Positions 1-61,670 of a DNA stretch of 61,670 bases are shown piece by piece (position 1 is the stretch's first letter; each line of letters opens with the position of its first letter). The DNA comes from a virus. The stretch spans positions 1 to 61,670 of IMG/VR virus record IMGVR_UViG_3300047319_001572, one strand, 5' to 3'. The notes beneath the pieces are model-generated. The model saw only the letters and a program-made list of their open reading frames with translations. It had not been told where the DNA came from and ran no database searches. The position numbers and the translations under genes were made by a program.

Positions 1-40
1 ATTGCCTTGATTACATCATGGGTGTCAAGGCGCAGCTTTT

Positions 41-826
41 ATGACGTCGCATCCGCTAGATGATGCAAGGCTCAAAATCGTCTGGGCTGATAAGCATCTC
101 GAAACCTTTAAGCGAGTGGCCGGGGAGTACGTGAAAACGAAACCCAATACCATCGCTATCGAGAATACACACGAATCTTTCCAGGCCATGCTTCGAGAAG
201 AAGCTGTCCCCGGTCCCCCTGATGATCTGCGATGTATCGCCGGGGATTGCGTTACGAATGCCCGTGCTGCCCTGGATTACATTGTCTGGGCTCTCGCTTC
301 CAAGTACTTCTCTCCCGTCTTTGACAATGCCAACCGAAACGATAGAAGGATCACAGCCTTCCCTTTGACCCGCGATCCCACTGATAAGGGATATGCGGAC
401 AGGCTGAATTGTTTGTCGAATCGCCAAATTCCCGCAGGTGCCATTGACGAAATCAAAAGGGTTCAGCCGTTCAATGCTCGGTATGCGCCTCTCTGGAATC
501 TCCACCAGATCGTAAACAGAGACAAGCATCGTCTCCCGGCCTTGATAGCTGGAAGGATCACTGCAATCGGTCCTATGAGTATTTCGGCTATCAGCGACGA
601 TGGTAAGCGCGTCGATACCGCCGTAGGAATCGGGATCGCGAACGGCGTGGACATTGATACAAGCCATCTTTCCGGCTATTTCAAAGTGCAGGTGCACACC
701 AATGCGGCCCTCTATGTAACGTTCTCGGATCCGCCGATGCCAAGCAGGCAACCTGCGGATGTTACGCTTGAGGAGATCGTCGAATGCGTCGCGGAAGTTA
801 TTCAGGGATTCAGTAGATTTTTTTGA
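41..826 (+). CDS. Conserved hypothetical protein, IS passenger
   Basis: This 261-residue soluble protein belongs to a bacterial family I recognise but cannot name. Its marks are a central segment resembling ARAALDYIVWAL (about residues 75-86) followed later by LHQIVNRDKHRL (about 155-166). A minus-strand open frame covers nearly the same bases, but only the plus frame gives recognisable protein. It lies beside a 47-residue basic protein and an IS1595-type transposase, and I recall similar pairs next to such elements. The base composition matches the transposase region. No catalytic motif is visible, so no function is proposed. Confidence 0.7.
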   Translation: MTSHPLDDARLKIVWADKHLETFKRVAGEYVKTKPNTIAIENTHESFQAMLREEAVPGPPDDLRCIAGDCVTNARAALDYIVWALASKYFSPVFDNANRNDRRITAFPLTRDPTDKGYADRLNCLSNRQIPAGAIDEIKRVQPFNARYAPLWNLHQIVNRDKHRLPALIAGRITAIGPMSISAISDDGKRVDTAVGIGIANGVDIDTSHLSGYFKVQVHTNAALYVTFSDPPMPSRQPADVTLEEIVECVAEVIQGFSRFF

Positions 827-885
827 AGACACTCCCACCTTTCCGCCTCACCGTGATAGTGTGAGGACGGTAGTGGAAAGCGATT

Positions 886-1029
886 ATGGGCAGTAAACCG
901 CGAGAAATGGTCGAGGGCCGGGAAGCATTCAACCGTTTCCGCAATGCGCTTAAAGCTGCACTATCTGTGCCGAAAGAAAACCTGTCACCACGAACGAAGA
1001 AGCAAGCGAAGAAGAAATCGAAATCCTAG
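886..1029 (+). CDS. Small basic conserved protein, IS passenger
   Basis: A 47-residue protein begins with ATG at 886 and ends in a lysine-rich tail. The core reads EGREAFNRFRNALKAALSVP, a pattern I recognise from short bacterial proteins often found near transposases. It follows the 261-residue passenger gene by 59 bases on the same strand. It is too short for a secure functional call. A role in the element, such as a regulator, is only inference. Confidence 0.6.
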   Translation: MGSKPREMVEGREAFNRFRNALKAALSVPKENLSPRTKKQAKKKSKS

Positions 1030-1062
1030 TTTCGTTTCCCTCTTCCTTGCCGCTTTGCTTCC

Positions 1063-2055
1063 TTAGGCGTTAGTTTCCGGACTAGCATTCTCCTCTTTTC
1101 CTGTCAGTGCCTTGTATGTCAGACGTTTTCCAATGACGCCTGTTAACGCCGACAAGAAACGATCCGCGTCATTTCCTTCGCGAGTATTGAAACGAAATGC
1201 CTGTTCGTCAATGTAACGAAACGCATGGAACGGCTCAATCGAAATGTAGGTGCCTTTGATTCCACGTTTGAACAGGGACCAGAAGTTTTCGATTCCGTTC
1301 GTATGAACCGCACCATCCACGTAGTATTCCGCGTGCCTCACAAAGGCGTGCTGGAAGCCATTATCGGCAAGGTGTTTGTAGGAACCGTGTTCGTCCGTAT
1401 AGATGCTGGTTCCCGGTTCCACCGTGGTCTTGATGATTGCATTCACAGTCTCTTTCCATTGGTCCGGAACCACATGAGCACGAACCTTGGATTTACCCTT
1501 TTCAGTGTGTCGGGCCAGTAACCCGAAGATCGCCGTTTTGCCAGAACCACCACCACGGTATTTCTTGGCCCGTTTGTCGGCGTGCATGTTCTTCGCGAGT
1601 CCGCCAATATAGGTTTCGTCCACCTCGACCGTTTCGCCTTCGCCGCCGATCTTCTCAAACGTGCCCTGCTGGATCGCTTCGCGGATACGATGATCCATAA
1701 ACCATGCCGTCTTTTGCGTCACCTTCAAATCACGGGCCATCTCGCAGGAAGAGATACCATTCTTGCAGTTCACGACCAGCCAGAACGCCATGAGCCATTT
1801 ATCCAGGCCGATAGGTGAATCCTCGAAGATCGTTCCGACTTTGAGGGAGAACTTCGGGCGGTCGTGCCTTGCGTAGCACTTCCAGACACGCGCATTTTCC
1901 AGATAGGTCACTTCGTCGCTTCCACATCGCGGACAGATCACCTTGCCGTCGGGCCAGCGCAAATCCATCAAGAGTTTGTGGCAGTTCTGGTAATCGGCGA
2001 AATAGACCGTAGCCTGTTGAAGCGATTCGGGAAACTTTGCAGTGTTCTTAGCCAT
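1063..2055 (-). CDS. IS1595-family (ISXO2-like) transposase
   Basis: A DDE transposase of about 330 residues that should cut and join DNA at the element ends. The N-terminus carries the family's zinc ribbon (CPRCGSDEV, then a WKC motif about 15 residues on). The DDE core follows with VDETYIGG, YTDEHGSY and the HTNGIENFWSLFKRG box typical of ISXO2-like enzymes. Length is normal and no frameshift is seen, so it may be active. I chose ATG at 2055, where homologs begin (MAKNTAKFPESL), over a GTG at 2064. A good promoter has its -10 box only seven bases upstream of that ATG. Confidence 0.93.
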   Translation of the reverse strand: MAKNTAKFPESLQQATVYFADYQNCHKLLMDLRWPDGKVICPRCGSDEVTYLENARVWKCYARHDRPKFSLKVGTIFEDSPIGLDKWLMAFWLVVNCKNGISSCEMARDLKVTQKTAWFMDHRIREAIQQGTFEKIGGEGETVEVDETYIGGLAKNMHADKRAKKYRGGGSGKTAIFGLLARHTEKGKSKVRAHVVPDQWKETVNAIIKTTVEPGTSIYTDEHGSYKHLADNGFQHAFVRHAEYYVDGAVHTNGIENFWSLFKRGIKGTYISIEPFHAFRYIDEQAFRFNTREGNDADRFLSALTGVIGKRLTYKALTGKEENASPETNA

Positions 2056-2062
2056 GAATAGC

Positions 2063-2091
2063 ACTTTACCAAATCAAGAATGGTCTGTCAA
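2063..2091 (-). promoter_or_regulatory. Transposase promoter, nearly leaderless
   Basis: On the minus strand TTGACA (2091-2086) is followed after exactly 17 bases by TAAAGT (2068-2063). The expected start point falls within one or two bases of the transposase ATG at 2055, so the mRNA would have almost no leader and no Shine-Dalgarno site. Confidence 0.6.
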
Positions 2092-2104
2092 GTATATAAG
2101 TGCC

Positions 2105-2135
2105 ACGGCCGGCGGGAATGTTCCCCGTCGGCCGT
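2105..2135. terminator. Bidirectional hairpin terminator
   Basis: Twelve-base arms (2105-2116 and 2124-2135) pair with one G-U on the plus strand, with a seven-base loop, followed on the plus strand by TTTT. It starts eight bases after the stop codon of the minus-strand gene ending at 2143 and lies just outside the IS promoter, so it can end both the phage early operon and any plus-strand transcript from the IS. Confidence 0.6.
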
Positions 2136-2142
2136 TTTCAGT

Positions 2143-2466
2143 TTACGGGTTCGGATCGACTGTGCCACCAGTTCCCATTGCGGTAAGACGATCGACTTCA
2201 GACTGAAGTCCAGCCTTTGCGGCCGCCAGTTCATCCGCGGAAGGGTTCGGCGCGTTCAGTTGATCCAGGAGCCCCTGGATCCTGGCTGCGACTCCAGTGG
2301 TCGCGGCATCGAGTTCAGTAAGCAGTTCAGCAACAGTCTTTTCGGCCATGATGATGTTCTCCATTTTCTGCTGGATTCGGTCCAGCACCGTTTCCGTTTC
2401 GAGTGCACGATTATGAATGGAATCCAAGGCGCGCGCTATCAACAGAATGTCTTGAAATAATCCCAT
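2143..2466 (-). CDS. Hypothetical helical protein, last gene of left early operon
   Basis: A protein of about 107 residues starting at ATG 2466, preceded by AAAGG. An upstream in-frame start at 2511 would overlap the previous gene. It is predominantly helical with heptad-like stretches (residues 15-45 and 55-95) and no transmembrane segment or cysteine cluster. It closes the operon running from 7319 and is followed directly by a hairpin. I do not recognise the family. Confidence 0.7.
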   Translation of the reverse strand: MGLFQDILLIARALDSIHNRALETETVLDRIQQKMENIIMAEKTVAELLTELDAATTGVAARIQGLLDQLNAPNPSADELAAAKAGLQSEVDRLTAMGTGGTVDPNP

Positions 2467-2477
2467 AAAACAACCTT

Positions 2478-3029
2478 TCAACGAGTCATGCTCCAGGTAC
2501 GTTCGGCACAATTGAGGCCGGCATCACAAACGGATAACCGCAAGGCGTGAGAACCCGCAGGAATCGTTTTTGAATTCCAGCGAACATAGAACGGATTAGG
2601 CAAAACGTCCAAGCCATTTCCGAACGGGGTGGCCATTTTCCCGTCCACTTCCAGCTTTCCAGTGACAATCCCAACGTCGTCGGATGCCGATATCGTCAGG
2701 GATAGTCCGTTGTTGACCGCAAGCAAACGGATCGCGCCCGTGGTCAGATCGGCGCCGGCGGAATTGGTGATTGCCGTAATGACAGGATTCGAACGGTCCG
2801 GACTCGCTGGAGTCGGGCCCAATTTCACGTCGAAGCGTGCCGTAGGCGTGTTGGTGAAGGTGAACTGGACCGGAGCGCCGGCGCCGTCGGTCGGGACGCA
2901 GGTGTAGGCCACATCGTGGTCCGGGAACGTCATCGGCGGCGCCTGGGCCTTAATCCCCTTGCCGATCAATAGAATCGCCGCAACTGCAATCCAAAACCAC
3001 ATTGCAAAATCCAGTCCTGTAATTTTCAC
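2478..3029 (-). CDS. Membrane-anchored Ig-like domain protein
   Basis: A 183-residue protein with one N-terminal transmembrane helix (about residues 8-24, WFWIAVAAILLIGKGI) followed by a beta-rich ectodomain. The pattern SASDDVGI..KLEVDGK...W....IPAGSHALRLSVCDAGLN is that of bacterial Ig-like repeats. Two cysteines near the C-terminus could form a disulphide. It is eight bases from a second, secreted Ig-like protein, so the two probably act together outside the cytoplasmic membrane. An exported Ig protein inside a replication operon is odd. Surface exclusion or host-surface binding is inference. Confidence 0.75.
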   Translation of the reverse strand: MKITGLDFAMWFWIAVAAILLIGKGIKAQAPPMTFPDHDVAYTCVPTDGAGAPVQFTFTNTPTARFDVKLGPTPASPDRSNPVITAITNSAGADLTTGAIRLLAVNNGLSLTISASDDVGIVTGKLEVDGKMATPFGNGLDVLPNPFYVRWNSKTIPAGSHALRLSVCDAGLNCAERTWSMTR

Positions 3030-3037
3030 GTTGTCTC

Positions 3038-3463
3038 CTATGGCGCCGAAATGGTGATCGTAATCGTCGGTGGCGCCACATCCGGCGGGATGTTGTTCAC
3101 GGTGACGTTCAATGCGTTCGACGTTCCGATATTCACCTTTGTCGAATCACACGCACCATTGAGGCCAGCTTTGTCCGTGGCCTTTGCGGTCAGAGTGTAG
3201 GCGCCGTTCGGAACCATTGTGGTATTCCAACTGAACGTGTAATTCGTTCCGGAGTTCGGTACCGTTAACGCTGGGCCCAAGGGCGTTGTTCCCAGGAAGA
3301 ACTGAACGGATCCGACTCCGCATTCGGTATCCCCGACGGCCGGCGTGACATCGGTAGCCACTGCGGTTAGCGTGACAGTTCCGCTGATCGACTGGGCGAA
3401 CAGCGAACTGCAGGACAAGGCCAGGACGAACAGAACAATCAGGATTTTATGAACGTTTCGCAT
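3038..3463 (-). CDS. Secreted Ig-like domain protein
   Basis: A 141-residue protein with a clear signal peptide (residues 1-24, ending SSLFAQ before SISG). The mature part is a single Ig-like domain of the Big type, with the motif FSWNTTMVPNGAYTLTAKATD. It overlaps the upstream resolvase gene by 25 bases and has the same fold as the next gene. The two cysteine-bearing segments (DTECGVG and NGACDST) suggest a disulphide and hence an extracytoplasmic place. Function is unknown. Confidence 0.75.
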   Translation of the reverse strand: MRNVHKILIVLFVLALSCSSLFAQSISGTVTLTAVATDVTPAVGDTECGVGSVQFFLGTTPLGPALTVPNSGTNYTFSWNTTMVPNGAYTLTAKATDKAGLNGACDSTKVNIGTSNALNVTVNNIPPDVAPPTITITISAP

Positions 3464-4098
3464 ATCGGATTCTCCTTCGACGGTTTCACTTTTACCGGCG
3501 GATGTTTCACCGCTCGGATAACTTCGCGTTGGTGCAACGGTAATGACATCAGGTCCGTATTCGAAAGCTTCAATGCCCGGCCGATCTGCGCCAGACCGAA
3601 CGCATCGGCCATGTTGTGATTCGGTATCTCGATATCGAAATGTTCCCGAACCGCGGAAACCATCTGACCCTTGTCGGCATTGCCTTTGCCGGAAACGAAC
3701 TTTTTCACGGACGATGGAGAAATCTCGATCGGTACTTGTTTGATCTTTCGCAGGTGATACCGAACGATCCCACCGAACTCTGTCAGAGCTCGAGCAAAGG
3801 CCATATTACGCGAGAATGCGTACCCTTCAATCAAAACCATGTGGGCGTGCATCGCATAGGCTAGGACGGGTAGAAGCACGCTCTCCCAGCGGGAGAGGGT
3901 GTCATTCCCCTCCACCGCCACCAGGCAACCCTGGTACAGAACCAGTCCGTGCGGAGTACTCAGTTCCTCCTGGATACATCGGCTGCCGATCATCATATCG
4001 TCAAAATCTGGAACCTTCCGATCGTCGCCGAAGGACAGCATTGCCAGGCCTGTCGCGTTCATGCTCAGATCGATTCCGAGGATGTTCTGGGGTTTCAT
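3439..4098 (-). CDS. RuvC-like Holliday junction resolvase
   Basis: A 219-residue phage RuvC-fold nuclease that should cut branched DNA made by replication and recombination before packaging. The acidic set is visible: GIDLSMNATG near residue 8 (first Asp), VLIEGYAF near 90 (Glu), and NMADAFGLAQIG near 162 (Asp). A basic SSVKKFVSGKGNADKG loop before the last motif is typical. It overlaps the start of the Ig-like gene and its ATG overlaps the stop of the Rmf-like gene (ATGA), so these genes are translationally coupled. Confidence 0.85.
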   Translation of the reverse strand: MKPQNILGIDLSMNATGLAMLSFGDDRKVPDFDDMMIGSRCIQEELSTPHGLVLYQGCLVAVEGNDTLSRWESVLLPVLAYAMHAHMVLIEGYAFSRNMAFARALTEFGGIVRYHLRKIKQVPIEISPSSVKKFVSGKGNADKGQMVSAVREHFDIEIPNHNMADAFGLAQIGRALKLSNTDLMSLPLHQREVIRAVKHPPVKVKPSKENPICETFIKS

Positions 4099-4277
4099 CG
4101 ACCTGCCCCCAGGAGTCGTTTCAATGCCAGATCAATATCCCGCCAGCCTTGCTGCCAAACGATGAACAGGCGTGGATCCGAATACCTGCAGGAATAATAA
4201 TCGCATCGAAGATTCCTGGCGATACGACCACGGCGATAGGCGTCCGATTTTCTCCGCGTTGAGATCCTACTGGCCAT
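4095..4277 (-). CDS. Ribosome modulation factor (Rmf)-like small protein
   Basis: A 60-residue basic protein whose layout matches Rmf: AYRRGRIA near residue 13, SCRY near 29-32 in place of the Rmf CPY, and WQQGWRDI near 41-48 in place of WxxGWRE. Rmf dimerises 70S ribosomes into inactive 100S particles in stationary phase. Short phage and plasmid relatives exist, including the CrpP group. Start and stop overlap both neighbours in the chain 4590-4279, 4277-4095, 4098-3439. The match rests on spacing of a few residues, so ribosome binding is a hypothesis. Confidence 0.6.
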   Translation of the reverse strand: MASRISTRRKSDAYRRGRIARNLRCDYYSCRYSDPRLFIVWQQGWRDIDLALKRLLGAGR

Positions 4278-4278
4278 A

Positions 4279-4590
4279 TCAATCCGCCACCACGATTTCG
4301 TTTAGCTGCCGGCGCGATCGGGAACGCATGGACTTTGTGATTCCGTAAATTGCCTGGTGTCCCTTGCGCGTTTTGTTCCGAGTCGGCCAAAGCTTTTCGA
4401 TCAGATGAAGAACCGCGCGCCAGGAGATAACCCCGGTTCTACAATCGTCCAGTGCTGCCCGGACCTTGGCGCCTTTCTCTGCTTCCCAGGCCTCTTCCGC
4501 GGCGCGCGCGTGGTTCAGCCGGCGGGAATGTACGGCCATTCGTGCCCGGCGGCCGTGTTGATGCAAGTTTCGTTTTTTGGTGTGTGGCAT
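4279..4590 (-). CDS. Hypothetical basic protein
   Basis: A 103-residue strongly basic protein (start MPHTKKRNLHQHGRRAR) with helical stretches and no cysteines. It sits directly between the replication-loader candidate and the Rmf-like gene, one base from the former. Nucleic-acid binding is plausible from charge alone. I do not recognise the family. Confidence 0.65.
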   Translation of the reverse strand: MPHTKKRNLHQHGRRARMAVHSRRLNHARAAEEAWEAEKGAKVRAALDDCRTGVISWRAVLHLIEKLWPTRNKTRKGHQAIYGITKSMRSRSRRQLNEIVVAD

Positions 4591-5193
4591 TTACTCTCCT
4601 GTCTTTTCGGTCAATGCGTTTGTTGGAAGGGTTCCGGAGTCTCTGGAAATTCGCAGTGTGTCCAGCAATTTGCTTGCGTCCGCATGGCTCAGTTTCAATT
4701 GTTCGCCATCTTCCGCGGTAAAGCGCTGATGGGCATCAAGAAATCCCTTTCGAACGAAATCGGTATCCCGGTCCGATCGATAAGCGATCCGGGCAAGACC
4801 TCCGACCTGACGAACCGCGTAATCTGTCGCCGGCGGTATCTGCGGGGCTCCCTGGAAATGTCCGATATCGACATGCCAGTGCTTCCGGACGTAAACCTGG
4901 ATCCAGTCCCAGGCCTGTTCTGATAGGAGCGTAGGATTGACTCCTGTTCGTTCCAAAATGAACTTTATCGGCGGCATCATCGAAGGCCTGTCCCACTCTG
5001 AAATTGTTCGTTTGGTGGCCGCCTTCAATGCGTCGGGTTCGAGTTCCACAAGAACCTCTAGGTAGCCGGCCATAGTCAGTTCACTCAAACTCACGTTTGC
5101 CGTCGCTGCGATCTTTAGAATCAAATCGAGCGTCAAGCGCCTCCGCTCTTTCAAAGTTAAGTTGCTGTCTGTCTTTGGGTTGTCCGTTCCCAT
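4591..5193 (-). CDS. Phage replication accessory protein, helicase-loader candidate (DUF6475-like)
   Basis: A 200-residue protein with an N-terminal helical half (residues 35-80, LSELTMAGYLEVLVELEPDAL) and a C-terminal half reading AWDWIQVYVRKHWHVDIG...YAVRQVGGLARIA...DFVRKGF. I associate that pattern with a phage family (DUF6475-like) encoded beside replication initiators. It overlaps the initiator gene by 113 bases, a phage O/P-like arrangement, which supports a role in loading the host helicase. The family link is from memory and should be checked by profile search. Confidence 0.6.
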   Translation of the reverse strand: MGTDNPKTDSNLTLKERRRLTLDLILKIAATANVSLSELTMAGYLEVLVELEPDALKAATKRTISEWDRPSMMPPIKFILERTGVNPTLLSEQAWDWIQVYVRKHWHVDIGHFQGAPQIPPATDYAVRQVGGLARIAYRSDRDTDFVRKGFLDAHQRFTAEDGEQLKLSHADASKLLDTLRISRDSGTLPTNALTEKTGE

Positions 5194-5920
5194 TCCCGTT
5201 TCCTCCGTTGACGTGGTTGATTGGTTTGCCGTATCGATCGACGGCCGAATTTCTAAAAACCTGGTACCGGTTTGCCAAATCCGCGATCGTCCACTTTCCG
5301 AGTGCGGATCCGAAATAGTTCACAATCGATTCCTCCCAGCCTTCCGGGGTTTCTTTGGTTCCGATTTTGAAACTTTTTCGAAGTCTGGCGAGAATGACGA
5401 AATCCTGAGTTTTGAAGTCGTAGGGAACCCGTGTGTACTCCAGGCATTTTTCAGCGAACGAATCTGCGGCTGGATCCGGTGTTCCACCGCGTTTCACTGA
5501 CGCCGAAGGCGTAGTCTTATTCCCCTTCTGTTCTGTATCTGTATCTGTTCTGTTCTGTATCTGTTCTGGGGGCGTTACTGCTAACGGTGGTGAAACGTTT
5601 CGTTTCTTCTCCCTGTGACGTTTCACGCGTTCCGTGCTGGTATCGCTCTTGTACTGTCTTTCGAACCACTTATGAGGGGATAGCTTTCCGAAGCGCTTAT
5701 CAAGAAGTCCCTTTTCGTCCAGCAATTGTAACATTTCAGACACGTACTTTTCGTCACAGCGAAACGCAAATGAAACGGCCTTTATATCGGGAAGGAAACC
5801 GTTGTTGCGACATGCAAGGCAAAGCGTGTTGGTCCAGAATTTGAAGAGTTCAGGCGGGAGAGTTTGAACTTTCGGATCGTCCAGAACTTCGTGATAGAAC
5901 CGAAACCACGGTTGAGCCAA
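5081..5920 (-). CDS. Phage replication initiator / replisome organiser
   Basis: A 279-residue protein that opens with PWFRFYHEVLDDPKVQTLPPELFKFW, the N-terminal winged-helix type of phage replisome organisers. A variable linker follows (residues 100-150, rich in T, E, K), then a helical domain and a Gly/Asn-rich tail near 235-250. By analogy it binds the phage origin, which in many phages lies inside the gene. The start is TTG at 5920, preceded by AAAGG at good spacing and agreeing with homologs that begin at this point. Confidence 0.75.
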   Translation of the reverse strand: MAQPWFRFYHEVLDDPKVQTLPPELFKFWTNTLCLACRNNGFLPDIKAVSFAFRCDEKYVSEMLQLLDEKGLLDKRFGKLSPHKWFERQYKSDTSTERVKRHREKKRNVSPPLAVTPPEQIQNRTDTDTEQKGNKTTPSASVKRGGTPDPAADSFAEKCLEYTRVPYDFKTQDFVILARLRKSFKIGTKETPEGWEESIVNYFGSALGKWTIADLANRYQVFRNSAVDRYGKPINHVNGGNGNGNGQPKDRQQLNFERAEALDARFDSKDRSDGKREFE

Positions 5921-6021
5921 TTGCCGACCTTTCTCGAAATGCCGGCCTTGAGAGTGGAAATGCTGGGGCCCACCTGGTCGGCAAGGACTCTTCCGCAGGG
6001 AATGACCCTACGGTAGGGCCC

Positions 6022-6052
6022 TCAGCGAGGGGGATTTTCTACCCCTCGCTGA
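6022..6052 (-). terminator. Strong hairpin between exported-protein gene and replication genes
   Basis: Perfect 11-bp arms (6022-6032 and 6042-6052) close a nine-base A/T-rich loop, 18 bases after the stop of the gene ending at 6070. There is no T run after it on the minus strand. A second small CCCTA..TAGGG hairpin follows at about 6006-6018. It may attenuate rather than end transcription into the replication genes. Confidence 0.5.
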
Positions 6053-6062
6053 AGACTGTCAA
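6034..6062 (-). promoter_or_regulatory. Candidate promoter for replication genes
   Basis: TTGACA (6062-6057) is followed after 17 bases by GAAAAT (6039-6034). The -35 is perfect and the -10 matches four of six. The -10 lies in the loop of the hairpin at 6022-6052, so fold and promoter share bases. It would transcribe the initiator gene starting at 5920. Confidence 0.4.
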
Positions 6063-6069
6063 CAGGATT

Positions 6070-6579
6070 TTATGGGGCGTCGTTGACTTCGAGGGTCAAA
6101 TTGAGATCGATCCGGAGGGTATTGGAGATAATCGGCCAGTTGGCGCCACTGGCACGCCGGATCAGCAAACTGTTGGATCCTTGGGAGGCAATGACATAAC
6201 AGGTTTCCCATACGCCGGCGTTTCCGTTGTCGGTTGCCATCAGAGCGGCCGATGTGACGGTCCGGCCGGCGGTACGTCCCTCCGGAATCTTGACGGTGAT
6301 GAAGGAACTGGCTGCAGATCCGGAAGTGGATGAGTTCAAAACGTCGACCATCAGGTGGAGTTGCTTGTTTTCATCGACGTTGTAGCGGTAAGTATTCTGG
6401 GTACCCACGGCAAATGTCATTCCGGCGGTTGCGCCGAAATTAGTCGAATCGTAGGGAACCGTGGTGTAGGCACCAGTTCCCAAGGTGGCGTGAACCGGAG
6501 TTTCGGTATAACGAACGAGGCCAGCCATAACGAACAAAAGAACCAGGGCAATCAAACTGCAATTCAGAAAATACTTCAT
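6070..6579 (-). CDS. Exported protein with N-terminal signal/anchor
   Basis: A 169-residue protein starting at ATG 6579 behind a strong AAGGAG site. A longer frame upstream has no such site. Residues 4-22 (FLNCSLIALVLLFVMAGLV) form a signal peptide or membrane anchor. The rest is beta-rich with Ser/Thr/Gly and no enzyme motif. It is the third exported protein in this operon after the two Ig-like ones. Role unknown. Confidence 0.7.
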   Translation of the reverse strand: MKYFLNCSLIALVLLFVMAGLVRYTETPVHATLGTGAYTTVPYDSTNFGATAGMTFAVGTQNTYRYNVDENKQLHLMVDVLNSSTSGSAASSFITVKIPEGRTAGRTVTSAALMATDNGNAGVWETCYVIASQGSNSLLIRRASGANWPIISNTLRIDLNLTLEVNDAP

Positions 6580-6604
6580 GGAATCTCCTTTGAATTTGAA
6601 CAAG

Positions 6605-6979
6605 TTAGTGGACAGAACTAGAGCCTGGAGTCTGGAACGGAACGGGAATAATTTCACCTACAAAACGAGTTCCCAAGGTGAACGCGACCCATGCGCGCAC
6701 GACCGCGGCGCCGGGACTGTCGCCGTCCTGGCAAACTCGAATGCGGCCTTCGGCGTAACAGCCGCAGACTTTGAACGATTCAGGAACTCCGGCCGGCCGA
6801 TCCGCTTCCCTGAGCAAGTGGGTGTTGCGCGGGAGCTCGAGGAACAATGTCGGCCAGTGCTGGTCGTCGTGCCAATCTTCCAGGCAGTTCTCACATTCAC
6901 ACAGAGGATCGTGGCTGTCGTTGTTGCGTAACTGATTCACCTGGCGATTGATTCGCTGTTCTAACGTGAGTTCTTTCAT
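6605..6979 (-). CDS. Hypothetical cysteine-containing protein
   Basis: A 124-residue protein with a CECENC motif near residues 27-32 and a CGC pair near 72-74, suggesting metal binding. The start at 6979 has AGGAG eight bases upstream and overlaps the preceding 47-residue gene (ATGA). Frames on the other strand over this stretch lack a ribosome site. No family recognised. Confidence 0.65.
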   Translation of the reverse strand: MKELTLEQRINRQVNQLRNNDSHDPLCECENCLEDWHDDQHWPTLFLELPRNTHLLREADRPAGVPESFKVCGCYAEGRIRVCQDGDSPGAAVVRAWVAFTLGTRFVGEIIPVPFQTPGSSSVH

Positions 6980-7119
6980 TCCGGATACTCCTGGAAAATG
7001 GGTTCAGATGGGCCCGTTTTCAAGAGCAGAGCCCGGCCGATCGGACAGAGATCGAACGGATGCGTTTCACATTGTGTGCATTCGTCCAGATGTTGGTGAA
7101 AGGTGTCGTCGGGTGTCAT
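6976..7119 (-). CDS. Small phage protein with CxxC and FxLC motif
   Basis: A 47-residue protein with FHQHLDECTQCETHPFDLCP near the N-terminus. This Cys-rich pattern recurs in short phage early proteins. It overlaps the HTH gene upstream (ATGA at 7116-7119) and the next gene downstream (ATGA at 6976-6979), so it is firmly part of the operon. Zinc binding is likely from the cysteine spacing. Function unknown. Confidence 0.65.
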   Translation of the reverse strand: MTPDDTFHQHLDECTQCETHPFDLCPIGRALLLKTGPSEPIFQEYPE

Positions 7120-7319
7120 CGTTTGACCCGCTTGTATTTGATTCTCAGAATATTTTCCAGATCCTCAACGTTCTTCAAGAGTGGTTTCGTTTCGCCGTTG
7201 AGCATCCGGTAGAGCGTTGAAAACGCAATGCCAGACGCGGCCGCAAGGTCAGGTACGGGAATGTCCTGGCGCTGGATTTCCGCTTTGATTGCTTTGATTC
7301 TGGGTGAAAGTTCTTCCAT
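7116..7319 (-). CDS. XRE/Cro-type HTH transcription regulator
   Basis: A 67-residue protein that is little more than a Cro/C1-type helix-turn-helix (residues 20-50, VPDLAAASGIAFSTLYRMLNGE). It is first in the left early operon and divergent from the plus-strand operon that starts at 7409. Two small palindromes lie in the shared control region, one touching this gene's own -10 box. It probably represses one or both operons. Being Cro-sized and lacking a dimerisation or cleavage domain, it is not a full CI-type repressor. Confidence 0.8.
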   Translation of the reverse strand: MEELSPRIKAIKAEIQRQDIPVPDLAAASGIAFSTLYRMLNGETKPLLKNVEDLENILRIKYKRVKR

Positions 7320-7327
7320 GTGGCGGC

Positions 7328-7400
7328 ATGATACACAAAATGTGAATTCGCATCTACGCTAAATTATTTTCTTGACCCTCTTTCGCACAAAAGCTAGTCT
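7328..7400. promoter_or_regulatory. Divergent early promoters with operator palindromes
   Basis: Plus strand: TTGACC (7372-7377), 17 bases, TAGTCT (7395-7400), with the start codon at 7409. Minus strand: TATCAT (7333-7328) with a weak -35 (TAGATG, 7356-7351), start codon at 7319. Both would make nearly leaderless mRNAs. A CACAAAATGTG palindrome (7334-7344) and a 14-base near-palindrome centred on GAATTC (7340-7353) fill the spacer of the minus promoter, where the HTH protein of 7116-7319 could bind. Confidence 0.55.
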
Positions 7401-7408
7401 TGCGCCCC

Positions 7409-7810
7409 ATGAGCGACAAGAAAACGACTGGAAACGTGGTTGCGTTGGTGAACCCTGAGGAACAGGCACGTGTAGCCTTCAGCAATCACGTCCAGTCGGT
7501 CGCTTTTCAGATGTCCCTGAGCCGTCTCATGGTTGAAGGGCTCCAAATGGTTCGGGATTGGGGACACCAATGGAACGCGAATTCGTCCCAGGACGAAGGT
7601 AAGTATTCGCAGCGTTTACGATCGCACGCCGTTTCCTATATGGAGTCGCTGATTCGTCGAGGCCTTGTATTTCACGACTTCGTTCCCCACGCGAAAGCCG
7701 AACCAGGCCATCGATACTACAAGCTGACGCGTGCCGGCGGGTTGATGTGTGAACTTCTGGTAGAGGCTGGATTGATTCCGGCTGCCAAATCACGGAGGAA
7801 AAAAGCATGA
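7409..7810 (+). CDS. Winged-helix-like early protein
   Basis: A 133-residue protein, first gene of the long plus operon. Its C-terminal half (HAVSYMESLIRRGLVFHDFV...HRYYKLTRAGGLMCELL) resembles a winged-helix fold in which the recognition segment is followed by a wing. ATG 7409 lies nine bases after the -10 box, so translation would start at or near the mRNA 5' end. DNA binding is inferred and the target is unknown. Confidence 0.65.
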   Translation: MSDKKTTGNVVALVNPEEQARVAFSNHVQSVAFQMSLSRLMVEGLQMVRDWGHQWNANSSQDEGKYSQRLRSHAVSYMESLIRRGLVFHDFVPHAKAEPGHRYYKLTRAGGLMCELLVEAGLIPAAKSRRKKA

Positions 7811-7896
7811 TCGGAGGAATTGCTATCGCCGGGGTGGTGTTTGTCACCGCCGTTTTGATCGTTTTCGTGGCTTACCTGCAGGAACGTCACCGATGA
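7807..7896 (+). CDS. 29-residue membrane peptide
   Basis: A short frame that overlaps the stop of the previous gene (ATGA at 7807) and the start of the next (ATGA at 7893), as expected for a real coupled gene. Residues 3-23 (GGIAIAGVVFVTAVLIVFVAY) form one transmembrane helix with a charged cytoplasmic tail. Function unknown. Confidence 0.6.
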   Translation: MIGGIAIAGVVFVTAVLIVFVAYLQERHR

Positions 7897-8189
7897 CGGC
7901 ACAAGAGATGGCCGAATCGCTGCAGAAAGCCGAAATCCCCGATCATCTGCACGGTGGACTAATGCGGTACGTGCTGCAGGGAATTAGGCCAGGAGGGTTC
8001 TTGTCGGCCTGTATCGCGTTGAAAGTAGAAGAGGCGGTCCAGCGCGCGGCCGACGAGCAAACGAAACAGTCCATTCCGAAAATCACGACGTGGTTGCTGA
8101 CGGAAGCGCCGGAAGAGTGTGTGGGTACTCAGGAGCTCATGGAAGCCTGGATCAGCAAGAAAGCGAAGGAGCGCCAAAATGCCGTTTGA
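7893..8189 (+). CDS. Conserved phage early protein
   Basis: A 98-residue helical protein with HGGLMRYVLQGIRPGGFLSACI near residues 20-41 and a WLLTEAPEECVGTQELMEAW segment at the end. I recognise this as a short phage family often found near recombination genes. No enzymatic motif. It overlaps its neighbours on both sides. Confidence 0.65.
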   Translation: MTAQEMAESLQKAEIPDHLHGGLMRYVLQGIRPGGFLSACIALKVEEAVQRAADEQTKQSIPKITTWLLTEAPEECVGTQELMEAWISKKAKERQNAV

Positions 8190-8367
8190 ACTGGAAAAGA
8201 AACTCTACGATGCCCTGAAAGCTTTCGATGCCCTTCCGCACCGTATCGAGAATTGCGGGGATCCAAACTGTAAAACGTGTTCCAAAATGCCAAAAATCCA
8301 CAAGGACGTTCGCGAAGCCTTACGCGAGTTCGAAGAGAAGTACGGGATTGACGATCTTCCATTTTAG
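8179..8367 (+). CDS. Small CxxC protein
   Basis: A 62-residue protein from ATG 8179, with AAGGAG seven bases upstream. An in-frame upstream start at 8119 lacks a site and overlaps more of the previous gene. It contains CGDPNCKTCSK near residues 31-41, a likely metal-binding knuckle, between two acidic helices. Function unknown. Confidence 0.6.
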   Translation: MPFELEKKLYDALKAFDALPHRIENCGDPNCKTCSKMPKIHKDVREALREFEEKYGIDDLPF

Positions 8368-8369
8368 CT

Positions 8370-8654
8370 ATGGCAAAGTCTTTGTACAAACAACCGCTCC
8401 GGTGCTTCTACTGCGGACACAACAGGTGTAAGTGCGAGTTTCCCAGCAATGCCGATTTCAGTCCACATTTCGTCTTTGGTCGGTTGCGGAATACGGTTCG
8501 CCAGATGTATTACAACGGTTGCAAATATGACCGTTGTGCAACAGCGGAGGAAGTGAAATTTCTGCTGGATGTTATTGAAAAGCAGGATCGGCGAGAAGAG
8601 TACCGCCGGTTACCTGGACAAGCAATCATACGAGGGCCTGGAAAGAAGAAATGA
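8370..8654 (+). CDS. Small zinc-ribbon-like protein
   Basis: A 94-residue basic protein with CFYCGHNRCKC near residues 12-22, a four-cysteine knuckle, and a further C at about 51 and 56. It overlaps the nuclease gene that follows (ATGA at 8651). Metal binding is likely. It may assist the adjacent DNA enzymes, but there is no direct sign of that. Confidence 0.6.
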   Translation: MAKSLYKQPLRCFYCGHNRCKCEFPSNADFSPHFVFGRLRNTVRQMYYNGCKYDRCATAEEVKFLLDVIEKQDRREEYRRLPGQAIIRGPGKKK

Positions 8655-9571
8655 ACGAAGAAACAAAGCCTGAAAAGGAAATCACAAATCTGATTCCACT
8701 GGCACTGCAGGTTGTCGATCAGAGCGTGGAGCCCGATACCCCGTATGCGGCGCCGGGACGCGCCCAGCTTCACTATTCCGGACTCGATCGTCTGCAGGGT
8801 TGCGGGGAAGCATTCTACAGAATCTACATTGTCGGGGAAAAGCAGGACGCCAATGTGTCGATGATGGTCGGGACGGCCGTCGACAAGGCGACTGCGCGAA
8901 ACCTCGAGAACAAGATTATCACCGGGAAACTGCTGACGACCGATCAGGTGGAATCGATCGCGCGGGATTCCTTCGAGATTGAATGGAAGCTCCGGGATCG
9001 TGTGCTTTCCCAGGAAGAACGTCTGGCCGGCGAAGCGAAGACCAAAGGGGACGGCATCGACAAGTCCGTACGACTCGCCCGGCTGCACCATCAGGTGATC
9101 GCTCCGACGATCAATCCGACTCACATTCAGCGGAAATGGGCGATATCGATTCCAGGGTTCCAGTTCGATCTGGTGGGAGAAATCGACGTCCAGGAAGGCG
9201 CCATAGCCATCCGGGACACCAAAGCCAAGGGAAAGAGCCCGTCTGAAAACGAAGTCCATTTCTCCGATCAGTTGACGATCTACCATCTCGCCGTGAAGGT
9301 TCTCGACAAGGTCGACGTCAAATCCGTGAAACTCGACTGCGTGATTGACAACAAAGTTCCGGTGGCAAAGGTGTACTCTTCCACGCGCGATGCGGATGAT
9401 CATCGGGTTCTTCTGAACCGGGTGGAGCGTGCCGCAGAAGTGATTGAGAAAGGCGCCTTCACGCCGGCCCAGCCGACAGACTGGCGCTGTTCCCCGAAGT
9501 GGTGTGGGTTCTACAAAACTTGCAAGTTTGCAAAGGTTCCTAAATCGTTTGTCATCGACAAGGGAGAATAA
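8651..9571 (+). CDS. Cas4/RecB-like PD-(D/E)XK nuclease with Fe-S cysteines
   Basis: A 306-residue exonuclease candidate. Catalytic residues are readable: EID at 177-179, then IRDTKAK with D189 and K191, followed by QLTIYHLA. Four cysteines placed as in Cas4 and AddB iron-sulphur nucleases are present: C51 in the N-terminal RLQGCGEAF, then C280, C285 and C291 near the C-terminus. VGTAVDKA near 73-80 fits the family's GxxVH-type motif. It lies two genes before RecT, so it probably resects DNA ends for RecT annealing. The gene is an ordinary operon member with no CRISPR array nearby. Confidence 0.82.
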   Translation: MNEETKPEKEITNLIPLALQVVDQSVEPDTPYAAPGRAQLHYSGLDRLQGCGEAFYRIYIVGEKQDANVSMMVGTAVDKATARNLENKIITGKLLTTDQVESIARDSFEIEWKLRDRVLSQEERLAGEAKTKGDGIDKSVRLARLHHQVIAPTINPTHIQRKWAISIPGFQFDLVGEIDVQEGAIAIRDTKAKGKSPSENEVHFSDQLTIYHLAVKVLDKVDVKSVKLDCVIDNKVPVAKVYSSTRDADDHRVLLNRVERAAEVIEKGAFTPAQPTDWRCSPKWCGFYKTCKFAKVPKSFVIDKGE

Positions 9572-9756
9572 TGGAAAACGCGACACGTCCGATTCCGCCA
9601 AATCTCAGTGAAGGTTGCTACGCGTGCGGAGAAGGAACCGATCAGGTTCTGGAATCGAAACTGGTGAATGGTATGAGTCTCGCATTGTGCTACAAGCACA
9701 CGGGGATTGATCCAACGACAAAACTCTCGAAGCTTTCCTTACAGGTGACCAAATAA
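9571..9756 (+). CDS. Small CxxC protein between nuclease and RecT
   Basis: A 61-residue protein with CYACGEG near residues 16-22 and a LCYKH near 39-43, so three cysteines and a histidine could hold a zinc ion. It starts on the last base of the nuclease stop codon and ends one base before RecT. Function unknown. Its place suggests a recombination accessory. Confidence 0.6.
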   Translation: MENATRPIPPNLSEGCYACGEGTDQVLESKLVNGMSLALCYKHTGIDPTTKLSKLSLQVTK

Positions 9757-9757
9757 C

Positions 9758-11080
9758 ATGGCTGAAATGACAGCGGTACAGAGACGAGAACAGGAACAAC
9801 AGGCGATCGTGACCCAGCGTAAAAAGAGCGCCTGGGACATGCTGAAGGAAATGAAGGGTGGTATCGCCAACGTCCTTCCCAAACACATGACGCCGGATCG
9901 CATGGCGATGATTGCCTACACGGCCATGCAAAAGAACCCGAAGCTGCTCGAATGCAGCCGGGAATCGCTGATCGGTTCGATCATGACCGCGGCGATGTTG
10001 GGACTGGAGCCGTCCGGACCGCTGGGACATGGCGCACTGATTCCCTACTGGAACAATCGCAGGAGGGGTGGTGCGGGACTGGAGTGTCAGTTCCAGCCGA
10101 TGTACCAGGGATTGCTGGATCTGGCGCGACGATCCGGATTCATTCAGGACGTGCAGTTGCGCGCGGTGTACAAGGGTGACAGGTATTCCTATCGGTTCGG
10201 ACTGGATCCGATTATTGAACACGTGCCGATGGAGGGAGAGGGTGCCGACGCGCCCGATCGTGAAGTAACCCACGTCTACGCAATCATTCGATTGATCGGT
10301 GGTGGTGTGCAGTGGGATCAGATGTCCTGGGCCCAAGGGATGGCACACGGGAAGCGATACTCCCCCAGTTGGGATCCGACATTGAACGCTGGCAAAGGCG
10401 CCTTTAAGGGTGGCAGTGTCTGGGCCGATAACCCGTTGCCAATGGTGCTGAAAACCATCCTGAAGATCGTTCTGAAGCTCTGTCCGAAGAGTCCGGAACT
10501 TTCCGCTGCCCTCCTGCAGGACGACGGAGCGGACATGGGCAAAACCACAACGATGCACAAGTTTGACGAGAACGTGTTCGATGTGGACTTCGGCGACGAA
10601 GACGACGGCAAGCCCAACGGACGGGAATCCGGAACGGTATCGGCGGCCGATCTGAAGCCGGGAGAGGAACAGAACCGCGGACACGGCAAAGAGAATCTGG
10701 CGTCCGCTGCGGGGAAGCCGGCGAAGACCGATACGAAAACGGCAAAATCTGAAACGAAATCCCCGGAAACTGGCGCTTCGGAAGCCCAATATGAAACGAA
10801 ATCCCCTCCGGCCGAAACGAAATCCGATCCGCCGGCCGGCACGTCGACGGCGACGGCCGATCCGCTGGCGGTGACGGATCCGGAAGCGCCGTACAACGCT
10901 GCCCAGCGGGAATACCTGGAAAGCAAGCGCCTCGGATTGAGCATCGATCCGACGTTATGGCTGAACTGGGCGAAGAAAACCTTCGATGTGAAGATGACAT
11001 CGAAACTCCCACAGAAAACCTTCGAGCGTGCGAAGGCATGGACGGATAACGGTGGCAAGGAGGCGACAGATGGCCAGTAA
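9758..11080 (+). CDS. recT: RecT-family single-strand annealing protein
   Basis: A 440-residue protein whose first 260 residues are RecT: KNPKLLECSRESLIGSIMTAAMLGLEPSG near 65-93, QFQPMYQGLLDLARRSG near 111-127, and LPMVLKTILKIVLKLCPKSPELSAAL near 228-253. It should anneal complementary single strands. The C-terminal 130 residues are an unusual low-complexity tail with repeats of the type ETKSP (about residues 325-355), encoded by repeated GAAACGAAATCC units, ending in a short helical domain. Ordinary RecT is near 270-300 residues, so the tail is an extension and may bind a partner such as SSB or the nearby nuclease. Confidence 0.9.
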   Translation: MAEMTAVQRREQEQQAIVTQRKKSAWDMLKEMKGGIANVLPKHMTPDRMAMIAYTAMQKNPKLLECSRESLIGSIMTAAMLGLEPSGPLGHGALIPYWNNRRRGGAGLECQFQPMYQGLLDLARRSGFIQDVQLRAVYKGDRYSYRFGLDPIIEHVPMEGEGADAPDREVTHVYAIIRLIGGGVQWDQMSWAQGMAHGKRYSPSWDPTLNAGKGAFKGGSVWADNPLPMVLKTILKIVLKLCPKSPELSAALLQDDGADMGKTTTMHKFDENVFDVDFGDEDDGKPNGRESGTVSAADLKPGEEQNRGHGKENLASAAGKPAKTDTKTAKSETKSPETGASEAQYETKSPPAETKSDPPAGTSTATADPLAVTDPEAPYNAAQREYLESKRLGLSIDPTLWLNWAKKTFDVKMTSKLPQKTFERAKAWTDNGGKEATDGQ

Positions 11081-12389
11081 GAAACGATTCCGAGTTCGGT
11101 TGATAACGGTCCACAACATCATGGGAATTGGCGCCGAAGTGGAAATCAAGCCCGGCGCTCTGACTCTGGTGAAGGGTAAGAACGGTTTGGGGAAGACGTC
11201 ACTGATTGAAGCTATACGGGCTGCTCTGGGCAAAGGCCACAAGGCGACACTTCTCCGGGAGGGTACCGAAGAGGGGGAAATCGTCATCGTTTTGGATGAT
11301 GGTTCGGGGCCTCCCTATCTGACCGTTTCGGCCAAGGTGACCGCAGACAAGACCGATCGCAAGGTGGGATATCCGGGGGAAGCACCGCTGGCACGGCCGG
11401 CGGAGCAACTGGCCAACATCCGGAACGATTTTACGTTGTTCCCCACCGAGTTCCTGACGACGAACAAGAACGATCGTCTGGCCTTGTTTCTTGATGCCGT
11501 ACCGTTGACAGTGGACAAGGACGATCTGGCCGGAGTCCTATCGTTGCTGCCGCGGAAGGACATGGTGGATCTGAATCGACACGCGTTTAAGGTGCTGTCG
11601 GAGATTGATCAGATCCTTCGCGACAAACGGAAAGCCGTCAACGCTGTTGTCTCTGAGAAGAGAAAGACGGTGACGACGCTGAAGGCTGGCATCGCGACCG
11701 ACATCGAGGATGTGAGCGAAGCAAAGACGCGCCTGGACGAATTGAAAGCGCGGATCGAAGCAAATCGCACCACCTACATGTCGGAAGTTGAAATTGCCAA
11801 TGCCGACTACAACAAGGAAAAGGACGCGCTGACCCGCAAGTACAACGAGGATCTGTCTGCGTTGACTCAGACGGCGAAGGATGCTGCCCAGGAAATGGCC
11901 GATGCGTACCAGAAGTCCGCTCAGACCGTGGGTATGGAAGTCGCCACCTTGGAAGAACAGGTCAAAACGTTCGACAAGACGATTGAAACCCGCGATTTGA
12001 TAGCACGATTGAATTCCGACGCCACGGAGCAAAGTATTCTAAGCGATCGGCTGACGGAAGCCTTGGACGTGGACCTGAAGGATATCCGGAACGATCTGGT
12101 GACGAGGGTTCCGATCGAGGGTGTGACGGTTCAGGATGGGGACATCTGCGTCGATACTCCGGACGGGAAGGCGATTCCGTTCGATGCGGTGAACACGCGT
12201 GAGAAGTTGCGGGTTGCCGTCGATCTGGCGCTACTGAAGGCCGGCCCGTTGCCGTTGCTGCTGATGGACGGCGCCGAAGCTCTGGATCAGGACAGCCTGG
12301 ATGAACTGCAGGAACTCCTGGAAGCGAAGGGCGCCCAGCTTGTCGCCTCGCGCGTGACGGAAGATCCGGAGATGGTGATTTCGAAATAG
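11070..12389 (+). CDS. SbcC/RecF-like AAA ATPase
   Basis: A 439-residue ABC-type ATPase of the SMC/Rad50/RecF group. Walker A GKNGLGKTS sits at residues 36-44, a charged coiled coil runs roughly 185-310, and the Walker B region LPLLLMDGAEALD is near 393-405. It is much shorter than SbcC. It begins at ATG 11070 behind AAGGAGG and overlaps the end of RecT. No SbcD nuclease is adjacent. With the Cas4-like nuclease and RecT it makes a recombination module. The structured RNA region begins directly after its stop. Confidence 0.8.
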   Translation: MASKKRFRVRLITVHNIMGIGAEVEIKPGALTLVKGKNGLGKTSLIEAIRAALGKGHKATLLREGTEEGEIVIVLDDGSGPPYLTVSAKVTADKTDRKVGYPGEAPLARPAEQLANIRNDFTLFPTEFLTTNKNDRLALFLDAVPLTVDKDDLAGVLSLLPRKDMVDLNRHAFKVLSEIDQILRDKRKAVNAVVSEKRKTVTTLKAGIATDIEDVSEAKTRLDELKARIEANRTTYMSEVEIANADYNKEKDALTRKYNEDLSALTQTAKDAAQEMADAYQKSAQTVGMEVATLEEQVKTFDKTIETRDLIARLNSDATEQSILSDRLTEALDVDLKDIRNDLVTRVPIEGVTVQDGDICVDTPDGKAIPFDAVNTREKLRVAVDLALLKAGPLPLLLMDGAEALDQDSLDELQELLEAKGAQLVASRVTEDPEMVISK

Positions 12390-12390
12390 T

Positions 12391-12819
12391 AAGCAAGGGT
12401 CGATCGCTGCGGTTAAATAAGAATGCATCCTCCGGGTAAGATCCCGGTCCAAACAGCGAGAGGCGGGAGACCGGCCCGGGGAGCGGACTGACCCTTTAGT
12501 ATTCGTGGTGGTCCAGTTAGGGATAAACGAAGCGGTGTGATGACGACACTGCGCCACCACGAAGTTTCCGCAGTTCTCTTGCACGATGCGCGTGCAGGTT
12601 CTGACCAAGCTACGTAGGCGCGGTTGGCTCTGTGTGGCGGCCGGTGGGTTATCCGGCAACTGCGGATTTGAAATTCCCTCTGCCAATTGGGGGAGTCGCC
12701 GGGGATGTCCCGGTGTTGCAAGGGGAGGCCGTTGAGCGCATGGCTGTGCGGCGGCCTAACCTTCTGTTCGCAACTGGGCGGCTGATACTTTGAGGTTAGA
12801 TGCGAAGCGACAGCCGTCC
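12391..12819 (+). ncRNA. Large highly structured RNA region, class unknown
   Basis: The only gene-free gap over 300 bases in the plus operon is tiled end to end with complementary arms: 12430-12436/12475-12483 enclosing 12444-12449/12469-12474; a perfect 10-bp stem 12502-12511/12554-12563 enclosing 12532-12538/12546-12552; a perfect 9-bp stem 12567-12575/12658-12666 enclosing 12578-12585/12591-12598 and 12640-12644/12653-12657; hairpin 12697-12703/12709-12715; a four-part arm from 12715-12719/12770-12774 inward to 12736-12740/12745-12749; and 12776-12784/12811-12819, ten bases before the next gene. I see no RNase P, tmRNA or group II core and no RT nearby. A free RNA or a cis-acting leader are both possible. 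Confidence 0.65.
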
Positions 12820-12832
12820 AGAAAACTTATGA
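12800..12832 (+). CDS. Possible 10-codon leader peptide at 3' end of structured RNA
   Basis: ATG 12800 has GAGG five bases upstream and a 10-codon frame whose TGA overlaps the ATG of the next gene at 12829. The ribosome site lies in the loop of the last RNA stem (12776-12784/12811-12819), and the coding part runs through the 3' arm of that stem, so translation would open it. The following gene has only a weak site of its own. Confidence 0.3.
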   Translation: MRSDSRPENL

Positions 12833-13056
12833 CTGACGACGAACGATCCACCCAAGGCTACGAACATTACAAATCGATCCGAGAAAAGATGACGCGCGGC
12901 GCCATTTTCAAACGGCCTGGGGACGCGTCGTTCTTCTCGGATCAGATACCGCGGTTCAACAAGCGGTTCGAGAAAACGTACGTTTCGCCAGGACAGTTCA
13001 AATGGCTGTCCGATATCGATAAGGCCGGACTCACAAGAACACGAAAGGCAAAATGA
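12829..13056 (+). CDS. Hypothetical small protein after structured RNA
   Basis: A 75-residue basic protein from ATG 12829. A TTG at 12790 would extend it into the RNA stem region and is less likely. It reads GAIFKRPGDASFFSDQIPRFNKRFEKTYVSPGQFKWLSDIDKAG, soluble, with no cysteine. It has no obvious Shine-Dalgarno site and may depend on the leader frame at 12800. Family not recognised. Confidence 0.6.
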   Translation: MTDDERSTQGYEHYKSIREKMTRGAIFKRPGDASFFSDQIPRFNKRFEKTYVSPGQFKWLSDIDKAGLTRTRKAK

Positions 13057-13262
13057 GAAAGAAGACGACTCCGCCTTCAGCCGATGAACCGTTGATCGTA
13101 ACCACACGCGATGGCTACGAAGACACCGGATTCTGTTCCTACTGTCTGCTGAGTCTGGAAGCCAAACAGCCTGGCGGCCACGACGTCCGGCACAAGGCCA
13201 CACTCACACCGTACGGGAATTGTCCGCAAGCGATCCGAGCGAGAGAAACGAAGAAAGCGTGA
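13053..13262 (+). CDS. Small cysteine-containing protein
   Basis: A 69-residue protein with FCSYCLLSLE near residues 27-36, a CxxC knuckle, and a later single cysteine and His pair. It overlaps the preceding gene (ATGA) and the methyltransferase start (GTGA at 13259). Function unknown. Confidence 0.6.
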   Translation: MRKKTTPPSADEPLIVTTRDGYEDTGFCSYCLLSLEAKQPGGHDVRHKATLTPYGNCPQAIRARETKKA

Positions 13263-14473
13263 ACTTCGATGGACGCATATTCGGAAATGCCCTCCACCTG
13301 CCGATCGCCGATAACTCGATTCAAATGGTGATGACGAGTCCGCCTTACTTTGGGTTGCGGGACTATGGGATCGCTCCGACGGAATGGGGTGGCGATCCGG
13401 ACTGCGAACACGAATTCACAATGAAGCCGGTGAGCTCGGAGATCGGCCGAGGGAACTGGGCCCAGGGAACCAATGGCCGCGGCGAAGTCCAGATGCCCAA
13501 TAAGACCGCGCGGAAGGCGATCGCTTCGGAAGTGTCGACGGGGTTCTGTATTCACTGCGAATGCTGGAAGGGAACGTTCGGACTGGAACCCACGCCGGAC
13601 CTGTACATCCAACACACGGTCGACATTTTCCGCGAAGTCCGGCGCGTGTTGAAACCCAATGGAACCCTATGGCTGAACTTGGGCGACTCCTACGCCGGCA
13701 GTTGGGGTTCCCAGGGGCGCCAAGGTCACGGAGAGATGACAAGCCGATCGATCGTCTGGGCGCGCCAGATCGCGCACGCTGTCCGGAAAGAGTCCTGTAC
13801 CGGAAGCGTGAGGAACCTGGGAGGCCTGAAACCCAAGGACATGCTGGGAATTCCCTGGCGTGTCGCGTTCGCGCTACAGGCCGACGGATGGTACCTGCGG
13901 ATGGATATCATCTGGTCGAAAAACAATCCGATGCCGGAGAGTGTTTTTGATCGGCCGACAAAGTCCCACGAGTACATCTTCCTGCTGTCGAAAAGTAAGA
14001 AGTACTTCTACGATCGAGACGGAGGAAGCGAACCGGTAACAGGCGGAGCTCACAGCCGCGGGAAGGGTGTGAATCCCAAGTCCACGAAGGTTCCCTCCGG
14101 CTGGATGTCCGGGGATGGATCCCATCGAAGCCTGTTTGGCCGGCATCGTCCACGTTCAAAACAAAACGAGTCCTTCTCGAGGGGAATATCGAAAGAGAAG
14201 AAACCACGGACACGCCGAAACCTGCGTTCGGTCTGGAAGATTCCCACGCAGTCGTATCCCGATGCCCACTACGCGACGTTTCCGCCGAAGCTGGTCGAAC
14301 CCTGCGTTCGGGCCGGATCGCGGGTTGGGGACTTCGTTCTGGATCCGTTCGCCGGCAGTGGAACGGTCGCGATGGTGTCGGAACAATTGGGTCGGCGCTG
14401 GGTGGCCGTCGATCTGGGATATCAGGAACTCCAAGGTAAACGCCTGGAGAAACTTCAGAAGGTGCTGACATGA
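13259..14473 (+). CDS. DNA N4/N6-type methyltransferase (class beta)
   Basis: A DNA amino-methyltransferase of about 404 residues. The catalytic motif IV TSPPYFGLRDYG (residues 26-37) comes before the SAM-binding motif I LDPFAGSGTVAMV (361-373), the order of class beta enzymes. The middle holds WLNLGDSYAGSWG and the DIIWSKNNPMPESV box seen in this group. I take GTG 13259, overlapping the previous stop, since the upstream TTG at 13220 lacks a ribosome site. No restriction partner is adjacent, so self-protection of phage DNA is the likely role. Target sequence unknown. Confidence 0.88.
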   Translation: MNFDGRIFGNALHLPIADNSIQMVMTSPPYFGLRDYGIAPTEWGGDPDCEHEFTMKPVSSEIGRGNWAQGTNGRGEVQMPNKTARKAIASEVSTGFCIHCECWKGTFGLEPTPDLYIQHTVDIFREVRRVLKPNGTLWLNLGDSYAGSWGSQGRQGHGEMTSRSIVWARQIAHAVRKESCTGSVRNLGGLKPKDMLGIPWRVAFALQADGWYLRMDIIWSKNNPMPESVFDRPTKSHEYIFLLSKSKKYFYDRDGGSEPVTGGAHSRGKGVNPKSTKVPSGWMSGDGSHRSLFGRHRPRSKQNESFSRGISKEKKPRTRRNLRSVWKIPTQSYPDAHYATFPPKLVEPCVRAGSRVGDFVLDPFAGSGTVAMVSEQLGRRWVAVDLGYQELQGKRLEKLQKVLT

Positions 14474-14742
14474 CGTGCACGCTAATAAAGATCGGCAATT
14501 CCACAGGGTTTGTATGCGGACCTCGAGGGAAGCAGCATCGGTGTAACTACTGCGATCGAATCGCCCAGTTTCAATGTGACCATCCGGTGTTTCGGAACAA
14601 CAAGAAGGAAACCTGCGATACCTGGATTTGCGAACAGTGCCGGAACAACATCGGCGACAACCTTGACCTGTGTCGACCGCATTTCAATTTCTGGCGAAAC
14701 AACGGAAAGAAGTTCGTTCTGGGCGGTGAGGTTCAGCAATGA
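14470..14742 (+). CDS. Zinc-binding small protein
   Basis: A 90-residue protein rich in paired cysteines: HRCNYCDRIAQFQCDH near residues 23-38, then TCDTWICEQCRNN near 48-60 and LCRPHF near 67-72. This resembles a double zinc ribbon. It overlaps the methyltransferase stop (ATGA) and the next start. I recognise the general type from phage early regions but no function. Confidence 0.65.
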   Translation: MTCTLIKIGNSTGFVCGPRGKQHRCNYCDRIAQFQCDHPVFRNNKKETCDTWICEQCRNNIGDNLDLCRPHFNFWRNNGKKFVLGGEVQQ

Positions 14743-15416
14743 AGGAAAGACCGATCCTGATGCACGCCCGGTCCATCAACGGCATCCTCGAAGGCCGGAA
14801 GACGCAGACGCGACGGATTATCAAAATCCCCCAGGTCTATCTCTCAGGTTATGGCGCTTCAATCGTAAAAATGTCGATGGTTGACGGAGAAGCCCTGATT
14901 GAAGGCTGGCCGAAGCAAGAACGCGAAATGGGGAACTTCGGCCGTTGCCAGCGGATCAAGAGCCCGTATGGCCAGCCGGGCGATCGGCTATGGGTTCGCG
15001 AAAACTGGATGGCCGGAATCGCCCTGTACGATCCAAAGAAAGTGTTCATGTGCGTCTATCTCGATATCAACGGAAAGGTCAGTGAGTTCGATAAGATGGC
15101 GCCTGACGTTCCGCCGGAGTCACGAAGCAACGCACTGGCCTGGAAAAAGAAGCCATCCATCCACATGCCACGCTGGGCCTCGCGCCTGACTCTGGAAGTT
15201 CTCAGCATCGACGTGCAGCGGGTTCAGGACATCAGTGAAGCGGATGCGAAGGCGGAAGGCTGCCAGATTCCGGAAGTGATGCACGCCGATGAACCAGTCG
15301 AACGCTATGACTACCGAACATACTTTCGCGCACTTTGGGACGACACCAACGGCAAAGGCGCGTGGGAGCGCAACGATTGGTGCTGGGTTGTGGACTTTAA
15401 GAGGATCGAAGCATGA
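14739..15416 (+). CDS. ASCH-domain protein
   Basis: A 225-residue protein starting with MKERPILMHARSINGILEGRKTQTRRI, a pattern common to phage ASCH (PUA-like) proteins, followed by GDRLWVRENW near 86-95 and ASRLTLEVLSIDVQRVQDISEADAKAEG near 147-174. ASCH proteins bind nucleic acids and some act as nucleotide hydrolases or base-modification readers. Being next to DNA methyltransferases fits a link with modified nucleic acid, which is inference. Confidence 0.8.
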   Translation: MKERPILMHARSINGILEGRKTQTRRIIKIPQVYLSGYGASIVKMSMVDGEALIEGWPKQEREMGNFGRCQRIKSPYGQPGDRLWVRENWMAGIALYDPKKVFMCVYLDINGKVSEFDKMAPDVPPESRSNALAWKKKPSIHMPRWASRLTLEVLSIDVQRVQDISEADAKAEGCQIPEVMHADEPVERYDYRTYFRALWDDTNGKGAWERNDWCWVVDFKRIEA

Positions 15417-15529
15417 AAGGCGAAATCTACAACGGCGAGAGAAACAAGGGTGGAAACGCGAAGGTCAAACTCGCCAGAATCGCAGCGAAGTTGAAACTGA
15501 AGTTACACAGAAAGAAACGGTCCAAGTGA
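15413..15529 (+). CDS. Very basic 38-residue protein
   Basis: A short frame whose ATG overlaps the stop of the ASCH gene and whose TGA overlaps the GTG of the HNH gene. About a third of residues are Lys or Arg and none are acidic after residue 9. Nucleic-acid binding is plausible. It is supported by coupling on both sides rather than by homology. Confidence 0.5.
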   Translation: MKGEIYNGERNKGGNAKVKLARIAAKLKLKLHRKKRSK

Positions 15530-16065
15530 AGGTTAATCCGCTCCAAATATTGGACGCAGAAGCACGGCCGATTCCCGGTTTTCCGGGATATCTTGCCTCT
15601 AAAGATGGCACGATCTGGTCGACACATCGTGCACCGCGCGCAAGCGGACTGGCCAGAAAGATGAGTCCACAACCGGTTGAAGGTGGATATCTGGCGTTGC
15701 GGTTGAAGCGCGACGACGGAACGAAATTCGGAATCAACATTCATCGACTCGTTCTTCTCGCTTGGGTTGGCCCACCACCAGACGGGAAACCGTACGGTTG
15801 CCATAACGACGGCGACAATAAAAACTGCCACTTGGACAACCTTCGATGGGACAATGCCGCCGGAAACGCGGAGGATGCAAGGCAGCACGGTACGCTGTCA
15901 ATGGGATCCAGCCATCCAATTTCAAAACTGACAGATCGACAAGTTCTCGATATCCGTTCAAAGTACGCAGCCGGAGAAACGCTGCGTGCTCTGGGCATTC
16001 TCTACCAGATTCAGTTCACAACGATCTGGCACATTGTTAAACGCAAAACTTGGAAACACATTTAA
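15526..16065 (+). CDS. NUMOD4-HNH homing-type endonuclease
   Basis: A 179-residue free-standing HNH nuclease. The N-terminus has a NUMOD4-like segment (PIPGFPGYLASKDGTIWS, residues 15-32). The HNH core is IHRLVLLAW with H73, then CHNDGDNKNCHLDNLRW with H93 and N94, and N110. The C-terminus carries a helix-turn-helix-like stretch (LTDRQVLDIRSKYAAGETL). It starts with GTG 15526 overlapping the previous stop. A longer frame upstream is a shadow of the ASCH gene. Such genes are mobile invaders of phage operons. Confidence 0.85.
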   Translation: MKVNPLQILDAEARPIPGFPGYLASKDGTIWSTHRAPRASGLARKMSPQPVEGGYLALRLKRDDGTKFGINIHRLVLLAWVGPPPDGKPYGCHNDGDNKNCHLDNLRWDNAAGNAEDARQHGTLSMGSSHPISKLTDRQVLDIRSKYAAGETLRALGILYQIQFTTIWHIVKRKTWKHI

Positions 16066-16073
16066 GGAGCACT

Positions 16074-16775
16074 ATGTTTCGCACGCCAAAGGTACCCGTC
16101 TTCATGCAGAAGGCGTCCGTTGAGGGACGCAAGGAAAACAAGATCGTCCGCTTCACGTTCTACATAACCCCGATCAAACACGCGCTGGCTGCGGAGTTGT
16201 CCCCGGTGATTGCCGATCGTCTGTTCACGTTCGACGCAGCCGGCGCGCCACATCCGATCCAAGAGATGGACGGACCACATTTCGATATTGGCAAAATTCC
16301 ACTTCAGGTGATGGAATTGCACCCCAGCGACGATCCGCAAATGGAGAAGCACGGCACGATGCTGGAGCGGGTTCAGATATCGAATCTCAGCGCCCGAAAG
16401 CTTTTTCCCGACGATCCAAACTTCACGCTGGAGTTCCGCGCGGAAGTCCCAATGGACAACCTGGCGATCCAGATGCTCGAGAAGTACTACGACCAGAAAC
16501 TGTTCCTCACGTTCGAAGATATGCAATTGTCGCTGCCCAGCGGTGACGCCGCACTCTGCGAGGATTGCGGGGATCCGGCGATCTGCCACGACGAGAACGA
16601 TTCTTACTACTGCAACAAACACCGGAACAAATCGACAGGCGAAGTCACCTACATTTCCAAGATCGAAACGCCGGCGCAAATCGAACTTGCCAACAAGGTT
16701 CCACAGCCGACTGACGACGACAATGACGCCAGTCACGCGAACAGGCCGAAGGGTGGACGGCGGCCGAAAAAGTAA
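16074..16775 (+). CDS. Conserved early protein with C-terminal zinc knuckle
   Basis: A 233-residue protein from ATG 16074 behind AAGGAG. The first 165 residues look like a compact alpha/beta domain (IVRFTFYITPIKHALAAELSPVIADRLF, then IPLQVMELHPSDDP). Near 170-195 comes CEDCGDPAICHDENDSYYCNKH, a likely zinc site, and the tail is acidic then basic. It precedes the cytosine methyltransferase by six bases. Function unknown. I recall similar phage proteins with no assigned role. Confidence 0.65.
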   Translation: MFRTPKVPVFMQKASVEGRKENKIVRFTFYITPIKHALAAELSPVIADRLFTFDAAGAPHPIQEMDGPHFDIGKIPLQVMELHPSDDPQMEKHGTMLERVQISNLSARKLFPDDPNFTLEFRAEVPMDNLAIQMLEKYYDQKLFLTFEDMQLSLPSGDAALCEDCGDPAICHDENDSYYCNKHRNKSTGEVTYISKIETPAQIELANKVPQPTDDDNDASHANRPKGGRRPKK

Positions 16776-16781
16776 TGACCG

Positions 16782-17957
16782 ATGGACTTCTACAACGAAA
16801 TCGATCCGTACGCTGCGGATTGGCTGGAGAATCTGATTCTTGCTGGCCACCTGCCGGGAGGCAAAGTTGACCGACGAAGTATCCGAGATATCAAGCCTGA
16901 AGAACTCGAAGCCTGGAGTCGCGCCCACTTCTTCGCTGGAATCGGTGGATGGCCTCTCGCACTTCGTATTGCAGGGTTCCCAGCAACAGAGTCTGTTTGG
17001 ACCGGTTCCTGTCCCTGCCAATCCTTCAGCGCCGCCGGAGACCAGGCCGGACTCGACGATCCACGCAACCTCTGGCCACCCTGGTTCGCTCAGATCCGAG
17101 AGCGGCGACCTGACACGATTTTTGGCGAACAGGTTAGCAACGCGATTGGCTTCGGTTGGCTCGATGGAATATCGCGCGACCTGGAAGGAGAAGGTTACAC
17201 CGTCGGGGCGTGTGTACTGGGAGCATTCAGCGTCGGCGCGCCCCACATCCGAAAACGGCTCTACTGGGTGGCGTTCACCAGACAGCAATCAGAGGGGCGG
17301 CAGTTATTCCGATCCGGAGAAGGTCATTCAGCGAATGGAAGCCGGGCATCAGGTGAACCTCGAGGATCAGGCGGTACTGGCCGGATGGGTGAGTCCTTCA
17401 ACACGCGACTGGAAAGACACGCCGGGAATGGCAACGGAGGGAGTCAATCCGGACGGATCGGTACGGAATCGACAGGATCAGCTTCCCAGGCAAGCGGCGA
17501 TGGTGAGAGGGTGGGCGACTCCGCGCGCGGAAGATTCGGAATCGACGGGAGCCCATCGGGGGAAAGCCGACACCCTGACGAGTCAGACACGACTGACGGC
17601 CGGCTGGAACACACCAGCGAGTTCGGAGGGGTTCGATCGACGGAAGGCGGATCCGGCGAAGAAGCGGAACGCCGGGAATGCGACACTGGCCGGCTGGCCG
17701 ACGCCGAACACGATGGCGGGAGGCTCGACGAGTCGCGGCGGGGACCGCAAGGACGAGAAGTTAATTTCTGGTCTGATTACGACCTCGTCCCCTGCTCCGA
17801 CGGAAAAGCGCGGCGCGTTGGCCCCGGCATTCAGCCTCTGGCTCATGGGGTTTCCGCCAGAGTGGGAAAGTTGCGCGCCGCTGGGAATGCGATCGTCCCG
17901 CAAGTCGCGGCAGAGTTCATAAAGGCCTTCATGGAGATTCGAAATGCAGAAAAGTAA
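16782..17957 (+). CDS. DNA C5-cytosine methyltransferase with overprinted middle
   Basis: A 391-residue cytosine-5 methyltransferase. Motif I FAGIGG is at 51-56, catalytic motif IV GSCPCQSFS at 75-83 (C79), motif VI appears as GEQV (E116) where ENV is usual, motif VIII KRLYWVA follows, and motif X GNAIVPQ is near 368-374. Residues about 168-330, where target recognition should lie, are Gly/Ser/Arg/Glu-rich low-complexity sequence with LADAEHDGG-type units. That same DNA encodes a second protein in the +1 frame. The unusual middle is probably the price of the overlap. It still keeps all catalytic motifs. Confidence 0.85.
   Translation: MDFYNEIDPYAADWLENLILAGHLPGGKVDRRSIRDIKPEELEAWSRAHFFAGIGGWPLALRIAGFPATESVWTGSCPCQSFSAAGDQAGLDDPRNLWPPWFAQIRERRPDTIFGEQVSNAIGFGWLDGISRDLEGEGYTVGACVLGAFSVGAPHIRKRLYWVAFTRQQSEGRQLFRSGEGHSANGSRASGEPRGSGGTGRMGESFNTRLERHAGNGNGGSQSGRIGTESTGSASQASGDGERVGDSARGRFGIDGSPSGESRHPDESDTTDGRLEHTSEFGGVRSTEGGSGEEAERRECDTGRLADAEHDGGRLDESRRGPQGREVNFWSDYDLVPCSDGKARRVGPGIQPLAHGVSARVGKLRAAGNAIVPQVAAEFIKAFMEIRNAEK
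16840..17922 (+). CDS. GWxTP-repeat protein encoded in the +1 frame of the methyltransferase
   Basis: A 360-residue open frame lying wholly inside the cytosine methyltransferase gene, one base shifted. It contains five GW(x)(S/T)P units (GW at 143, 182, 224, 255, 285), a segment SMEYRATWKEKVTPSGR near 108-124, and an ending WLMGFPPEWESC near 334-345. I recall the same order of motifs in phage proteins, some not overlapping a methyltransferase, which makes this more than a chance frame. The middle reads as better protein in this frame than in the methyltransferase frame. Function unknown. Confidence 0.6.
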   Translation: MLATCREAKLTDEVSEISSLKNSKPGVAPTSSLESVDGLSHFVLQGSQQQSLFGPVPVPANPSAPPETRPDSTIHATSGHPGSLRSESGDLTRFLANRLATRLASVGSMEYRATWKEKVTPSGRVYWEHSASARPTSENGSTGWRSPDSNQRGGSYSDPEKVIQRMEAGHQVNLEDQAVLAGWVSPSTRDWKDTPGMATEGVNPDGSVRNRQDQLPRQAAMVRGWATPRAEDSESTGAHRGKADTLTSQTRLTAGWNTPASSEGFDRRKADPAKKRNAGNATLAGWPTPNTMAGGSTSRGGDRKDEKLISGLITTSSPAPTEKRGALAPAFSLWLMGFPPEWESCAPLGMRSSRKSRQSS

Positions 17958-18786
17958 CATTCAGTGGACGGACGCCACGTGGAATCCTACCCGCGGCTGC
18001 GACAAGATTTCGCCTGGCTGTAAGTTCTGTTATGCCGAAGTGGTGGCGAACCGGTTCAAGGGTGTGAAGGGGAACGCGTACGAACAGGGGTTCGCGTTGC
18101 GACTGGTACCGGAGAAGCTTCAGGATCCTCTTCGATGGAAACGGCCGCAGCGGATCTTCGTGAACTCGATGTCGGACCTGTTCCATGAAGGGGTTCCGTT
18201 CGAATTCATCGATAAGGTTTTCGCCGTGATGGCCCAATGCCCACAGCATACATTTCAGATTCTGACGAAGCGTTCGGCCCGAATGGCGGAGTACTGCGAC
18301 ATCAAAGAGATTTTGTTCCCCTCACTGAACAGAATCCGGAACCTGGTCCCTGCGATCGACGTACGTTGGCCACTTCCCAACGTAATCCTGGGAGTTTCCG
18401 CAGAGAACCAGGAGTATGCAAACAAACGCGTTCCGGAGGCGATCATACCCCTCCTAGACATGGGCTGGAAAACGATGATCAGCGCCGAACCGTTGCTGGG
18501 CCCGATCGTGTTCAAAGAAATACCCGGTTTTAACCGGGTTAATACTCCACTGCATCGTTTGTGGGTGATCGTCGGGGGAGAGAGTGGTCACGGAGCGCGG
18601 CCGATGCAAGTCGAATGGGCGAGAGACATCGTGACGCAGTGCCGAATGGCAGACGTGAAGACCTTCGTGAAGCAGTACGGTGCCCGACCGTTCTTAGGAT
18701 CTGGCCAGCGTCTGGTACTGAAGTCAAAGAAGGGCGACGACATGTGCGAATGGGAACCCGAAATGAGGGTCCAGGAGTTTCTGTAA
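17944..18786 (+). CDS. DUF5131 / phage Gp37-Gp68 family, radical-SAM-like
   Basis: A 280-residue protein opening with NIQWTDATWNPTRGCDKISPGCKFCYAE. Cysteines C19, C26 and C29 match the cluster of this family, which is related to radical SAM enzymes. SMSDLFHEGVPFEFIDKVFAVM near 78-99, ILTKRSARM and GVSAENQEYANKRVP follow as in other members. It overlaps the end of the methyltransferase. The biochemical reaction of the family is not established to my knowledge. Neighbouring DNA-modifying genes suggest a nucleic-acid substrate. Confidence 0.85.
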   Translation: MQKSNIQWTDATWNPTRGCDKISPGCKFCYAEVVANRFKGVKGNAYEQGFALRLVPEKLQDPLRWKRPQRIFVNSMSDLFHEGVPFEFIDKVFAVMAQCPQHTFQILTKRSARMAEYCDIKEILFPSLNRIRNLVPAIDVRWPLPNVILGVSAENQEYANKRVPEAIIPLLDMGWKTMISAEPLLGPIVFKEIPGFNRVNTPLHRLWVIVGGESGHGARPMQVEWARDIVTQCRMADVKTFVKQYGARPFLGSGQRLVLKSKKGDDMCEWEPEMRVQEFL

Positions 18787-19007
18787 TGCAGTACGGACGA
18801 GTCATCAGCATCGACGCTATCCGGATCGGAGAACGGATCGTGGAGGCGGATTCCCTCCGGCCGGCGGGACACGCGTTCGATCCACAGCCGAAGAGGGTTC
18901 GCGTGAAAGCAAAGAAGAAACGAAAGTACTATCCGTCGAATCCGTATCCACGGGATTCGAAACTTCACAGGCTGGCCAATGCATACCGGCCGAAGGATCC
19001 GAAATGA
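18786..19007 (+). CDS. Hypothetical basic protein
   Basis: A 73-residue protein starting at ATG 18786, which overlaps the preceding TAA by one base. It is rich in Lys and Arg in the second half (RVRVKAKKKRKYYPSNPYP). A much longer in-frame extension upstream is a shadow of DUF5131. No family recognised. Confidence 0.55.
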   Translation: MQYGRVISIDAIRIGERIVEADSLRPAGHAFDPQPKRVRVKAKKKRKYYPSNPYPRDSKLHRLANAYRPKDPK

Positions 19008-19564
19008 AACCGACGCTCCTGCAGTTGGCGGAGATATTTCACAGCGACAAACTCCATTGGCACTCCTACATTCCGAAGTACGAGGAATTGTTCAAGGACC
19101 GCAAGGTGGAAACACTACTGGAGATTGGCATCGGCTACGCGGACCTGATGACGCCGTTCTTGCCAGAGGGTGTTTCCTACATCCACGGATCCAGCCTGTA
19201 CATGTGGCAGGAGTACTTTCCGGACGCTGCGATATTCGCGTGCGACATTCGGGAAGGGACACTGATCAATGAAGGCCGGATCCATTCTATGGTGTGCGAT
19301 CAGTCTTCGCGGAGCGATCTGTTTAAGGTGGCCTACGAATGCAAGCGATTCCCAGACGTGATCATCGACGACGGTTCCCACATCTACGAACACCAGAGAA
19401 TTACGGCGCAGTTCTTTGTTCCATACATGCCCGTTGGCGCGCTGTACGTGATCGAAGACGTTTGGGACAACGAAAAAGGGCACGCACTGGCAACTGAGTT
19501 CGGTGGGGAACTCTGGCGCGGCGAGAAAGGACGGGACGACAACATGGTGGTGATCCAGAAATGA
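19004..19564 (+). CDS. Class I SAM-dependent methyltransferase
   Basis: A 186-residue Rossmann methyltransferase. Motif I is LLEIGIGYADL near residue 37, and the pattern LYMWQEYFPDAAIFACDI near 64-81, then VCDQSSRSDL and DVIIDDGSH, is that of small-molecule and sugar O-methyltransferases of the macrocin type. It opens a cassette of glycosyltransferases and methyltransferases that runs to 28180. A carbohydrate substrate is the best guess from context. Confidence 0.8.
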   Translation: MKPTLLQLAEIFHSDKLHWHSYIPKYEELFKDRKVETLLEIGIGYADLMTPFLPEGVSYIHGSSLYMWQEYFPDAAIFACDIREGTLINEGRIHSMVCDQSSRSDLFKVAYECKRFPDVIIDDGSHIYEHQRITAQFFVPYMPVGALYVIEDVWDNEKGHALATEFGGELWRGEKGRDDNMVVIQK

Positions 19565-20238
19565 ACATCGTAATGATAAGCACGGCGACACGGTCGCTTC
19601 TGATGCAGCAAAGCGTTAGTAGTCTCCTGAACAACGCTGCAGATCGAAAGGCTCACCATTTGACGGTCGTCTACGATCTTCAAGATGAGTACGACGAAAC
19701 TCCGCCGATGTACGAAACTGTTTCGATCGTTCTGACAAAGAATGGCGCATCGAGAGCGCGCAACATCGGCGCCGGATCCATTCCCCGGTACCTCCGGCAG
19801 GAACACGTTCTGTTCCTCGACGACGACGTGTATCTCTGCGACAAGTGGGACACGATGCTGTCGTTTCTAGCGAAATGGAATCCGACCGATATTGTCAGCG
19901 GGTACTCCCATCCATTCAATCAATGCAGCAACGTTGACGGCGTAATGCGTCCGCTTGTCATTTCCTCCGTGGCCATGATGATGCCGTGGTCGATCTTTGA
20001 CCAGGTTGGGCCATTCGACGAACCCGGCGGCCCTGGGGGATCGGAAGACTTCGCATTGTGTATGCGTGCGCGGGACAAGTTCGGCTACGGGTTCGCGGTA
20101 ACAGATCCTCAATGCGTGATTCACACGGGCCTGATGAGCTCCGGCGGTACTGCGATCGCCGGCTACAAGGAACTGTGCGAACAGAACGACAAGCTTCTGG
20201 ACTTCTGGAATATTCGAGGGAGGGTGATCTTTCAATGA
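19561..20238 (+). CDS. Family 2-like (GT-A) glycosyltransferase
   Basis: A 225-residue GT-A glycosyltransferase. It has NGASRARNIG near residues 61-70, VLFLDDDVYLC near 83-93 with the metal-binding DxD, and GPFDEPGGPGGSEDFALCMRARDKFGYGF with the acidic ED catalytic pair near 161-163. It would transfer a sugar from a nucleotide donor. It lies between two small genes and a methyltransferase, coupled by ATGA overlaps. Confidence 0.82.
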   Translation: MNIVMISTATRSLLMQQSVSSLLNNAADRKAHHLTVVYDLQDEYDETPPMYETVSIVLTKNGASRARNIGAGSIPRYLRQEHVLFLDDDVYLCDKWDTMLSFLAKWNPTDIVSGYSHPFNQCSNVDGVMRPLVISSVAMMMPWSIFDQVGPFDEPGGPGGSEDFALCMRARDKFGYGFAVTDPQCVIHTGLMSSGGTAIAGYKELCEQNDKLLDFWNIRGRVIFQ

Positions 20239-20360
20239 AACCGCGAATTGAGAAACAGAATGGGAAATGGCTACTATTCGGTATCCACGGACATCCACCT
20301 TGTGAGCACCCCACTTGGGAAGACGCCATGCGATGCGCTGGACTGAGGGCGAGACGATGA
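20235..20360 (+). CDS. 41-residue hypothetical protein
   Basis: ATG 20235 overlaps the stop of the glycosyltransferase and the TGA at 20358-20360 overlaps the next start. The sequence has KNGKWLLFG-like text and a HPPCEHPTWEDAMRC stretch with two cysteines, as in small zinc-binding or TF-like pieces. It was hidden in a longer shadow frame. Function unknown. Confidence 0.5.
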   Translation: MKPRIEKQNGKWLLFGIHGHPPCEHPTWEDAMRCAGLRARR

Positions 20361-21130
20361 AACTCGCCGTACTCACATGCGCTGCATTTCCCTCTGAAGG
20401 GGAAGCCCGGCGGAAACTCTGGATCTTTCTCCGATCGTGCGAGAAGTTCAAGATCGATCCGATCCTGTACGGAATCGGCGCCCCTCAGTTCCAGGGGTAC
20501 AAGCGAATGATGCTCGACATGCAGTTGGACGCGCTCGTCAAGCTGGGTCTGAATGAAGCCCACTACACACACGTTTTGTTTTCAGACGGGTGGGATGCCT
20601 TCTTTACTGCTCCGCTGGAAGAGATCATGGCGAAGTACGTCCGGCTGGGTTCCCCGTCGTTCCTTGCTTCTGCCTACATCGGCCTTGGGAACGAATCGGA
20701 TATGTCGAAGTACGATGGCTGCTTCGATGAAACGATTCCGTATCGGTATCCAAACCGCGGTGGGTACCTTGCGGAGATTCCGGAGGCAATTCACGCGTTC
20801 CAGCGAATGGTCGACATGCCGCACCAGACCGGCGACGACTGCTTCAACTGGTACGAGGGCTGGCGCGAGGGATGGTTCCGGCCGACGCTGGACAGTGGCT
20901 GCGAAATCTTTCAAGTATCGGATGTGAACGCCCAAACAGTCATCAAGTGGGATCCGCCGACTGTAGACTTCCGGCCAGGTATGCACGAAGTTCCCATCGA
21001 GTATCGCGTCAAGAACACCGTGACGGGATCCTATCCCTGCATCCTTCACCTGTCCGGCGGATACGGGGATCCGGAAACCGGCAAAGACGAGCGCCTGAAG
21101 CCGTGGGCGAGAGCACTGGAGATTCTATGA
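20357..21130 (+). CDS. PLOD/procollagen-type glycosyltransferase
   Basis: A 257-residue protein from ATG 20357. YTHVLFSDGWDAFFTAPLEEI near residues 69-89 is the donor-binding motif of the glycosyltransferase group related to procollagen galactosyl/glucosyl transferases, in which D-x-x-D binds the metal. SGCEIFQVSDV and PCILHLSGG near the end also fit. These enzymes occur in giant viruses and phages. The acceptor is unknown. Confidence 0.72.
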   Translation: MKLAVLTCAAFPSEGEARRKLWIFLRSCEKFKIDPILYGIGAPQFQGYKRMMLDMQLDALVKLGLNEAHYTHVLFSDGWDAFFTAPLEEIMAKYVRLGSPSFLASAYIGLGNESDMSKYDGCFDETIPYRYPNRGGYLAEIPEAIHAFQRMVDMPHQTGDDCFNWYEGWREGWFRPTLDSGCEIFQVSDVNAQTVIKWDPPTVDFRPGMHEVPIEYRVKNTVTGSYPCILHLSGGYGDPETGKDERLKPWARALEIL

Positions 21131-21303
21131 GACGAGTCATCGTCTGCGATCTGGCTTTCTATTCGGAACTTCTTTCGCTGCTGCTGCCCGAAGAACGCTG
21201 GACCACGGATGCTCACCACGGAATAGATGGATTGATTTTGAAAACCGCAACTGACAACGAATTGGTTTTCGTTCCAAAGAGGAGCAAAGATGCTGACGTT
21301 TGA
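21127..21303 (+). CDS. 58-residue hypothetical protein
   Basis: ATG 21127 overlaps the previous stop. The protein is alpha/beta-like (RRVIVCDLAFYSELLSLLLP, then DGLILKTATDNELVFVP) and overlaps the following methyltransferase by 14 bases. No family recognised. It is one of several tiny proteins that alternate with sugar enzymes here. Confidence 0.5.
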   Translation: MRRVIVCDLAFYSELLSLLLPEERWTTDAHHGIDGLILKTATDNELVFVPKRSKDADV

Positions 21304-21832
21304 AAAGGCCTACGAGTTCACGCAGACGATCGGATCCCACACGTCGTTCGAGAAAGAAGAGTGTGAGGAGTACTTCGGCATTCTGATGTCACTGCCTGAA
21401 AAATCTACGATTGTTGAAGTGGGATTGGAGTATGGCAGATCCAGTTCAATCGCCCTACAGGTGGCGACGGAGAGGCAGTTGGGGTACTGGGGAATCGATC
21501 CGGATATTAAGCTAGAGTTCCGGAAAATGTTGGCGGCGATTCCGGCGCTTCCACAAATGAGCCTATCTCCCTATCGCAGTTCTGAGACGGATACCGATCT
21601 GAAAATTGGCGCAATCCTGATTGACGGCGATCATTCCTATGCTGGCGTATCGATCGACTGCCATCACTTCCTACCCAGTGTCTCGGTGGATGGCTATGCG
21701 TTCTTCCACGACTACCGAAGGGAAAGCTTGCCCGATGTGACGAAGGCCGTCGATGACTACATGAAAGATCGGCCGCAATGGCAACCTGTTGGAGTAGCCG
21801 GAACACTTGGAGTATGGAGGAGGATCGCATGA
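21290..21832 (+). CDS. Class I SAM methyltransferase (Methyltransf_24-like)
   Basis: A 180-residue Rossmann methyltransferase with TIVEVGLEYGRSSSIALQ near residues 40-57 (motif I), YWGIDPD (motif II acid), and AILIDGDHSYAGVSID near 109-124. The last is diagnostic of the Methyltransf_24 group, common in glycan and lipid modification loci. FFHDY near 138 matches the catalytic metal region of this group. It is coupled to both neighbours. Confidence 0.8.
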   Translation: MLTFEKAYEFTQTIGSHTSFEKEECEEYFGILMSLPEKSTIVEVGLEYGRSSSIALQVATERQLGYWGIDPDIKLEFRKMLAAIPALPQMSLSPYRSSETDTDLKIGAILIDGDHSYAGVSIDCHHFLPSVSVDGYAFFHDYRRESLPDVTKAVDDYMKDRPQWQPVGVAGTLGVWRRIA

Positions 21833-22044
21833 AGGCGCGGGTCTGCGAATGCTGCAAGCTAACGTTCTCTGACGTCAACAAGGAAATGCTCTACTCGCTG
21901 GATATCACCGAAGCGGAAGGCTACGTCGCCAATAACGCGGCCGAAAAGAAACTCCTGCTGTCCCTGGAGGATGTCTGTGACGTCTGCACGGCAAAATTGA
22001 GGGCAGCTATTCAATTCATCCTGAAAGGTGCGAAGAGAAAATGA
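21829..22044 (+). CDS. Small zinc-binding protein
   Basis: A 71-residue protein from ATG 21829, overlapping the methyltransferase stop. CECCKLTF near residues 5-12 and VCDVC near 47-51 give two CxxC pairs, a probable zinc ribbon. Similar small Cys-rich proteins recur between the sugar genes. Function unknown. Confidence 0.55.
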   Translation: MKARVCECCKLTFSDVNKEMLYSLDITEAEGYVANNAAEKKLLLSLEDVCDVCTAKLRAAIQFILKGAKRK

Positions 22045-22544
22045 AGTCGATTCCGCTGACACAGGGAAAGTTTGCGCTTGTCGACGAGGCTGACTTCGAT
22101 GAACTGAATCGGCATCGTTGGCATTACGTGAAGGTCAAGAAAGGCGGAGGATACGCCTCGCGCTGGATCTGTCAGTACACACCGGGAAGCCGAAAAAAGA
22201 TTGGCGTCCGGATGCACAACCAGATTCTTCCGCCACCGGATGGAATGAAGGTTGACCACCGGAACAGGAATGGACTCGACAACCAGCGTCACAATCTCAG
22301 ATTCGCTGACGGCACGCAGCAAATGGCGAATCGGCGAACGTGGAAAAGGAAACGCTTCAAGGGTGTCTACTCGGTCCAGAACAAGCATTCAGTCAAGTGG
22401 GTTGGACAGATTCGAGTAAATGGCAGACTTATTATACTCGGCCGACATCCGACGGAGGAAGCCGCTGCGATCGCCTACAACGAGGCTGCAACAAAACATT
22501 TCGGCGAATTCGCCGTTCTCAACGAGGTTCCCAATGACAGATAG
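22041..22544 (+). CDS. HNH homing endonuclease with AP2 DNA-binding domain
   Basis: A 167-residue free-standing homing-type nuclease. The HNH part is VRMHNQILPPPDGMKVDHRNRNGLDNQRHNLR (residues 56-87) in a form typical of HNH_3 enzymes. The C-terminal part from about 106, KGVYSVQNKHSVKWVGQIRV...LGRHPTEEAAAIAYNEAA, is an AP2 DNA-binding domain. It is the second HNH gene in this operon and has probably invaded the glycan cassette. It overlaps the next gene by 11 bases. Confidence 0.88.
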   Translation: MKSIPLTQGKFALVDEADFDELNRHRWHYVKVKKGGGYASRWICQYTPGSRKKIGVRMHNQILPPPDGMKVDHRNRNGLDNQRHNLRFADGTQQMANRRTWKRKRFKGVYSVQNKHSVKWVGQIRVNGRLIILGRHPTEEAAAIAYNEAATKHFGEFAVLNEVPNDR

Positions 22545-23139
22545 AAAGCAGTTCACGACGTCGGAAGAATTAGCTAATTGGTACAATTTGAAATACTTAG
22601 AGATGGGCGACGGCTGGCATACCCCGGCCGACGAGGTCAATCGACACCTGGACGATATCGGGGTTCCGTTCGACAAATCGAAGTGGCTTCTCGATATCGG
22701 TTGCGGTGCCGGCCACTTCCTGCAGGAAGCCGTGAAACGCGTCAGTTGCATCGGCATCGAACTGAGCGACGTGGGACTCAGTCACTGCGCGCTTCGGGCA
22801 CCAACATCGTACCTGATTAAAGGCGATATCGGCGCGCCGGAGGCTATCCGACTGCTCGACCATCCGTCACAGTTTGACTACATCGTCAGTATCGGATCCC
22901 TTGAACACATCGTAGACCTGCCCACAGCACTCGACAACATTCGTGCGTTATTGAAAGACGACGGAAAGTTCTACTTCTACTGCCCGAACGAACTCTGGAA
23001 GCACTTCGACCAGCCGAACGAACAGACGCACACCGATAACGAATGGATCGCCATGTTCGCAGCACACGGACTCTTCACTCATCGGTATACCCGGTGGAAC
23101 GACAACACGGCCTTTTACGGAGACGGATTCGCTTTATGA
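22534..23139 (+). CDS. Class I SAM methyltransferase (Methyltransf_11/23-like)
   Basis: A 201-residue methyltransferase from ATG 22534. The longer upstream frame is a shadow of the AP2 gene. Motif I is LLDIGCGAGHFLQEA near residue 51, with GIELSDVGL following, DYIVSIGSLEHIVDLPTAL near 113-131 as motif IV and LLKDDGKFYFYCPN as motif V/VI. The substrate is likely a sugar or glycolipid by context, though the sequence does not say so. Confidence 0.82.
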   Translation: MTDRKQFTTSEELANWYNLKYLEMGDGWHTPADEVNRHLDDIGVPFDKSKWLLDIGCGAGHFLQEAVKRVSCIGIELSDVGLSHCALRAPTSYLIKGDIGAPEAIRLLDHPSQFDYIVSIGSLEHIVDLPTALDNIRALLKDDGKFYFYCPNELWKHFDQPNEQTHTDNEWIAMFAAHGLFTHRYTRWNDNTAFYGDGFAL

Positions 23140-23378
23140 GGAAATGCTATGGATTCATTCGCGGAGAGCACTACGGGGCTTTAACGCTTACCACCGTCCA
23201 CGGTGATTTCGATCCAGACGATAAAGTTCAGGCGAAGCGCGCCTTGACTGCCGCCAAAGAGCACGTCTCTGGGACTATTTCGTGCTTGAAACAGGATCCG
23301 GCTAAGAAACGCCACGTCGTCATCGCTGTGGAACTGCCTGTGGTAGCAGTAGGCAAATTCGATAGGAGAAAGAAGTGA
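23136..23378 (+). CDS. Hypothetical protein
   Basis: An 80-residue protein from ATG 23136, overlapping the methyltransferase stop, with two beta-rich stretches (HYGALTLTTVHGDFD and RHVVIAVELPVVAVGKF). The final TGA overlaps the GTG of the next glycosyltransferase. No recognised family. Confidence 0.5.
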   Translation: MRKCYGFIRGEHYGALTLTTVHGDFDPDDKVQAKRALTAAKEHVSGTISCLKQDPAKKRHVVIAVELPVVAVGKFDRRKK

Positions 23379-24127
23379 AAATGGCAATCATCACCGCGCA
23401 CGCCGGCGCGGACAGTCTGAGAAAGGCGATTGCGAGTTGGCACCCGAAGGCGATGGATTCCATGAAAACACCCTGGGAGCACGCAAGGGGATTTGGACTG
23501 ACGGATATCGATCCTCCGATTTTCATTGTCGACGGCAAAGACGGAATGCTTCCGGCCTATCAAAGCGGACTTCTGAATACGACCGCCGACATTCTCGCCT
23601 ACCTGCACGACGACACGATCATCAACGATCCCGGCTGGGTGACGAAGGTTCTGAGGGAATTCGAGGATCCGAAGGTGGGACTGGTTGGCTTCGGTGGCGC
23701 CACGCGTCACGGCGATCCGTTCATGTACAAGAAGGACTACGAGTATTCGCAATTGGCGCGCGCGGGGTTTGCTTCCAACATGAGAGACGCGGAGAACCAC
23801 GGGGAACGGTTCACTGGAGCGAAAGACGTCGCGGTTTTGGATGGATTCGCCCTGATAGTCAGGAGGGCAGTTCTCGAGGAGTCCGGCGGCTGGCCAATGG
23901 ATACACCAATCGGTTACATCTGCTACGACTACTGGCTGTGCTGCATGGCGCGCCGACTGGGGTACCGGATCCGGCTGGTGGGAATCGCGTGCGACCATCT
24001 GGGCGGCCAGACGTTCGTGAAGCTGGGGATCGGGCAGGATCCGAAGCATTGGAAACAGTACCTGGATTCCCACCGGTACATTTACGACGAGTTCAAAGAC
24101 GTTCTTCCTTACGAGGTACCACGATGA
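23375..24127 (+). CDS. Family 2-like glycosyltransferase
   Basis: A 250-residue GT-A glycosyltransferase beginning at GTG 23375 (GTGA overlap) or ATG 23381. ILAYLHDDTIINDPGWVTKVLREFEDPKVGLVGFGG near 71-106 carries the HDD metal motif and the typical strand after it. VLDGFALIVRRAVLEESGGWP near 154-174 and YDYWLCCMARRLGYR near 184-198 match GT2 acceptor-side motifs. It resembles enzymes of cell-surface polysaccharide synthesis. Confidence 0.82.
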   Translation: MKMAIITAHAGADSLRKAIASWHPKAMDSMKTPWEHARGFGLTDIDPPIFIVDGKDGMLPAYQSGLLNTTADILAYLHDDTIINDPGWVTKVLREFEDPKVGLVGFGGATRHGDPFMYKKDYEYSQLARAGFASNMRDAENHGERFTGAKDVAVLDGFALIVRRAVLEESGGWPMDTPIGYICYDYWLCCMARRLGYRIRLVGIACDHLGGQTFVKLGIGQDPKHWKQYLDSHRYIYDEFKDVLPYEVPR

Positions 24128-24468
24128 AATGTGAATGCGTACAAAACGAAAATGGTGAAGTTGTCGGACCGTGCGGAGCTCACATGGATCTGATTCGTCG
24201 CGAACAAGAAGCTGCTGGACGTTCACGGCAAGCCGACAAGTGGCCGTTGGTGTTGTGCCAAGAATGCCGACGACTGGTTCAACAAGCCATCCACCTTTCG
24301 ACGTTTGGAGACGAGCCTTCCTACATCTTCGAATTCTGTGGAAAGGAATGTTCCCGTGCAGCGTTCCAGATCTTGCGGACGGCATTTACGGAACGATGCA
24401 AGGCATACGTCGATCTGGTGAACACAACGATCCGACCGATACTTATCCCAAAGGAACAAACGAGATGA
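24124..24468 (+). CDS. Cysteine-rich hypothetical protein
   Basis: A 114-residue protein from ATG 24124, with MKCECVQNENGEVVGPCGAH at the N-terminus, LCQECRRLV near 44-52 and FCGKECSRAA near 70-79. This gives three paired-cysteine sites, so a metal-binding protein is likely. It overlaps both neighbours (ATGA). The larger in-frame extension upstream is a shadow of the glycosyltransferase. Confidence 0.55.
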   Translation: MKCECVQNENGEVVGPCGAHMDLIRREQEAAGRSRQADKWPLVLCQECRRLVQQAIHLSTFGDEPSYIFEFCGKECSRAAFQILRTAFTERCKAYVDLVNTTIRPILIPKEQTR

Positions 24469-24977
24469 TTGGACTGAACTGCGGTAGCGGCCAGCGGCCG
24501 TTCGACAAAGCGCAAGGCTGGGTAAACATCGATATCAATCCCCGGTGGAATCCCGACGTACTGGGCCACTGGAACAACCTGACACCGTTCGAAGACAACA
24601 GCGTGGATCTTGTCGTGTCTCACCATTCGCTGGAACACGTCGGCTGTGGTGAAGGAAACGGGTTTGTCGCCGAAGCAAGGCGCGTACTGAAGTTCGGCGG
24701 AAGCCTTCTCGTGTTTGTCCCCGACATGAAGAAACTTGCCGAGATGTGGTTCCGTGGGGAACTGACCGAGCAACTTTACATGACGAACGTGTACGGCGCC
24801 TACATGGGCGATGAGGCAGACAGGCACCGCTGGGGGTACTCACCGCTGGGATTGATGGACTATCTGCGAAACACTGGAAACTGGGATACCGTGAAGCTTT
24901 TCGACTGGCGCACGATCCCCGGTGCCGATATCGCCCGTGACGATCGATGGATTTTAGGAATGGAGGCAGTGAAGTGA
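24465..24977 (+). CDS. Class I SAM methyltransferase (Methyltransf_11-like)
   Basis: A 170-residue protein from ATG 24465. LNCGSGQRPFDKAQGWVNIDINP near residues 3-25 is the short motif I form seen in glycan-cluster methyltransferases. SVDLVVSHHSLEHVG near 46-60 and VLKFGGSLLVFVPDMKKL near 73-90 complete the fold. It is shorter than most family members but keeps the key motifs. Confidence 0.8.
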   Translation: MIGLNCGSGQRPFDKAQGWVNIDINPRWNPDVLGHWNNLTPFEDNSVDLVVSHHSLEHVGCGEGNGFVAEARRVLKFGGSLLVFVPDMKKLAEMWFRGELTEQLYMTNVYGAYMGDEADRHRWGYSPLGLMDYLRNTGNWDTVKLFDWRTIPGADIARDDRWILGMEAVK

Positions 24978-25390
24978 GCAAGGGCCGCTACGATCATCCA
25001 GAGGCGTTCTGCCTGATGAACTACCAATGCGAAGAGTGCGGCCACCGAGAGGTACTTTGGAATTCCCGCGACGGCGTCACTCCATTCGTAATTCCATGCG
25101 GCAAGTGTGGAGAGGCTTCGCAGCACGTCGACTGGAGTCTCGACAAGTATGCGCCGTTTGCCATCGCGGTTATCCCGGATGACCAAAGAGTCTTTACTGA
25201 CATCACGAAAGAACGCGCTGTGGAATTTGCCACGCGGCGGATGCTTAGTTTTGTTGATCATCCGGAATACCCAGCGCCGTCAAAGGACTCCGAAAAATGG
25301 AATCAACTGATCGCTACACTTTCAGAAGATTTTTATAGAGAAGGAAAAGCGCCCGACATTATTACGGCAAAGGAGCTAAAAAGCAGATGA
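24974..25390 (+). CDS. Hypothetical zinc-ribbon protein
   Basis: A 138-residue protein from GTG 24974, overlapping the methyltransferase stop. YQCEECGHREVLW and IPCGKCGEASQHVDW form a four-cysteine ribbon at residues 17-55. The C-terminal half is helical and acidic. The upstream ATG at 24947 would overlap more and has no clear site. Function unknown. Confidence 0.6.
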   Translation: MSKGRYDHPEAFCLMNYQCEECGHREVLWNSRDGVTPFVIPCGKCGEASQHVDWSLDKYAPFAIAVIPDDQRVFTDITKERAVEFATRRMLSFVDHPEYPAPSKDSEKWNQLIATLSEDFYREGKAPDIITAKELKSR

Positions 25391-26115
25391 AGCGTGAACT
25401 GGACTATTCGAATGTGAACCCGGTGGTGATGCTGTGCAGGAACGCCCTGCAGTTGACGAAGAACGCGGTCCGATCGGTGATGGAACAGGACATCCCGACG
25501 ATGCTGTACGCCGTCGACAACGACAGTCAGGACGGAACAACGGAGTTCCTGGAAAACTGCTGTCCGAATACGACGACGTTTCGGCCGGCGCAAGGTGTTT
25601 CCTCCGGATGGAACTATGCTCTGACGAACATCTTCCGACTCTGTGACCACGCATTGGTCGTCAACAACGACGTCGTTCTTCGTCCAGACACCTACCGTTC
25701 GCTTCTCGAGGACGGCGGAGATTTTGTCACGGCCGTCAGCGTCGACAACGTTAAAGGGATCGAAGGCGAATGGCGGAAAGCACCGCGGCCGCACCCGGAC
25801 TTCAGTTGCTTCCTGATTCGGAAGAACGTCTGGGACAAGGTCGGAGGGTTCGACGAATCCATGTGGCTCTATGCGTCCGACGGCGACTATCACCTGCGAA
25901 TGCACAAAGCCGGAATCGAAGCGTACACGATCGGGATTCCGTTCTTCCACTACGCCAGCGGCACATTGAAAACGGCACTACCTGGGGAAAAGGCTGCGAT
26001 CGAACGCCAGGCCGACAAGGATCGTCGCCGCTTCGAAGAGAAGTGGGGCGTCAAGGTGGGCACCGAAGATTACTACGCTATTTTTGGACATGGGGCGCCA
26101 GATGCGAAAAGTTAA
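25387..26115 (+). CDS. Family 2 glycosyltransferase
   Basis: A 242-residue GT2 enzyme: VVMLCRNALQLTKNAVRSVMEQDIP near 13-37, LYAVDNDSQDGTTEFLE near 40-56 (nucleotide-binding DN-SxDGT), ALVVNNDVVLRPDTY near 88-102 (metal NND), and GGFDESMWLYASDGDYHLRMHKAG near 153-176. The order is textbook GT2, like rhamnosyl or galactosyl transferases of surface polysaccharides. Length is on the short side. Confidence 0.87.
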   Translation: MKRELDYSNVNPVVMLCRNALQLTKNAVRSVMEQDIPTMLYAVDNDSQDGTTEFLENCCPNTTTFRPAQGVSSGWNYALTNIFRLCDHALVVNNDVVLRPDTYRSLLEDGGDFVTAVSVDNVKGIEGEWRKAPRPHPDFSCFLIRKNVWDKVGGFDESMWLYASDGDYHLRMHKAGIEAYTIGIPFFHYASGTLKTALPGEKAAIERQADKDRRRFEEKWGVKVGTEDYYAIFGHGAPDAKS

Positions 26116-26650
26116 ATCCAAACGGATCCTCCGGCCGCTTCCGAAAGCCAAGGTCAAACGCAAGGTTCGCCGGAACCCCTATTCCGTTGCGCTGGACAAG
26201 GCGACAGCGAAGTACGCCAAAGCCGTCCTGGATTACCAAAAGATCCTTTTGAAGAAAGAGGAACTGGAACTCGCGCTTCCGCGACTGGAGCGGATGAAAC
26301 TGGCGCTGGAAGAATACCTGCGTGGTGGGGGAACCGGACCACGACCGAATCTGGAGCAAGCGTTTGAAGTCGAACCGCCGTTGAATTCTGAAGTCGTTCA
26401 GGCGCGGACAATACTAACCCAGCCGCTACCGCCGAGAGTGGCAACTAGCCCGGCTCCTGCAGGTTTCGTGATTCCCGCGCACCTTCAGCACATGATAAAA
26501 GAACATCCACTTCTGGCCAAGGACGGTCGGGTTCAAGGGGGAGTGACCCACGTTCAGTTGTCGTCAAATGATCCGGACGACATGCTTCCGGACCTTGGGC
26601 CTGGAAGTGACCTGATACCGGATCACCAGATTGTCATTACCGAAGAGTGA
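26102..26650 (+). CDS. Hypothetical protein with basic head and coiled coil
   Basis: A 182-residue protein from ATG 26102 (ATG 26090 is also possible). The first 25 residues are Lys/Arg-rich, residues 30-80 form a coiled coil (KATAKYAKAVLDYQKILLKKEELELALPRLERMKLALEEYL), and the rest is Pro-rich and acidic. It may be a scaffold or nucleic-acid binder. No family recognised. Confidence 0.6.
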   Translation: MRKVKSKRILRPLPKAKVKRKVRRNPYSVALDKATAKYAKAVLDYQKILLKKEELELALPRLERMKLALEEYLRGGGTGPRPNLEQAFEVEPPLNSEVVQARTILTQPLPPRVATSPAPAGFVIPAHLQHMIKEHPLLAKDGRVQGGVTHVQLSSNDPDDMLPDLGPGSDLIPDHQIVITEE

Positions 26651-26660
26651 GGGTTTTGCC

Positions 26661-26879
26661 ATGATTGATTCCAGTTCTGCCTTTGAAGAGGAAATCAAGG
26701 CCGTGTTTGACGCCTCGGTCATCATCCACAACAAAATGATGTCCGCTGGAACTGTCGATGCACGACTTCTCCTGTTCCGTGTCCACACCCGAATCTCCGA
26801 ACACTTCATGGAGCTCCGGTATCTCCACCTTCATGAACACGACGTCATCATCGAAAAAATTAGACTGGAGTACGAATGA
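26661..26879 (+). CDS. Small helical hypothetical protein
   Basis: A 72-residue protein from ATG 26661 with GAGGG seven bases upstream. An in-frame start at 26631 overlaps the previous gene and lacks a site. It is acidic and helical throughout and overlaps the GT4 gene start (ATGA). Function unknown. Confidence 0.55.
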   Translation: MIDSSSAFEEEIKAVFDASVIIHNKMMSAGTVDARLLLFRVHTRISEHFMELRYLHLHEHDVIIEKIRLEYE

Positions 26880-28180
26880 AAATTCCCCTTTTGATCATTT
26901 CCGACGCGCCTTCCTGTTCGAGCGGACTGGGACGGATCTGCAAGGATCTGGCCACCGGAATCCACCACCACCTATCCGATATTTACGATGTGGGGACGCT
27001 GGGCTACGGAGGCCCTGGGGACCGTCGGCTTCCGTTTCCTCAATACTCGATCGAGGGACTGAACGATTTTTTCATTCCGACGATCAAGGACGTTTGGGAG
27101 AACTTCGCTCAAGGACGCAAAGGTGCCGTTCTGACGGTCTGGGATCCAAGTCGGATGCTATGGTTCGCCCGTCCGGACAATCCAATGTGGCTGGCGGATA
27201 AGGAAATTCGGAAGTGGTTACTGTCAAAACCGTTTCAGAAATGGATTTACGCTCCGATGGATGCCAGCGGCCCCAACGACATGTTGTGCACCGCGAATGC
27301 GGAGTGTCTGTACGGATTCGATCGGATCATTGCCTACAGCGACTGGGCGCGGAAGATCATCGAAAGAACGTTCTCCGATCAGGACTGTCGACATCGTGAA
27401 CTGGTTGCCATTCCACACGGGATCCATACGGGGATATTCCATCCACACCTGGAAGCGAACAAGCGTTCTGTCTTTCGAAATGAGTTTGGATACTCCGGCC
27501 CTGCGTTTGAAGACCAAGAAAAGGTCATTGGTATTGTTGCGACAAACCAGATCCGCAAAGACTACGGTATGGCGATCGCTGCACTGGCTGAAGTGGCGAA
27601 AGAAACCCCGATCCGGATCTTCATTCAGGTTGACGATCTGGGACGACACTGGTCGATTCCGAAACTCCTGGAGGACTACAATCTGTTGCATCTGACCCTC
27701 GTCAATCAGTCCATCGTAAGCGACGAAGTCATGGCGAAATTATATTCCGCCTGTGACCTGACACTGGGGATTGGTCCGGAGGGATTCGGGTTTCCGATCT
27801 TCGAAAGCCTGGCGTGTGGAACACCGGTTCTCGCCGGCAGTTACGGTGGCCACGCCGAACACATGGATAACGACATGACGATGGTTCCGGGAATGTACCG
27901 GATCGAAGGGTCGCACAATTCGGTTCGGCCGGTGTTTGAGCCGAAAAAGTGGGCATGGAAGATCAAGAAGATCCTCACGCGAAGCGAGTCGGACTCAAAC
28001 CGATTCACCTTGCGAAAAAGCTTGCTGCCACCCCGTTTGGATTGGAAGAATCTGTGGTCTGCGGAGTGGGAACCCTGGTTTCGGAAACAGCATGAAACAT
28101 TCCAGGAGAGGGAACCGTTTCTGGTTCTCCCCAGCAACATCCCCGGAATGGACATGGCGCCAAAGGCCCATCACACGTAG
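26876..28180 (+). CDS. GT4-type (GT-B) glycosyltransferase
   Basis: A 434-residue GT-B glycosyltransferase. RIIAYSDWARKII near 151-163 and LVAIPHGIHTGIFHP near 177-191 lie at the hinge. The donor domain has IGIVATNQIRKDYGMAIAALAEV near 219-241 and the key EX7E-type segment GPEGFGFPIFESLACGTPVLAGSYGGHAEH near 301-330. Its last 176 bases overlap the convergent gene ending at 28005. It closes the plus-strand operon. Confidence 0.88.
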   Translation: MKIPLLIISDAPSCSSGLGRICKDLATGIHHHLSDIYDVGTLGYGGPGDRRLPFPQYSIEGLNDFFIPTIKDVWENFAQGRKGAVLTVWDPSRMLWFARPDNPMWLADKEIRKWLLSKPFQKWIYAPMDASGPNDMLCTANAECLYGFDRIIAYSDWARKIIERTFSDQDCRHRELVAIPHGIHTGIFHPHLEANKRSVFRNEFGYSGPAFEDQEKVIGIVATNQIRKDYGMAIAALAEVAKETPIRIFIQVDDLGRHWSIPKLLEDYNLLHLTLVNQSIVSDEVMAKLYSACDLTLGIGPEGFGFPIFESLACGTPVLAGSYGGHAEHMDNDMTMVPGMYRIEGSHNSVRPVFEPKKWAWKIKKILTRSESDSNRFTLRKSLLPPRLDWKNLWSAEWEPWFRKQHETFQEREPFLVLPSNIPGMDMAPKAHHT

Positions 28181-29003
28181 ACAACTGCTTCTCCGGAAGC
28201 TTGGTGACCTTCGCTGCGGCATCAAGCTTCCGTTTCCCCATATCGCGAATCCGTTCCGCTTCAAGTTCCCCAGGCAACGGAATCTCCACGACGAATAGAA
28301 CTTCCCGAAGAACGTCGTCAGCGTGCATCGCCTCCAGCCAACGTTCCCTCTCGATATCGTCGTGTTCTTCTCGAAACACCGGAATCCACGTTTCCCGAAA
28401 CCCATCGACCTTTGCCCGGCTTCGAAGTTTGAATCGTAAGGAAGAATGTTGCGGGTGAAGGAGTGCCTTCGTCCAGTGTCCGTGACGTCGGCCGCCGACC
28501 ATACTACCCAGTTGGGCAATCACCATCTGCATTGGCATTTTCGCCATGCAGACTTCGCCCAATCCGTACCAGGATCGAATCTCATGCTCCTGGCGTTCAG
28601 CGTTCCAGTTTCCCACCGGCAGGAACCGTCGGAGATATTTGCCATCCGGATCCACAAGGGCTGAACTGTTCCACGTAGAACCTTTTGTAAGGACTTGCCA
28701 GGCCGGCGCACCTTTCTTGCGGATCGCCGTCGTCACGATGTCCGCGATACCGGCGTGATTCATCACCGCACGGTGGATGTTGTACTTGTTGCGATCGATG
28801 TCCATTCCACGTTCGGCCGCCAGCGTCACCACTTCTTCGCCGGCGTATTCTCCGTAATCGTCTCGATCGGTGACGGTGAGTCCGGCGAGAACTCCCATAC
28901 GGACCATTTCATTTGGTAGAAGCCTGTGCCGTTCCCAGCGTTGGGCCCAGTGGGCTTTGCGTTCGCAGAGTTCTAAGGATGTGAGGATGTCAGCGGAATT
29001 CAT
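28005..29003 (-). CDS. Cas4/AddB-like protein lacking clear catalytic residues
   Basis: A 332-residue protein whose ends copy the iron-sulphur nuclease plan: LELCERKAHWAQRWERH near residues 10-26 and STCDGPLAPCPFRGCCW near 280-296, four cysteines in all in Cas4-like spacing. Unlike the gene at 8651, I cannot find a convincing D...ExK set in the middle. EVVTLAAERGMDI and LGEVCMAKMPMQMVIAQLG are the only candidates. It may be a structural or inactive relative. Its 3' end overlaps the convergent GT4 gene by 176 bases. It has a standard start just upstream of the tRNA genes. Confidence 0.65.
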   Translation of the reverse strand: MNSADILTSLELCERKAHWAQRWERHRLLPNEMVRMGVLAGLTVTDRDDYGEYAGEEVVTLAAERGMDIDRNKYNIHRAVMNHAGIADIVTTAIRKKGAPAWQVLTKGSTWNSSALVDPDGKYLRRFLPVGNWNAERQEHEIRSWYGLGEVCMAKMPMQMVIAQLGSMVGGRRHGHWTKALLHPQHSSLRFKLRSRAKVDGFRETWIPVFREEHDDIERERWLEAMHADDVLREVLFVVEIPLPGELEAERIRDMGKRKLDAAAKVTKLPEKQLSTCDGPLAPCPFRGCCWGEPETVPSPGMFHAVSETRVPTPQTTDSSNPNGVAASFFAR

Positions 29004-29007
29004 TGAA

Positions 29008-29079
29008 CTGAAGGGGGAGGATTCGAACCTCCGATGGGCACATTAACAGTGTGCTGCCTTACCGCTTGGCTACCCTCCA
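29008..29079 (-). tRNA. tRNA-Asn (anticodon GUU)
   Basis: A complete cloverleaf reads on the minus strand. The 7-bp acceptor (TGGAGGG with CCCTTCA) has one G-U pair, the anticodon stem GCACA/TGTGC encloses CTGTTAA, and the T arm is GGAGG-TTCGAAT-CCTCC. The discriminator is G, as expected for Asn. No CCA is encoded. Confidence 0.9.
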
Positions 29080-29085
29080 TTTGCC

Positions 29086-29152
29086 TTGTCCCGGTTGGAC
29101 TCGAACCAACAACCTTCTTTGGCATGACGCTCTGCCGCTGAGCTACGGGACA
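29086..29152 (-). tRNA. tRNA-Gly-like gene with shortened anticodon arm
   Basis: The acceptor (TGTCCCG with CGGGACA), D arm (GCTC...GAGC) and T arm (GTTGG-TTCGAGT-CCAAC) are perfect, but only about 67 bases are present. The anticodon arm is about 12 bases (TCATGCCAAAGA) instead of 17. GCCAA in it recalls a Gly(GCC) loop. It is either a decaying tRNA or a functional atypical one. The sequence is otherwise clean, which argues for recent loss or selection. Confidence 0.6.
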
Positions 29153-29272
29153 GGCGAATGGAGGATACCACGTGACTTAAAATCAAGGATCGTCCGCGGT
29201 CGCCGGCGCGCGGCTAATCTCCTAAACGAACCCAGTAAAGAAACGCCGTGCCCTTCCCATGACGGGAATATA

Positions 29273-31462
29273 TCACGGAGTCGGCTGACCCAGCGCCTCG
29301 AGGGCATCACGTCGGCTTTTGATTCCGGCGCCGCCGGCTGCTCCCATCGGACCAGATACAACGGTGGTTCGGTTCATGAAGTTCCGGACAGGTCCGGCAG
29401 GTTGCACCTGTCGGCCGCCGGCGGATTCTTCATCCATGACCTGCTGGAGTCCCTGGCGAACCGTGGTCTTCACCGGTTCCGGCAATTTCTCGATCGCAAG
29501 CATATCGGCCATCGTCGGCTTTGAAAGCCAGTCGAGAACAGACGCGCGCGTCAGAAGGAATGACAGGCCATACTTCGAAGCCAGCGGAACCAATCCCAGC
29601 AACGGATGTCCGAGGGCGACACCGATCGGAGCGGATGCCAGCGTTCCGGCGTCGTACTTGGAAATTTCCGCAAGGCTGCGTCCCTTAGCTTCGACGCGTG
29701 CCCGTTTGTCGGCAACGATGTTTTCGGCCGTGGGTGGCGCCGGTTCATTGAACACCTTCCGCGGTGTGGTTGCAGTCACCACGGGAGTCGGCCGTTCTCC
29801 CGGCTTCGGCGGGTTCGGCATCTGCTGTTGACGTTGCACCTTGTAAGCGGAGGCCTCATCGCGCGCGGCGCCGAGGTTCTGAGCAAGATCGGCGACAGCG
29901 TTGGCGTCCGGAGCGTACACGCTACGGAGCCGTTTCAGTTTTCCGATCGCAATTTCGTTGGCGTTACCGCGGAAGAACTCATTCGATGCTTCGCCGGGAT
30001 TCTTGACGCCGACCGATTCACGAACCTTGGCGATTGAACTGTCCTTGTCATAGAACAGATCCTGATAGTCGTGCCAGAAGGAGTCGGCATTTTTCAGCGC
30101 GCCGCCGGCGTTGTTCCGTTCGGCGATAACCGTTTTTGCGGCGTCGATTTTCTCCTTCATGTACTTCAGCGCCTGGTAGATATCTCCCGGCAGATTGCCT
30201 TGCGCCAGTTTCCTACCAATCTCGGAAGAATACCCTTGCAGGTCTTTGAATCCGATATTTTCATCGCCGCCGAAAGCACCCTGTTCCTTCAGCATGTCGT
30301 AGAGTCGATCGCCAGGCTTGACCGTCATTCCGCCGGCCTGAACTTCCCCTTCTTCGGCACCCTTGCGAATCAGTTCGTTGAACTGTTTGATGCTTTCTGC
30401 GGATCCACTGAGTTTCCCTTGGGCTTCCTTCGCAGCCTGGGCCATCTCCGAAAGAGGAACGCCGGGATCATCCTTCACCGCCTCGCGGACGGTGTTGTAT
30501 TTTCCATTAGCTTCCTCGCGAAGTTTCAAATCCAGGTCATTGACCTTTTCGCCCAGCCGCTTGCTACCTTCCTCGATCGAGCGGTTCACCGCCAGATTGC
30601 GGGACTCTCCCTGAAGGGCTTCACGGTTCGCTTTGATCGTGTCGGCTGCTTTTTCTTTGAATCCGGCTTTTTTCTCGGCTTCGGCTTTTTCAAAGTCGGA
30701 CATTTTGTCAGAGAATTTCTGATCTGCTTCGATTCCGGCCTGACGGTTTTTGTCAGCGATCGCGATATCCGATTCGATTTGCTTCATTCCGGTGGCGGCC
30801 CGATCGGCGTTGTACGCGTCGACCAGAGGTTCCGTGGTCTTGAACGCGCTACTGGATGCCATCGTCTGTCCAGCACGACGGGTCAGGTCCGGAAGTCCGG
30901 CAGCATTGGCACCAGCAACGGCGGCATCCTTCAGTCCAAGAACCGCAGGTGCGGTCTGTGAAGCAAAGCCTCCGGCGCCGTGCGCGGCCGTCTCATAGTT
31001 TCCGGATTTCACTCCTCCAACAAGTTCCTTGACAGGTTCCAGCGGAGCCGTGACCGCACTCTTTACCATATTCACGGCCTTACCAGGTTTTCCCAAGAGC
31101 GCATCCCATAGCGCCTCACCGCCCTGCTGCAGGGTTCCAAGGAGCGCCTGTCCGGACAACGGTTCCAGTAGTCCGATTGCCGCTTCGCGCGCGCGACTGG
31201 CAGCCGTGCCTGGCTGGGTCATCGTCACTTCACCGGTTTGCGGATCGCGGCTGACCTGGGATCCGGGATTCGCTTTTTCCATCTCCGAATCCAGAACCTG
31301 TTTCTGGCCAGCCAGCATCGTCGACTGACGAAACTTCTCCCGGTATGCGGGGTACTTCTCGAGGATCTTATTCGTCAGTTCCAGATCCGGAACGTTCGCG
31401 TATTGCGGATATTTGGCCTTGATCGTTTGTGCAAACGATTCGGGTGTGAGTTCATCAGCCAT
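29273..31462 (-). CDS. Putative internal virion / ejection protein
   Basis: A 729-residue protein. The N-terminus (SFAQTIKAKYPQYANVPDLELTNKILEKYPAYREKF) is of a type I know from large internal proteins of short-tailed phages. Residues 130-215 are Ala/Gly/Val-rich and could insert in membranes, and 230-330 form a long charged coiled coil. Near the end, a Gly-rich stretch follows a VLDWLSKP segment. It is the last gene of the structural block, with two more ejection-like genes upstream. Lytic transglycosylase motifs are not visible. Confidence 0.55.
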   Translation of the reverse strand: MADELTPESFAQTIKAKYPQYANVPDLELTNKILEKYPAYREKFRQSTMLAGQKQVLDSEMEKANPGSQVSRDPQTGEVTMTQPGTAASRAREAAIGLLEPLSGQALLGTLQQGGEALWDALLGKPGKAVNMVKSAVTAPLEPVKELVGGVKSGNYETAAHGAGGFASQTAPAVLGLKDAAVAGANAAGLPDLTRRAGQTMASSSAFKTTEPLVDAYNADRAATGMKQIESDIAIADKNRQAGIEADQKFSDKMSDFEKAEAEKKAGFKEKAADTIKANREALQGESRNLAVNRSIEEGSKRLGEKVNDLDLKLREEANGKYNTVREAVKDDPGVPLSEMAQAAKEAQGKLSGSAESIKQFNELIRKGAEEGEVQAGGMTVKPGDRLYDMLKEQGAFGGDENIGFKDLQGYSSEIGRKLAQGNLPGDIYQALKYMKEKIDAAKTVIAERNNAGGALKNADSFWHDYQDLFYDKDSSIAKVRESVGVKNPGEASNEFFRGNANEIAIGKLKRLRSVYAPDANAVADLAQNLGAARDEASAYKVQRQQQMPNPPKPGERPTPVVTATTPRKVFNEPAPPTAENIVADKRARVEAKGRSLAEISKYDAGTLASAPIGVALGHPLLGLVPLASKYGLSFLLTRASVLDWLSKPTMADMLAIEKLPEPVKTTVRQGLQQVMDEESAGGRQVQPAGPVRNFMNRTTVVSGPMGAAGGAGIKSRRDALEALGQPTP

Positions 31463-31463
31463 T

Positions 31464-32987
31464 TTAGAGTCCCAAGTTCAGAGGATCCTTTTCCCCTCCG
31501 ACGGCTGCTGGGCCGGCCGGAGCGGTGTTTGTTTTTCCCTTTGGCCGCGGATTCAATGCGTCGTGATATTCGTTCTCCACGCGTTGTTTGTGATCCTTCA
31601 GGACGTCAACCTTTTCGCGCGCCAGTCGAACCATCTGTTGCATCTGTTCCGGCGACAGCGTCACACCGGAGAGATATCCATCGGAACTCCACTTCGCTCC
31701 GACCTTGTCGAGCCACGGTGCAGAATTAACGGCTTCATCGAACGCAGCGCGGGTGATCCTGGCGCCCTTCTGAGCTCCCAGCGTCATACCGATATGGTTG
31801 GCCACCAGCGACAGCATCGCCTGTTGATCGCCCTTGTTCGCGTCAATCAGATTCCGGTCCATAGTCGACATACGATCCAGAGCATTCTGATAATCGTTAT
31901 CGGCATTGACCACGACCTTTTTCGCTTCCCCATAATCCTTCGCCGTGAGTAGATTCGCCAGACCCTGTTCCTGAATTTTGTTTTGCTGATCGAACCGCTT
32001 CGTCATGTTTTCTTCAGCAATCCGCGTCTTCTCGTCCTCGATATCCTTTTTGCGTTTCAGTTCGCCGGATACCTGGCCGCTGATGTCATTCCAGATTTTC
32101 GCCACTTCTGGAGGTGCTGTCGCAATATCGCTGGCCGTGTACACCTTGTTCGAATTCGGATCCACGATCGAGTCGAGTCCACCCGTGGCGGAATTGATTT
32201 TCGGTTCAAGAGGCTTTTTCGTCAGAGCGTCTTCGGTCATTCCCTCAAGTGGAGCCCGGCGCGTCTGACCGGCCTTGTTGACCTGCATCTGATAAATTTT
32301 GTTGTCCTTCGGATCCTTGAATGGTTTGCCAGCTTCTGCGTCCAGCGGCTTCCATCCTTCGTCCGGGGTGTAACCCTCCGGCAGTTCCACCGGTCGACTT
32401 TCGCCGTGGTTGTCGTACTGGACTTGATACCACTTTCCGGTAGCGGGATCCTTGTACGGCTTTCCAGCCTCTCCAGGAGCCTCTTTGTACGTATTTTCTG
32501 TTTTGTATTTTGCCGCGATCGCGTTCAAGGCTTTCTGTCCGGCAACCTTCGGATCGTCACCGCCTTTGATATAGACCGAAGTCAGATTGTTCACTTCCTG
32601 AAGAATGCTGTTTCCAGGCACTGGCGCGGCCGCCATGACGGTATCCGGATTCATGCTGGCGCGCATGTCGGGCTTTGGAGCTCCGGGCTTGTGACCCATC
32701 AGACCTTTCAGGCGCTGAAGCAACATCGGAGTTTCGTGGGGAGGAAACAACGCGTTGTGTTGATCGATCGTGGTCTTCAGTTGCTGCACCAACGGCGCCG
32801 CCTCCGGAGCATCCTTGCCACCGACCTTCGCGATATTGTCCGCGATTCCTTTGATCTGTTCGGTCAGGTCGTCGGCCTGTTTGTCTCTGGTCTTAACCTG
32901 CGCCAGACGATTTTGGCGCATCTGATTTCCGAAATCAGAGAGTCCTTCCCCGATGCCAGTCGCAATTCCTTCACCTACTCCGCTCAT
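31464..32987 (-). CDS. Putative internal virion protein, coiled coil with WYQV-type repeats
   Basis: A 507-residue protein with a Gly-rich start (MSGVGEGIATGIGEGLSDFGNQM) like other ejection proteins, a coiled coil near 20-70, and a repeated unit of the form GKPYKDPATGKWYQVQ / GKPFKDPKDNKIYQMQ near 185-245. A second helical region fills 310-480. It ends two bases before the start of the next ejection protein. Assignment rests on position and composition. Confidence 0.5.
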   Translation of the reverse strand: MSGVGEGIATGIGEGLSDFGNQMRQNRLAQVKTRDKQADDLTEQIKGIADNIAKVGGKDAPEAAPLVQQLKTTIDQHNALFPPHETPMLLQRLKGLMGHKPGAPKPDMRASMNPDTVMAAAPVPGNSILQEVNNLTSVYIKGGDDPKVAGQKALNAIAAKYKTENTYKEAPGEAGKPYKDPATGKWYQVQYDNHGESRPVELPEGYTPDEGWKPLDAEAGKPFKDPKDNKIYQMQVNKAGQTRRAPLEGMTEDALTKKPLEPKINSATGGLDSIVDPNSNKVYTASDIATAPPEVAKIWNDISGQVSGELKRKKDIEDEKTRIAEENMTKRFDQQNKIQEQGLANLLTAKDYGEAKKVVVNADNDYQNALDRMSTMDRNLIDANKGDQQAMLSLVANHIGMTLGAQKGARITRAAFDEAVNSAPWLDKVGAKWSSDGYLSGVTLSPEQMQQMVRLAREKVDVLKDHKQRVENEYHDALNPRPKGKTNTAPAGPAAVGGEKDPLNLGL

Positions 32988-33011
32988 AGTTCACCTGTAC
33001 TGAATTCGATT

Positions 33012-33596
33012 TTAGATATTCGCGGCAGCGCCTTTGAGTCCTCCAGTCAACCCTCCAGAGGCAATGTTGAGTCCACCGCTGATTAAAGAACCCCACATCT
33101 TTGCCGCAGACTGTTCTTTTTCCTGAACGTCCCTATGGAGTAGAGAACTCAAGTTCGATTCTGTTCCGCTGGCGACGCCCTCCGCAGCCATCATGGAGTT
33201 GGTTTCCCCACTGCCGATCGCCGCAAGTTTGTCTGCCGCGCCAACCTGCGCTTCACCGAGCAAAGAAGAAATCAACTGTCTGGTGTGATCTTGAATCTGC
33301 TGATTTTCCCCAGCCATCCCACCACCGCGCGCGGTACCCATCTGTCCCTGTTCGCGCTTTGCTGCGTCGGAACCTTCAACGGCAGCATTCACCGCTGGTG
33401 CAAGAGCGGTTCTATCGCCTTTCGCAATTCCTTGGAATAGGGATGAGGCTACACCGGTGTTCTCTTTGCCCTTCTCTCCGAGGTCGACTCCGCTGGAGAA
33501 CGAGGATTTGAAAACGTTATCGAGATTGTTCCATGTGTTGGATTCCTGTTTCTTCTCTCCAGAAGGCGCACCCTTGAACATGTCCAAGAAACCCAT
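33012..33596 (-). CDS. Putative internal virion protein, small
   Basis: A 194-residue Gly/Ala/Ser-rich protein with amphipathic helices and a C-terminal hydrophobic glycine-zipper stretch (MWGSLISGGLNIASGGLTGGLKGAAANI) that could enter a membrane. Small ejection proteins of podoviruses look like this. It is first of the trio 33596 to 29273. Function inferred from context only. Confidence 0.5.
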   Translation of the reverse strand: MGFLDMFKGAPSGEKKQESNTWNNLDNVFKSSFSSGVDLGEKGKENTGVASSLFQGIAKGDRTALAPAVNAAVEGSDAAKREQGQMGTARGGGMAGENQQIQDHTRQLISSLLGEAQVGAADKLAAIGSGETNSMMAAEGVASGTESNLSSLLHRDVQEKEQSAAKMWGSLISGGLNIASGGLTGGLKGAAANI

Positions 33597-33639
33597 ATTT
33601 ACTCCATTCCGCCCGTCATGGGCGCATTATAACGCCCGA

Positions 33640-35004
33640 TCAGGATAGACGTTCCAAGCAAATGTAAAGAGCGTATTTCGCCGTTCCGATAATTCCGGTC
33701 AACACGGTCGAATACGCAATGTTTCCCGATTGAAGTTGAATGAAAAAGACTCCAGACGTTCTTCCCAGCGCCGTCAACGGAAGTGCCGCACTCGAAACGG
33801 TCACTGCGCCGGCCGCATCTGTAAACGTGACCTGCAACTGAATCGTGCCAGCCGTCAGATCCAATGTCGTATCTTCCAGGTAATAACTAACGCGATAGGT
33901 TCCCGCAGTTCCACCGTTGGCAAAATTGGTGGATCCGATCGCTGCCCCCTGATTGGTGAGCGCAACCGTGTCAGAGATCCTATTGTATGAAACACCGGTA
34001 CCACCGTTCGCTGCAGGAACCACAGCAAAGCCGGCATCTTTCACCAGGGCGCCACCGCCACCGAACAAAAAGTTGTTAAGTGTTAATACAGCCGTTTCGT
34101 ACGTGATGTTTCCATCGGCATCCGGAAACGTGTACGTGCGATCGGCAGAATTCGCGTGCGTAAGTTTTCCGAAAAACGATCCGACCTTGATCCGGATTCC
34201 ATTGAACAACACCTGGAAGTAATCCGCGAGTGCGGCGCCGAGAACCTTCAACTGAACGGCCCATGCTGCCGTTTCCGCGCCGGATGCCGCAGACGTCCAG
34301 AACGTATCGATCGCCGACGCATCGGTGAGAGCGTTTACGTTGTTATCGAGTTCTGTTCGCGCGATTGCTCCGAAGTTTGCTGCAGGAACCCCACTGGATC
34401 GGTGCGCCATCCGTAGGACGTTCGACGATGCCGCGGTGACCGCATCGGTAATGACCTGCCGGAGTCCTCCGACTGTGATGAACTTCGTACCCGTCCAAAG
34501 GTAGTCGGTCAGTTCCGTCGTGTCCGTGGCGACAAACGAGAAGCCAGCGTCATTCAATCCCAGATCGCTTGGAATCGAAGCAATTGCACCCGTCATCATG
34601 CCGGCGCCGAAAACCCATGCCGGTACACCCGCGTTGGTGATGTAGTAGATCGAAGAACGATCCGTTTCGATAAAGAGAGTGCCGACGGGCTGACTGGCTG
34701 CGCTATAGGAAACAATTCGGGTCGTGTGGGTTCCGACGATGATCGTGATCGCCGCCCCACCGCCGCCGCCTCCCCCGCCTCCGCCACCACCACCGCTGAA
34801 TGTATTGTTGACGGTCTGCTGAATGACCTGCTGAAGCGCCTCTCCGGAAACACCGGTCATGCTGGACAACTGCTCCACCTGCTTGTGCAGGAAGAACAGA
34901 TTGTCGATCGTCATCTTGAAGGCTTTTTGAAGCGGGACGGGCTGGGCGTGAAGATCCTCTGGATACTGAAGCCCAGGCCTTCCGCGATCCGGATTGGTGC
35001 TCAT
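33640..35004 (-). CDS. Tail fibre/spike-like protein with poly-glycine hinge
   Basis: A 454-residue protein starting at ATG 35004, which overlaps the stop of the preceding gene (ATGA). An N-terminal helical segment (residues 20-70) is followed by a run of more than ten glycines near 73-85, then beta-rich text with fibre-like features (VGTLFIETDRSSIYYITNAGVP, RTYTFPDADGNITYE, VVPAANGGTGVSY). NGGTG motifs are common in phage fibres. It probably extends from the tail and contacts the host. The Gly run looks like a flexible hinge. Confidence 0.65.
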   Translation of the reverse strand: MSTNPDRGRPGLQYPEDLHAQPVPLQKAFKMTIDNLFFLHKQVEQLSSMTGVSGEALQQVIQQTVNNTFSGGGGGGGGGGGGGAAITIIVGTHTTRIVSYSAASQPVGTLFIETDRSSIYYITNAGVPAWVFGAGMMTGAIASIPSDLGLNDAGFSFVATDTTELTDYLWTGTKFITVGGLRQVITDAVTAASSNVLRMAHRSSGVPAANFGAIARTELDNNVNALTDASAIDTFWTSAASGAETAAWAVQLKVLGAALADYFQVLFNGIRIKVGSFFGKLTHANSADRTYTFPDADGNITYETAVLTLNNFLFGGGGALVKDAGFAVVPAANGGTGVSYNRISDTVALTNQGAAIGSTNFANGGTAGTYRVSYYLEDTTLDLTAGTIQLQVTFTDAAGAVTVSSAALPLTALGRTSGVFFIQLQSGNIAYSTVLTGIIGTAKYALYICLERLS

Positions 35005-38000
35005 CCTTCGCCGACTCCGATGGCTGTCGCGATATCGTGAACGATCAAATACGGATCCCCACGCTCCCAAGCACCTACCAGAATTTCGCAGTCACTGAGG
35101 TACAACTGGAATTCTTGATCGTCGCAGCGCGCCATGATGAAGTACAGCATTCCCTTGTTGAATGTGAGCCAGAACAGGGTTTTCTGATAAGCGCCACCCG
35201 TCGACGGCAGCGTCACCACCGCCGGAGCCGTGCCGTCATAAACGGTGATCGTCAGTGTTACAGCGGCCTTCGCCTTGTATGCAATCAACAGCCGCGGCAG
35301 ATGTTTGTATCCCGGGAGATTGAAGGACGTCCCCTGGTTCTTCCACAGGTTCATCGACACGGGGACGGACTGGAACATTGGCTGCCAGGAACGGACAAGC
35401 GTCGGAGCGTCCTGATTATCGAAGTCATCGATCCACTGCAGCAAGACTCCCATGTAACTCAGTTCGAGTCCGATCGGAATGTTGGTGTGCTGTCGCGACG
35501 TTGACGTTGGAATCACGAAAACGGCCTGAACTGAGGTTCCACCCTCGAGGATCGTCGCGTTCACTCCTGCGATCGCTGCCGGAATCAGATCCACGAATTC
35601 GTCATTGTAGAGTTCGTTGGACCGGACGTCCCCACCGTTGAATTCAAATGTGGCCACGGCGCCGTTGATCGGGCTTCCGTTGTCGTTAATCAGATCCTGC
35701 TGCACGTGAACCAAACCATTGTCGTCACCCATCACCAGCGCGGAATAGATCGTACTGGTAGAAAGTAACGTGCCGGCCTGCTGCTCAACAGCGTAGTGAA
35801 CTCCAATCGGATCCGCATACTCATCGACGCACCACGCCGGATTTGTCGGATCCCGAAGGTCACAAACCAGCGTCCGCGGAAGCCCCTCTGAATCCCGATA
35901 ATCGGCGTACAGGTAGTTGTTCCGAAAACAAAGCCGGAACATGGACGCGTACCTGTAGTCCGGAGCGTGCACCGTTTGGCCGCCATAACTGTAATCCTGT
36001 CCAATGACGCCTTCATGCGGGAACAAATTGTGAAGATCGTTATCGGTCAGCGACTGACCCAGCGTCGTCCAGATGCCATCCTTCGCCCAGAAATAGACCA
36101 CCTGGCCATCGGTCGCGTGGGCATACGGGGCAATCAGTCCACGACGAACCGGCGCCTCCACGGCCTGGTACCGATTGCCGGATCCGAAGTTGGGGTAAAG
36201 CGCCCACCATCGTTTCGTGCTGGCCACCAGCGCCAAGCCGTTGATGGTTTCGCCACCCATCAGCGGTTCGGACGGATTGGTGATTTCCTGATTGAACTTG
36301 TCCGGCGCCGAATCCGGCGTGAACGATTTGCAGAAATAAACGTTCCCTGGCCGGAACGGATCCCCGCAGCCAAAGACGGTTCCTTCCGCATCGGGGCCCC
36401 AGAGGTAGGGAAGATCCTGATTCGCCACCAACGGTTCCTTGATCGTCAGGGTCTGTGGAGACTCCGTTCCGGCGTTCTCTTCCAGTCGAAACATGTACGC
36501 GAAATAGTGTGCCGCCGGCGGAGACGTCAAAGTTACCAGCGTCGGCCGATTCCAGAGGGTGTACGCGTTCAGGTTGTCGAGCGTCATGATCGTGCCTGGT
36601 AACCATCTCAGGATCGTAGCTGGCGCCGGATCGGTGAATACCGAAGCTGACGAATAAATCACCAGCACCACAGTTCCCACAACGCTGATCGTGATAGTGA
36701 CTCCCGATCCGCCGCCAGCCGTGACGTTGTACGGCTGATCGATCGTGGGCCAAGGCTGGAAGTTGTCGAATTCGAGGACGGATCCACCCAGCGCCGCTGT
36801 ATCGAAATAGTTATCAGTGAAGGTGTCCAGACCGCCCGTGTTCTGCGTGCTCCCGATGTAGCGAAACGTATTGACGGCGCCACCCATCCGGAAGATATCC
36901 CAGGTATCGGCTTGGGTATCCAAAACGGTGTCCTGCATGGTCAGATGGACCGACTGACGACGCGCGGTCACACCGTAACGTGTCGCCGGGGATGGATTCG
37001 ACACTGCACCGGTCAAGCTGCTGCGAGTACGCATCCGATAGAAGTAAGGGGAGCCGGTCGGACCGATATCCGGCTGATCGCCGATTCCGATCGTATTCGG
37101 ACCGAATCGAACATTGATCGTTCCTGTGGTTTCGATCTGCATCCGGAAGCCATTGCAGTCCGACAGCGTCAATCCGATGTTGCTTCCGAACCGTTTGAGC
37201 GACGTGATCGGTACCAGAAGCGTTGTGTACTGGCTTGACGGCAGAATCGACAGCGCGTTGACCTGGGCCGTCAGTTGCGCGAGGGTGATCAATCCTTCAT
37301 TGAACTTAGCAAACAGCGCGTCGACCTGAGTCTGTACAGGAGGGTGAGCGATCAATTGCGAAGCGTCAGCCTGGTAATAGAAACCGTCGTCAGTGAAGTT
37401 GATCGTCGGATTCGTGTTGAAAATGAACGTCACCGCCACCAGACGTTCAAGATCGCTGATATTGACGGAAAAGCCGACATAGTCGTACTGCTGCGTCACC
37501 GCGCTTCCATCTGACGAAACACCGTTGAACGGGCTCGTGACAAAAGGTGAAACCGAAACAGTACCGATGCCGGCGCCGGTCTGCAGGTACGTGATATCTG
37601 CGGTCGTGATTGTCGCTCCGGTATTTGCTGGCGTTATCCCCTGGCATCCGAAAGCCGGAACTCCGGTGATTGTGTCGCCGGCGACGAATGCCTTGACTGT
37701 GTCCGCTTCGAAACAGACAGTTCCATCCGGACCCACCGTCACACTGAGAACGAAGACGAACTCGGTACCGACGCCGCCACTGAGTTCCACAATCGAGCCG
37801 CGCACCAATGCTGCAAGTGGACTGGTCGAGTAAGGAGAAGGCGCCGTGCCGGATATCTGAAACGCGTTGGAAACCGGGCTTTGTATGGGAACGATGACAC
37901 ACTGCCCGGTGGCGCCGCCGGAGAGATAGAAGATCGATTCGATCGCAATCGGCGCGCCGCCGTTGATTTCCGGATAGATCTCCGTCACGGCGGTATCTTC

Positions 38001-38519
38001 ACCGGTACTGAAATGCGTGGCCATTCCGATCTGAAGGCCGTCGAGCGTGCTGACCTGAACACTGGCCTTGAAGTCGAAGGTGCCATCTTGCGCGGGATCG
38101 GCGAGAATGACCCCTGCCGTATCGGAGTAACGAACGGTGTCGGCAAGGCCGCTGGCTGTTCCGCCGGCTACCCAGACGACCGCGGGACCAGAATAACTGG
38201 TGAACTCAAAATCATTCGGACAAGCGCCAGGCGCATCATGTTGCTCCTCGATTCCCACTTCTTGTTCGATGACACCCTGCGTCACGATGTCCGGAGCGGA
38301 GTACTTCTTGTAATCTTCGGCCGCCGCAACATACATCCAAGCTTGCGGAGAAGCATTCGGCCGATACGGAATCATGCACGCGCCCTGAGAGGATCCAGAC
38401 AGGGTTCCGACCTGGCCACTGTCGATCGAGATTCGATTGGAGGAATCCCGAACCAACAGCCGGGGAAGGTTGTCCGTCTCGAGGGTGGCATAAGCCCGAA
38501 TGTCTGTAATCGCTGCCAT
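35001..38519 (-). CDS. Very large virion protein, tail or neck structural
   Basis: The largest gene in the window, 1172 residues. It is beta-rich throughout with regions such as YFYRMRTRSSLTGAVSNPSPATRYGVTAR near 500 and VFGCGDPFRPGNVYFCKSF near 730, a style I have seen in long tail or needle proteins of environmental podoviruses. No enzymatic motif or collagen repeat is evident. It sits between fibre genes at 33640 and 38520. I name no specific homolog. Confidence 0.55.
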   Translation of the reverse strand: MAAITDIRAYATLETDNLPRLLVRDSSNRISIDSGQVGTLSGSSQGACMIPYRPNASPQAWMYVAAAEDYKKYSAPDIVTQGVIEQEVGIEEQHDAPGACPNDFEFTSYSGPAVVWVAGGTASGLADTVRYSDTAGVILADPAQDGTFDFKASVQVSTLDGLQIGMATHFSTGEDTAVTEIYPEINGGAPIAIESIFYLSGGATGQCVIVPIQSPVSNAFQISGTAPSPYSTSPLAALVRGSIVELSGGVGTEFVFVLSVTVGPDGTVCFEADTVKAFVAGDTITGVPAFGCQGITPANTGATITTADITYLQTGAGIGTVSVSPFVTSPFNGVSSDGSAVTQQYDYVGFSVNISDLERLVAVTFIFNTNPTINFTDDGFYYQADASQLIAHPPVQTQVDALFAKFNEGLITLAQLTAQVNALSILPSSQYTTLLVPITSLKRFGSNIGLTLSDCNGFRMQIETTGTINVRFGPNTIGIGDQPDIGPTGSPYFYRMRTRSSLTGAVSNPSPATRYGVTARRQSVHLTMQDTVLDTQADTWDIFRMGGAVNTFRYIGSTQNTGGLDTFTDNYFDTAALGGSVLEFDNFQPWPTIDQPYNVTAGGGSGVTITISVVGTVVLVIYSSASVFTDPAPATILRWLPGTIMTLDNLNAYTLWNRPTLVTLTSPPAAHYFAYMFRLEENAGTESPQTLTIKEPLVANQDLPYLWGPDAEGTVFGCGDPFRPGNVYFCKSFTPDSAPDKFNQEITNPSEPLMGGETINGLALVASTKRWWALYPNFGSGNRYQAVEAPVRRGLIAPYAHATDGQVVYFWAKDGIWTTLGQSLTDNDLHNLFPHEGVIGQDYSYGGQTVHAPDYRYASMFRLCFRNNYLYADYRDSEGLPRTLVCDLRDPTNPAWCVDEYADPIGVHYAVEQQAGTLLSTSTIYSALVMGDDNGLVHVQQDLINDNGSPINGAVATFEFNGGDVRSNELYNDEFVDLIPAAIAGVNATILEGGTSVQAVFVIPTSTSRQHTNIPIGLELSYMGVLLQWIDDFDNQDAPTLVRSWQPMFQSVPVSMNLWKNQGTSFNLPGYKHLPRLLIAYKAKAAVTLTITVYDGTAPAVVTLPSTGGAYQKTLFWLTFNKGMLYFIMARCDDQEFQLYLSDCEILVGAWERGDPYLIVHDIATAIGVGEG

Positions 38520-39710
38520 TTAAGTATTCGCGCAGGTTATGAAAACCTGTGCACCGTTGCTGTCTGCGTGGGAACCAGTTGACACAAACGCCGATGACGA
38601 CTCGAAAGATACAATCGAATTGAGATTATTTACGTTCAAAGGCGGCGCATCTTCTACGAAAAGGATTCCGTCGCTGGAATGAGCAAACGTACCGTTAAAG
38701 CCTCCGGCACTACTACCCGGACCCGCTGCCAGAAACAGTCCCAGAGACGTAGACCAGGCCACTCCGTTATAGAGTCCAGCTCCCGATGGAAATACCGGGA
38801 TAGTTCCGAGCGTCCATGACATTCCGTCGGAGGAGTGCATTGTCCGATTGTCGACGCCGGAACCAAGTCCACCGACGGCGACAATCAGTCCGAGCGTTGG
38901 CGAATATGCCAGAGCGTGCCATTCGTTGTCGCTGACGGCGGTCCGTTGAGTCCAGACTACGCCATCGGGAGAAGTAACAACGGGCTGATTCAAACTGGGA
39001 TCTGTCCCAACCGAAATGAACAGATTCAGTGCGGAAACCCAGATAACCGCATTGGGCAACTGATTGAAGTTACCCGGAAACGTCTGGAGCGTCCAAGTGA
39101 CTCCATCTGGAGACGTCATCGCAAGGGGTAGTCCGGACCCGGACTGGTCGCTTCCGACGGCAACAAACTGGCTCTGTTCATGGGACCAACAAACTGAGGT
39201 CCAATCGAAATTTGGAGCCGTCGTTTGCTGTGTCCATGCTGAACCGTTGGCCGATGTCATCACGTTGGCTGTTCCTCCACCATTGCGGGAACCAACAGCA
39301 CAGAAGATCATCAGATCTGGGGACCAGCACATACCGACAGCCGTCATTCCCAAAATTCCCAAGCTGTGCCCTGTCCACGTAACGCCGTCGATCGACGTCG
39401 CGGATCTTTCCGTAGTGCCCGAATTGCCTATCGTCAAAAGAAGCGGAATCTCAGGAGCATAAGCCAGAACATCCCAAACAGCGGTGGGGCTCGTCACGGC
39501 CTCGTCGGTAAGCAAGAGTGAGGAGCAACCAGATGGTGTCGGGTTGGTATCAAACAGGAGCGCGTAGCCCGGCCGGGTCTGGAGCGATTTCACGGTTCGA
39601 ACGTTTCGAGCGTACGGGAACTTCGTCGGCGGCATCTCGTCTGCCGCCGTGTTGGTTTTCATTCCCCCGAAGATGTATCTCCATCCGCCCTCTATTCGTT
39701 GAAATCCCAT
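38520..39710 (-). CDS. Beta-propeller virion protein (SPDGxxW repeats)
   Basis: A 396-residue protein with about six blades, each carrying a (T/S)S.DG.(T/S)W(T/S) unit (TSIDGVTWT, TSANGSAWT, TSPDGVTWT, TSPDGVVWT, HSSDGMSWT, HSSDGILFV), the Asp-box-like pattern of sialidase-type propellers. Between them are VCWSHEQSQFVAVGS-like strands. A short N-terminal part (RYIFGGMKTN) might anchor it. Receptor or polysaccharide binding is likely. Catalytic residues of sialidase are not identifiable. Confidence 0.65.
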   Translation of the reverse strand: MGFQRIEGGWRYIFGGMKTNTAADEMPPTKFPYARNVRTVKSLQTRPGYALLFDTNPTPSGCSSLLLTDEAVTSPTAVWDVLAYAPEIPLLLTIGNSGTTERSATSIDGVTWTGHSLGILGMTAVGMCWSPDLMIFCAVGSRNGGGTANVMTSANGSAWTQQTTAPNFDWTSVCWSHEQSQFVAVGSDQSGSGLPLAMTSPDGVTWTLQTFPGNFNQLPNAVIWVSALNLFISVGTDPSLNQPVVTSPDGVVWTQRTAVSDNEWHALAYSPTLGLIVAVGGLGSGVDNRTMHSSDGMSWTLGTIPVFPSGAGLYNGVAWSTSLGLFLAAGPGSSAGGFNGTFAHSSDGILFVEDAPPLNVNNLNSIVSFESSSAFVSTGSHADSNGAQVFITCANT

Positions 39711-39718
39711 TATTCACT

Positions 39719-40120
39719 TTATGTCCAGAAGACGATCTGACCGTCAATTTCTGTCGCTCCAGCGGTCCAAGCCACGGAATAGGGAAGAATCAAAAGCTGA
39801 TTTGTACCGGCAACGATCGCCGCAATCAGCGACTGGGTAGCCAACCCTTGCGGTGTCCCATAGAAGTTGGTGTCGACTCGTTTGGCTGCCACCAATCCGA
39901 ATGGAAGCTTCACCTTGACCTGCGCCGGAGTAGTACTGAGAACACCACCGGAGATTTTCAGGCTCCAGATATAGACATTGTTCCCAATCTTGATCAGATT
40001 GCTTGTGACAACCTGGCCACTGGTAACGGTGAAAGTCCCAGTCGACGCCGTATAGTCATTCGCATCGAAAGGTACGTCCTGTGGCTGAGCAGGATTGAAG
40101 TCGGTGTTGACCTGTGTCAT
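39719..40120 (-). CDS. Small beta-rich virion protein
   Basis: A 133-residue beta-rich protein. FTVTSGQVVTSNLIKIGNNVYIWSLKISGGVLS near 30-62 recalls short phage fibre-tip or chaperone-like domains. It lies just upstream of the propeller gene in the direction of transcription. No specific family recognised. Confidence 0.5.
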   Translation of the reverse strand: MTQVNTDFNPAQPQDVPFDANDYTASTGTFTVTSGQVVTSNLIKIGNNVYIWSLKISGGVLSTTPAQVKVKLPFGLVAAKRVDTNFYGTPQGLATQSLIAAIVAGTNQLLILPYSVAWTAGATEIDGQIVFWT

Positions 40121-40129
40121 CTATGACTC

Positions 40130-40282
40130 CTATTTCTTGTAACTGAAACTCATCGAGCGTTTTGCGATGCCCTTCTGCCGTGTGATTCCGCGGTTGGAAG
40201 TAGTCGATTTGATCGGCTTGGCCTTCAGGTTCCCGAATTGACTGGTACCCCCGGTAATTGCTGTCATTCCACCTTTTTTCAT
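40130..40282 (-). CDS. Basic 50-residue virion-region protein
   Basis: ATG 40282 stands behind AAGGAG and the frame ends with TAG at 40130. The protein is basic (about 11 Lys/Arg) and starts MKKGGM. It is one of four short, very basic proteins scattered among the structural genes (also 40291, 44907, 48488). A DNA-condensing or capsid-lumen role is speculative. Confidence 0.55.
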   Translation of the reverse strand: MKKGGMTAITGGTSQFGNLKAKPIKSTTSNRGITRQKGIAKRSMSFSYKK

Positions 40283-40290
40283 AACTCTCC

Positions 40291-40713
40291 TTACCGCTTA
40301 CACGCGATTCGTTTCATGTTGCCGCCGGACTTCTGCTGGGACTTTGTGAGCACCTTTTCCCCGGTGTGAACCAGAGCCATACCCCCCTTTTTGACCTTGC
40401 CGCCCTTTTTGTAAGCGAAAGGTTTGGCCTGATGTTCATTGGCCTGGCGTTTGATCATGTCGTCGGCCGTGTCCTGCTTTGTCTCGTTCTTCATGTTCAG
40501 TCGGCCGAGTGCCTGACGCGAAGCCGCAGTCTTGAAATCGTCGGGAGTCGGGATTTTCAGCGCCAGCCGCTTGTTCTCGATTTTCTCTTCTTCCGGATCC
40601 GTCGCCTTGTTCTCCGCAGAGTTCTTTTTGGCTTCCTCCGGACTCATTTTGTTGTGCGTGATCGTCTGTTTGGTGGCTTTCGCCTCTTCCGTAGTCATCT
40701 TCTTGTCGGGCAT
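40291..40713 (-). CDS. Charged structural-region protein with basic C-terminus
   Basis: A 140-residue protein from ATG 40713 with GGAGG four bases upstream. An in-frame ATG at 40746 would run into the previous gene. The first 90 residues are acidic and helical (EEAKKNSAENKATDPEEEKIENK), the last 40 are strongly basic (YKKGGKVKKGGMALVHTGEK) and end in NMKRIACKR, a tail shared with the protein at 44907. Likely a virion or assembly protein. Family unknown. Confidence 0.6.
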   Translation of the reverse strand: MPDKKMTTEEAKATKQTITHNKMSPEEAKKNSAENKATDPEEEKIENKRLALKIPTPDDFKTAASRQALGRLNMKNETKQDTADDMIKRQANEHQAKPFAYKKGGKVKKGGMALVHTGEKVLTKSQQKSGGNMKRIACKR

Positions 40714-40723
40714 GAATCCTCCT

Positions 40724-41371
40724 TCAGTTGCAAACCCATCCGCCATTTAAGCGTTTGGCAATGGCGCCGGTTCCTCCGCTGGCGCACGGTGCTGCTATCG
40801 TGCAGTTTGAACAGTACTTGATCGCTCCGTTGCTGGGCGATCCCAAGGATGCAAACGACACCCCGGTTAGCGAAAGAACGTCGGCAACCGTCGTGGCCAG
40901 AGTCGTTGTCCCCGAAACCGTTAATGTCGTTATCGTTGCAGTTCCAGAAACACTTAGAGTCACGGCATTGATCGTCGTGATGGCTCCCGCATCGAAGAGT
41001 CCCACACCGGGCAACGTCAGCGACGTCGGCAAGCTGGCGCCACTCAACACCACATCGTAGAGTCCTGCGGCTGCGTAGAAGGTCCAGGAACCGTTCGATT
41101 GCGCCGTGAACGGATTTGCCAACATCGTCGGTGATCCGGCGTTGTCAGAATAGATCGTCGCCGGAGTCACAGTTCCCGCCAGATAAACCGTAACGGTGCA
41201 TGAAGGAAAGGACTTCTGGACCTTCGTCGACGACGTCAGGCCTCCGGAAGTCACAGTCTGGTTTCCGTACTCGCACCAGCCACGCGCCGCGGAATTGGCC
41301 TGATTTGATGTACGGAAGATTGAAAATATGCAGACCAAGGCCAGAACGATGCACAGAAGTTTGAGTTTCAT
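40724..41371 (-). CDS. Exported fibre-like protein
   Basis: A 215-residue protein with an N-terminal signal or anchor (LLCIVLALVCIFSIF, residues 5-19), then a beta-rich Thr/Ser/Val stretch (TLSVSGTATITTLTVSGTTTLATT near 135-160) like fibre shafts, and a C-terminal ASGGTG... piece with cysteines. A signal peptide on a fibre-type protein is odd, so it may be displayed on the infected cell. The short start overlaps the next gene (ATGA). Confidence 0.55.
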   Translation of the reverse strand: MKLKLLCIVLALVCIFSIFRTSNQANSAARGWCEYGNQTVTSGGLTSSTKVQKSFPSCTVTVYLAGTVTPATIYSDNAGSPTMLANPFTAQSNGSWTFYAAAGLYDVVLSGASLPTSLTLPGVGLFDAGAITTINAVTLSVSGTATITTLTVSGTTTLATTVADVLSLTGVSFASLGSPSNGAIKYCSNCTIAAPCASGGTGAIAKRLNGGWVCN

Positions 41372-42723
41372 GCTTTTGCCGTTTCCGCATCCACACCTTT
41401 AAAGGACGGATGCAATCGTTCGTCGGTCTGCGCCCTGCCATCCATGAATTCCAGGAACAGAGACATCGCCGACAGTTTGGAATTGTGCATGGTGCATCGT
41501 CGCAGGAAGTTTCCATGCAACGCGAACGTCGAAGCGAATTCGGCGCCACCACACTTAAACATTGCCACGTGCTGGGATTCGTCGAGAATCGCCGCCACAT
41601 CGTCCCGGCCGATCTGAACGAAGTCTGCGTCGAGCGTCGGAAGAACCATGTTCCGGACCACATTGGCGGTCACTGAATGCCCGTTCGTTGACGGAGTCGG
41701 TCCCAGACCCACCATGTTCAGGCCAGCGTAGTACAGTTTCGTTGGAGTTCCTGCAGTCGCGCCCTGCCAGTTCGCATCGTAGAAATCTCCCGCGGTCACA
41801 GACGTCACCACGACTGGAACATCGTTGATTCTGGCAGCCAGAAGCGCCGGCGCCGCGCGCATCGCCGCCAGGCCCTCTTGATACCGCATCTGGCAATACT
41901 TCGCGCGGTAGATGTCTGAGGCGACACTGTCGCGCCCCAGCAACTGAGCCAGAGCTCCCCACTTGTTCACCCAACACCAGTCGTTGGGAATCGGAAGTAC
42001 CGTCGAATTCTGATCCGTCAGATCGCCACCCGCGTTGATCGTCAGAATGTCGTACTGTCCGGGAACGGCCGGCTGGATATCCACATCGAACGCGAGGGGA
42101 GGTTCGGTCGACAACCGATACGTGATCGGAGTCCCCGGCACCGCCTGAACAAACCCAGCTTCGAAAGATTGTTGTGCCCACAGGTCCGACGGCATCAGGG
42201 TATTGAGCACAAATCCGAACCCTGAAGCAGGAATCCAAACCACGCGCCGAAGTCCCAACACCGTTTGTATTAGAAACGTCCTGCCGGCAGCCGCGTTGAT
42301 CAAACTTTCGGTGACCGTGCACACCGTTTCCGACAGGACTTCATCGCGCGTCTGCTGGATCGCGTTCAGAAGATCTGAAACATTGAACTGCAGGGAACCG
42401 GTCCACACGAGGGGATACGCCGGAGTCTGAGGCTCCAAAAGGTGGTATTCCATCATGCTCAAGATCGTTTGATCGGTTTCCGACAGCGCGCGCAATGTCG
42501 TTGGAATCTGTGTCGCGTTCGTCAGGTCGTACCAGGTGACATTCGCCTGACTCTGGAACACAAACTCTTCCCGGTAGAAGTTCGCCAGCGCATTGAAGCT
42601 TTGCAGGACTTCACGCACGATCGCACCCAGTTCAGCGTCGGACCAGAACTGTTTTGTCAGATCGGTCAGGCGCTGGGCCAAAGCCGTCTTAAGTTGCGCG
42701 AAAGTGACGAAGGTGTATGCCAT
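41368..42723 (-). CDS. Head-tail adaptor-like or neck protein
   Basis: A 451-residue protein starting FVTFAQLKTALAQRLTDLTKQFWSDAELGAIVREVLQSFNAL, the typical beginning of phage adaptor proteins that attach to the portal ring. It is distantly reminiscent of the protein at 43893 in architecture. The middle is beta-rich and the end helical with MFKCGGAEF. The position after capsid genes fits head completion. Confidence 0.5.
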   Translation of the reverse strand: MAYTFVTFAQLKTALAQRLTDLTKQFWSDAELGAIVREVLQSFNALANFYREEFVFQSQANVTWYDLTNATQIPTTLRALSETDQTILSMMEYHLLEPQTPAYPLVWTGSLQFNVSDLLNAIQQTRDEVLSETVCTVTESLINAAAGRTFLIQTVLGLRRVVWIPASGFGFVLNTLMPSDLWAQQSFEAGFVQAVPGTPITYRLSTEPPLAFDVDIQPAVPGQYDILTINAGGDLTDQNSTVLPIPNDWCWVNKWGALAQLLGRDSVASDIYRAKYCQMRYQEGLAAMRAAPALLAARINDVPVVVTSVTAGDFYDANWQGATAGTPTKLYYAGLNMVGLGPTPSTNGHSVTANVVRNMVLPTLDADFVQIGRDDVAAILDESQHVAMFKCGGAEFASTFALHGNFLRRCTMHNSKLSAMSLFLEFMDGRAQTDERLHPSFKGVDAETAKA

Positions 42724-43116
42724 TTACAAAGTCTTCTTCGTGCCCGTTGGATACAGCCAGACCACCTGTTGGTCGAGAGTCGTCGAATCGTCCAAATGAA
42801 TAAAAGTGTCACCGATTCCAATCCGCTTGAATCCCAGGCGGTAGGCGTTCGCGAGAATCGTATAGCGCGTCCTCGATGCCAAACAGCGAATGTCGGCAGC
42901 TTCCCCGGTCAGGTGAGCGGATCCGGCTTCGCCGCCGACGGCCGCGTTATGCTTCGGCGTTCGGAATCCAGAATCCACGATCAACGGGAATCCGCATTCC
43001 TCCCTCAGAATGTCCAGCTTCTTGACGAAGCCAAACTTCATCCCTTCGCCGGATCCAGGCAGGTCCGGACTATCGAACTGCTTTGAATCGAAGAACTGAA
43101 CCCCTGGCCAGTTCAC
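42724..43116 (-). CDS. M15-type peptidoglycan peptidase, endolysin
   Basis: A 130-residue peptidase of the M15 group. SGFRTPKHN at 49-57, SAHLTGEAAD at 66-75 (zinc ligands H68 and D75) and FIHLDD at 105-110 (H107) are the classical motifs. It should cut peptide cross-bridges in peptidoglycan. It is one base from a two-helix membrane protein, the likely holin. There is no signal peptide, so release depends on that holin. Confidence 0.85.
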   Translation of the reverse strand: MNWPGVQFFDSKQFDSPDLPGSGEGMKFGFVKKLDILREECGFPLIVDSGFRTPKHNAAVGGEAGSAHLTGEAADIRCLASRTRYTILANAYRLGFKRIGIGDTFIHLDDSTTLDQQVVWLYPTGTKKTL

Positions 43117-43460
43117 TATTGAGGATCCCCTTTCCGACGCGCGTGCTGTCGACGTTCTATTCCCATGTGGACTCGAACGTCATCCATGAAATCATCAGCG
43201 GTTTGCTGAAAGGCTTTATCGTCGGAGACATGCGATCTGAAATCCGTTCCGGTCACCATTCCCTTCATTTCATCCATAATTGCTGGCTTCAGGATGTATT
43301 TAATCAGGCCAAACTGCAGAAGGCCCAACAAGCCACAAAGCGCCATGACAAACATAATCCATCCGGTCAACGCCACGGGTGGATGTGATAAGTCGACGGC
43401 GAATGCCAACGGCATTCCGATCATGAGTCCGGATATCAGAACTCCTGCGTGAAAGTGCAT
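43116..43460 (-). CDS. Holin candidate, two transmembrane helices
   Basis: A 114-residue protein with two hydrophobic segments (about residues 5-22 and 30-55) and a charged C-terminal tail of about 55 residues ending in RRQHARRKGDPQ. It overlaps the endolysin gene by one base, the usual lysis-cassette arrangement. The tail is longer than in many holins. No spanin pair was found nearby. Confidence 0.65.
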   Translation of the reverse strand: MHFHAGVLISGLMIGMPLAFAVDLSHPPVALTGWIMFVMALCGLLGLLQFGLIKYILKPAIMDEMKGMVTGTDFRSHVSDDKAFQQTADDFMDDVRVHMGIERRQHARRKGDPQ

Positions 43461-43488
43461 GGTCCGTAGGATTCCTTTCTTGAATGAA

Positions 43489-43884
43489 CTATCGAGTTAC
43501 GAGAACGGTTACCAATACGTCATTGGTGAGAGTAATGACTTTCGCCCGGATGTACTTTGGCCATGTGAACCCGATAGCCGCACGGCCGACGTTATTAGCG
43601 TTCACCGCAACAATTGTCACGATGGAAACATAACTGACGTCTCGGTCATCCTCCGATGCCTCGATATCGATTTCAAACGTGCCTGGCGCTCCGGAAAACT
43701 CCGCCTGGATCGCAGCGCCCCACGGATAGAAAGCACGGTTGCCACGCTCCAACTGAACGGCAATGCTGGCCTGTGTGGCCAGGATTCGCTGCTTAAACAA
43801 CAGATAGCCCTGCTGATTGACATGCAACAGTTCGGCTTTCCCCGTACCCGGATACAGTCCCGGAGTGATGATTTGTCCTGCCAT
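43489..43884 (-). CDS. Small virion protein
   Basis: A 131-residue protein from ATG 43884 with GGAGG upstream. The 20-residue extension to 43944 is rejected for lack of a site. It is beta-rich and Val/Ile-rich at the end (AKVITLTNDVLVTVLVTR). It lies directly after the adaptor gene at 43893, so a neck or decoration role is possible. Family unknown. Confidence 0.55.
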   Translation of the reverse strand: MAGQIITPGLYPGTGKAELLHVNQQGYLLFKQRILATQASIAVQLERGNRAFYPWGAAIQAEFSGAPGTFEIDIEASEDDRDVSYVSIVTIVAVNANNVGRAAIGFTWPKYIRAKVITLTNDVLVTVLVTR

Positions 43885-43892
43885 TCGTCCTC

Positions 43893-44906
43893 CTATCGAC
43901 CCACGTTCAGACCGCCGTTGATTGTCGCGTAGGGTTCTCCCCACGCTGCAGTCGACGCGTTTCGGACATACCGATTGAAATAGAAATTCACCAAATCTCG
44001 ATCGCGGTCGGAAATGATTTTCAGTTCGCGTTTGTATTCGGCCTGTGCCGCCTTCGCTAGGAATTGCCAGTCGGCGCCGGCGCCACGCTGAATCCCCTCA
44101 CCTTTTTGACCTTCCTTCCACAGCGAAGCAACCTCTTTCGCGCGCCACATGACCAGTTCTTCCGTCAATGGATCCGGAACTGTGTCCGTCGGCAATGTCA
44201 TTAAGTCGCCGCGGCGAAGATAACTGAACGTGTACGGCAACTGGCTGAGAGGGTGTCCCCACAGTTCCCACAGCATGTTGCCCAGCGTCGGGCTTCCCAC
44301 GCGCGCGTCCGGTTCGTATGGAACCGCAAACGCCGGCTGATTGAACTGCGTCCTCTGGGGATCCTTGATCGCCAGATCCACTCGACTCAGAGTCCAGAAA
44401 TCCATCGGTGCGGCGTTGGTCGTGTCCCGCATTTCGATGAACCGCTTAAAGTCTCTTGCGACTCCAGGCACCGGAAAGTACGCCTGATAGATCATGTAGG
44501 CCAGGCCGGAACCCTGTTGCTCCATCCACGGCCGATCCAGAGTGAACGTATTGACACCGTCATACGCGATGATGTTGTACAGCGAGTAGTACGGACTCCG
44601 GATCTGGAACGACGTCAGTAGGGGCAATGTGCCAGCGTTGAAGTAGGCCAGCCACGCTGCAGCCGCGGTAGCATCTCCCACAATCTGGTTGCTGAATCGC
44701 GTAGCTGTGATCGTTCCCGTCGACGCTGTCGTTGTCGATGCAAACTGAAGGCCTGGCGTGAACCAGCCGTTCTCTTTGAATTGAAACGACCACACCTGCT
44801 CGTCGTAGATTCGACGCAGCGCCTCGTTCAATTGAGACATGGCCAGCGGCATTTCGAGCCCTGGAATCTGTCCCACCAAACTGAACGCCATTTGAGCGTA
44901 GGGCAC
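43893..44906 (-). CDS. Tail tubular / adaptor-like structural protein
   Basis: A 337-residue protein. MSQLNEALRRIYDEQVWSFQF near 23-43 recalls the N-terminus of podovirus adaptor and tail-tube proteins. The middle has SPYYSLYNIIAYDG and the end a helical KEVASLWKEGQKGEGI...AAQAEYKRELKIISDRDRDLVNFYFNRY, typical of portal-binding adaptors. It precedes other neck-type genes. Confidence is moderate because no homolog could be compared. Confidence 0.55.
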   Translation of the reverse strand: MPYAQMAFSLVGQIPGLEMPLAMSQLNEALRRIYDEQVWSFQFKENGWFTPGLQFASTTTASTGTITATRFSNQIVGDATAAAAWLAYFNAGTLPLLTSFQIRSPYYSLYNIIAYDGVNTFTLDRPWMEQQGSGLAYMIYQAYFPVPGVARDFKRFIEMRDTTNAAPMDFWTLSRVDLAIKDPQRTQFNQPAFAVPYEPDARVGSPTLGNMLWELWGHPLSQLPYTFSYLRRGDLMTLPTDTVPDPLTEELVMWRAKEVASLWKEGQKGEGIQRGAGADWQFLAKAAQAEYKRELKIISDRDRDLVNFYFNRYVRNASTAAWGEPYATINGGLNVGR

Positions 44907-45092
44907 TTACTTTCCTCCGTGTCGTTTCTGAGCGATCCGTTTCATGTTCTGAGCAAAGATGGCTTTCTTCTTCATCGCGCCACCTTCCTTCTTTGCGTGG
45001 GCGATCTTCTTCGATGTGGCCTTGCCGAATGATCCGAGTGTTCCCTTCTCTTTCATCTTCTCGGTAGCTTCCTGGATGAACTTCTCTGCCAT
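44907..45092 (-). CDS. Small basic protein with NMKRIAQKR tail
   Basis: A 61-residue protein, a third Lys/Arg, ending in QNMKRIAQKRHGGK. The tail nearly equals that of the larger protein at 40291 (NMKRIACKR). It starts just downstream of the capsid-unit terminator and ends one base before the adaptor start. A virion DNA-binding role is possible. Confidence 0.55.
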   Translation of the reverse strand: MAEKFIQEATEKMKEKGTLGSFGKATSKKIAHAKKEGGAMKKKAIFAQNMKRIAQKRHGGK

Positions 45093-45107
45093 ATCGCCTC
45101 CTTAAAC

Positions 45108-45145
45108 GAAAAAGGCGCCCGTCCGAAAACCGCCGGACGGACGCC
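45108..45145 (-). terminator. Rho-independent terminator after capsid genes
   Basis: Twelve-base arms (45114-45125 and 45134-45145, one G-U) with an eight-base loop, followed on the minus strand by TTTTT. It lies 24 bases after the stop of the gene at 45169 and before the adaptor block, so it marks the end of the capsid transcription unit. Confidence 0.85.
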
Positions 45146-45168
45146 ATTTCACACCCCTGTTACTTGAC

Positions 45169-45492
45169 TCAGTATGTTCCGCCGAGTCCTCCGAGGACCA
45201 CGGATTCCGCGGAAAGATTGACACCGTTTGCCACTTCGGCGCCCGTCGCGAACACGATCCATCTCAATTTCCATGTTGCCCTTGGACCGACCGAGGATGG
45301 AATCGCCTGTACCGTGTAAGTACCGCTGACAGTGACCGCACCATGCAGCACGTCAATGTAGTTCTGGAACTGCGGAATATTGACGACGTCTCGCGTGGTC
45401 TGGGAGTAGGACGCTGGCCCCACCCCCGTACCAACGAAAGCTTGTCGCCTTCCGATCTTGTCGGGATACCCCTTGAGCAAAACTAGATTCAT
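45169..45492 (-). CDS. Capsid-unit protein, decoration or head-fibre candidate
   Basis: A 107-residue beta-rich protein (VNIPQFQNYIDVLHGAVTVSGTYTVQAIP) that ends the transcription unit containing scaffold and major capsid. Small proteins in this place are often capsid decorations. No homolog recognised. Confidence 0.5.
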   Translation of the reverse strand: MNLVLLKGYPDKIGRRQAFVGTGVGPASYSQTTRDVVNIPQFQNYIDVLHGAVTVSGTYTVQAIPSSVGPRATWKLRWIVFATGAEVANGVNLSAESVVLGGLGGTY

Positions 45493-45501
45493 GCGACTCC
45501 T

Positions 45502-46107
45502 TTATCCCTGCAACGTGGGACGATCCAGAAGGACCAGACCCAGCGTATTCGGAGACGGCGCGGACAGCGCGATACCCAACGTTTCCTTGTCGATCGTCTG
45601 CGCTGTCAGATCCTGTCCAACACCGAGTGTCGTCGACACGATAACGTCACCAGTCGCCGGCGCAGCCTTCTGAAGGGTGGCGCCCATCAGCACGCTTGCC
45701 ACACCGAGTTCCTGGACAAAGCAGAAGTTCCCAGGAGTGACGGTGTTCAGGAACACGACCACGTGAGCGGCGACAATACCCTTGTCGTAGCTGGTGACAC
45801 GGTTCAGTTGCGGCTGCTGGCCCGATCCCATCAGACCGATTGTTCCAACTTTGACGTTGGAAGCCGTCGCGCCGGAGTCCACCTGAACTCGGCGATATCG
45901 GCCGGCATGAAGCTGGACCGATGTTCCGGCTGCCGGAGTGTAGGAAAGGGCGTTTGCCTCCGCCTCCGTCAGGTCCACGAAGTCGCCCAAGTTCAGACCA
46001 CCCGCGAAATACGGGTTGCCTGTCCTGGGATCCGTCAGTCCGGTCGGAGACAGATCATTGCAAGCGTTGAGAGCAAGCCAGTTTGGAAGAATCGGTTGAA
46101 AAGGCAA
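45502..46107 (-). CDS. Capsid decoration candidate
   Basis: A 201-residue beta-rich Gly/Ala/Thr protein (VDLTEAEANALSYTPAAGTSVQLHAGRYRRVQV near 43-75) located directly downstream of the major capsid gene. Position and composition fit a head decoration or cement protein. No enzymatic motif. Confidence 0.5.
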   Translation of the reverse strand: MPFQPILPNWLALNACNDLSPTGLTDPRTGNPYFAGGLNLGDFVDLTEAEANALSYTPAAGTSVQLHAGRYRRVQVDSGATASNVKVGTIGLMGSGQQPQLNRVTSYDKGIVAAHVVVFLNTVTPGNFCFVQELGVASVLMGATLQKAAPATGDVIVSTTLGVGQDLTAQTIDKETLGIALSAPSPNTLGLVLLDRPTLQG

Positions 46108-46119
46108 TGTCGTTCTCCT

Positions 46120-47346
46120 TTATGCGCTGAAGCCAAACGCCTGGCAGTTGTGGCGCGGCATCACGTTGTAAAGATTCGTGCCCAGTCGCATGAACAGAGC
46201 ATCCATGCTGACGTTGTTTGGCATCGGTGAACGACGCAAGCCGTAGTTCCAGCCCTTCTTGTTTGTCGGTCGAATTTTGAAAGACGACGACTCCAGGAAG
46301 AACAGGACTTCACCGACGGTGATCGTTGTGTTCGACGGAATGTTGGAACCGGTCGTGTTCAGCGCACCAGTCGCGATTCCGGAGAACGTTGGCGACACAA
46401 ACGTTCCCGTCTGTGTGGAATTGCCAGCACCATCCACAAGGTTGTTGTTCAGGGCGGTTCCACCCGCCGGAGCCAGGGAGAGGAAGTTTCCAGCCAGCGC
46501 GGACGGCGCCAGCGGATCGGCATAAATATCAACAGAGTTGAAGTTCAGGCCGTCCCACTGAATGTCGTGGTTCTTGTTTGACACGTCGCGTCGTTGAGCA
46601 TCCAACGCGTTTGCGATGGCAACGAATCCGAGAACGTTGGTGATACCCAGATCGGGCTTACCGCCAGTGACTGTACACTGAGCCCACATCCGCATGAGCG
46701 CATTGAAGTCGATCTGGCCAGTGGCACCGGTCGCAGTACCGAGGAACAGCGGTGTGCTGTTCAGAGCTTTTCCGATGACACCGTTACGGGTTGCGGATCC
46801 GTAAGTCGTGAAGTAGTTGCCATCCCACGACGGGTCCACGCCGTTGTTCAGCGCCTCGGACAATCCGTTGGAATCGAGGATGCGATTGTCCGAAACTCCG
46901 GTCGCTGCGGCCTGACCGTGGCGGAACGAATCCATCTCGATCATGGTGTTGATCATCTCCACCATGTTTTCCATCAGGATCTGGTACTGGTTGGCGATCA
47001 TCGCCGGCCCGGAGTTGATAACTCCACCGGTTCCCGAACCGTCATCCAATTCCCAGTCGTCGAGCGGGTTCCATGACACGTACGCCTTCGGCACGAACTT
47101 CATACCGGAGTTCTGCTGCTGGCGAGTGACGGTAACCGTCTGGCCAGGAGACACAGCGGCGCCCTGCGGACGTCCGTAAATATAGCCCTCCATCATGCCG
47201 GAACCGCCAAGGAACGGATCCCAGACGCCAGCCCGACGAAGCTTGGCTTGAAACGGTGTGTCAACGAACAGGTTCTGGAAAACGACGTTCTTGCGAACCG
47301 ATTCCAGGTTCGTCGCGTCGATTTCGTTATAAAGCGGATCTGCCAT
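46120..47346 (-). CDS. Major capsid protein
   Basis: A 408-residue protein directly after a scaffold-type gene and inside a unit with its own promoter and terminator. ENMVEMINTMIEMDSFRHGQ near 128-147 gives the long spine-like helix of HK97-fold capsids, and LFLGTATGATGQIDFNALMRMWAQC near 200-224 and WDGLNFNSVDIYADPLAP near 265-282 fit the A domain. High Asn/Thr/Gly content is typical of capsid shells. The specific family is not identified. Confidence 0.75.
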   Translation of the reverse strand: MADPLYNEIDATNLESVRKNVVFQNLFVDTPFQAKLRRAGVWDPFLGGSGMMEGYIYGRPQGAAVSPGQTVTVTRQQQNSGMKFVPKAYVSWNPLDDWELDDGSGTGGVINSGPAMIANQYQILMENMVEMINTMIEMDSFRHGQAAATGVSDNRILDSNGLSEALNNGVDPSWDGNYFTTYGSATRNGVIGKALNSTPLFLGTATGATGQIDFNALMRMWAQCTVTGGKPDLGITNVLGFVAIANALDAQRRDVSNKNHDIQWDGLNFNSVDIYADPLAPSALAGNFLSLAPAGGTALNNNLVDGAGNSTQTGTFVSPTFSGIATGALNTTGSNIPSNTTITVGEVLFFLESSSFKIRPTNKKGWNYGLRRSPMPNNVSMDALFMRLGTNLYNVMPRHNCQAFGFSA

Positions 47347-47371
47347 CTGGTATCTCCTTCAGCGCGATCAG

Positions 47372-48223
47372 TTAGTGCACTGCCGCCGCGTTATTGGCAA
47401 TGTCCCGGTTAATCAGTGACGATGTCTGGGCATGGCGTTCCTGCTTGCTCATCATCAGCGGATCTTTAATGGCCTTCGAATCGACTCCGGCCTTGAGTTG
47501 AGTGAACTGGGACGGAGTTCCAGCCGCAACGTTCGGGTTGCTACTCATCCTCTCGGCCCATTTTTGATCGTTTTCTTTCAGTCGTTCGGCGACAACAGCT
47601 TCAATCTTGGCGTTCTCACGGGCAGTGGCGATTTCCGTTTTCTTGGCCTCGAAGCCATACTTCTTGGAAACGTAATCCTTGAACGGCATCCGCTGGGCAG
47701 TCGCCTCACGATCCAGCGTTTCCAGATCATCCGGAAGGGGAGTGCCGTGAAGCCGCTGATGTTCGGTGACTGCCCATGTCGCGAGATTCACCACGGAAAG
47801 TCCTTGCTGTGGAGTCATGAAAGCGGGAGAACCGGGGACGCCACCTGCGTTGGCCTCGTATCGGCCGTTGGTTCCGCGGTTGGCATCGGGATTCGGAGCA
47901 ACGTAGCCAGGGGCGTCCTTGGCAATGAATCCAGCGGTTTTCGCGGCTTCTGCCTGAGTTTTGTAGAAGGCCACCTGAGCTTCGAGGTTCACTTTCTCGT
48001 GTCCCCATTCACTGAGTGCCGGCGCGACCTTTTCGTCATAAAGCTGTTTCTGCGATCGCTCCGCGAGTTCCGCGGCGTTGCGATCCGCTACCGCTTTTGC
48101 TTCCAAATCGGCTGCAGACGAAACAACAGTCGTCAGTCCGGTGACGATGCGCGAATCAAGAGCGTTGATTTCGGCTTCGGTGTACCCGGACTTCAACAAG
48201 ATTTCTTTAACTGTAGGTGCCAT
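47372..48223 (-). CDS. Scaffolding protein
   Basis: A 283-residue helical protein with high Ala, Glu and Lys (LEAKAVADRNAAELAERSQKQLYDEKVAPAL near 40-70, KTEIATARENAKIEAVVAERLKENDQKWAERM near 195-226), mostly coiled coil, 25 bases upstream of the capsid start. That place and shape are those of assembly scaffolds. The end (SLINRDIANNAAAVH) may be the capsid-binding peptide. Confidence 0.7.
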   Translation of the reverse strand: MAPTVKEILLKSGYTEAEINALDSRIVTGLTTVVSSAADLEAKAVADRNAAELAERSQKQLYDEKVAPALSEWGHEKVNLEAQVAFYKTQAEAAKTAGFIAKDAPGYVAPNPDANRGTNGRYEANAGGVPGSPAFMTPQQGLSVVNLATWAVTEHQRLHGTPLPDDLETLDREATAQRMPFKDYVSKKYGFEAKKTEIATARENAKIEAVVAERLKENDQKWAERMSSNPNVAAGTPSQFTQLKAGVDSKAIKDPLMMSKQERHAQTSSLINRDIANNAAAVH

Positions 48224-48232
48224 GATTTCTCC

Positions 48233-48487
48233 CTAATACGGTGGATTTTGATCCGGTGGTGTTTGCGGTGCACTGGTCAGCATCGCCGTCTGGGCTTCCT
48301 GAATCCCCTCCGCGACTTTCGACATACCCGATGAAAGAACCGGATTCTCTTGAGCAAGCTTTTTTGCCACTTCGTACATCTGGGCGAGAAGTTGCTGTTG
48401 AGGATTGGCGGGTGCTGCCGACGGAGCCTGACCGGCGCCGGGTTGTGGCGCTGGAGCTCCTTGGGGCGGTGGGGTCATGGAGGACAC
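48233..48487 (-). CDS. Small Pro/Gln/Ala-rich protein of the capsid unit
   Basis: An 84-residue protein with a disordered Pro-rich start (PPPQGAPAPQPGAGQAPSAAPANPQQQ), a helix (LLAQMYEVAKKLAQENPVLSSGMSKVAEGIQEAQTAML), and a Pro-rich end. It is nine bases upstream of the scaffold. It may be a head-assembly accessory. Family unknown. Confidence 0.55.
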   Translation of the reverse strand: MSSMTPPPQGAPAPQPGAGQAPSAAPANPQQQLLAQMYEVAKKLAQENPVLSSGMSKVAEGIQEAQTAMLTSAPQTPPDQNPPY

Positions 48488-48601
48488 TTACTTTTTGGAC
48501 CCCATGCCAGTTTTGCCAGGTGCGGCGCCTTTGGCTGCTTTCGGTTTCCCGAATTTCCCCATGTTGGCACCTTTACCGGAAAGAATTTTCGTGGCTCCCA
48601 T
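48488..48601 (-). CDS. Very basic 37-residue protein, first in capsid unit
   Basis: ATG 48601 stands behind AAGGAG and the TAA at 48490-48488 directly abuts the next start. The protein has about ten Lys and no acidic residue (MGATKILSGKGANMGKFGKP...). It is fourth of the short basic proteins among virion genes. Its leader contains the hairpin at 48615-48657. Confidence 0.5.
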   Translation of the reverse strand: MGATKILSGKGANMGKFGKPKAAKGAAPGKTGMGSKK

Positions 48602-48614
48602 TCAGATTCTCCTT

Positions 48615-48657
48615 GGGCCAAAAAACAAACGGCCCCAGATTGGTTTCTGAGGCCGTT
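48615..48657 (-). terminator. Rho-independent terminator in capsid-unit leader
   Basis: Arms AACGGCC/GGCCGTT (48628-48634/48651-48657) extend to an inner CAGA/TCTG stem (48636-48639/48646-48649), followed on the minus strand by TTTGTTTTTT. It lies after the portal-side genes but between the candidate promoter at 48741 and the first capsid-unit gene, so it can both stop upstream readthrough and attenuate the capsid promoter. Confidence 0.75.
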
Positions 48658-48711
48658 GGTGAATCCCTTGAAGAAGGGGCACGACGGAATCTCTCTACGA
48701 ACGACGCACAA

Positions 48712-48741
48712 GAATTACGCTGACACGTTAGACCTTGTCAA
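48712..48741 (-). promoter_or_regulatory. Candidate promoter of the capsid unit
   Basis: On the minus strand TTGACA (48741-48736) is followed after 18 bases by TAATTC (48717-48712), four of six matches at -10. The predicted start near 48705 lies about 48 bases before the terminator hairpin and about 100 before ATG 48601. Confidence 0.5.
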
Positions 48742-48748
48742 CTACTTT

Positions 48749-48982
48749 TCACAAACGCCGTAAAATTTCTACGATTTTTTCGGTCTGGTCTTCGACCGAA
48801 TTTCGTCGCGCGGTCAGCATCACACTTCGAACACCACCCTGGATAATGTGAAATGTCAGATGTCCGGTGATTCGATTTTCGCGGAGCACGTCAACGATGC
48901 GATCTGCTGGAACAGTGGCGCGCAACTGTGTTTCGGTGACGACGATTTCGTTGTTGTTGATTACGAATCCTTCGGCTTTCAC
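48749..48982 (-). CDS. Small P-II-like hypothetical protein
   Basis: A 77-residue alpha/beta protein (IVVTETQLRATVPADRIVDVLRENRITGHLTFHIIQGGVRSVMLTARRNSVEDQTEKIVEILRRL). The order beta-alpha-beta-beta-alpha is ferredoxin-like. It overlaps the portal stop (ATGA at 48979). I do not recognise it. Confidence 0.55.
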   Translation of the reverse strand: MKAEGFVINNNEIVVTETQLRATVPADRIVDVLRENRITGHLTFHIIQGGVRSVMLTARRNSVEDQTEKIVEILRRL

Positions 48983-51105
48983 TTCGACTCCGTGATGGTT
49001 GTGCGTGGCTTGCCGTCATGCTTCCCTTTTTGTACGATCTTCGGTGGCTGTTGTCCGGAAGGCGGCCGTCCCTCTGGTTTGCCGGTGGGCTTTTTCGGGG
49101 TTCCTTCCGTTCCGCCACCCTCTTCGCCTCCGCCTTCATCCGGACCACCGAGGCCGAGTTGGCCGGCCAGTTGTTGTTCCTGGGCCATCAGCGCGATCTG
49201 GATCTTCTTCCAGTTCACCCATTTTTCAAATTCGTCTTTACCTGGAATTTCACCGAAGTTTTCAATTCCAAGTTTCTTCGCGACTGTGTGGGGACTGATG
49301 GGGAATTGATCGCGATACAGTTGCAGATACTTCAGTTGCTCCTGGGCCTGTGTGATCTTGAGCAGCGTCGACGGAACCGATATCAATCGAAGGTTCGCTG
49401 CGAACGATCGCGCGCGTGCCAATTTGTCGTACCGCGATTTTCGCTCCACGATCTCTCCGTCAACCATATCAAACGGCCGCAGAGCTCCCATGTATTCATC
49501 GACCATGTGAGACGGGACGATCGATGCCGGATCGTAGTCGAAAATTTCCGGCGTCAGTTTGTCGGGCCCAATGTATTCGATGATTCGCCGAGTATCCATC
49601 CACTGCGGGATCATGAACTTCATCTGGTAGGCAACCTTCGCGTTGCCAGCTTCCATCGACGCGGCGATTCCTTTCGCGATCGGGCCGATCGACTCAATCA
49701 TCTTGTCCATGCTATCGGCGTCCATGTTGAGCTTGATGTTCATCATGTTTCCGATGTCATCGATTCCCAGTTGCTGCTTCTCCGCATTAATCAGATGTTC
49801 GAGGAATTTGTAGTTCGTGTCCGTGATCTGGACTTCGTCGGGAAGGAGAGACTGGAAGGTTTGCTTTGGAACACCGTCGCCACCCATGCGAACGCGTTGC
49901 TCGAAGAGGTCGAAGTTTTCTACCTTCGTTCCGCCAACTGACGTTCGGTCGTATCCCATCGGCGGATCCATGCGCGCGGAGATAACCTGGTCCATTCCGC
50001 GTTCGTGTTTTCGTTTGGTCAGTTCTATCGATCCCACCGATTCCACCAGCGACAGTCCCAGAGCTTCCCAGGGCCAGTCATCGACGGTGTAGGGTACCGG
50101 CGGCATTTTCCCGTGCCAGTCAAACGCCGGCCCGTCGTACATGGGCCTCTTCACCGAAGGAGTCGTGATGATCAGCCGGAGATTCGGATACACCCGGCAG
50201 TCCATGAGAGTCGCCTTACGCATGACCGGCAGGTTGTTTTGGATGCCGCCAAAGATGTCCTGGCCGATGTAAGGGACTTTGTAAAACCAACTGGTGCTGG
50301 GATCGCCCATCGGAAGTTCGTATCCGGTGTTGTTGATTCGCATGTCGCGAATGAACGAGTATCGGATTTCACAGTACAGATTTCCCCAATTGCGACTCTG
50401 CGAATCTCCATACCTAAACTTCTCCGCCCAGTCGATTCGTTTCGCGGTCAAACGTGATGGGAACGTGCACTGATTGACTGGAACCAGTTCGGACTGAAAG
50501 AGCGGAAATTTCGCGTGTGCTTCTGCAATCGGCATGTACTCGTAGATCGTGTTGATGTACGCATCCTGCGTATCATTCGAAGAAGGAACCTGGACCGGAA
50601 GGACATCGAGAATCCCAAGAGGTTCGAAAATGATTCGACGTTCACCGTAGCCATAATCTTCGGCTTTGCACTTCGGCCACATATAACCGATGCCGGTGAC
50701 TGAGGCCCACTGAAGAACCTTACGCAGTTGCCGCGGATACAGCGATTCCTGATAGATCGCCTTCATCACATTGTTTTCGATTTCGGCGTAGTCCTTGTAT
50801 TGGGGCGCATCGGATCCGAGGACTCCAATTTCGCGGACGTCGGAGATTGTTTCGACAAATTTTCGGACGTTGTATTTGAGGAAATTGGTGTACAGGGTGG
50901 ATCGGACTTTGTCGGTGAAAATCCCGTCGAACAGTTTCATGTTCTTCGCGAGATTCATGTAGGACTTTTGGCCGGATAGATACCCCTCACCTTCCTGAAT
51001 CGCTTCTTCGATGTATCCGCAACAGTGAGTCGCCGATTCCTCAAAAGGTGGCACCTGCCAACTGGTTTCGGCTTTCTGTGTCTCGAGGAGAAGAACTCCA
51101 CTCAT
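48979..51105 (-). CDS. Portal protein
   Basis: A 708-residue portal of the long podovirus type (P22 portal is about 725). GYIEEAIQEGEGYLSGQKSYMNLAKNMKLFDGIFTDK near 30-66 matches the early helix segment of portals. The crown-to-stem region includes LTKRKHERGMDQVISARMDPPMGYDR near 370-395 and EQRVRMGGDGVPKQTFQSLLPDEV. The C-terminus is Pro/Gly/Glu-rich (GGPDEGGGEEGGGTEG) and probably disordered. It is three genes from TerL, the usual layout. Confidence 0.75.
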   Translation of the reverse strand: MSGVLLLETQKAETSWQVPPFEESATHCCGYIEEAIQEGEGYLSGQKSYMNLAKNMKLFDGIFTDKVRSTLYTNFLKYNVRKFVETISDVREIGVLGSDAPQYKDYAEIENNVMKAIYQESLYPRQLRKVLQWASVTGIGYMWPKCKAEDYGYGERRIIFEPLGILDVLPVQVPSSNDTQDAYINTIYEYMPIAEAHAKFPLFQSELVPVNQCTFPSRLTAKRIDWAEKFRYGDSQSRNWGNLYCEIRYSFIRDMRINNTGYELPMGDPSTSWFYKVPYIGQDIFGGIQNNLPVMRKATLMDCRVYPNLRLIITTPSVKRPMYDGPAFDWHGKMPPVPYTVDDWPWEALGLSLVESVGSIELTKRKHERGMDQVISARMDPPMGYDRTSVGGTKVENFDLFEQRVRMGGDGVPKQTFQSLLPDEVQITDTNYKFLEHLINAEKQQLGIDDIGNMMNIKLNMDADSMDKMIESIGPIAKGIAASMEAGNAKVAYQMKFMIPQWMDTRRIIEYIGPDKLTPEIFDYDPASIVPSHMVDEYMGALRPFDMVDGEIVERKSRYDKLARARSFAANLRLISVPSTLLKITQAQEQLKYLQLYRDQFPISPHTVAKKLGIENFGEIPGKDEFEKWVNWKKIQIALMAQEQQLAGQLGLGGPDEGGGEEGGGTEGTPKKPTGKPEGRPPSGQQPPKIVQKGKHDGKPRTTITESK

Positions 51106-51443
51106 ACTTTTTCCTCAACAGGAACGTTGAACGATCGGCGAGTGTGGTAACCACCCGTTGTGGTTTTCAGTTTTTCGTCGTCGGGGTCGCCTTTGTCCAA
51201 AATCCAAAAGCGTGCACCGTAGGGAACTTCAATCAAATCCGGCAACGTGTAGAATTTTTTGCAGTCGTAGCATCCTGGCGGAGTGGGACTCCAATTTCCT
51301 TCGAAGAAGCCGTTGTACCAGATACCGATACGGCCGTCTGGTGCAATAACCATGTTGTTACCACTGTGTCCGTCGTCAGACAGTCGGCCTGTCCCACAAT
51401 TGGGACACATCAGCGGCCTACAATCTTCGTAAATGAAACTCAC
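51102..51443 (-). CDS. Hypothetical protein with zinc ribbon
   Basis: A 113-residue protein with LMCPNCGTGRL near residues 11-21 and a later GCYDCKKF near 57-64, forming a four-cysteine zinc site, separated by a beta-rich stretch. It overlaps the portal start and the preceding stop (ATGA). Such ribbon proteins sit between TerL and portal in some phages. Function unknown. Confidence 0.6.
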   Translation of the reverse strand: MSFIYEDCRPLMCPNCGTGRLSDDGHSGNNMVIAPDGRIGIWYNGFFEGNWSPTPPGCYDCKKFYTLPDLIEVPYGARFWILDKGDPDDEKLKTTTGGYHTRRSFNVPVEEKV

Positions 51444-51922
51444 TTTCCGGACTCAAATCCTTCGATATGCATAAACGACTCCTTTTTCATTTTCCGGCGC
51501 CGCTCGTCTTCATCGAATTTGTTCAGGGCGAATCGACAGAATTCTTTGTTGATTGCGTTTCGCGCGTTCATGAATGACGTCACCAATTCTTGACGAGCCC
51601 ATGCGCGAATCGGGCCTTCGAAAACTTCGCGCTGTTCGTCGGTCATTTCATCATCACGGCGTTCCTGGTCGCGAAGCTTCTGGGACCAGATTTCTAGTTC
51701 ATGCGCGGACGTGCAAACGATTTTCTGAAACCCAGCCTTTGCAAAACTTGGGGGCACCGGGAAGTTATCAGGGAATCCAACGATGATTCTTTGCGTGGTG
51801 GGATTATGGTAGAACACAACGGCAATTCGCTTTACCGCTGGGCGAAGGTGCTTCGGTACCCACAGGTTTGAGTTAGTTCGGTTCGATGGGGCGACACTCT
51901 CAGGAAGAAAAAGTTTTGTCAT
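51440..51922 (-). CDS. Hypothetical protein
   Basis: A 160-residue protein with an N-terminal beta part (LRPAVKRIAVVFYHNPTTQRIIVGFPDNFP) and a charged helical C-terminal half (RDDEMTDEQREVFEGPIRAWARQELVTSF). It lies between TerL-side genes and portal and overlaps its neighbours. Assembly role possible, family unknown. Confidence 0.6.
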   Translation of the reverse strand: MTKLFLPESVAPSNRTNSNLWVPKHLRPAVKRIAVVFYHNPTTQRIIVGFPDNFPVPPSFAKAGFQKIVCTSAHELEIWSQKLRDQERRDDEMTDEQREVFEGPIRAWARQELVTSFMNARNAINKEFCRFALNKFDEDERRRKMKKESFMHIEGFESGK

Positions 51923-52419
51923 CGCTTGTAAGGAATCGCCTTTTCGGATTTCGAAGGTGGAGTTTTCGAAATGGATCGATTTGGAATCGCACTTGATATT
52001 TGTTTCCGAGACGAAACAATCCCATTTCTCTTGTCGCGGTCCGCGTTAATCTGCTTCGTCTTCACGGCATCGGAAACGGTCTGCTGACGCTTTAATCCCT
52101 GCGAAAGAAGGCTGGCCTGTTCGGGTAAATCCTTAACGGCCGGCTCCGGTTCGGACTGGGGTTTGCGCTGAAGCTTCGCCTGGAGAGCCTTGTTCCTGGT
52201 GGTTGCCTTTGCACCTTCGCTACGCGTATCCATGTTTTTCTGAATCTCAGAATCTCGCTTGTCGGAGATTTTCTTGCCAGCGATTCGCGCAGTTTCTTTT
52301 TCGATGTACTCAGAGTCCTTCATGGTTGTCGGCTGGGGTGCCTTTCCGAACGGAGCATCATCGTTAGTGTCTGAGCCACCCAGGGCCGGATCGTGCGGTG
52401 AGAATTTGCGTTCTGCCAT
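51919..52419 (-). CDS. Charged disordered protein next to TerL
   Basis: A 166-residue highly charged protein with Lys, Gln, Ser and few hydrophobics, mostly disordered, ending KTPPSKSEKAIPYKR. It sits two bases after the TerL stop. It may be a packaging or head-filling accessory. No motif is recognisable. Confidence 0.55.
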   Translation of the reverse strand: MAERKFSPHDPALGGSDTNDDAPFGKAPQPTTMKDSEYIEKETARIAGKKISDKRDSEIQKNMDTRSEGAKATTRNKALQAKLQRKPQSEPEPAVKDLPEQASLLSQGLKRQQTVSDAVKTKQINADRDKRNGIVSSRKQISSAIPNRSISKTPPSKSEKAIPYKR

Positions 52420-52421
52420 AG

Positions 52422-54542
52422 CTAATCTCCTACGTTCATGGCCGACATATTCGCATACTCTTCATTGAATTCGGGAAGGTTTCCTCGACGGACCGTGTAA
52501 ACCTTCTCTGATCTTTCTGAGAGAACGTCCAAATGATGACGAGTAAAATATGCCATCGCGGCCGCGCGAACCCTGTCGTCTTTCTTTCCGGTTTTGTGTT
52601 CAATCTTCGTTTTGCCGGCCGCTGAAACTTTTTTCTCGAGGTTTTCCAATTCCAGAATCAGCCACTTTGAATTCGCGTGATACCAACCGTTTTTGACAGC
52701 ATCGATGAAGCGGTTCATCAGAAATGGGACCGACCACGCGCCGGAGTACCATCCGTCTTTGATCGACGCGTTCTCTTTCACTTTTTTGTTGTCGTATCGA
52801 ATCATCTGATGCTGGAACAGGAATCCCATCATCTTCAATTGAAGCTGGCAGTCATCTCCAGGCCGTTCCCGTTGCTCAATAATGAATTTGCAGCCGCGTT
52901 CGTCCCGGCATTTCTGGCCGTAGTAGGCACCCAGCGCCGCGGCGAAGCCCACAGCCTGGGGAGGATTGATTCGAAGACTGGCAAGTTCCGCCACCTGAAC
53001 GTCGGGATGATTTCCAGTTGCACTTAACGTTACATTTATAACAGTTCGATCTTCGTCGGGCTTTCCCAGTCCGTCGGCCGTGTCGATTCCGATCGAGTAA
53101 TCGCGGCCTTGTTTGGGATGTTCCCAAATGATGATTTTGTCGTAGAAATTCTGTTCATCTTTCTCAGCGACCGGCAGGAGGGGAACTAGGATCCAGTCGT
53201 ACTCCACGCCGCGGTGAGATACATGGTGAATCTCAATCCGTTCCGCTTCGTAATCGATCAAATTGGGATCCGGTTCAAAGCCATCATCGATTGACTTCCC
53301 GATAACGGCGTAACAGGTGTAGTCGCGCTTCCGATTCTCCGACTGCACGGTAATGACTTCGGGATCGAAGATGATGTCATTCTTCCCAGTCAACGCCTCG
53401 AGGTCGTCAGCCGGCATCTGTGAGGCCCAGGTTCGTTCAGTGTGCGACTTCACTGCAGCGCGATAGTTGAATTCCCAGAACCATGCCTGTTCGCGCGTGA
53501 CTTTCCAGTTCTGGCCCGTGACGACGGAAAGAAACGGATCGTTGTTCACGTAAATTTCGCACCGGCTGACGTGTTTGATCGTTTCCTTCATCGGAACCCA
53601 TCCGTCTTTGATCGGAAACTTTTTGATGAAGTCCGCTTCTGGATACAGATCCGTTGCCAGCGGCCAGGGAATGAACAGCGGACAGAATCGCGACTCCCCC
53701 AGCGGAAAACCTTCCTTCGCAGCGCGCCAGAAGTCCGCTTGCCATCCCGTGGATCCGCCACCGGTACCTTCGAGAACCTGAAACAATTTCCTCGAGGAGT
53801 GAGTCGCGCGCAAGAGGCCTTCTTCAATCGTTTTTTTCGGATTCGGAATGTCTGCGAGTTCGGAAACGTGGACGGCCGTCGGCGTCCAGCCCTGGGCGAT
53901 ACCAGTAGACTGCATTCCGGACTGTACGGAGAGGATGGAACCGTTTCTCCACTTCATCGTTCCGGATTTGTTGACCGTTTGCCGCGGTACGAGCCACCAG
54001 GGACAGCGTTCGTAGCAAGTGGTGATGATTCGCGCGATCAGGTCTGATTTTTCCTGCTTCACTGAGGCCATAACGGCCTGTGTATTCGGGATGAAAAGCA
54101 TCCGATGAAGGAACATCAGCGCCGTCATCGTCGAGATTCCGACCTGTCTGGCCTTCAAAACGAAAATCTCGATCGCAACTTCCAAATCTTCGAAGTACGC
54201 GCACATTTCGAAGAAAATTTCTTGTGAAAGGCGTGATTTGAACTGAAAAATGTCGCCTTTTTCGTCGGTGATGAACGCGTAGCGAGTCGCCCAATAGTGT
54301 TGATCGAATGAACAGATGATCTGTTCGTTCTGCACCCACCGTTTCAGGCGCCGTTTCTGTTTATCGGTGAGCATCGACGTGACCGCAGCGTAAGAGTTTC
54401 GCGTATTGCTTTTGATCGTGACGATCCCGTCGATGTATTCCTTGAATTCTTTGATCTGGTCGACGGTGTGGTAGACAGGGCGCCAGTGGTGCTGGGATTC
54501 GAAGGCATCTAACTTGCGATCGATGATTTTTTTTGCGTACAC
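52422..54542 (-). CDS. terL: Terminase large subunit
   Basis: A 706-residue packaging motor. The Walker A form VLKARQVGIST is at 128-138 and the Walker B form AVHVSELAD at 223-231 with catalytic E228. YSIGIDTADGLGKPDEDRTVINV near 480-505 holds the first nuclease acid. Terminase of this type cuts and pumps DNA. It is longer than common TerL (about 450-550), with an N-terminal 120-residue extension. The large start frame has a normal start at 54542. It is preceded by the small-subunit candidate. Confidence 0.85.
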   Translation of the reverse strand: MYAKKIIDRKLDAFESQHHWRPVYHTVDQIKEFKEYIDGIVTIKSNTRNSYAAVTSMLTDKQKRRLKRWVQNEQIICSFDQHYWATRYAFITDEKGDIFQFKSRLSQEIFFEMCAYFEDLEVAIEIFVLKARQVGISTMTALMFLHRMLFIPNTQAVMASVKQEKSDLIARIITTCYERCPWWLVPRQTVNKSGTMKWRNGSILSVQSGMQSTGIAQGWTPTAVHVSELADIPNPKKTIEEGLLRATHSSRKLFQVLEGTGGGSTGWQADFWRAAKEGFPLGESRFCPLFIPWPLATDLYPEADFIKKFPIKDGWVPMKETIKHVSRCEIYVNNDPFLSVVTGQNWKVTREQAWFWEFNYRAAVKSHTERTWASQMPADDLEALTGKNDIIFDPEVITVQSENRKRDYTCYAVIGKSIDDGFEPDPNLIDYEAERIEIHHVSHRGVEYDWILVPLLPVAEKDEQNFYDKIIIWEHPKQGRDYSIGIDTADGLGKPDEDRTVINVTLSATGNHPDVQVAELASLRINPPQAVGFAAALGAYYGQKCRDERGCKFIIEQRERPGDDCQLQLKMMGFLFQHQMIRYDNKKVKENASIKDGWYSGAWSVPFLMNRFIDAVKNGWYHANSKWLILELENLEKKVSAAGKTKIEHKTGKKDDRVRAAAMAYFTRHHLDVLSERSEKVYTVRRGNLPEFNEEYANMSAMNVGD

Positions 54543-54544
54543 CC

Positions 54545-55252
54545 TTACTTCGGCCCTTCGATCATCAGTTGAGTATCTTCGACATTCGGGAACAAGTCGT
54601 CAATGTCGACTTCGTCTGGGCGCGCTGGCAGGACCGTTTCCGGATTCGCGATCGGCCGAGTCGATTCCTCTTCCGGTTCTTCTCCGACCGTGCCGGCGAA
54701 GTACTTTTCAATGAACGTGGCTCCCTTCGGCCGTGGCAGGAAACCCATCGCTGTATGGATAACTTCTCGATCGCGAAACCCTTTCGGAGTCATGGCGCTC
54801 TTTACAGTTGCACGGACGATATCCGGATGGTTCGTGATCGAAATGATCTTTATCGTATTGACGGCCTGTTGTCGCAACGCAATCAGGATCGATCCAAGAA
54901 GTGAAGGGATATCGAGACGGGCCTTCACGGCCCAGGCCTCCCACGGCATGATGTGATGATCGATTTCGTTTCCGAGGTCGTACGCACGAAGGAACTTTCC
55001 GATGGTGGGATCCTGGGAGAACCGCATAGCCGACATGACCGCTGGCAGACCGCCTTCCGCTTCCTGTAGGAAAGGGGTGAGGGGTGCGGCGCGCTTCAGT
55101 TCGTCGTAGTCGATTTCGAGCACTACCAATCGAGCTTCGAAATATTCGTGACTAAACTTTCTTTTTGGATTCAGGATGACTTTCGAGCCACGCTTTTTCC
55201 CGCGGCCCTGGGGCTTCTTCGGTGAGGGTGGTCCAGTCTTCGAGGTTTTCAT
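54545..55252 (-). CDS. Terminase small subunit candidate
   Basis: A 235-residue protein directly upstream of TerL, two bases away. It has a basic N-terminus (KKPQGRGKKRGSKV), a middle helical region (DELKRAAPLTPFLQEAEGGLPAVMSAMRF), a possible helix-turn-helix pair, and an acidic tail (EVDIDDLFPNVEDTQLMIEGPK), the shape of small terminase subunits that bind DNA at one end and TerL at the other. Assignment is from position and layout. Its first 101 bases overlap the next gene. Confidence 0.55.
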   Translation of the reverse strand: MKTSKTGPPSPKKPQGRGKKRGSKVILNPKRKFSHEYFEARLVVLEIDYDELKRAAPLTPFLQEAEGGLPAVMSAMRFSQDPTIGKFLRAYDLGNEIDHHIMPWEAWAVKARLDIPSLLGSILIALRQQAVNTIKIISITNHPDIVRATVKSAMTPKGFRDREVIHTAMGFLPRPKGATFIEKYFAGTVGEEPEEESTRPIANPETVLPARPDEVDIDDLFPNVEDTQLMIEGPK

Positions 55253-55463
55253 TTGTCTGTCCCTGCTCCTCTTTCAGCCGTTCTTCGTCGGTTTTAACAT
55301 GGGTAACCGTGGCTTTGACGTCTCTCTTTTTCGGTGGGTAACGTTTGGCGAAGTCTTTTTCAGTGATTGTCGCGAGTGTCTGTATAGATCCGGCCATGTG
55401 ATCGAAGGCCTCTCCGATACCCTCAATAGCAACGATTAGCCTCTCTTCCTGCTCTGGTGTCAT
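55152..55463 (-). CDS. Hypothetical helical protein
   Basis: A 103-residue helical, charged protein (VAIEGIGEAFDHMAGSIQTLATITEKDFAKRY). It overlaps the next gene by 101 bases in another frame and the previous by four (ATGA). Both frames look protein-like in the overlap, which is long for this phage. Function unknown. Confidence 0.55.
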   Translation of the reverse strand: MTPEQEERLIVAIEGIGEAFDHMAGSIQTLATITEKDFAKRYPPKKRDVKATVTHVKTDEERLKEEQGQTNENLEDWTTLTEEAPGPREKAWLESHPESKKKV

Positions 55464-55702
55464 TTTCTCACCATGAAATGTTCTCCAACGAATTCTACAA
55501 CCATCGAATCGGAGTACTCTGGATTGGCAAAAACTTCCTTCAATCCTGGATGAACCTGATAATCGTCGCCCATCCTTGACGCAATATAACGAGCAGTTCC
55601 GAGGGTCATCAATCCGCTCGATGGTGGCGGCATTTCGCGAGACTCAATCACGGAACGGTATAGTCGCTCAATGTCTTCAAATGTGATCTGTCCGTCACTC
55701 AT
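55460..55702 (-). CDS. Hypothetical protein
   Basis: An 80-residue protein from ATG 55702, overlapping the preceding stop (ATGA). The longer frame to 55900 is a shadow of that gene. It is acidic with a helical start (ITFEDIERLYRSVIESREM) and a mixed C-terminal half. No family recognised. Confidence 0.55.
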   Translation of the reverse strand: MSDGQITFEDIERLYRSVIESREMPPPSSGLMTLGTARYIASRMGDDYQVHPGLKEVFANPEYSDSMVVEFVGEHFMVRK

Positions 55703-55959
55703 TGCGGCGCCTGTGGGGCATCGAATCCCCATTCCTGAAGTGGCTGTCCGAGAGCATCGAAGGAGTACCACACTAGAAGGCATTCTCCCCCGTGAATTTC
55801 GGCATCCCCGACGCTCTGAATCACCCGGCCTTCCTGATACGCTTTCAGGACTGACGGTATTCTCGCCAGCATTTTGTAGTGCCACGGATCCGGAATACAA
55901 GCGAAGTGGTGGTGGCGGCTATCGAGGCTGGCATACCGCAATTCGAGGGACGTCACCAT
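55699..55959 (-). CDS. Hypothetical protein
   Basis: An 86-residue protein rich in His, Tyr and Trp (LDSRHHHFACIPDPWHYKML near 12-31, GGECLLVWYSFDALGQPLQEWGFD near 57-80). It is coupled to both neighbours. No family recognised. Confidence 0.55.
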   Translation of the reverse strand: MVTSLELRYASLDSRHHHFACIPDPWHYKMLARIPSVLKAYQEGRVIQSVGDAEIHGGECLLVWYSFDALGQPLQEWGFDAPQAPQ

Positions 55960-56057
55960 CTCCCCCAGCGGATGTAGCCCACCGCAAACAAACAGGAGAA
56001 TGCTACACCCGCGAAAAATCCCAGCGACACAAGGACGATCACCGCAAGGGGATTCAT
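55953..56057 (-). CDS. 34-residue membrane peptide
   Basis: A short frame with ATG 56057 overlapping the previous stop (ATGA) and TGA 55953 overlapping the next start. Residues 3-28 (PLAVIVLVSLGFFAGVAFSC...) form one transmembrane helix with a basic tail (YIRWGRW). It resembles the 29-residue peptide at 7807. Role unknown, possibly a small lysis or membrane regulator. Confidence 0.55.
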   Translation of the reverse strand: MNPLAVIVLVSLGFFAGVAFSCLFAVGYIRWGRW

Positions 56058-56506
56058 GCAGTCGGAACTTGCCCGGCCGGCGCAGGTACCGGAGTTTTCA
56101 CACCCTTGCTGGGCTGTACAGGTTTCGGCTGGCGCTGATACTTGACGTTCTTCGTTTCCGTTTTTCCAGCACCGTCAGCGACCGTGACCGGAACAGACTG
56201 ACCGGTTTCACGCCGGACGACGTTCGGAGCCTGTTTCTCGATATCTTCGGTGGACTCGATTTTGTACCCCTCACCCGATTCCAGCGCCGCGGGTTCGCCT
56301 ATGGCGACGTCGATTGTCACGGTAACGGGCGCCTGGCGTCCGCAGTCGACGGCGATGATCGACACCGTGATTTTCCCGGTGAAATATTCGTAAGCGGCGT
56401 TGGGACTCAGGAAACAATCGCGCGCCAGTTGCTCTTTGATTTTGAAGGCGATCGCTTCGACGATTTCGGATCCGGCCAGGGGGATTGCTGCTGCATTCTC
56501 ACTCAT
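56054..56506 (-). CDS. Hypothetical protein
   Basis: A 150-residue protein with an alpha/beta N-terminal domain (IVEAIAFKIKEQLARDCFLSPNAAYEYFTGKITVSIIAVDCG) and a disordered Pro/Lys/Gln-rich tail. It is first of the minus-strand block after the degenerate tRNA region. Unknown function. Confidence 0.55.
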   Translation of the reverse strand: MSENAAAIPLAGSEIVEAIAFKIKEQLARDCFLSPNAAYEYFTGKITVSIIAVDCGRQAPVTVTIDVAIGEPAALESGEGYKIESTEDIEKQAPNVVRRETGQSVPVTVADGAGKTETKNVKYQRQPKPVQPSKGVKTPVPAPAGQVPTA

Positions 56507-56529
56507 GATTTCTCCCTAAATGTGATTTA

Positions 56530-56583
56530 GCGGATGTGGGAATCAAACCCACTGTCCGGTAACCGCCGGACTACATCCTCCGC
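56530..56583 (-). tRNA. D-armless tRNA-like element
   Basis: Only 54 bases are present. GCGGA (56583-56579) can pair with TCCGC at the 3' end, the middle folds as GTCCGG-CGGTTA-CCGGAC, and the T arm is GTGGG-TTTGATT-CCCAC. There is no D arm and the anticodon stem-loop is atypical (GTT in a six-base loop would read Asn). It is a degraded or minimised tRNA. A true tRNA is uncertain. Confidence 0.35.
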
Positions 56584-56607
56584 AAGATGTCCGGGATTCG
56601 AACCCGG
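56582..56607 (-). pseudogene. tRNA T-arm remnant
   Basis: CCGGG-TTCGAAT-CCCGG (56607-56591) followed by acceptor-like ACATCTTG is the 3' third of a tRNA. The 5' two-thirds expected near 56610-56650 are instead the end of a coding gene and show no D arm or anticodon stem. It directly adjoins the D-armless element. Confidence 0.4.
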
Positions 56608-56612
56608 TAACT

Positions 56613-57194
56613 CTACTTCTCGTGTGTACCTTCGACTCCGCGTTTGATTCGGGCAATCGTGCGACGTTGCAGCCACATTAACGCTTCCTCGAGGTGCGTC
56701 AAAGCAATTGCGTTCTCCCGACAAGCGTACGGGCCGGCCTGGAAACACCGCAACCGATCGATTTCGATCGCCATGTGGGCTTCCCCTGGCACCCCGTTGA
56801 TTCCGGCTTCTTTGATCGGCCCGTTTTGGAACGAAACCATGTGTTGCTGTTCCACACCGTCTTTGTCGGTGTAGGAGATTCTATACAGGTGATGGGCTCC
56901 GCCGGCGCCGGGCTCGTCGAGTACTTCGATCTTCACCAGGTGTTTCATGGCGTCGCCTGGAACGATGTGATCCGTCAACTCTCTCATTTTTGCTCCTTTC
57001 AGTTGTTTTGGGGCGATAGGCGAAACGCTCCGAATTCCCGAATCCCCAGTCTCCCGTCTCCTCAAGTCCTCGTAAAGCGCGTCCCATGTTTGAAACCGTC
57101 TCATGTACGCCAGAATGTTCAACTTGGTTCCCCAGTCGAATTTCATCAGCCGTTCGATCAGGTCGTTTCGCGTGCGAGGTCTTTCCCAATTCAC
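56613..57194 (-). CDS. Acb2/Tad1-like phage protein with upstream extension
   Basis: The 3' part (MRELTDHIVPGDAMKH...) gives a 124-residue protein from the strong internal site AAAGGAG at 56999-56993 and ATG 56987. Its C-terminal hairpin (CRENAIALTHLEEALMWLQRRTIARIKRGVEGTHE) is the pattern I associate with phage Acb2/Tad1-type cyclic-nucleotide sponge proteins that counter CBASS and Thoeris, though many members are unproven. The frame continues upstream to GTG 57194 (TAAGTG with the previous gene), adding 69 residues, so either a fusion, or two starts, is possible. I keep the full frame but trust the 56987 start more. Confidence 0.55.
   Translation of the reverse strand: MNWERPRTRNDLIERLMKFDWGTKLNILAYMRRFQTWDALYEDLRRRETGDSGIRSVSPIAPKQLKGAKMRELTDHIVPGDAMKHLVKIEVLDEPGAGGAHHLYRISYTDKDGVEQQHMVSFQNGPIKEAGINGVPGEAHMAIEIDRLRCFQAGPYACRENAIALTHLEEALMWLQRRTIARIKRGVEGTHEK
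56993..56999 (-). promoter_or_regulatory. Ribosome site deciding internal start
   Basis: AAAGGAG on the minus strand at 56999-56993 lies six bases from ATG 56987, the point where homologs I recall begin (MRELTDH). It supports a separate 124-residue product within the longer frame. Confidence 0.6.
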
Positions 57195-57473
57195 TTAATC
57201 GGTGTAGTGCGATTTGCCAGCGATCGCGCTGCTCTGCTGTGTCGACTCCGGTTCGCCGGGCGCCACTTCGCCCGTTTCGTACACCACTCCGGTAATCTTG
57301 TCGCCGCGGCCGACGCTGGCGGCCACCGCCTGGCCGGCCTTCTCCCAGGCTTCCTGGATCGGGGTTTTCAGATCCACAAACGCCGGCAGTTCGGCGCCGG
57401 AAATCAAACTCTTGTTGTCGGTGAACTTGCAGTAGGCTTCGTAGCCGATTTGTCCGAGGGTCTTTTCCTTCAT
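57195..57473 (-). CDS. Conserved phage early protein
   Basis: A 92-residue protein with IGYEAYCKFTDNKSLISGAELPAFVDLKTPIQEAWEKAG near 8-46. I recall the core (GYEAY...LP.F..L...I..AW) from small phage proteins that sit beside the Acb2-like type. Both neighbours are coupled (TAAGTG; ATGA). Role unknown. Confidence 0.6.
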   Translation of the reverse strand: MKEKTLGQIGYEAYCKFTDNKSLISGAELPAFVDLKTPIQEAWEKAGQAVAASVGRGDKITGVVYETGEVAPGEPESTQQSSAIAGKSHYTD

Positions 57474-57700
57474 GATTCTCCTTTGTCGTCAACTATCTCT
57501 AAACAACTGTGATCGAAGCCATCTTCCCCGATGAACACTTTCAAATACTCTCCGTTATCGAAGTGAAGTTGGATATAGGACTGTTTCGTTTCTTCCCACT
57601 CCTCCGGATCGTGCTGGGTGATATCGAGAACCTTGGTTCCGATCAGGCTTCCCAGAATGTCCCGGATGTTCGAATATTCTCGTTTGGGTTCGTCTGCCAT
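57470..57700 (-). CDS. Hypothetical acidic protein
   Basis: A 76-residue acidic protein (TKVLDITQHDPEEWEETKQSYIQLHFDNGEYLKVFIGEDGF) with a beta-rich end. It is read directly into the previous gene by an ATGA overlap. The 150-base gap before it (57701-57850) holds no convincing gene and one weak hairpin. Function unknown. Confidence 0.55.
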   Translation of the reverse strand: MADEPKREYSNIRDILGSLIGTKVLDITQHDPEEWEETKQSYIQLHFDNGEYLKVFIGEDGFDHSCLEIVDDKGES

Positions 57701-57850
57701 ATTTTCTTCCGCTCCGGACCATCCGAGGAGATTCCCTCATAGCCAGCTTGGTTATTGTCCCCGGCGGCCGGAAACGCTACTCGCCTCTTTCCCTTCGGCC
57801 CCACTCTGATAGCCCCAAGTGGAAAACTACGGAGGCTTTCGTCATGAATA

Positions 57851-58096
57851 TCAAGCCTTTGGTGTGTACTTCCGTTCGAAAACGTCCTTTGGGTTCAGGT
57901 ACTCGTAGCCGTCGGACTGGATCACGAGGTAGTCTCCCGGTTCCATGAGATACCGCGCCGTCATCCCGTGATCGGCCATTCGGTTCTTCCCATCATCAGT
58001 GCAAAATGGAGTCTCGCCATCCTCGCGCTGAGTGCCGACAGATACGATCTTGAACGCTTCCACTTCAACTGGGTTTGCTATGTACTTCAAAAACAT
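57851..58096 (-). CDS. Hypothetical beta-rich protein
   Basis: An 81-residue protein (MFLKYIANPVEVEAFKIVSVGT...MTARYLMEPGDYLVIQSDGYEYLNPKDVFERKY). The phrase YLMEPGDYLVI and the Y-rich end resemble a small SH3-like or barrel domain seen in short phage proteins (PGDY/PGDWIV types). It overlaps the next gene upstream by ten bases. Confidence 0.55.
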   Translation of the reverse strand: MFLKYIANPVEVEAFKIVSVGTQREDGETPFCTDDGKNRMADHGMTARYLMEPGDYLVIQSDGYEYLNPKDVFERKYTPKA

Positions 58097-58302
58097 CCTC
58101 CCCGGCGCCGATCCAGCGCCTTATTTGCCAGAACTTGAATCGCAAGGTTGTCCAGTTCCCGGTCGGCCTCTTTGGCTGCGTCCCATCCGCGAATGAACTG
58201 CAGCCGGACTTCGTCGACATGGGCCTTCAGGTGGACCGGATAAACCTCACCGAAAAGGTAAACCAGATATTTCCCCACCCTTTCGTAGCATCCCCTTCTC
58301 AC
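58087..58302 (-). CDS. Hypothetical helical protein
   Basis: A 71-residue protein from GTG 58302, which overlaps the stop of the gene at 58299 (GTGA) and has GGAAGGA seven bases upstream. The longer frame to 58458 is a shadow. It is helical (YLVYLFGEVYPVHLKAHVDEVRLQFIRGWDAAKEADRELDNL). Function unknown. Confidence 0.5.
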   Translation of the reverse strand: MRRGCYERVGKYLVYLFGEVYPVHLKAHVDEVRLQFIRGWDAAKEADRELDNLAIQVLANKALDRRRGGCF

Positions 58303-58412
58303 GATCGATCCTTCCCTTTGATAACGTCCTGTGCCAGTTGACCCTGTCGAATCACCCCATTGCACTTCGGACAGGTCGCCTTGATCGCCGCGGTGATCTT
58401 GGGATACGTCAT
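58299..58412 (-). CDS. 37-residue CPKC protein
   Basis: Starts at ATG 58412 overlapping the previous stop (ATGA), ends TGA 58299 overlapping the next GTG. ATCPKCNGVIRQG is a single CxxC knuckle near residues 12-24. Like several tiny Cys proteins in this phage it may bind zinc. Coupling on both sides supports it. Confidence 0.5.
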   Translation of the reverse strand: MTYPKITAAIKATCPKCNGVIRQGQLAQDVIKGKDRS

Positions 58413-58837
58413 CGCTTCTTCCTCCGCTTCGGCAACGGCCCGTTGAAACGATCCACAAAAGCCTTCAGTTCCCCAAACGGCATCGCCTCGAGCTTGGAAA
58501 GGATCTGGCCCGGATCCGGAAGCTGGGCCAAAGCCAGTCGATCTTTCAGTTCCTCCACCTGGTGCATCAACAGGTCGAGCTCGAAGAACAGGTAGTCCAC
58601 CGCGTTCCGCGCGTCGATTTTGCCAAGTGATAACGCCACCCTCTGATCCATCAGCTTTTCGTGTCGGTCCCGGCGTTTGGGCTTCGGTGGATCCGGATTC
58701 TCCCGCGGAAGAACGGGGTTTCGCGCTCCCTTCATTCGCTGATCAAACCGGTTCAGTTCGGCTCGGAACCTGGAACAATTCGTCGCATGGCTCCTCGAGA
58801 CTTGACCGTGAGTTATGCACAAGTAAACAGGACACAT
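58409..58837 (-). CDS. Hypothetical helical protein with Pro-rich middle
   Basis: A 142-residue protein. CVxxCITHGQV-like text starts it (MCPVYLCITHGQ), residues 40-60 are Pro/Lys/Arg-rich, and the C-terminal half is a coiled coil (YLFFELDLLMHQVEELKDRLALAQLP). It begins one base from the gene at 58839. Function unknown. Confidence 0.5.
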   Translation of the reverse strand: MCPVYLCITHGQVSRSHATNCSRFRAELNRFDQRMKGARNPVLPRENPDPPKPKRRDRHEKLMDQRVALSLGKIDARNAVDYLFFELDLLMHQVEELKDRLALAQLPDPGQILSKLEAMPFGELKAFVDRFNGPLPKRRKKR

Positions 58838-58838
58838 A

Positions 58839-59417
58839 TCAGCCTTCCCTCACCTTCGGCGCCCGAAGCGTCTCCGATCGAGGAAACGCCAGCTTGTAGC
58901 TTCGAACAAACGCATGGCCGTCGTATTTCCGCTGATGCCCGATCCTGGCCGTCTCCGATCCCGGTAATGCCGGCGAATTGTGAAGGCAAGCTTGGACGTC
59001 ACACTGTCCGCAAACTTCGTAATAATCCGGACCGTCTGCGGAGAACCCCGGAGGGATTGCCGGCTGCGCCACCAGATCGACCGCGGGAAGGCTGTGGAAA
59101 TCACACCGTTGCTCCGGAGCATCCGGGTTCCCCAGCCGCGCCAACGTCGTACAGTCCGCACAGTCCTGGCAGTAATCCTCCGGAACCTGACAATCCTCGC
59201 AATGCGGCGGATCCAGTTTCGGCAGCAACGCCGACCCACACACCACACACGTATCCCGTTTATTCAAAGCCGCTTCCCACTCGTTCAACGCCGCCAGAAT
59301 CTGGTCCCGGATCTCCCCGGACCTTGGCGACTCCCCATCGAGATTCCCGCGCCCGGCTAACCGCTCCTGCATCGCGACCTCGTGGACCAGTTTCATGATC
59401 TCGTTCGGGGTCTTCAT
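58839..59417 (-). CDS. Cysteine-rich hypothetical protein
   Basis: A 192-residue protein with an N-terminal helical half ([14 protein letters not shown]...[17 protein letters not shown]) and many cysteines thereafter: CVVCGSALL near 57-65, then [17 protein letters not shown] near 73-89 and [11 protein letters not shown] near 136-146. At least two zinc ribbons are likely. It overlaps the next gene by four bases (ATGA at 59414). Function unknown. Confidence 0.6.
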
Positions 59418-59860
59418 GCCGTGACCTCAAACCGGATCTTCGTCTGCAGCGGATGCTTATCAAACCTCGGCCGATCCTCCCGGCTCCATGATCCCCCACC
59501 CGCTTCTCCTAGGCATCTCCACCCGGCGGCCTTCAAACTCGTTCCCCTCTCCGATTCCAAAATGTACGTCACCAATCTCCGGTAACCCAAAGCAAACGCA
59601 GCCCTCCGGCACGCCCCATACAACGCCGAACACCCGTCCTTCACCCCATCCGTCGCCACCCTCGTCACTTCCAACGTGAATCCGTCGTCCAGCATCCGAG
59701 CCACCGGCCTCCCCACGATCGCCACCCCCCGGAGTTCCTTCCCCTCCAAAATCCCCACGCTGAACTTGTGCCCCACCGTCGGGGAATGATGCCTGTGATG
59801 CCTCGTCACAAACCCGTTCGCCTCCACCAGTGACACCGGAACAATCGTGAAACGGGTCAC
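59414..59860 (-). CDS. XF1762-family-like protein
   Basis: A 148-residue protein from GTG 59860, overlapping the stop of the HTH gene (GTGA). [19 protein letters not shown] near 19-37 and [52 protein letters not shown] near 62-114 are the family's hallmark, widespread in phages and bacteria and reminiscent of acetyltransferase-fold proteins. The much longer frame to 60073 is a shadow of the HTH gene. Substrate unknown. Confidence 0.8.
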
Positions 59861-60114
59861 CGCGTCACCACCCCCGGCGTTCCCGTCGCCATCATCTCCC
59901 CCCGTTTTACCCTCAATTCCATGTTCCGGTACGCCACGATCGTCCCCGGACTCAGGTTGTACTCCGAATTCTCCAAATTCCTCACCGTCCGCAACGCTAC
60001 CCGCATCTCCTTTGCCATCCGTCTTTGCGACCAGCCTCGCTTCGTCCGGAACCTCCGGATCCTCTCTTTCCACGCCTTCTTTTCCTTCGGAGTAAACGGT
60101 AATGAGTTTGCCAT
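59857..60114 (-). CDS. XRE-type HTH regulator
   Basis: An 85-residue protein with a helix-turn-helix (residues 24-52, TKRGWSQRRMAKEMRVALRTVRNLENSEYN) and a short tail. It is the first gene of the right minus-strand operon and faces a plus-strand operon across an 855-base control region. Its -10 box almost touches the start codon. It is a candidate to bind the TGACA-N5-TGTCA operators at 60806-60934. Confidence 0.8.
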   Translation of the reverse strand: MANSLPFTPKEKKAWKERIRRFRTKRGWSQRRMAKEMRVALRTVRNLENSEYNLSPGTIVAYRNMELRVKRGEMMATGTPGVVTR

Positions 60115-60123
60115 CGTTGCCGC

Positions 60124-60153
60124 ACCTTAGTTTATATCGTTGCCGCCTGTCAA
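60124..60153 (-). promoter_or_regulatory. HTH gene promoter, nearly leaderless
   Basis: TTGACA (60153-60148), 18 bases, TAAGGT (60129-60124), start codon at 60114 or 60115, so a leader of about three bases. An A-rich tract on the minus strand (about 60235-60200) lies 50-80 bases upstream of the -35, like an UP element. Confidence 0.5.
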
Positions 60154-60805
60154 TCGCTTCTTTTTCGAAATCCCATTCCTGAGTCCGTCGTTACCCCTTT
60201 TTTCGTTCTGTTTTTTCTTTTTTTTGGAGAAGGAAAGTGAAAAAGGCGTCAATGGAGTCGCGTCGGCCGGCTGCCAGGACAACTGGCGCGCTGGACGCCG
60301 GATCGGTGGCAGGTGTGGACTTTCGGACACTTGGCAGGATCAGAGCTCGAATATGCGGACGCGTTCCGCTATCCCACGCCGTTTCAAGGCCTTCCATTTC
60401 CATGTCGCATAAGTAGCGATATGGTGGGAAACCCGCTCCGCGGTTAACCCGCTGAAAACACGCGAAAACGCGATTCTACGCGTCCCCTTTCCAATATTGG
60501 CGTGTTCTCTCAGAACGGGTTCACTGATCCACGTTCTGTTGGAGTCGATAGCGTACACCGATCAGGATCGTTCGGCCATTTCATTCCCCGATGGGGAATT
60601 CATGCGCCTTCGTTCCTTCCCGTGGGGGAGGGGAGGCTAACGCGTCCCTTCCTTCCTTCGGAAGGGTTATGAAGTGGAGGGGATTCGTTCCGTCCGTTCG
60701 GACTGCACTACAGCCTATCGGCAATGTGGAAGGGGAAAGAACCCTTTATCACAGGGGAATGGGGGAAAGACGGGGGAATGAAGAAAACAAGGGGACAAAG
60801 GGACT

Positions 60806-60820
60806 TGACAGGAAATGTCA
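60806..60820. repeat. Operator palindrome copy 1 (TGACA-N5-TGTCA)
   Basis: A 15-bp palindrome TGACA-GGAAA-TGTCA in the divergent control region. Its first bases are part of a TTGACA hexamer at 60805. It is one of three similar sites. Confidence 0.6.
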
Positions 60821-60827
60821 TTTTGAA

Positions 60828-60842
60828 TGACAGAAATTGTCA
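60828..60842. repeat. Operator palindrome copy 2
   Basis: TGACA-GAAAT-TGTCA, centred 22 bp from copy 1, two helical turns, so two protein dimers could bind the same face. Confidence 0.6.
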
Positions 60843-60919
60843 ATCGCCTGGCGACGGGTTAAAGCTTTGGGAATGAGGGGAATAGGGGATAAACGCCGGC
60901 GTTGGGGACGAAAGTCTGA

Positions 60920-60934
60920 TAACAGAAAGTGTCA
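60920..60934. repeat. Operator palindrome copy 3
   Basis: TAACA-GAAAG-TGTCA, one mismatch to the consensus, 92 bp from copy 2 and 36 bp before the first plus-strand start at 60970. It may let a bound repressor cover the plus promoter. Confidence 0.55.
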
Positions 60935-60969
60935 TTTTCAAAAGGTTATCGAAATGGAAGTATAGGGAA

Positions 60970-61158
60970 ATGAAGGGTTTATCGATTGGACGCGTCCGTG
61001 CTTTAAGGAAGGGTATGGAATACGTAAAAGCAATGGAAATACTTCAGAAGCATATGGCGGAATACAGGGATTCGTTCGGTCTTTATGGGAAGGACTTCAT
61101 ATACAGGGTTTATTCCCACATTGTGGATTCAATGATTCAGGAAAGGAAACAATCATGA
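60970..61158 (+). CDS. Hypothetical helical early protein
   Basis: A 62-residue basic helical protein (GRVRALRKGMEYVKAMEILQKHMAEYRDSFGLYGKDFIYRVYSHIV) that starts the right plus-strand operon and overlaps the next start (ATGA). No family recognised. Confidence 0.55.
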   Translation: MKGLSIGRVRALRKGMEYVKAMEILQKHMAEYRDSFGLYGKDFIYRVYSHIVDSMIQERKQS

Positions 61159-61328
61159 CAGCAACGGGATTCGACAAGCTGGGGATTCCACGTTTTACCG
61201 TGACAGCGTTAACTGCGAATGAATTGGCGGAATTGGTGACATACGCAAGTGGGAACCTTCAATATTCCACGCCAATTGAGTACGTGGCAGTGGACCGAAC
61301 AGACGATAGAACAGGGGAAAACTCATGA
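61155..61328 (+). CDS. Hypothetical small protein
   Basis: A 57-residue protein from ATG 61155 to TGA 61326-61328, overlapping both neighbours (ATGA). Soluble, with a helix near ALTANELAELVTYAS. Function unknown. Confidence 0.55.
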   Translation: MTATGFDKLGIPRFTVTALTANELAELVTYASGNLQYSTPIEYVAVDRTDDRTGENS

Positions 61329-61573
61329 AACGGCAAAAGTACATTGGGTGGATCAAAGACGGGAAATATCCCGATAGTTCGCTTGGGGTAAGTTTTGAGA
61401 CGACGACGTCCAAAGACAAAATCTACAAACATGCGGCTCATCTGTCACTTCTCATGGGGGGAATGAGCAATTGCCAACGTCCGTTTACGCTGACAATCAC
61501 GACGTTCGGACGGGATAAAGCCAAACTGGAAATTGTAGACAAGTTTGTCCTTCCAACAAGGGGGAACTCATGA
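61325..61573 (+). CDS. Hypothetical small protein
   Basis: An 82-residue beta-rich protein (KYIGWIKDGKYPDSSLGVSFETTTSKDKIYKHAAHLSLLMGG...FTLTITTFGRDKAKLEIVDKF). It overlaps both neighbours. Function unknown. Confidence 0.55.
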   Translation: MKRQKYIGWIKDGKYPDSSLGVSFETTTSKDKIYKHAAHLSLLMGGMSNCQRPFTLTITTFGRDKAKLEIVDKFVLPTRGNS

Positions 61574-61670
61574 AAGCCGAACAGTTGACACCGGAGGAAC
61601 GAACCGAACGCCTGTTAACACTCGGATGGTGGAATTCGATGTTCTTTGCCTTCGAACATTGGAAGGCCAA
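61570..61670 (+). CDS. Partial gene cut by right window edge
   Basis: ATG 61570 overlaps the previous stop and the frame stays open to the window end (MKAEQLTPEERTERLLTLGW...). Only 33 codons are seen, an acidic helical start. It shows the plus-strand operon continues beyond the window. Confidence 0.55.
   Translation, partial: MKAEQLTPEERTERLLTLGWWNSMFFAFEHWKA

Follow-up and report, generated by a model that had tools for sequence, protein, structure and literature searches.

A structured non-coding RNA in the early operon of a phage, with a covarying counterpart in a second phage

To our knowledge, large structured RNAs of phages are few, and their roles are mostly not known. Antiterminator RNAs of the put type bind the RNA polymerase elongation complex and suppress termination. 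The HK022 put RNA is 73 nt long, consists of two stem-loops and lies just downstream of the early promoters (PMC9378689). In GOLLD, as in the RNA described below, one part is conserved and another less so (PMC12286853). The window analyzed here is an IMG/VR virus contig of 61,670 bases (IMGVR_UViG_3300047319_001572), in which the first-pass annotation had drawn attention to a gap in the early operon, supposedly filled by the arms of a structured RNA. Our analysis confirms that a real structured RNA, non-coding and on the same strand as the operon, lies in this gap.

The genes around the RNA lie on the plus strand and mostly overlap or almost touch one another. Protein family scans identified a PD-(D/E)XK nuclease (an exonuclease, 8651-9571, with only a weak match to Cas4-like nucleases) and a RecT protein (9758-11080), with a small gene between them. 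They are followed by an SbcC/RecF-like AAA ATPase (11067-12389; Pfam AAA_23, 1.9e-8), and the gap, present as it had been described, extends from the end of this gene to the ATG at 12829, where a gene for a basic protein of 75 aa with no assigned family begins (12829-13056). No Shine-Dalgarno sequence is evident ahead of this ATG when the sequence is read. Another small gene and then a DNA methyltransferase gene come next, all of these being on the plus strand. No promoter- or terminator-like site bounding the RNA was found, the promoter consensus used being that of sigma-70 only, and the GC skew shows no turn at the RNA site. Among the neighboring proteins scanned, which cover part of the genes of the contig, there was no TnpB, IscB or Cas effector and no reverse transcriptase. 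The terminase is closest to those of the Tunturiibacter phages Tunturi_1/2 (31%). Elsewhere in the window, two tRNA genes lie close together on the minus strand (29008-29152), 16 kb from the RNA, and an IS1595-type transposase is encoded near the contig end (1063-2064, minus strand; ISXO2-like domain, E 4e-41).

A search of IMG/VR with RecT gave two relatives. One of them (L002, in genome G001, IMGVR_UViG_3300021082_000023) carries a stretch of 162 nt that is 81% identical to window positions 12564-12723 by blastn. The L002 RNA occupies the same operon place and strand, after the same ATPase and in an intergenic gap with a small gene on either side; the window and L002 are the two known examples of the element. 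The ATPases preceding the RNA share only 33% protein identity. In L002, an ORF of 78 aa (Cys-rich by eye) lies between the ATPase and the RNA, and a different small gene follows, starting 23 nt beyond the last helix (H8) with a GAGGA motif ahead of it. Homology between the 12829 protein and a small L002 protein (BLASTP E 4.7) is not claimed. The two phages are alike only in the early block of exonuclease, RecT, ATPase and methyltransferase and in a few further genes. The RNA core matches their best coding stretches in similarity and is longer than the equally identical ones. The other relative (G002, L021) shares RecT together with the small gene that precedes it (1440-2827). Different small genes come next in its operon; the ATPase and the RNA are missing, and a covariance model of the RNA finds no match in this contig.

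The first-pass annotation had suggested looking for compensatory changes in homologues, and such changes are abundant. Covariation was assessed on the two sequences over the 43 pairs of six core helices (H1-H6). Every one of these pairs forms in the window, and all but one (42) do so in L002. The paired columns contain 19 differences. Seven pairs have changed in a compensatory way, which accounts for 14 of them; with 4 more the pairing survives through G-U, and a single one breaks its pair. When 19 substitutions were placed at random on the paired columns, none of 200,000 trials reached seven compensatory pairs or the observed number of kept pairs, and sliding the partners by 1-3 columns lowered the pairing from 98.8% to under 46%. 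Compensatory changes between homologues, as expected of a structured RNA, are found in seven core pairs, with more in helix H7. The loops are more conserved than the stems (9 of 69 unpaired columns differ, vs 19 of 86 paired ones), as would be expected if the loop sequence is read by something. There are six G-U pairs in the window and three in L002, and these pairs, together with the better fold of the plus strand, favor the plus strand as the one that is folded.

Folding energies agree with this. The plus strand of 12391-12828 reaches -194 kcal/mol, compared with -170.8 +/- 5.9 for 100 dinucleotide shuffles, none of which was as good (z -3.95), so that the proposed comparison with shuffled controls also came out in favor of a fold; the minus strand folds less well (z -2.40). 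By domain, the energy is distributed unevenly. For the core (12566-12718), z is -3.8 (window) and -3.95 (L002), and the 3' part (12719-12820) is moderate (z -2.9). The hairpin at 12500-12565 has z -4.9, with 0 of 200 shuffles as good. The first stretch (12391-12499) is not significant, 20 of 200 shuffles being as good (z -1.4), and the corresponding stretch of L002 has z +0.16. A scan of both strands of the whole contig in 160-nt tiles revealed several other places with lower z than the RNA. Fold energy alone would thus not pick out the gap, and the comparative evidence carries the claim. The lowest value of the contig (-6.7, from 20 shuffles) belongs to 51280-51439 on the minus strand, inside a reading frame of 113 aa between a portal-sized gene and the terminase, and has no Rfam match. 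Two long strong hairpins lie at about 5900-6060 on the minus strand (z -5.4), in the gap between the genes 5081-5920 and 6070-6657, and a clear U-run after them was not seen. A very stable fold at 38800-38959 on the plus strand (z -5.5) is antisense to the frame 38520-39710, whose coding score is low.

The supported element comprises about 255 nt (12564-12821, plus strand), arranged as a four-way junction and four hairpins (H5-H8); its 5' end is set at the point where conservation starts, this being the only marker. The claim that arms fill all 430 nt of the gap end to end thus stands for about 12564-12821 and goes too far for the first ~110 nt. In that 5' flank (12391-12499, plus strand), a possible stem AAGGGTC/GACCCTT (12395-12401/12490-12496) can be drawn, but the flank has no blastn match in L002 and is not supported as conserved RNA. 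All of the previously named stems that were checked are present in the sequence. The 10 perfect pairs of 12502-12511 TTCGTGGTGG with 12554-12563 CCACCACGAA, which enclose an inner hairpin, form the strong plus-strand hairpin 12500-12565 just before the core; this hairpin belongs to the window only, with no sequence counterpart in L002.

Within the core, H1 (12567-12666, plus strand like all the helices) closes the junction around H2, H3 and H4 by 9 perfect pairs (12567-12575 TCCGCAGTT with 12658-12666 AACTGCGGA) and shows two compensatory pairs and none broken. H2 (12578-12598) is a hairpin of 8 bp (12578-12585/12591-12598, one pair being U-G) with the invariant loop AUGCG, three compensatory pairs and none broken. 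H3 (12601-12627, 6 bp) carries a 15-nt loop, AAGCNACGUAGGCGC, invariant at 14 of 15 positions, and has two compensatory changes, one wobble change and one broken pair; here the minimum free energy (MFE) fold of the window favors a different pairing. H4 (12640-12657, 5 bp, loop UGRGUURU) adjoins the 3' strand of H1, appears in both MFE folds and has invariant pairs. The two hairpins that follow the junction, H5 (12673-12696, 8 bp, invariant loop UGCCAAUU) and H6 (12697-12715, 7 bp), differ by one U-G/U-A change and by two wobble changes, respectively, with no pair broken.

The 3' part contains the two-part arm H7 (12720-12763), built from 12720-12723/12760-12763 and 12726-12733/12750-12757 (4+8 pairs) plus an inner hairpin. 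Three compensatory pairs and one wobble change are found in its inner part and two compensatory pairs in its outer part, none being broken. The terminal stem H8 (12774-12821; 12774-12784/12811-12821) ends 7 nt before ATG 12829. In L002, 8 of its 9 compared pairs are kept, one changes from G-U to G-C and one is broken. The evidence for H7 and H8 is weaker, because this alignment was made by eye; the register of H7 involves a 1-nt shift, aligned by hand. A pseudoknot in the 3' part (TAACCT/AGGTTA and TTCGCA/TGCGAA), weighed against stem H8, was rejected, since equally good pairing arises in 24% and 38% of the shuffles.

Further homologues were sought by several routes. Searches by blastn with the window gap in phages gave none, those with the L002 core in phages gave only chance matches of 22-32 nt, and those with the window core in plasmids found no homologue. 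DNA pattern and protein scans of IMG/VR returned only G001, where the RNA is present, and G002, which has RecT without the RNA; bacterial genome contigs, searched by RecT alignment and by the RNA pattern, yielded nothing. The pattern matches L004-L006, L008, L009 and L029-L059 are not homologues according to the covariance model, and that of L008 is coding sequence. Tunturi_1, which has the most similar terminase, contains no match to the RNA. The phages with homologues of the ATPase (L024-L027) have no comparable gap after it and no convincing model match. A second match of the model in the window, at 30887 (12 bits), lies inside a gene and was taken as chance.

With respect to known classes, no Rfam family (4227 families) matched the window gap at gathering scores, and permissive filters up to E 10 gave only unrelated noise in both the window and L002. 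Rfam matches are absent for GOLLD, ROOL, OLE, group I and group II introns, RNase P, tmRNA, 6S RNA and SRP RNA, and ARAGORN detected no tRNA or tmRNA in the RNA region. The first-pass annotation, which had seen no group I/II or RNase P core and had assigned the RNA to no class, is borne out; the covariance-model search for membership in GOLLD or ROOL, which it had proposed, gave no such membership. By these tests, the RNA is a new family within the known kind of structured phage RNAs.

As to function, the most likely working explanation, to which we give about an even chance, is that of a stand-alone RNA of the phage that is excised from the early transcript and acts in trans. The RNA would be made together with the rest of the early operon; its folded part may resist host RNases, or be trimmed by them, and so be released from the transcript; and the released RNA would act in trans, with the conserved loops AUGCG, AAGCNACGUAGGCGC and UGCCAAUU presumably bound to a protein or an RNA, either of the host or of the phage. 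The neighbors of the RNA in L002 differ on both sides, a situation easier to reconcile with a self-contained element than with the leader of a single gene. Combined with the sequence conservation of the loops, these differing flanks favor a self-contained, trans-acting RNA.

The constant operon position and strand in both phages, between the ATPase and the methyltransferase and with no promoter- or terminator-like site of its own, nevertheless keep a cis role in play. In that case the RNA would be an element of the early operon mRNA that controls the downstream genes from within the transcript, through an effect on RNA polymerase (processive antitermination in the manner of the HK022 put RNA), by changing how the mRNA is processed or how stable it is, or by masking where gene 12829 starts. 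The short distance from H8 to this ATG and its lack of an evident Shine-Dalgarno sequence are in line with a cis role. However, the first downstream gene is a different one in L002, so that no single target gene is kept, and the put RNA, the best-known model, is 73 nt long and near its promoter (PMC9378689), whereas the present RNA is far larger and lies ~5 kb into the operon. We regard a cis-acting element as a real possibility, short of an even chance. More tentatively, the RNA may be a new phage RNA class with a function of its own, for example that of a trans-acting RNA occupying a host or defense protein through the invariant loops, and be carried with the recombination module between otherwise unrelated phages.

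A site that works as DNA, that is, folded single-stranded DNA or a cruciform serving as an origin or in recombination or packaging, seems improbable. The neighbors do act on DNA (the PD-(D/E)XK nuclease, RecT and the SbcC-like ATPase), and compensatory changes alone do not separate RNA from single-stranded DNA; but the G-U pairs kept on the plus strand would turn into A-C mismatches in the complementary strand, and the GC skew, as noted, does not turn here. Eight helices with near-invariant loops of 15 nt and 8 nt are more than such DNA sites usually need. Finally, conservation of a short protein from ATG 12586 (MRVQVLTKLRRRGWLCVAAGGLSGNCGFEIPSANW...) is most improbable: although L002 has the same ATG with an open frame of 34 codons, the coding explanation is ruled out by nearly all-nonsynonymous differences (13 nonsynonymous vs 2 synonymous codon changes, the first, second and third codon positions differing 6, 9 and 5 times), the frame of L002 ends at a point where that of the window is still open, and the conserved helices reach outside the frame; coding sequence in homologous phages, which the first-pass annotation had named as the finding that would speak against an RNA, is thus not what we see.

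Overall, the RNA is backed by covariation and, at about 255 nt, is small enough to synthesize and study, and its several near-invariant loops define what to test for binding. Its presence in two phages that are recognizably alike only in the recombination/early block makes it look like part of the kit of this module.

Compared with the described systems, the RNA resembles GOLLD and ROOL in general type only: it is large, multi-helix and phage-encoded, as they are. At about 255 nt it is much smaller, since the ROOL RNA that was studied has 659 nt and many GOLLD RNAs exceed 800 nt, and its place also differs, as GOLLD and ROOL are often near tRNA genes. A likeness to the tRNA cloverleaf is seen in the junction, where H1 encloses three hairpins, the last of them adjoining H1; unlike a tRNA, it has an 8-bp second arm and a 15-nt third loop and is without the T-loop sequence. 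The HK022 put RNA is likewise a structured RNA within a phage early transcript, but it does not have the eight helices of the present RNA, which also lies about 5 kb from the start of the operon, where the scan found no promoter nearby.
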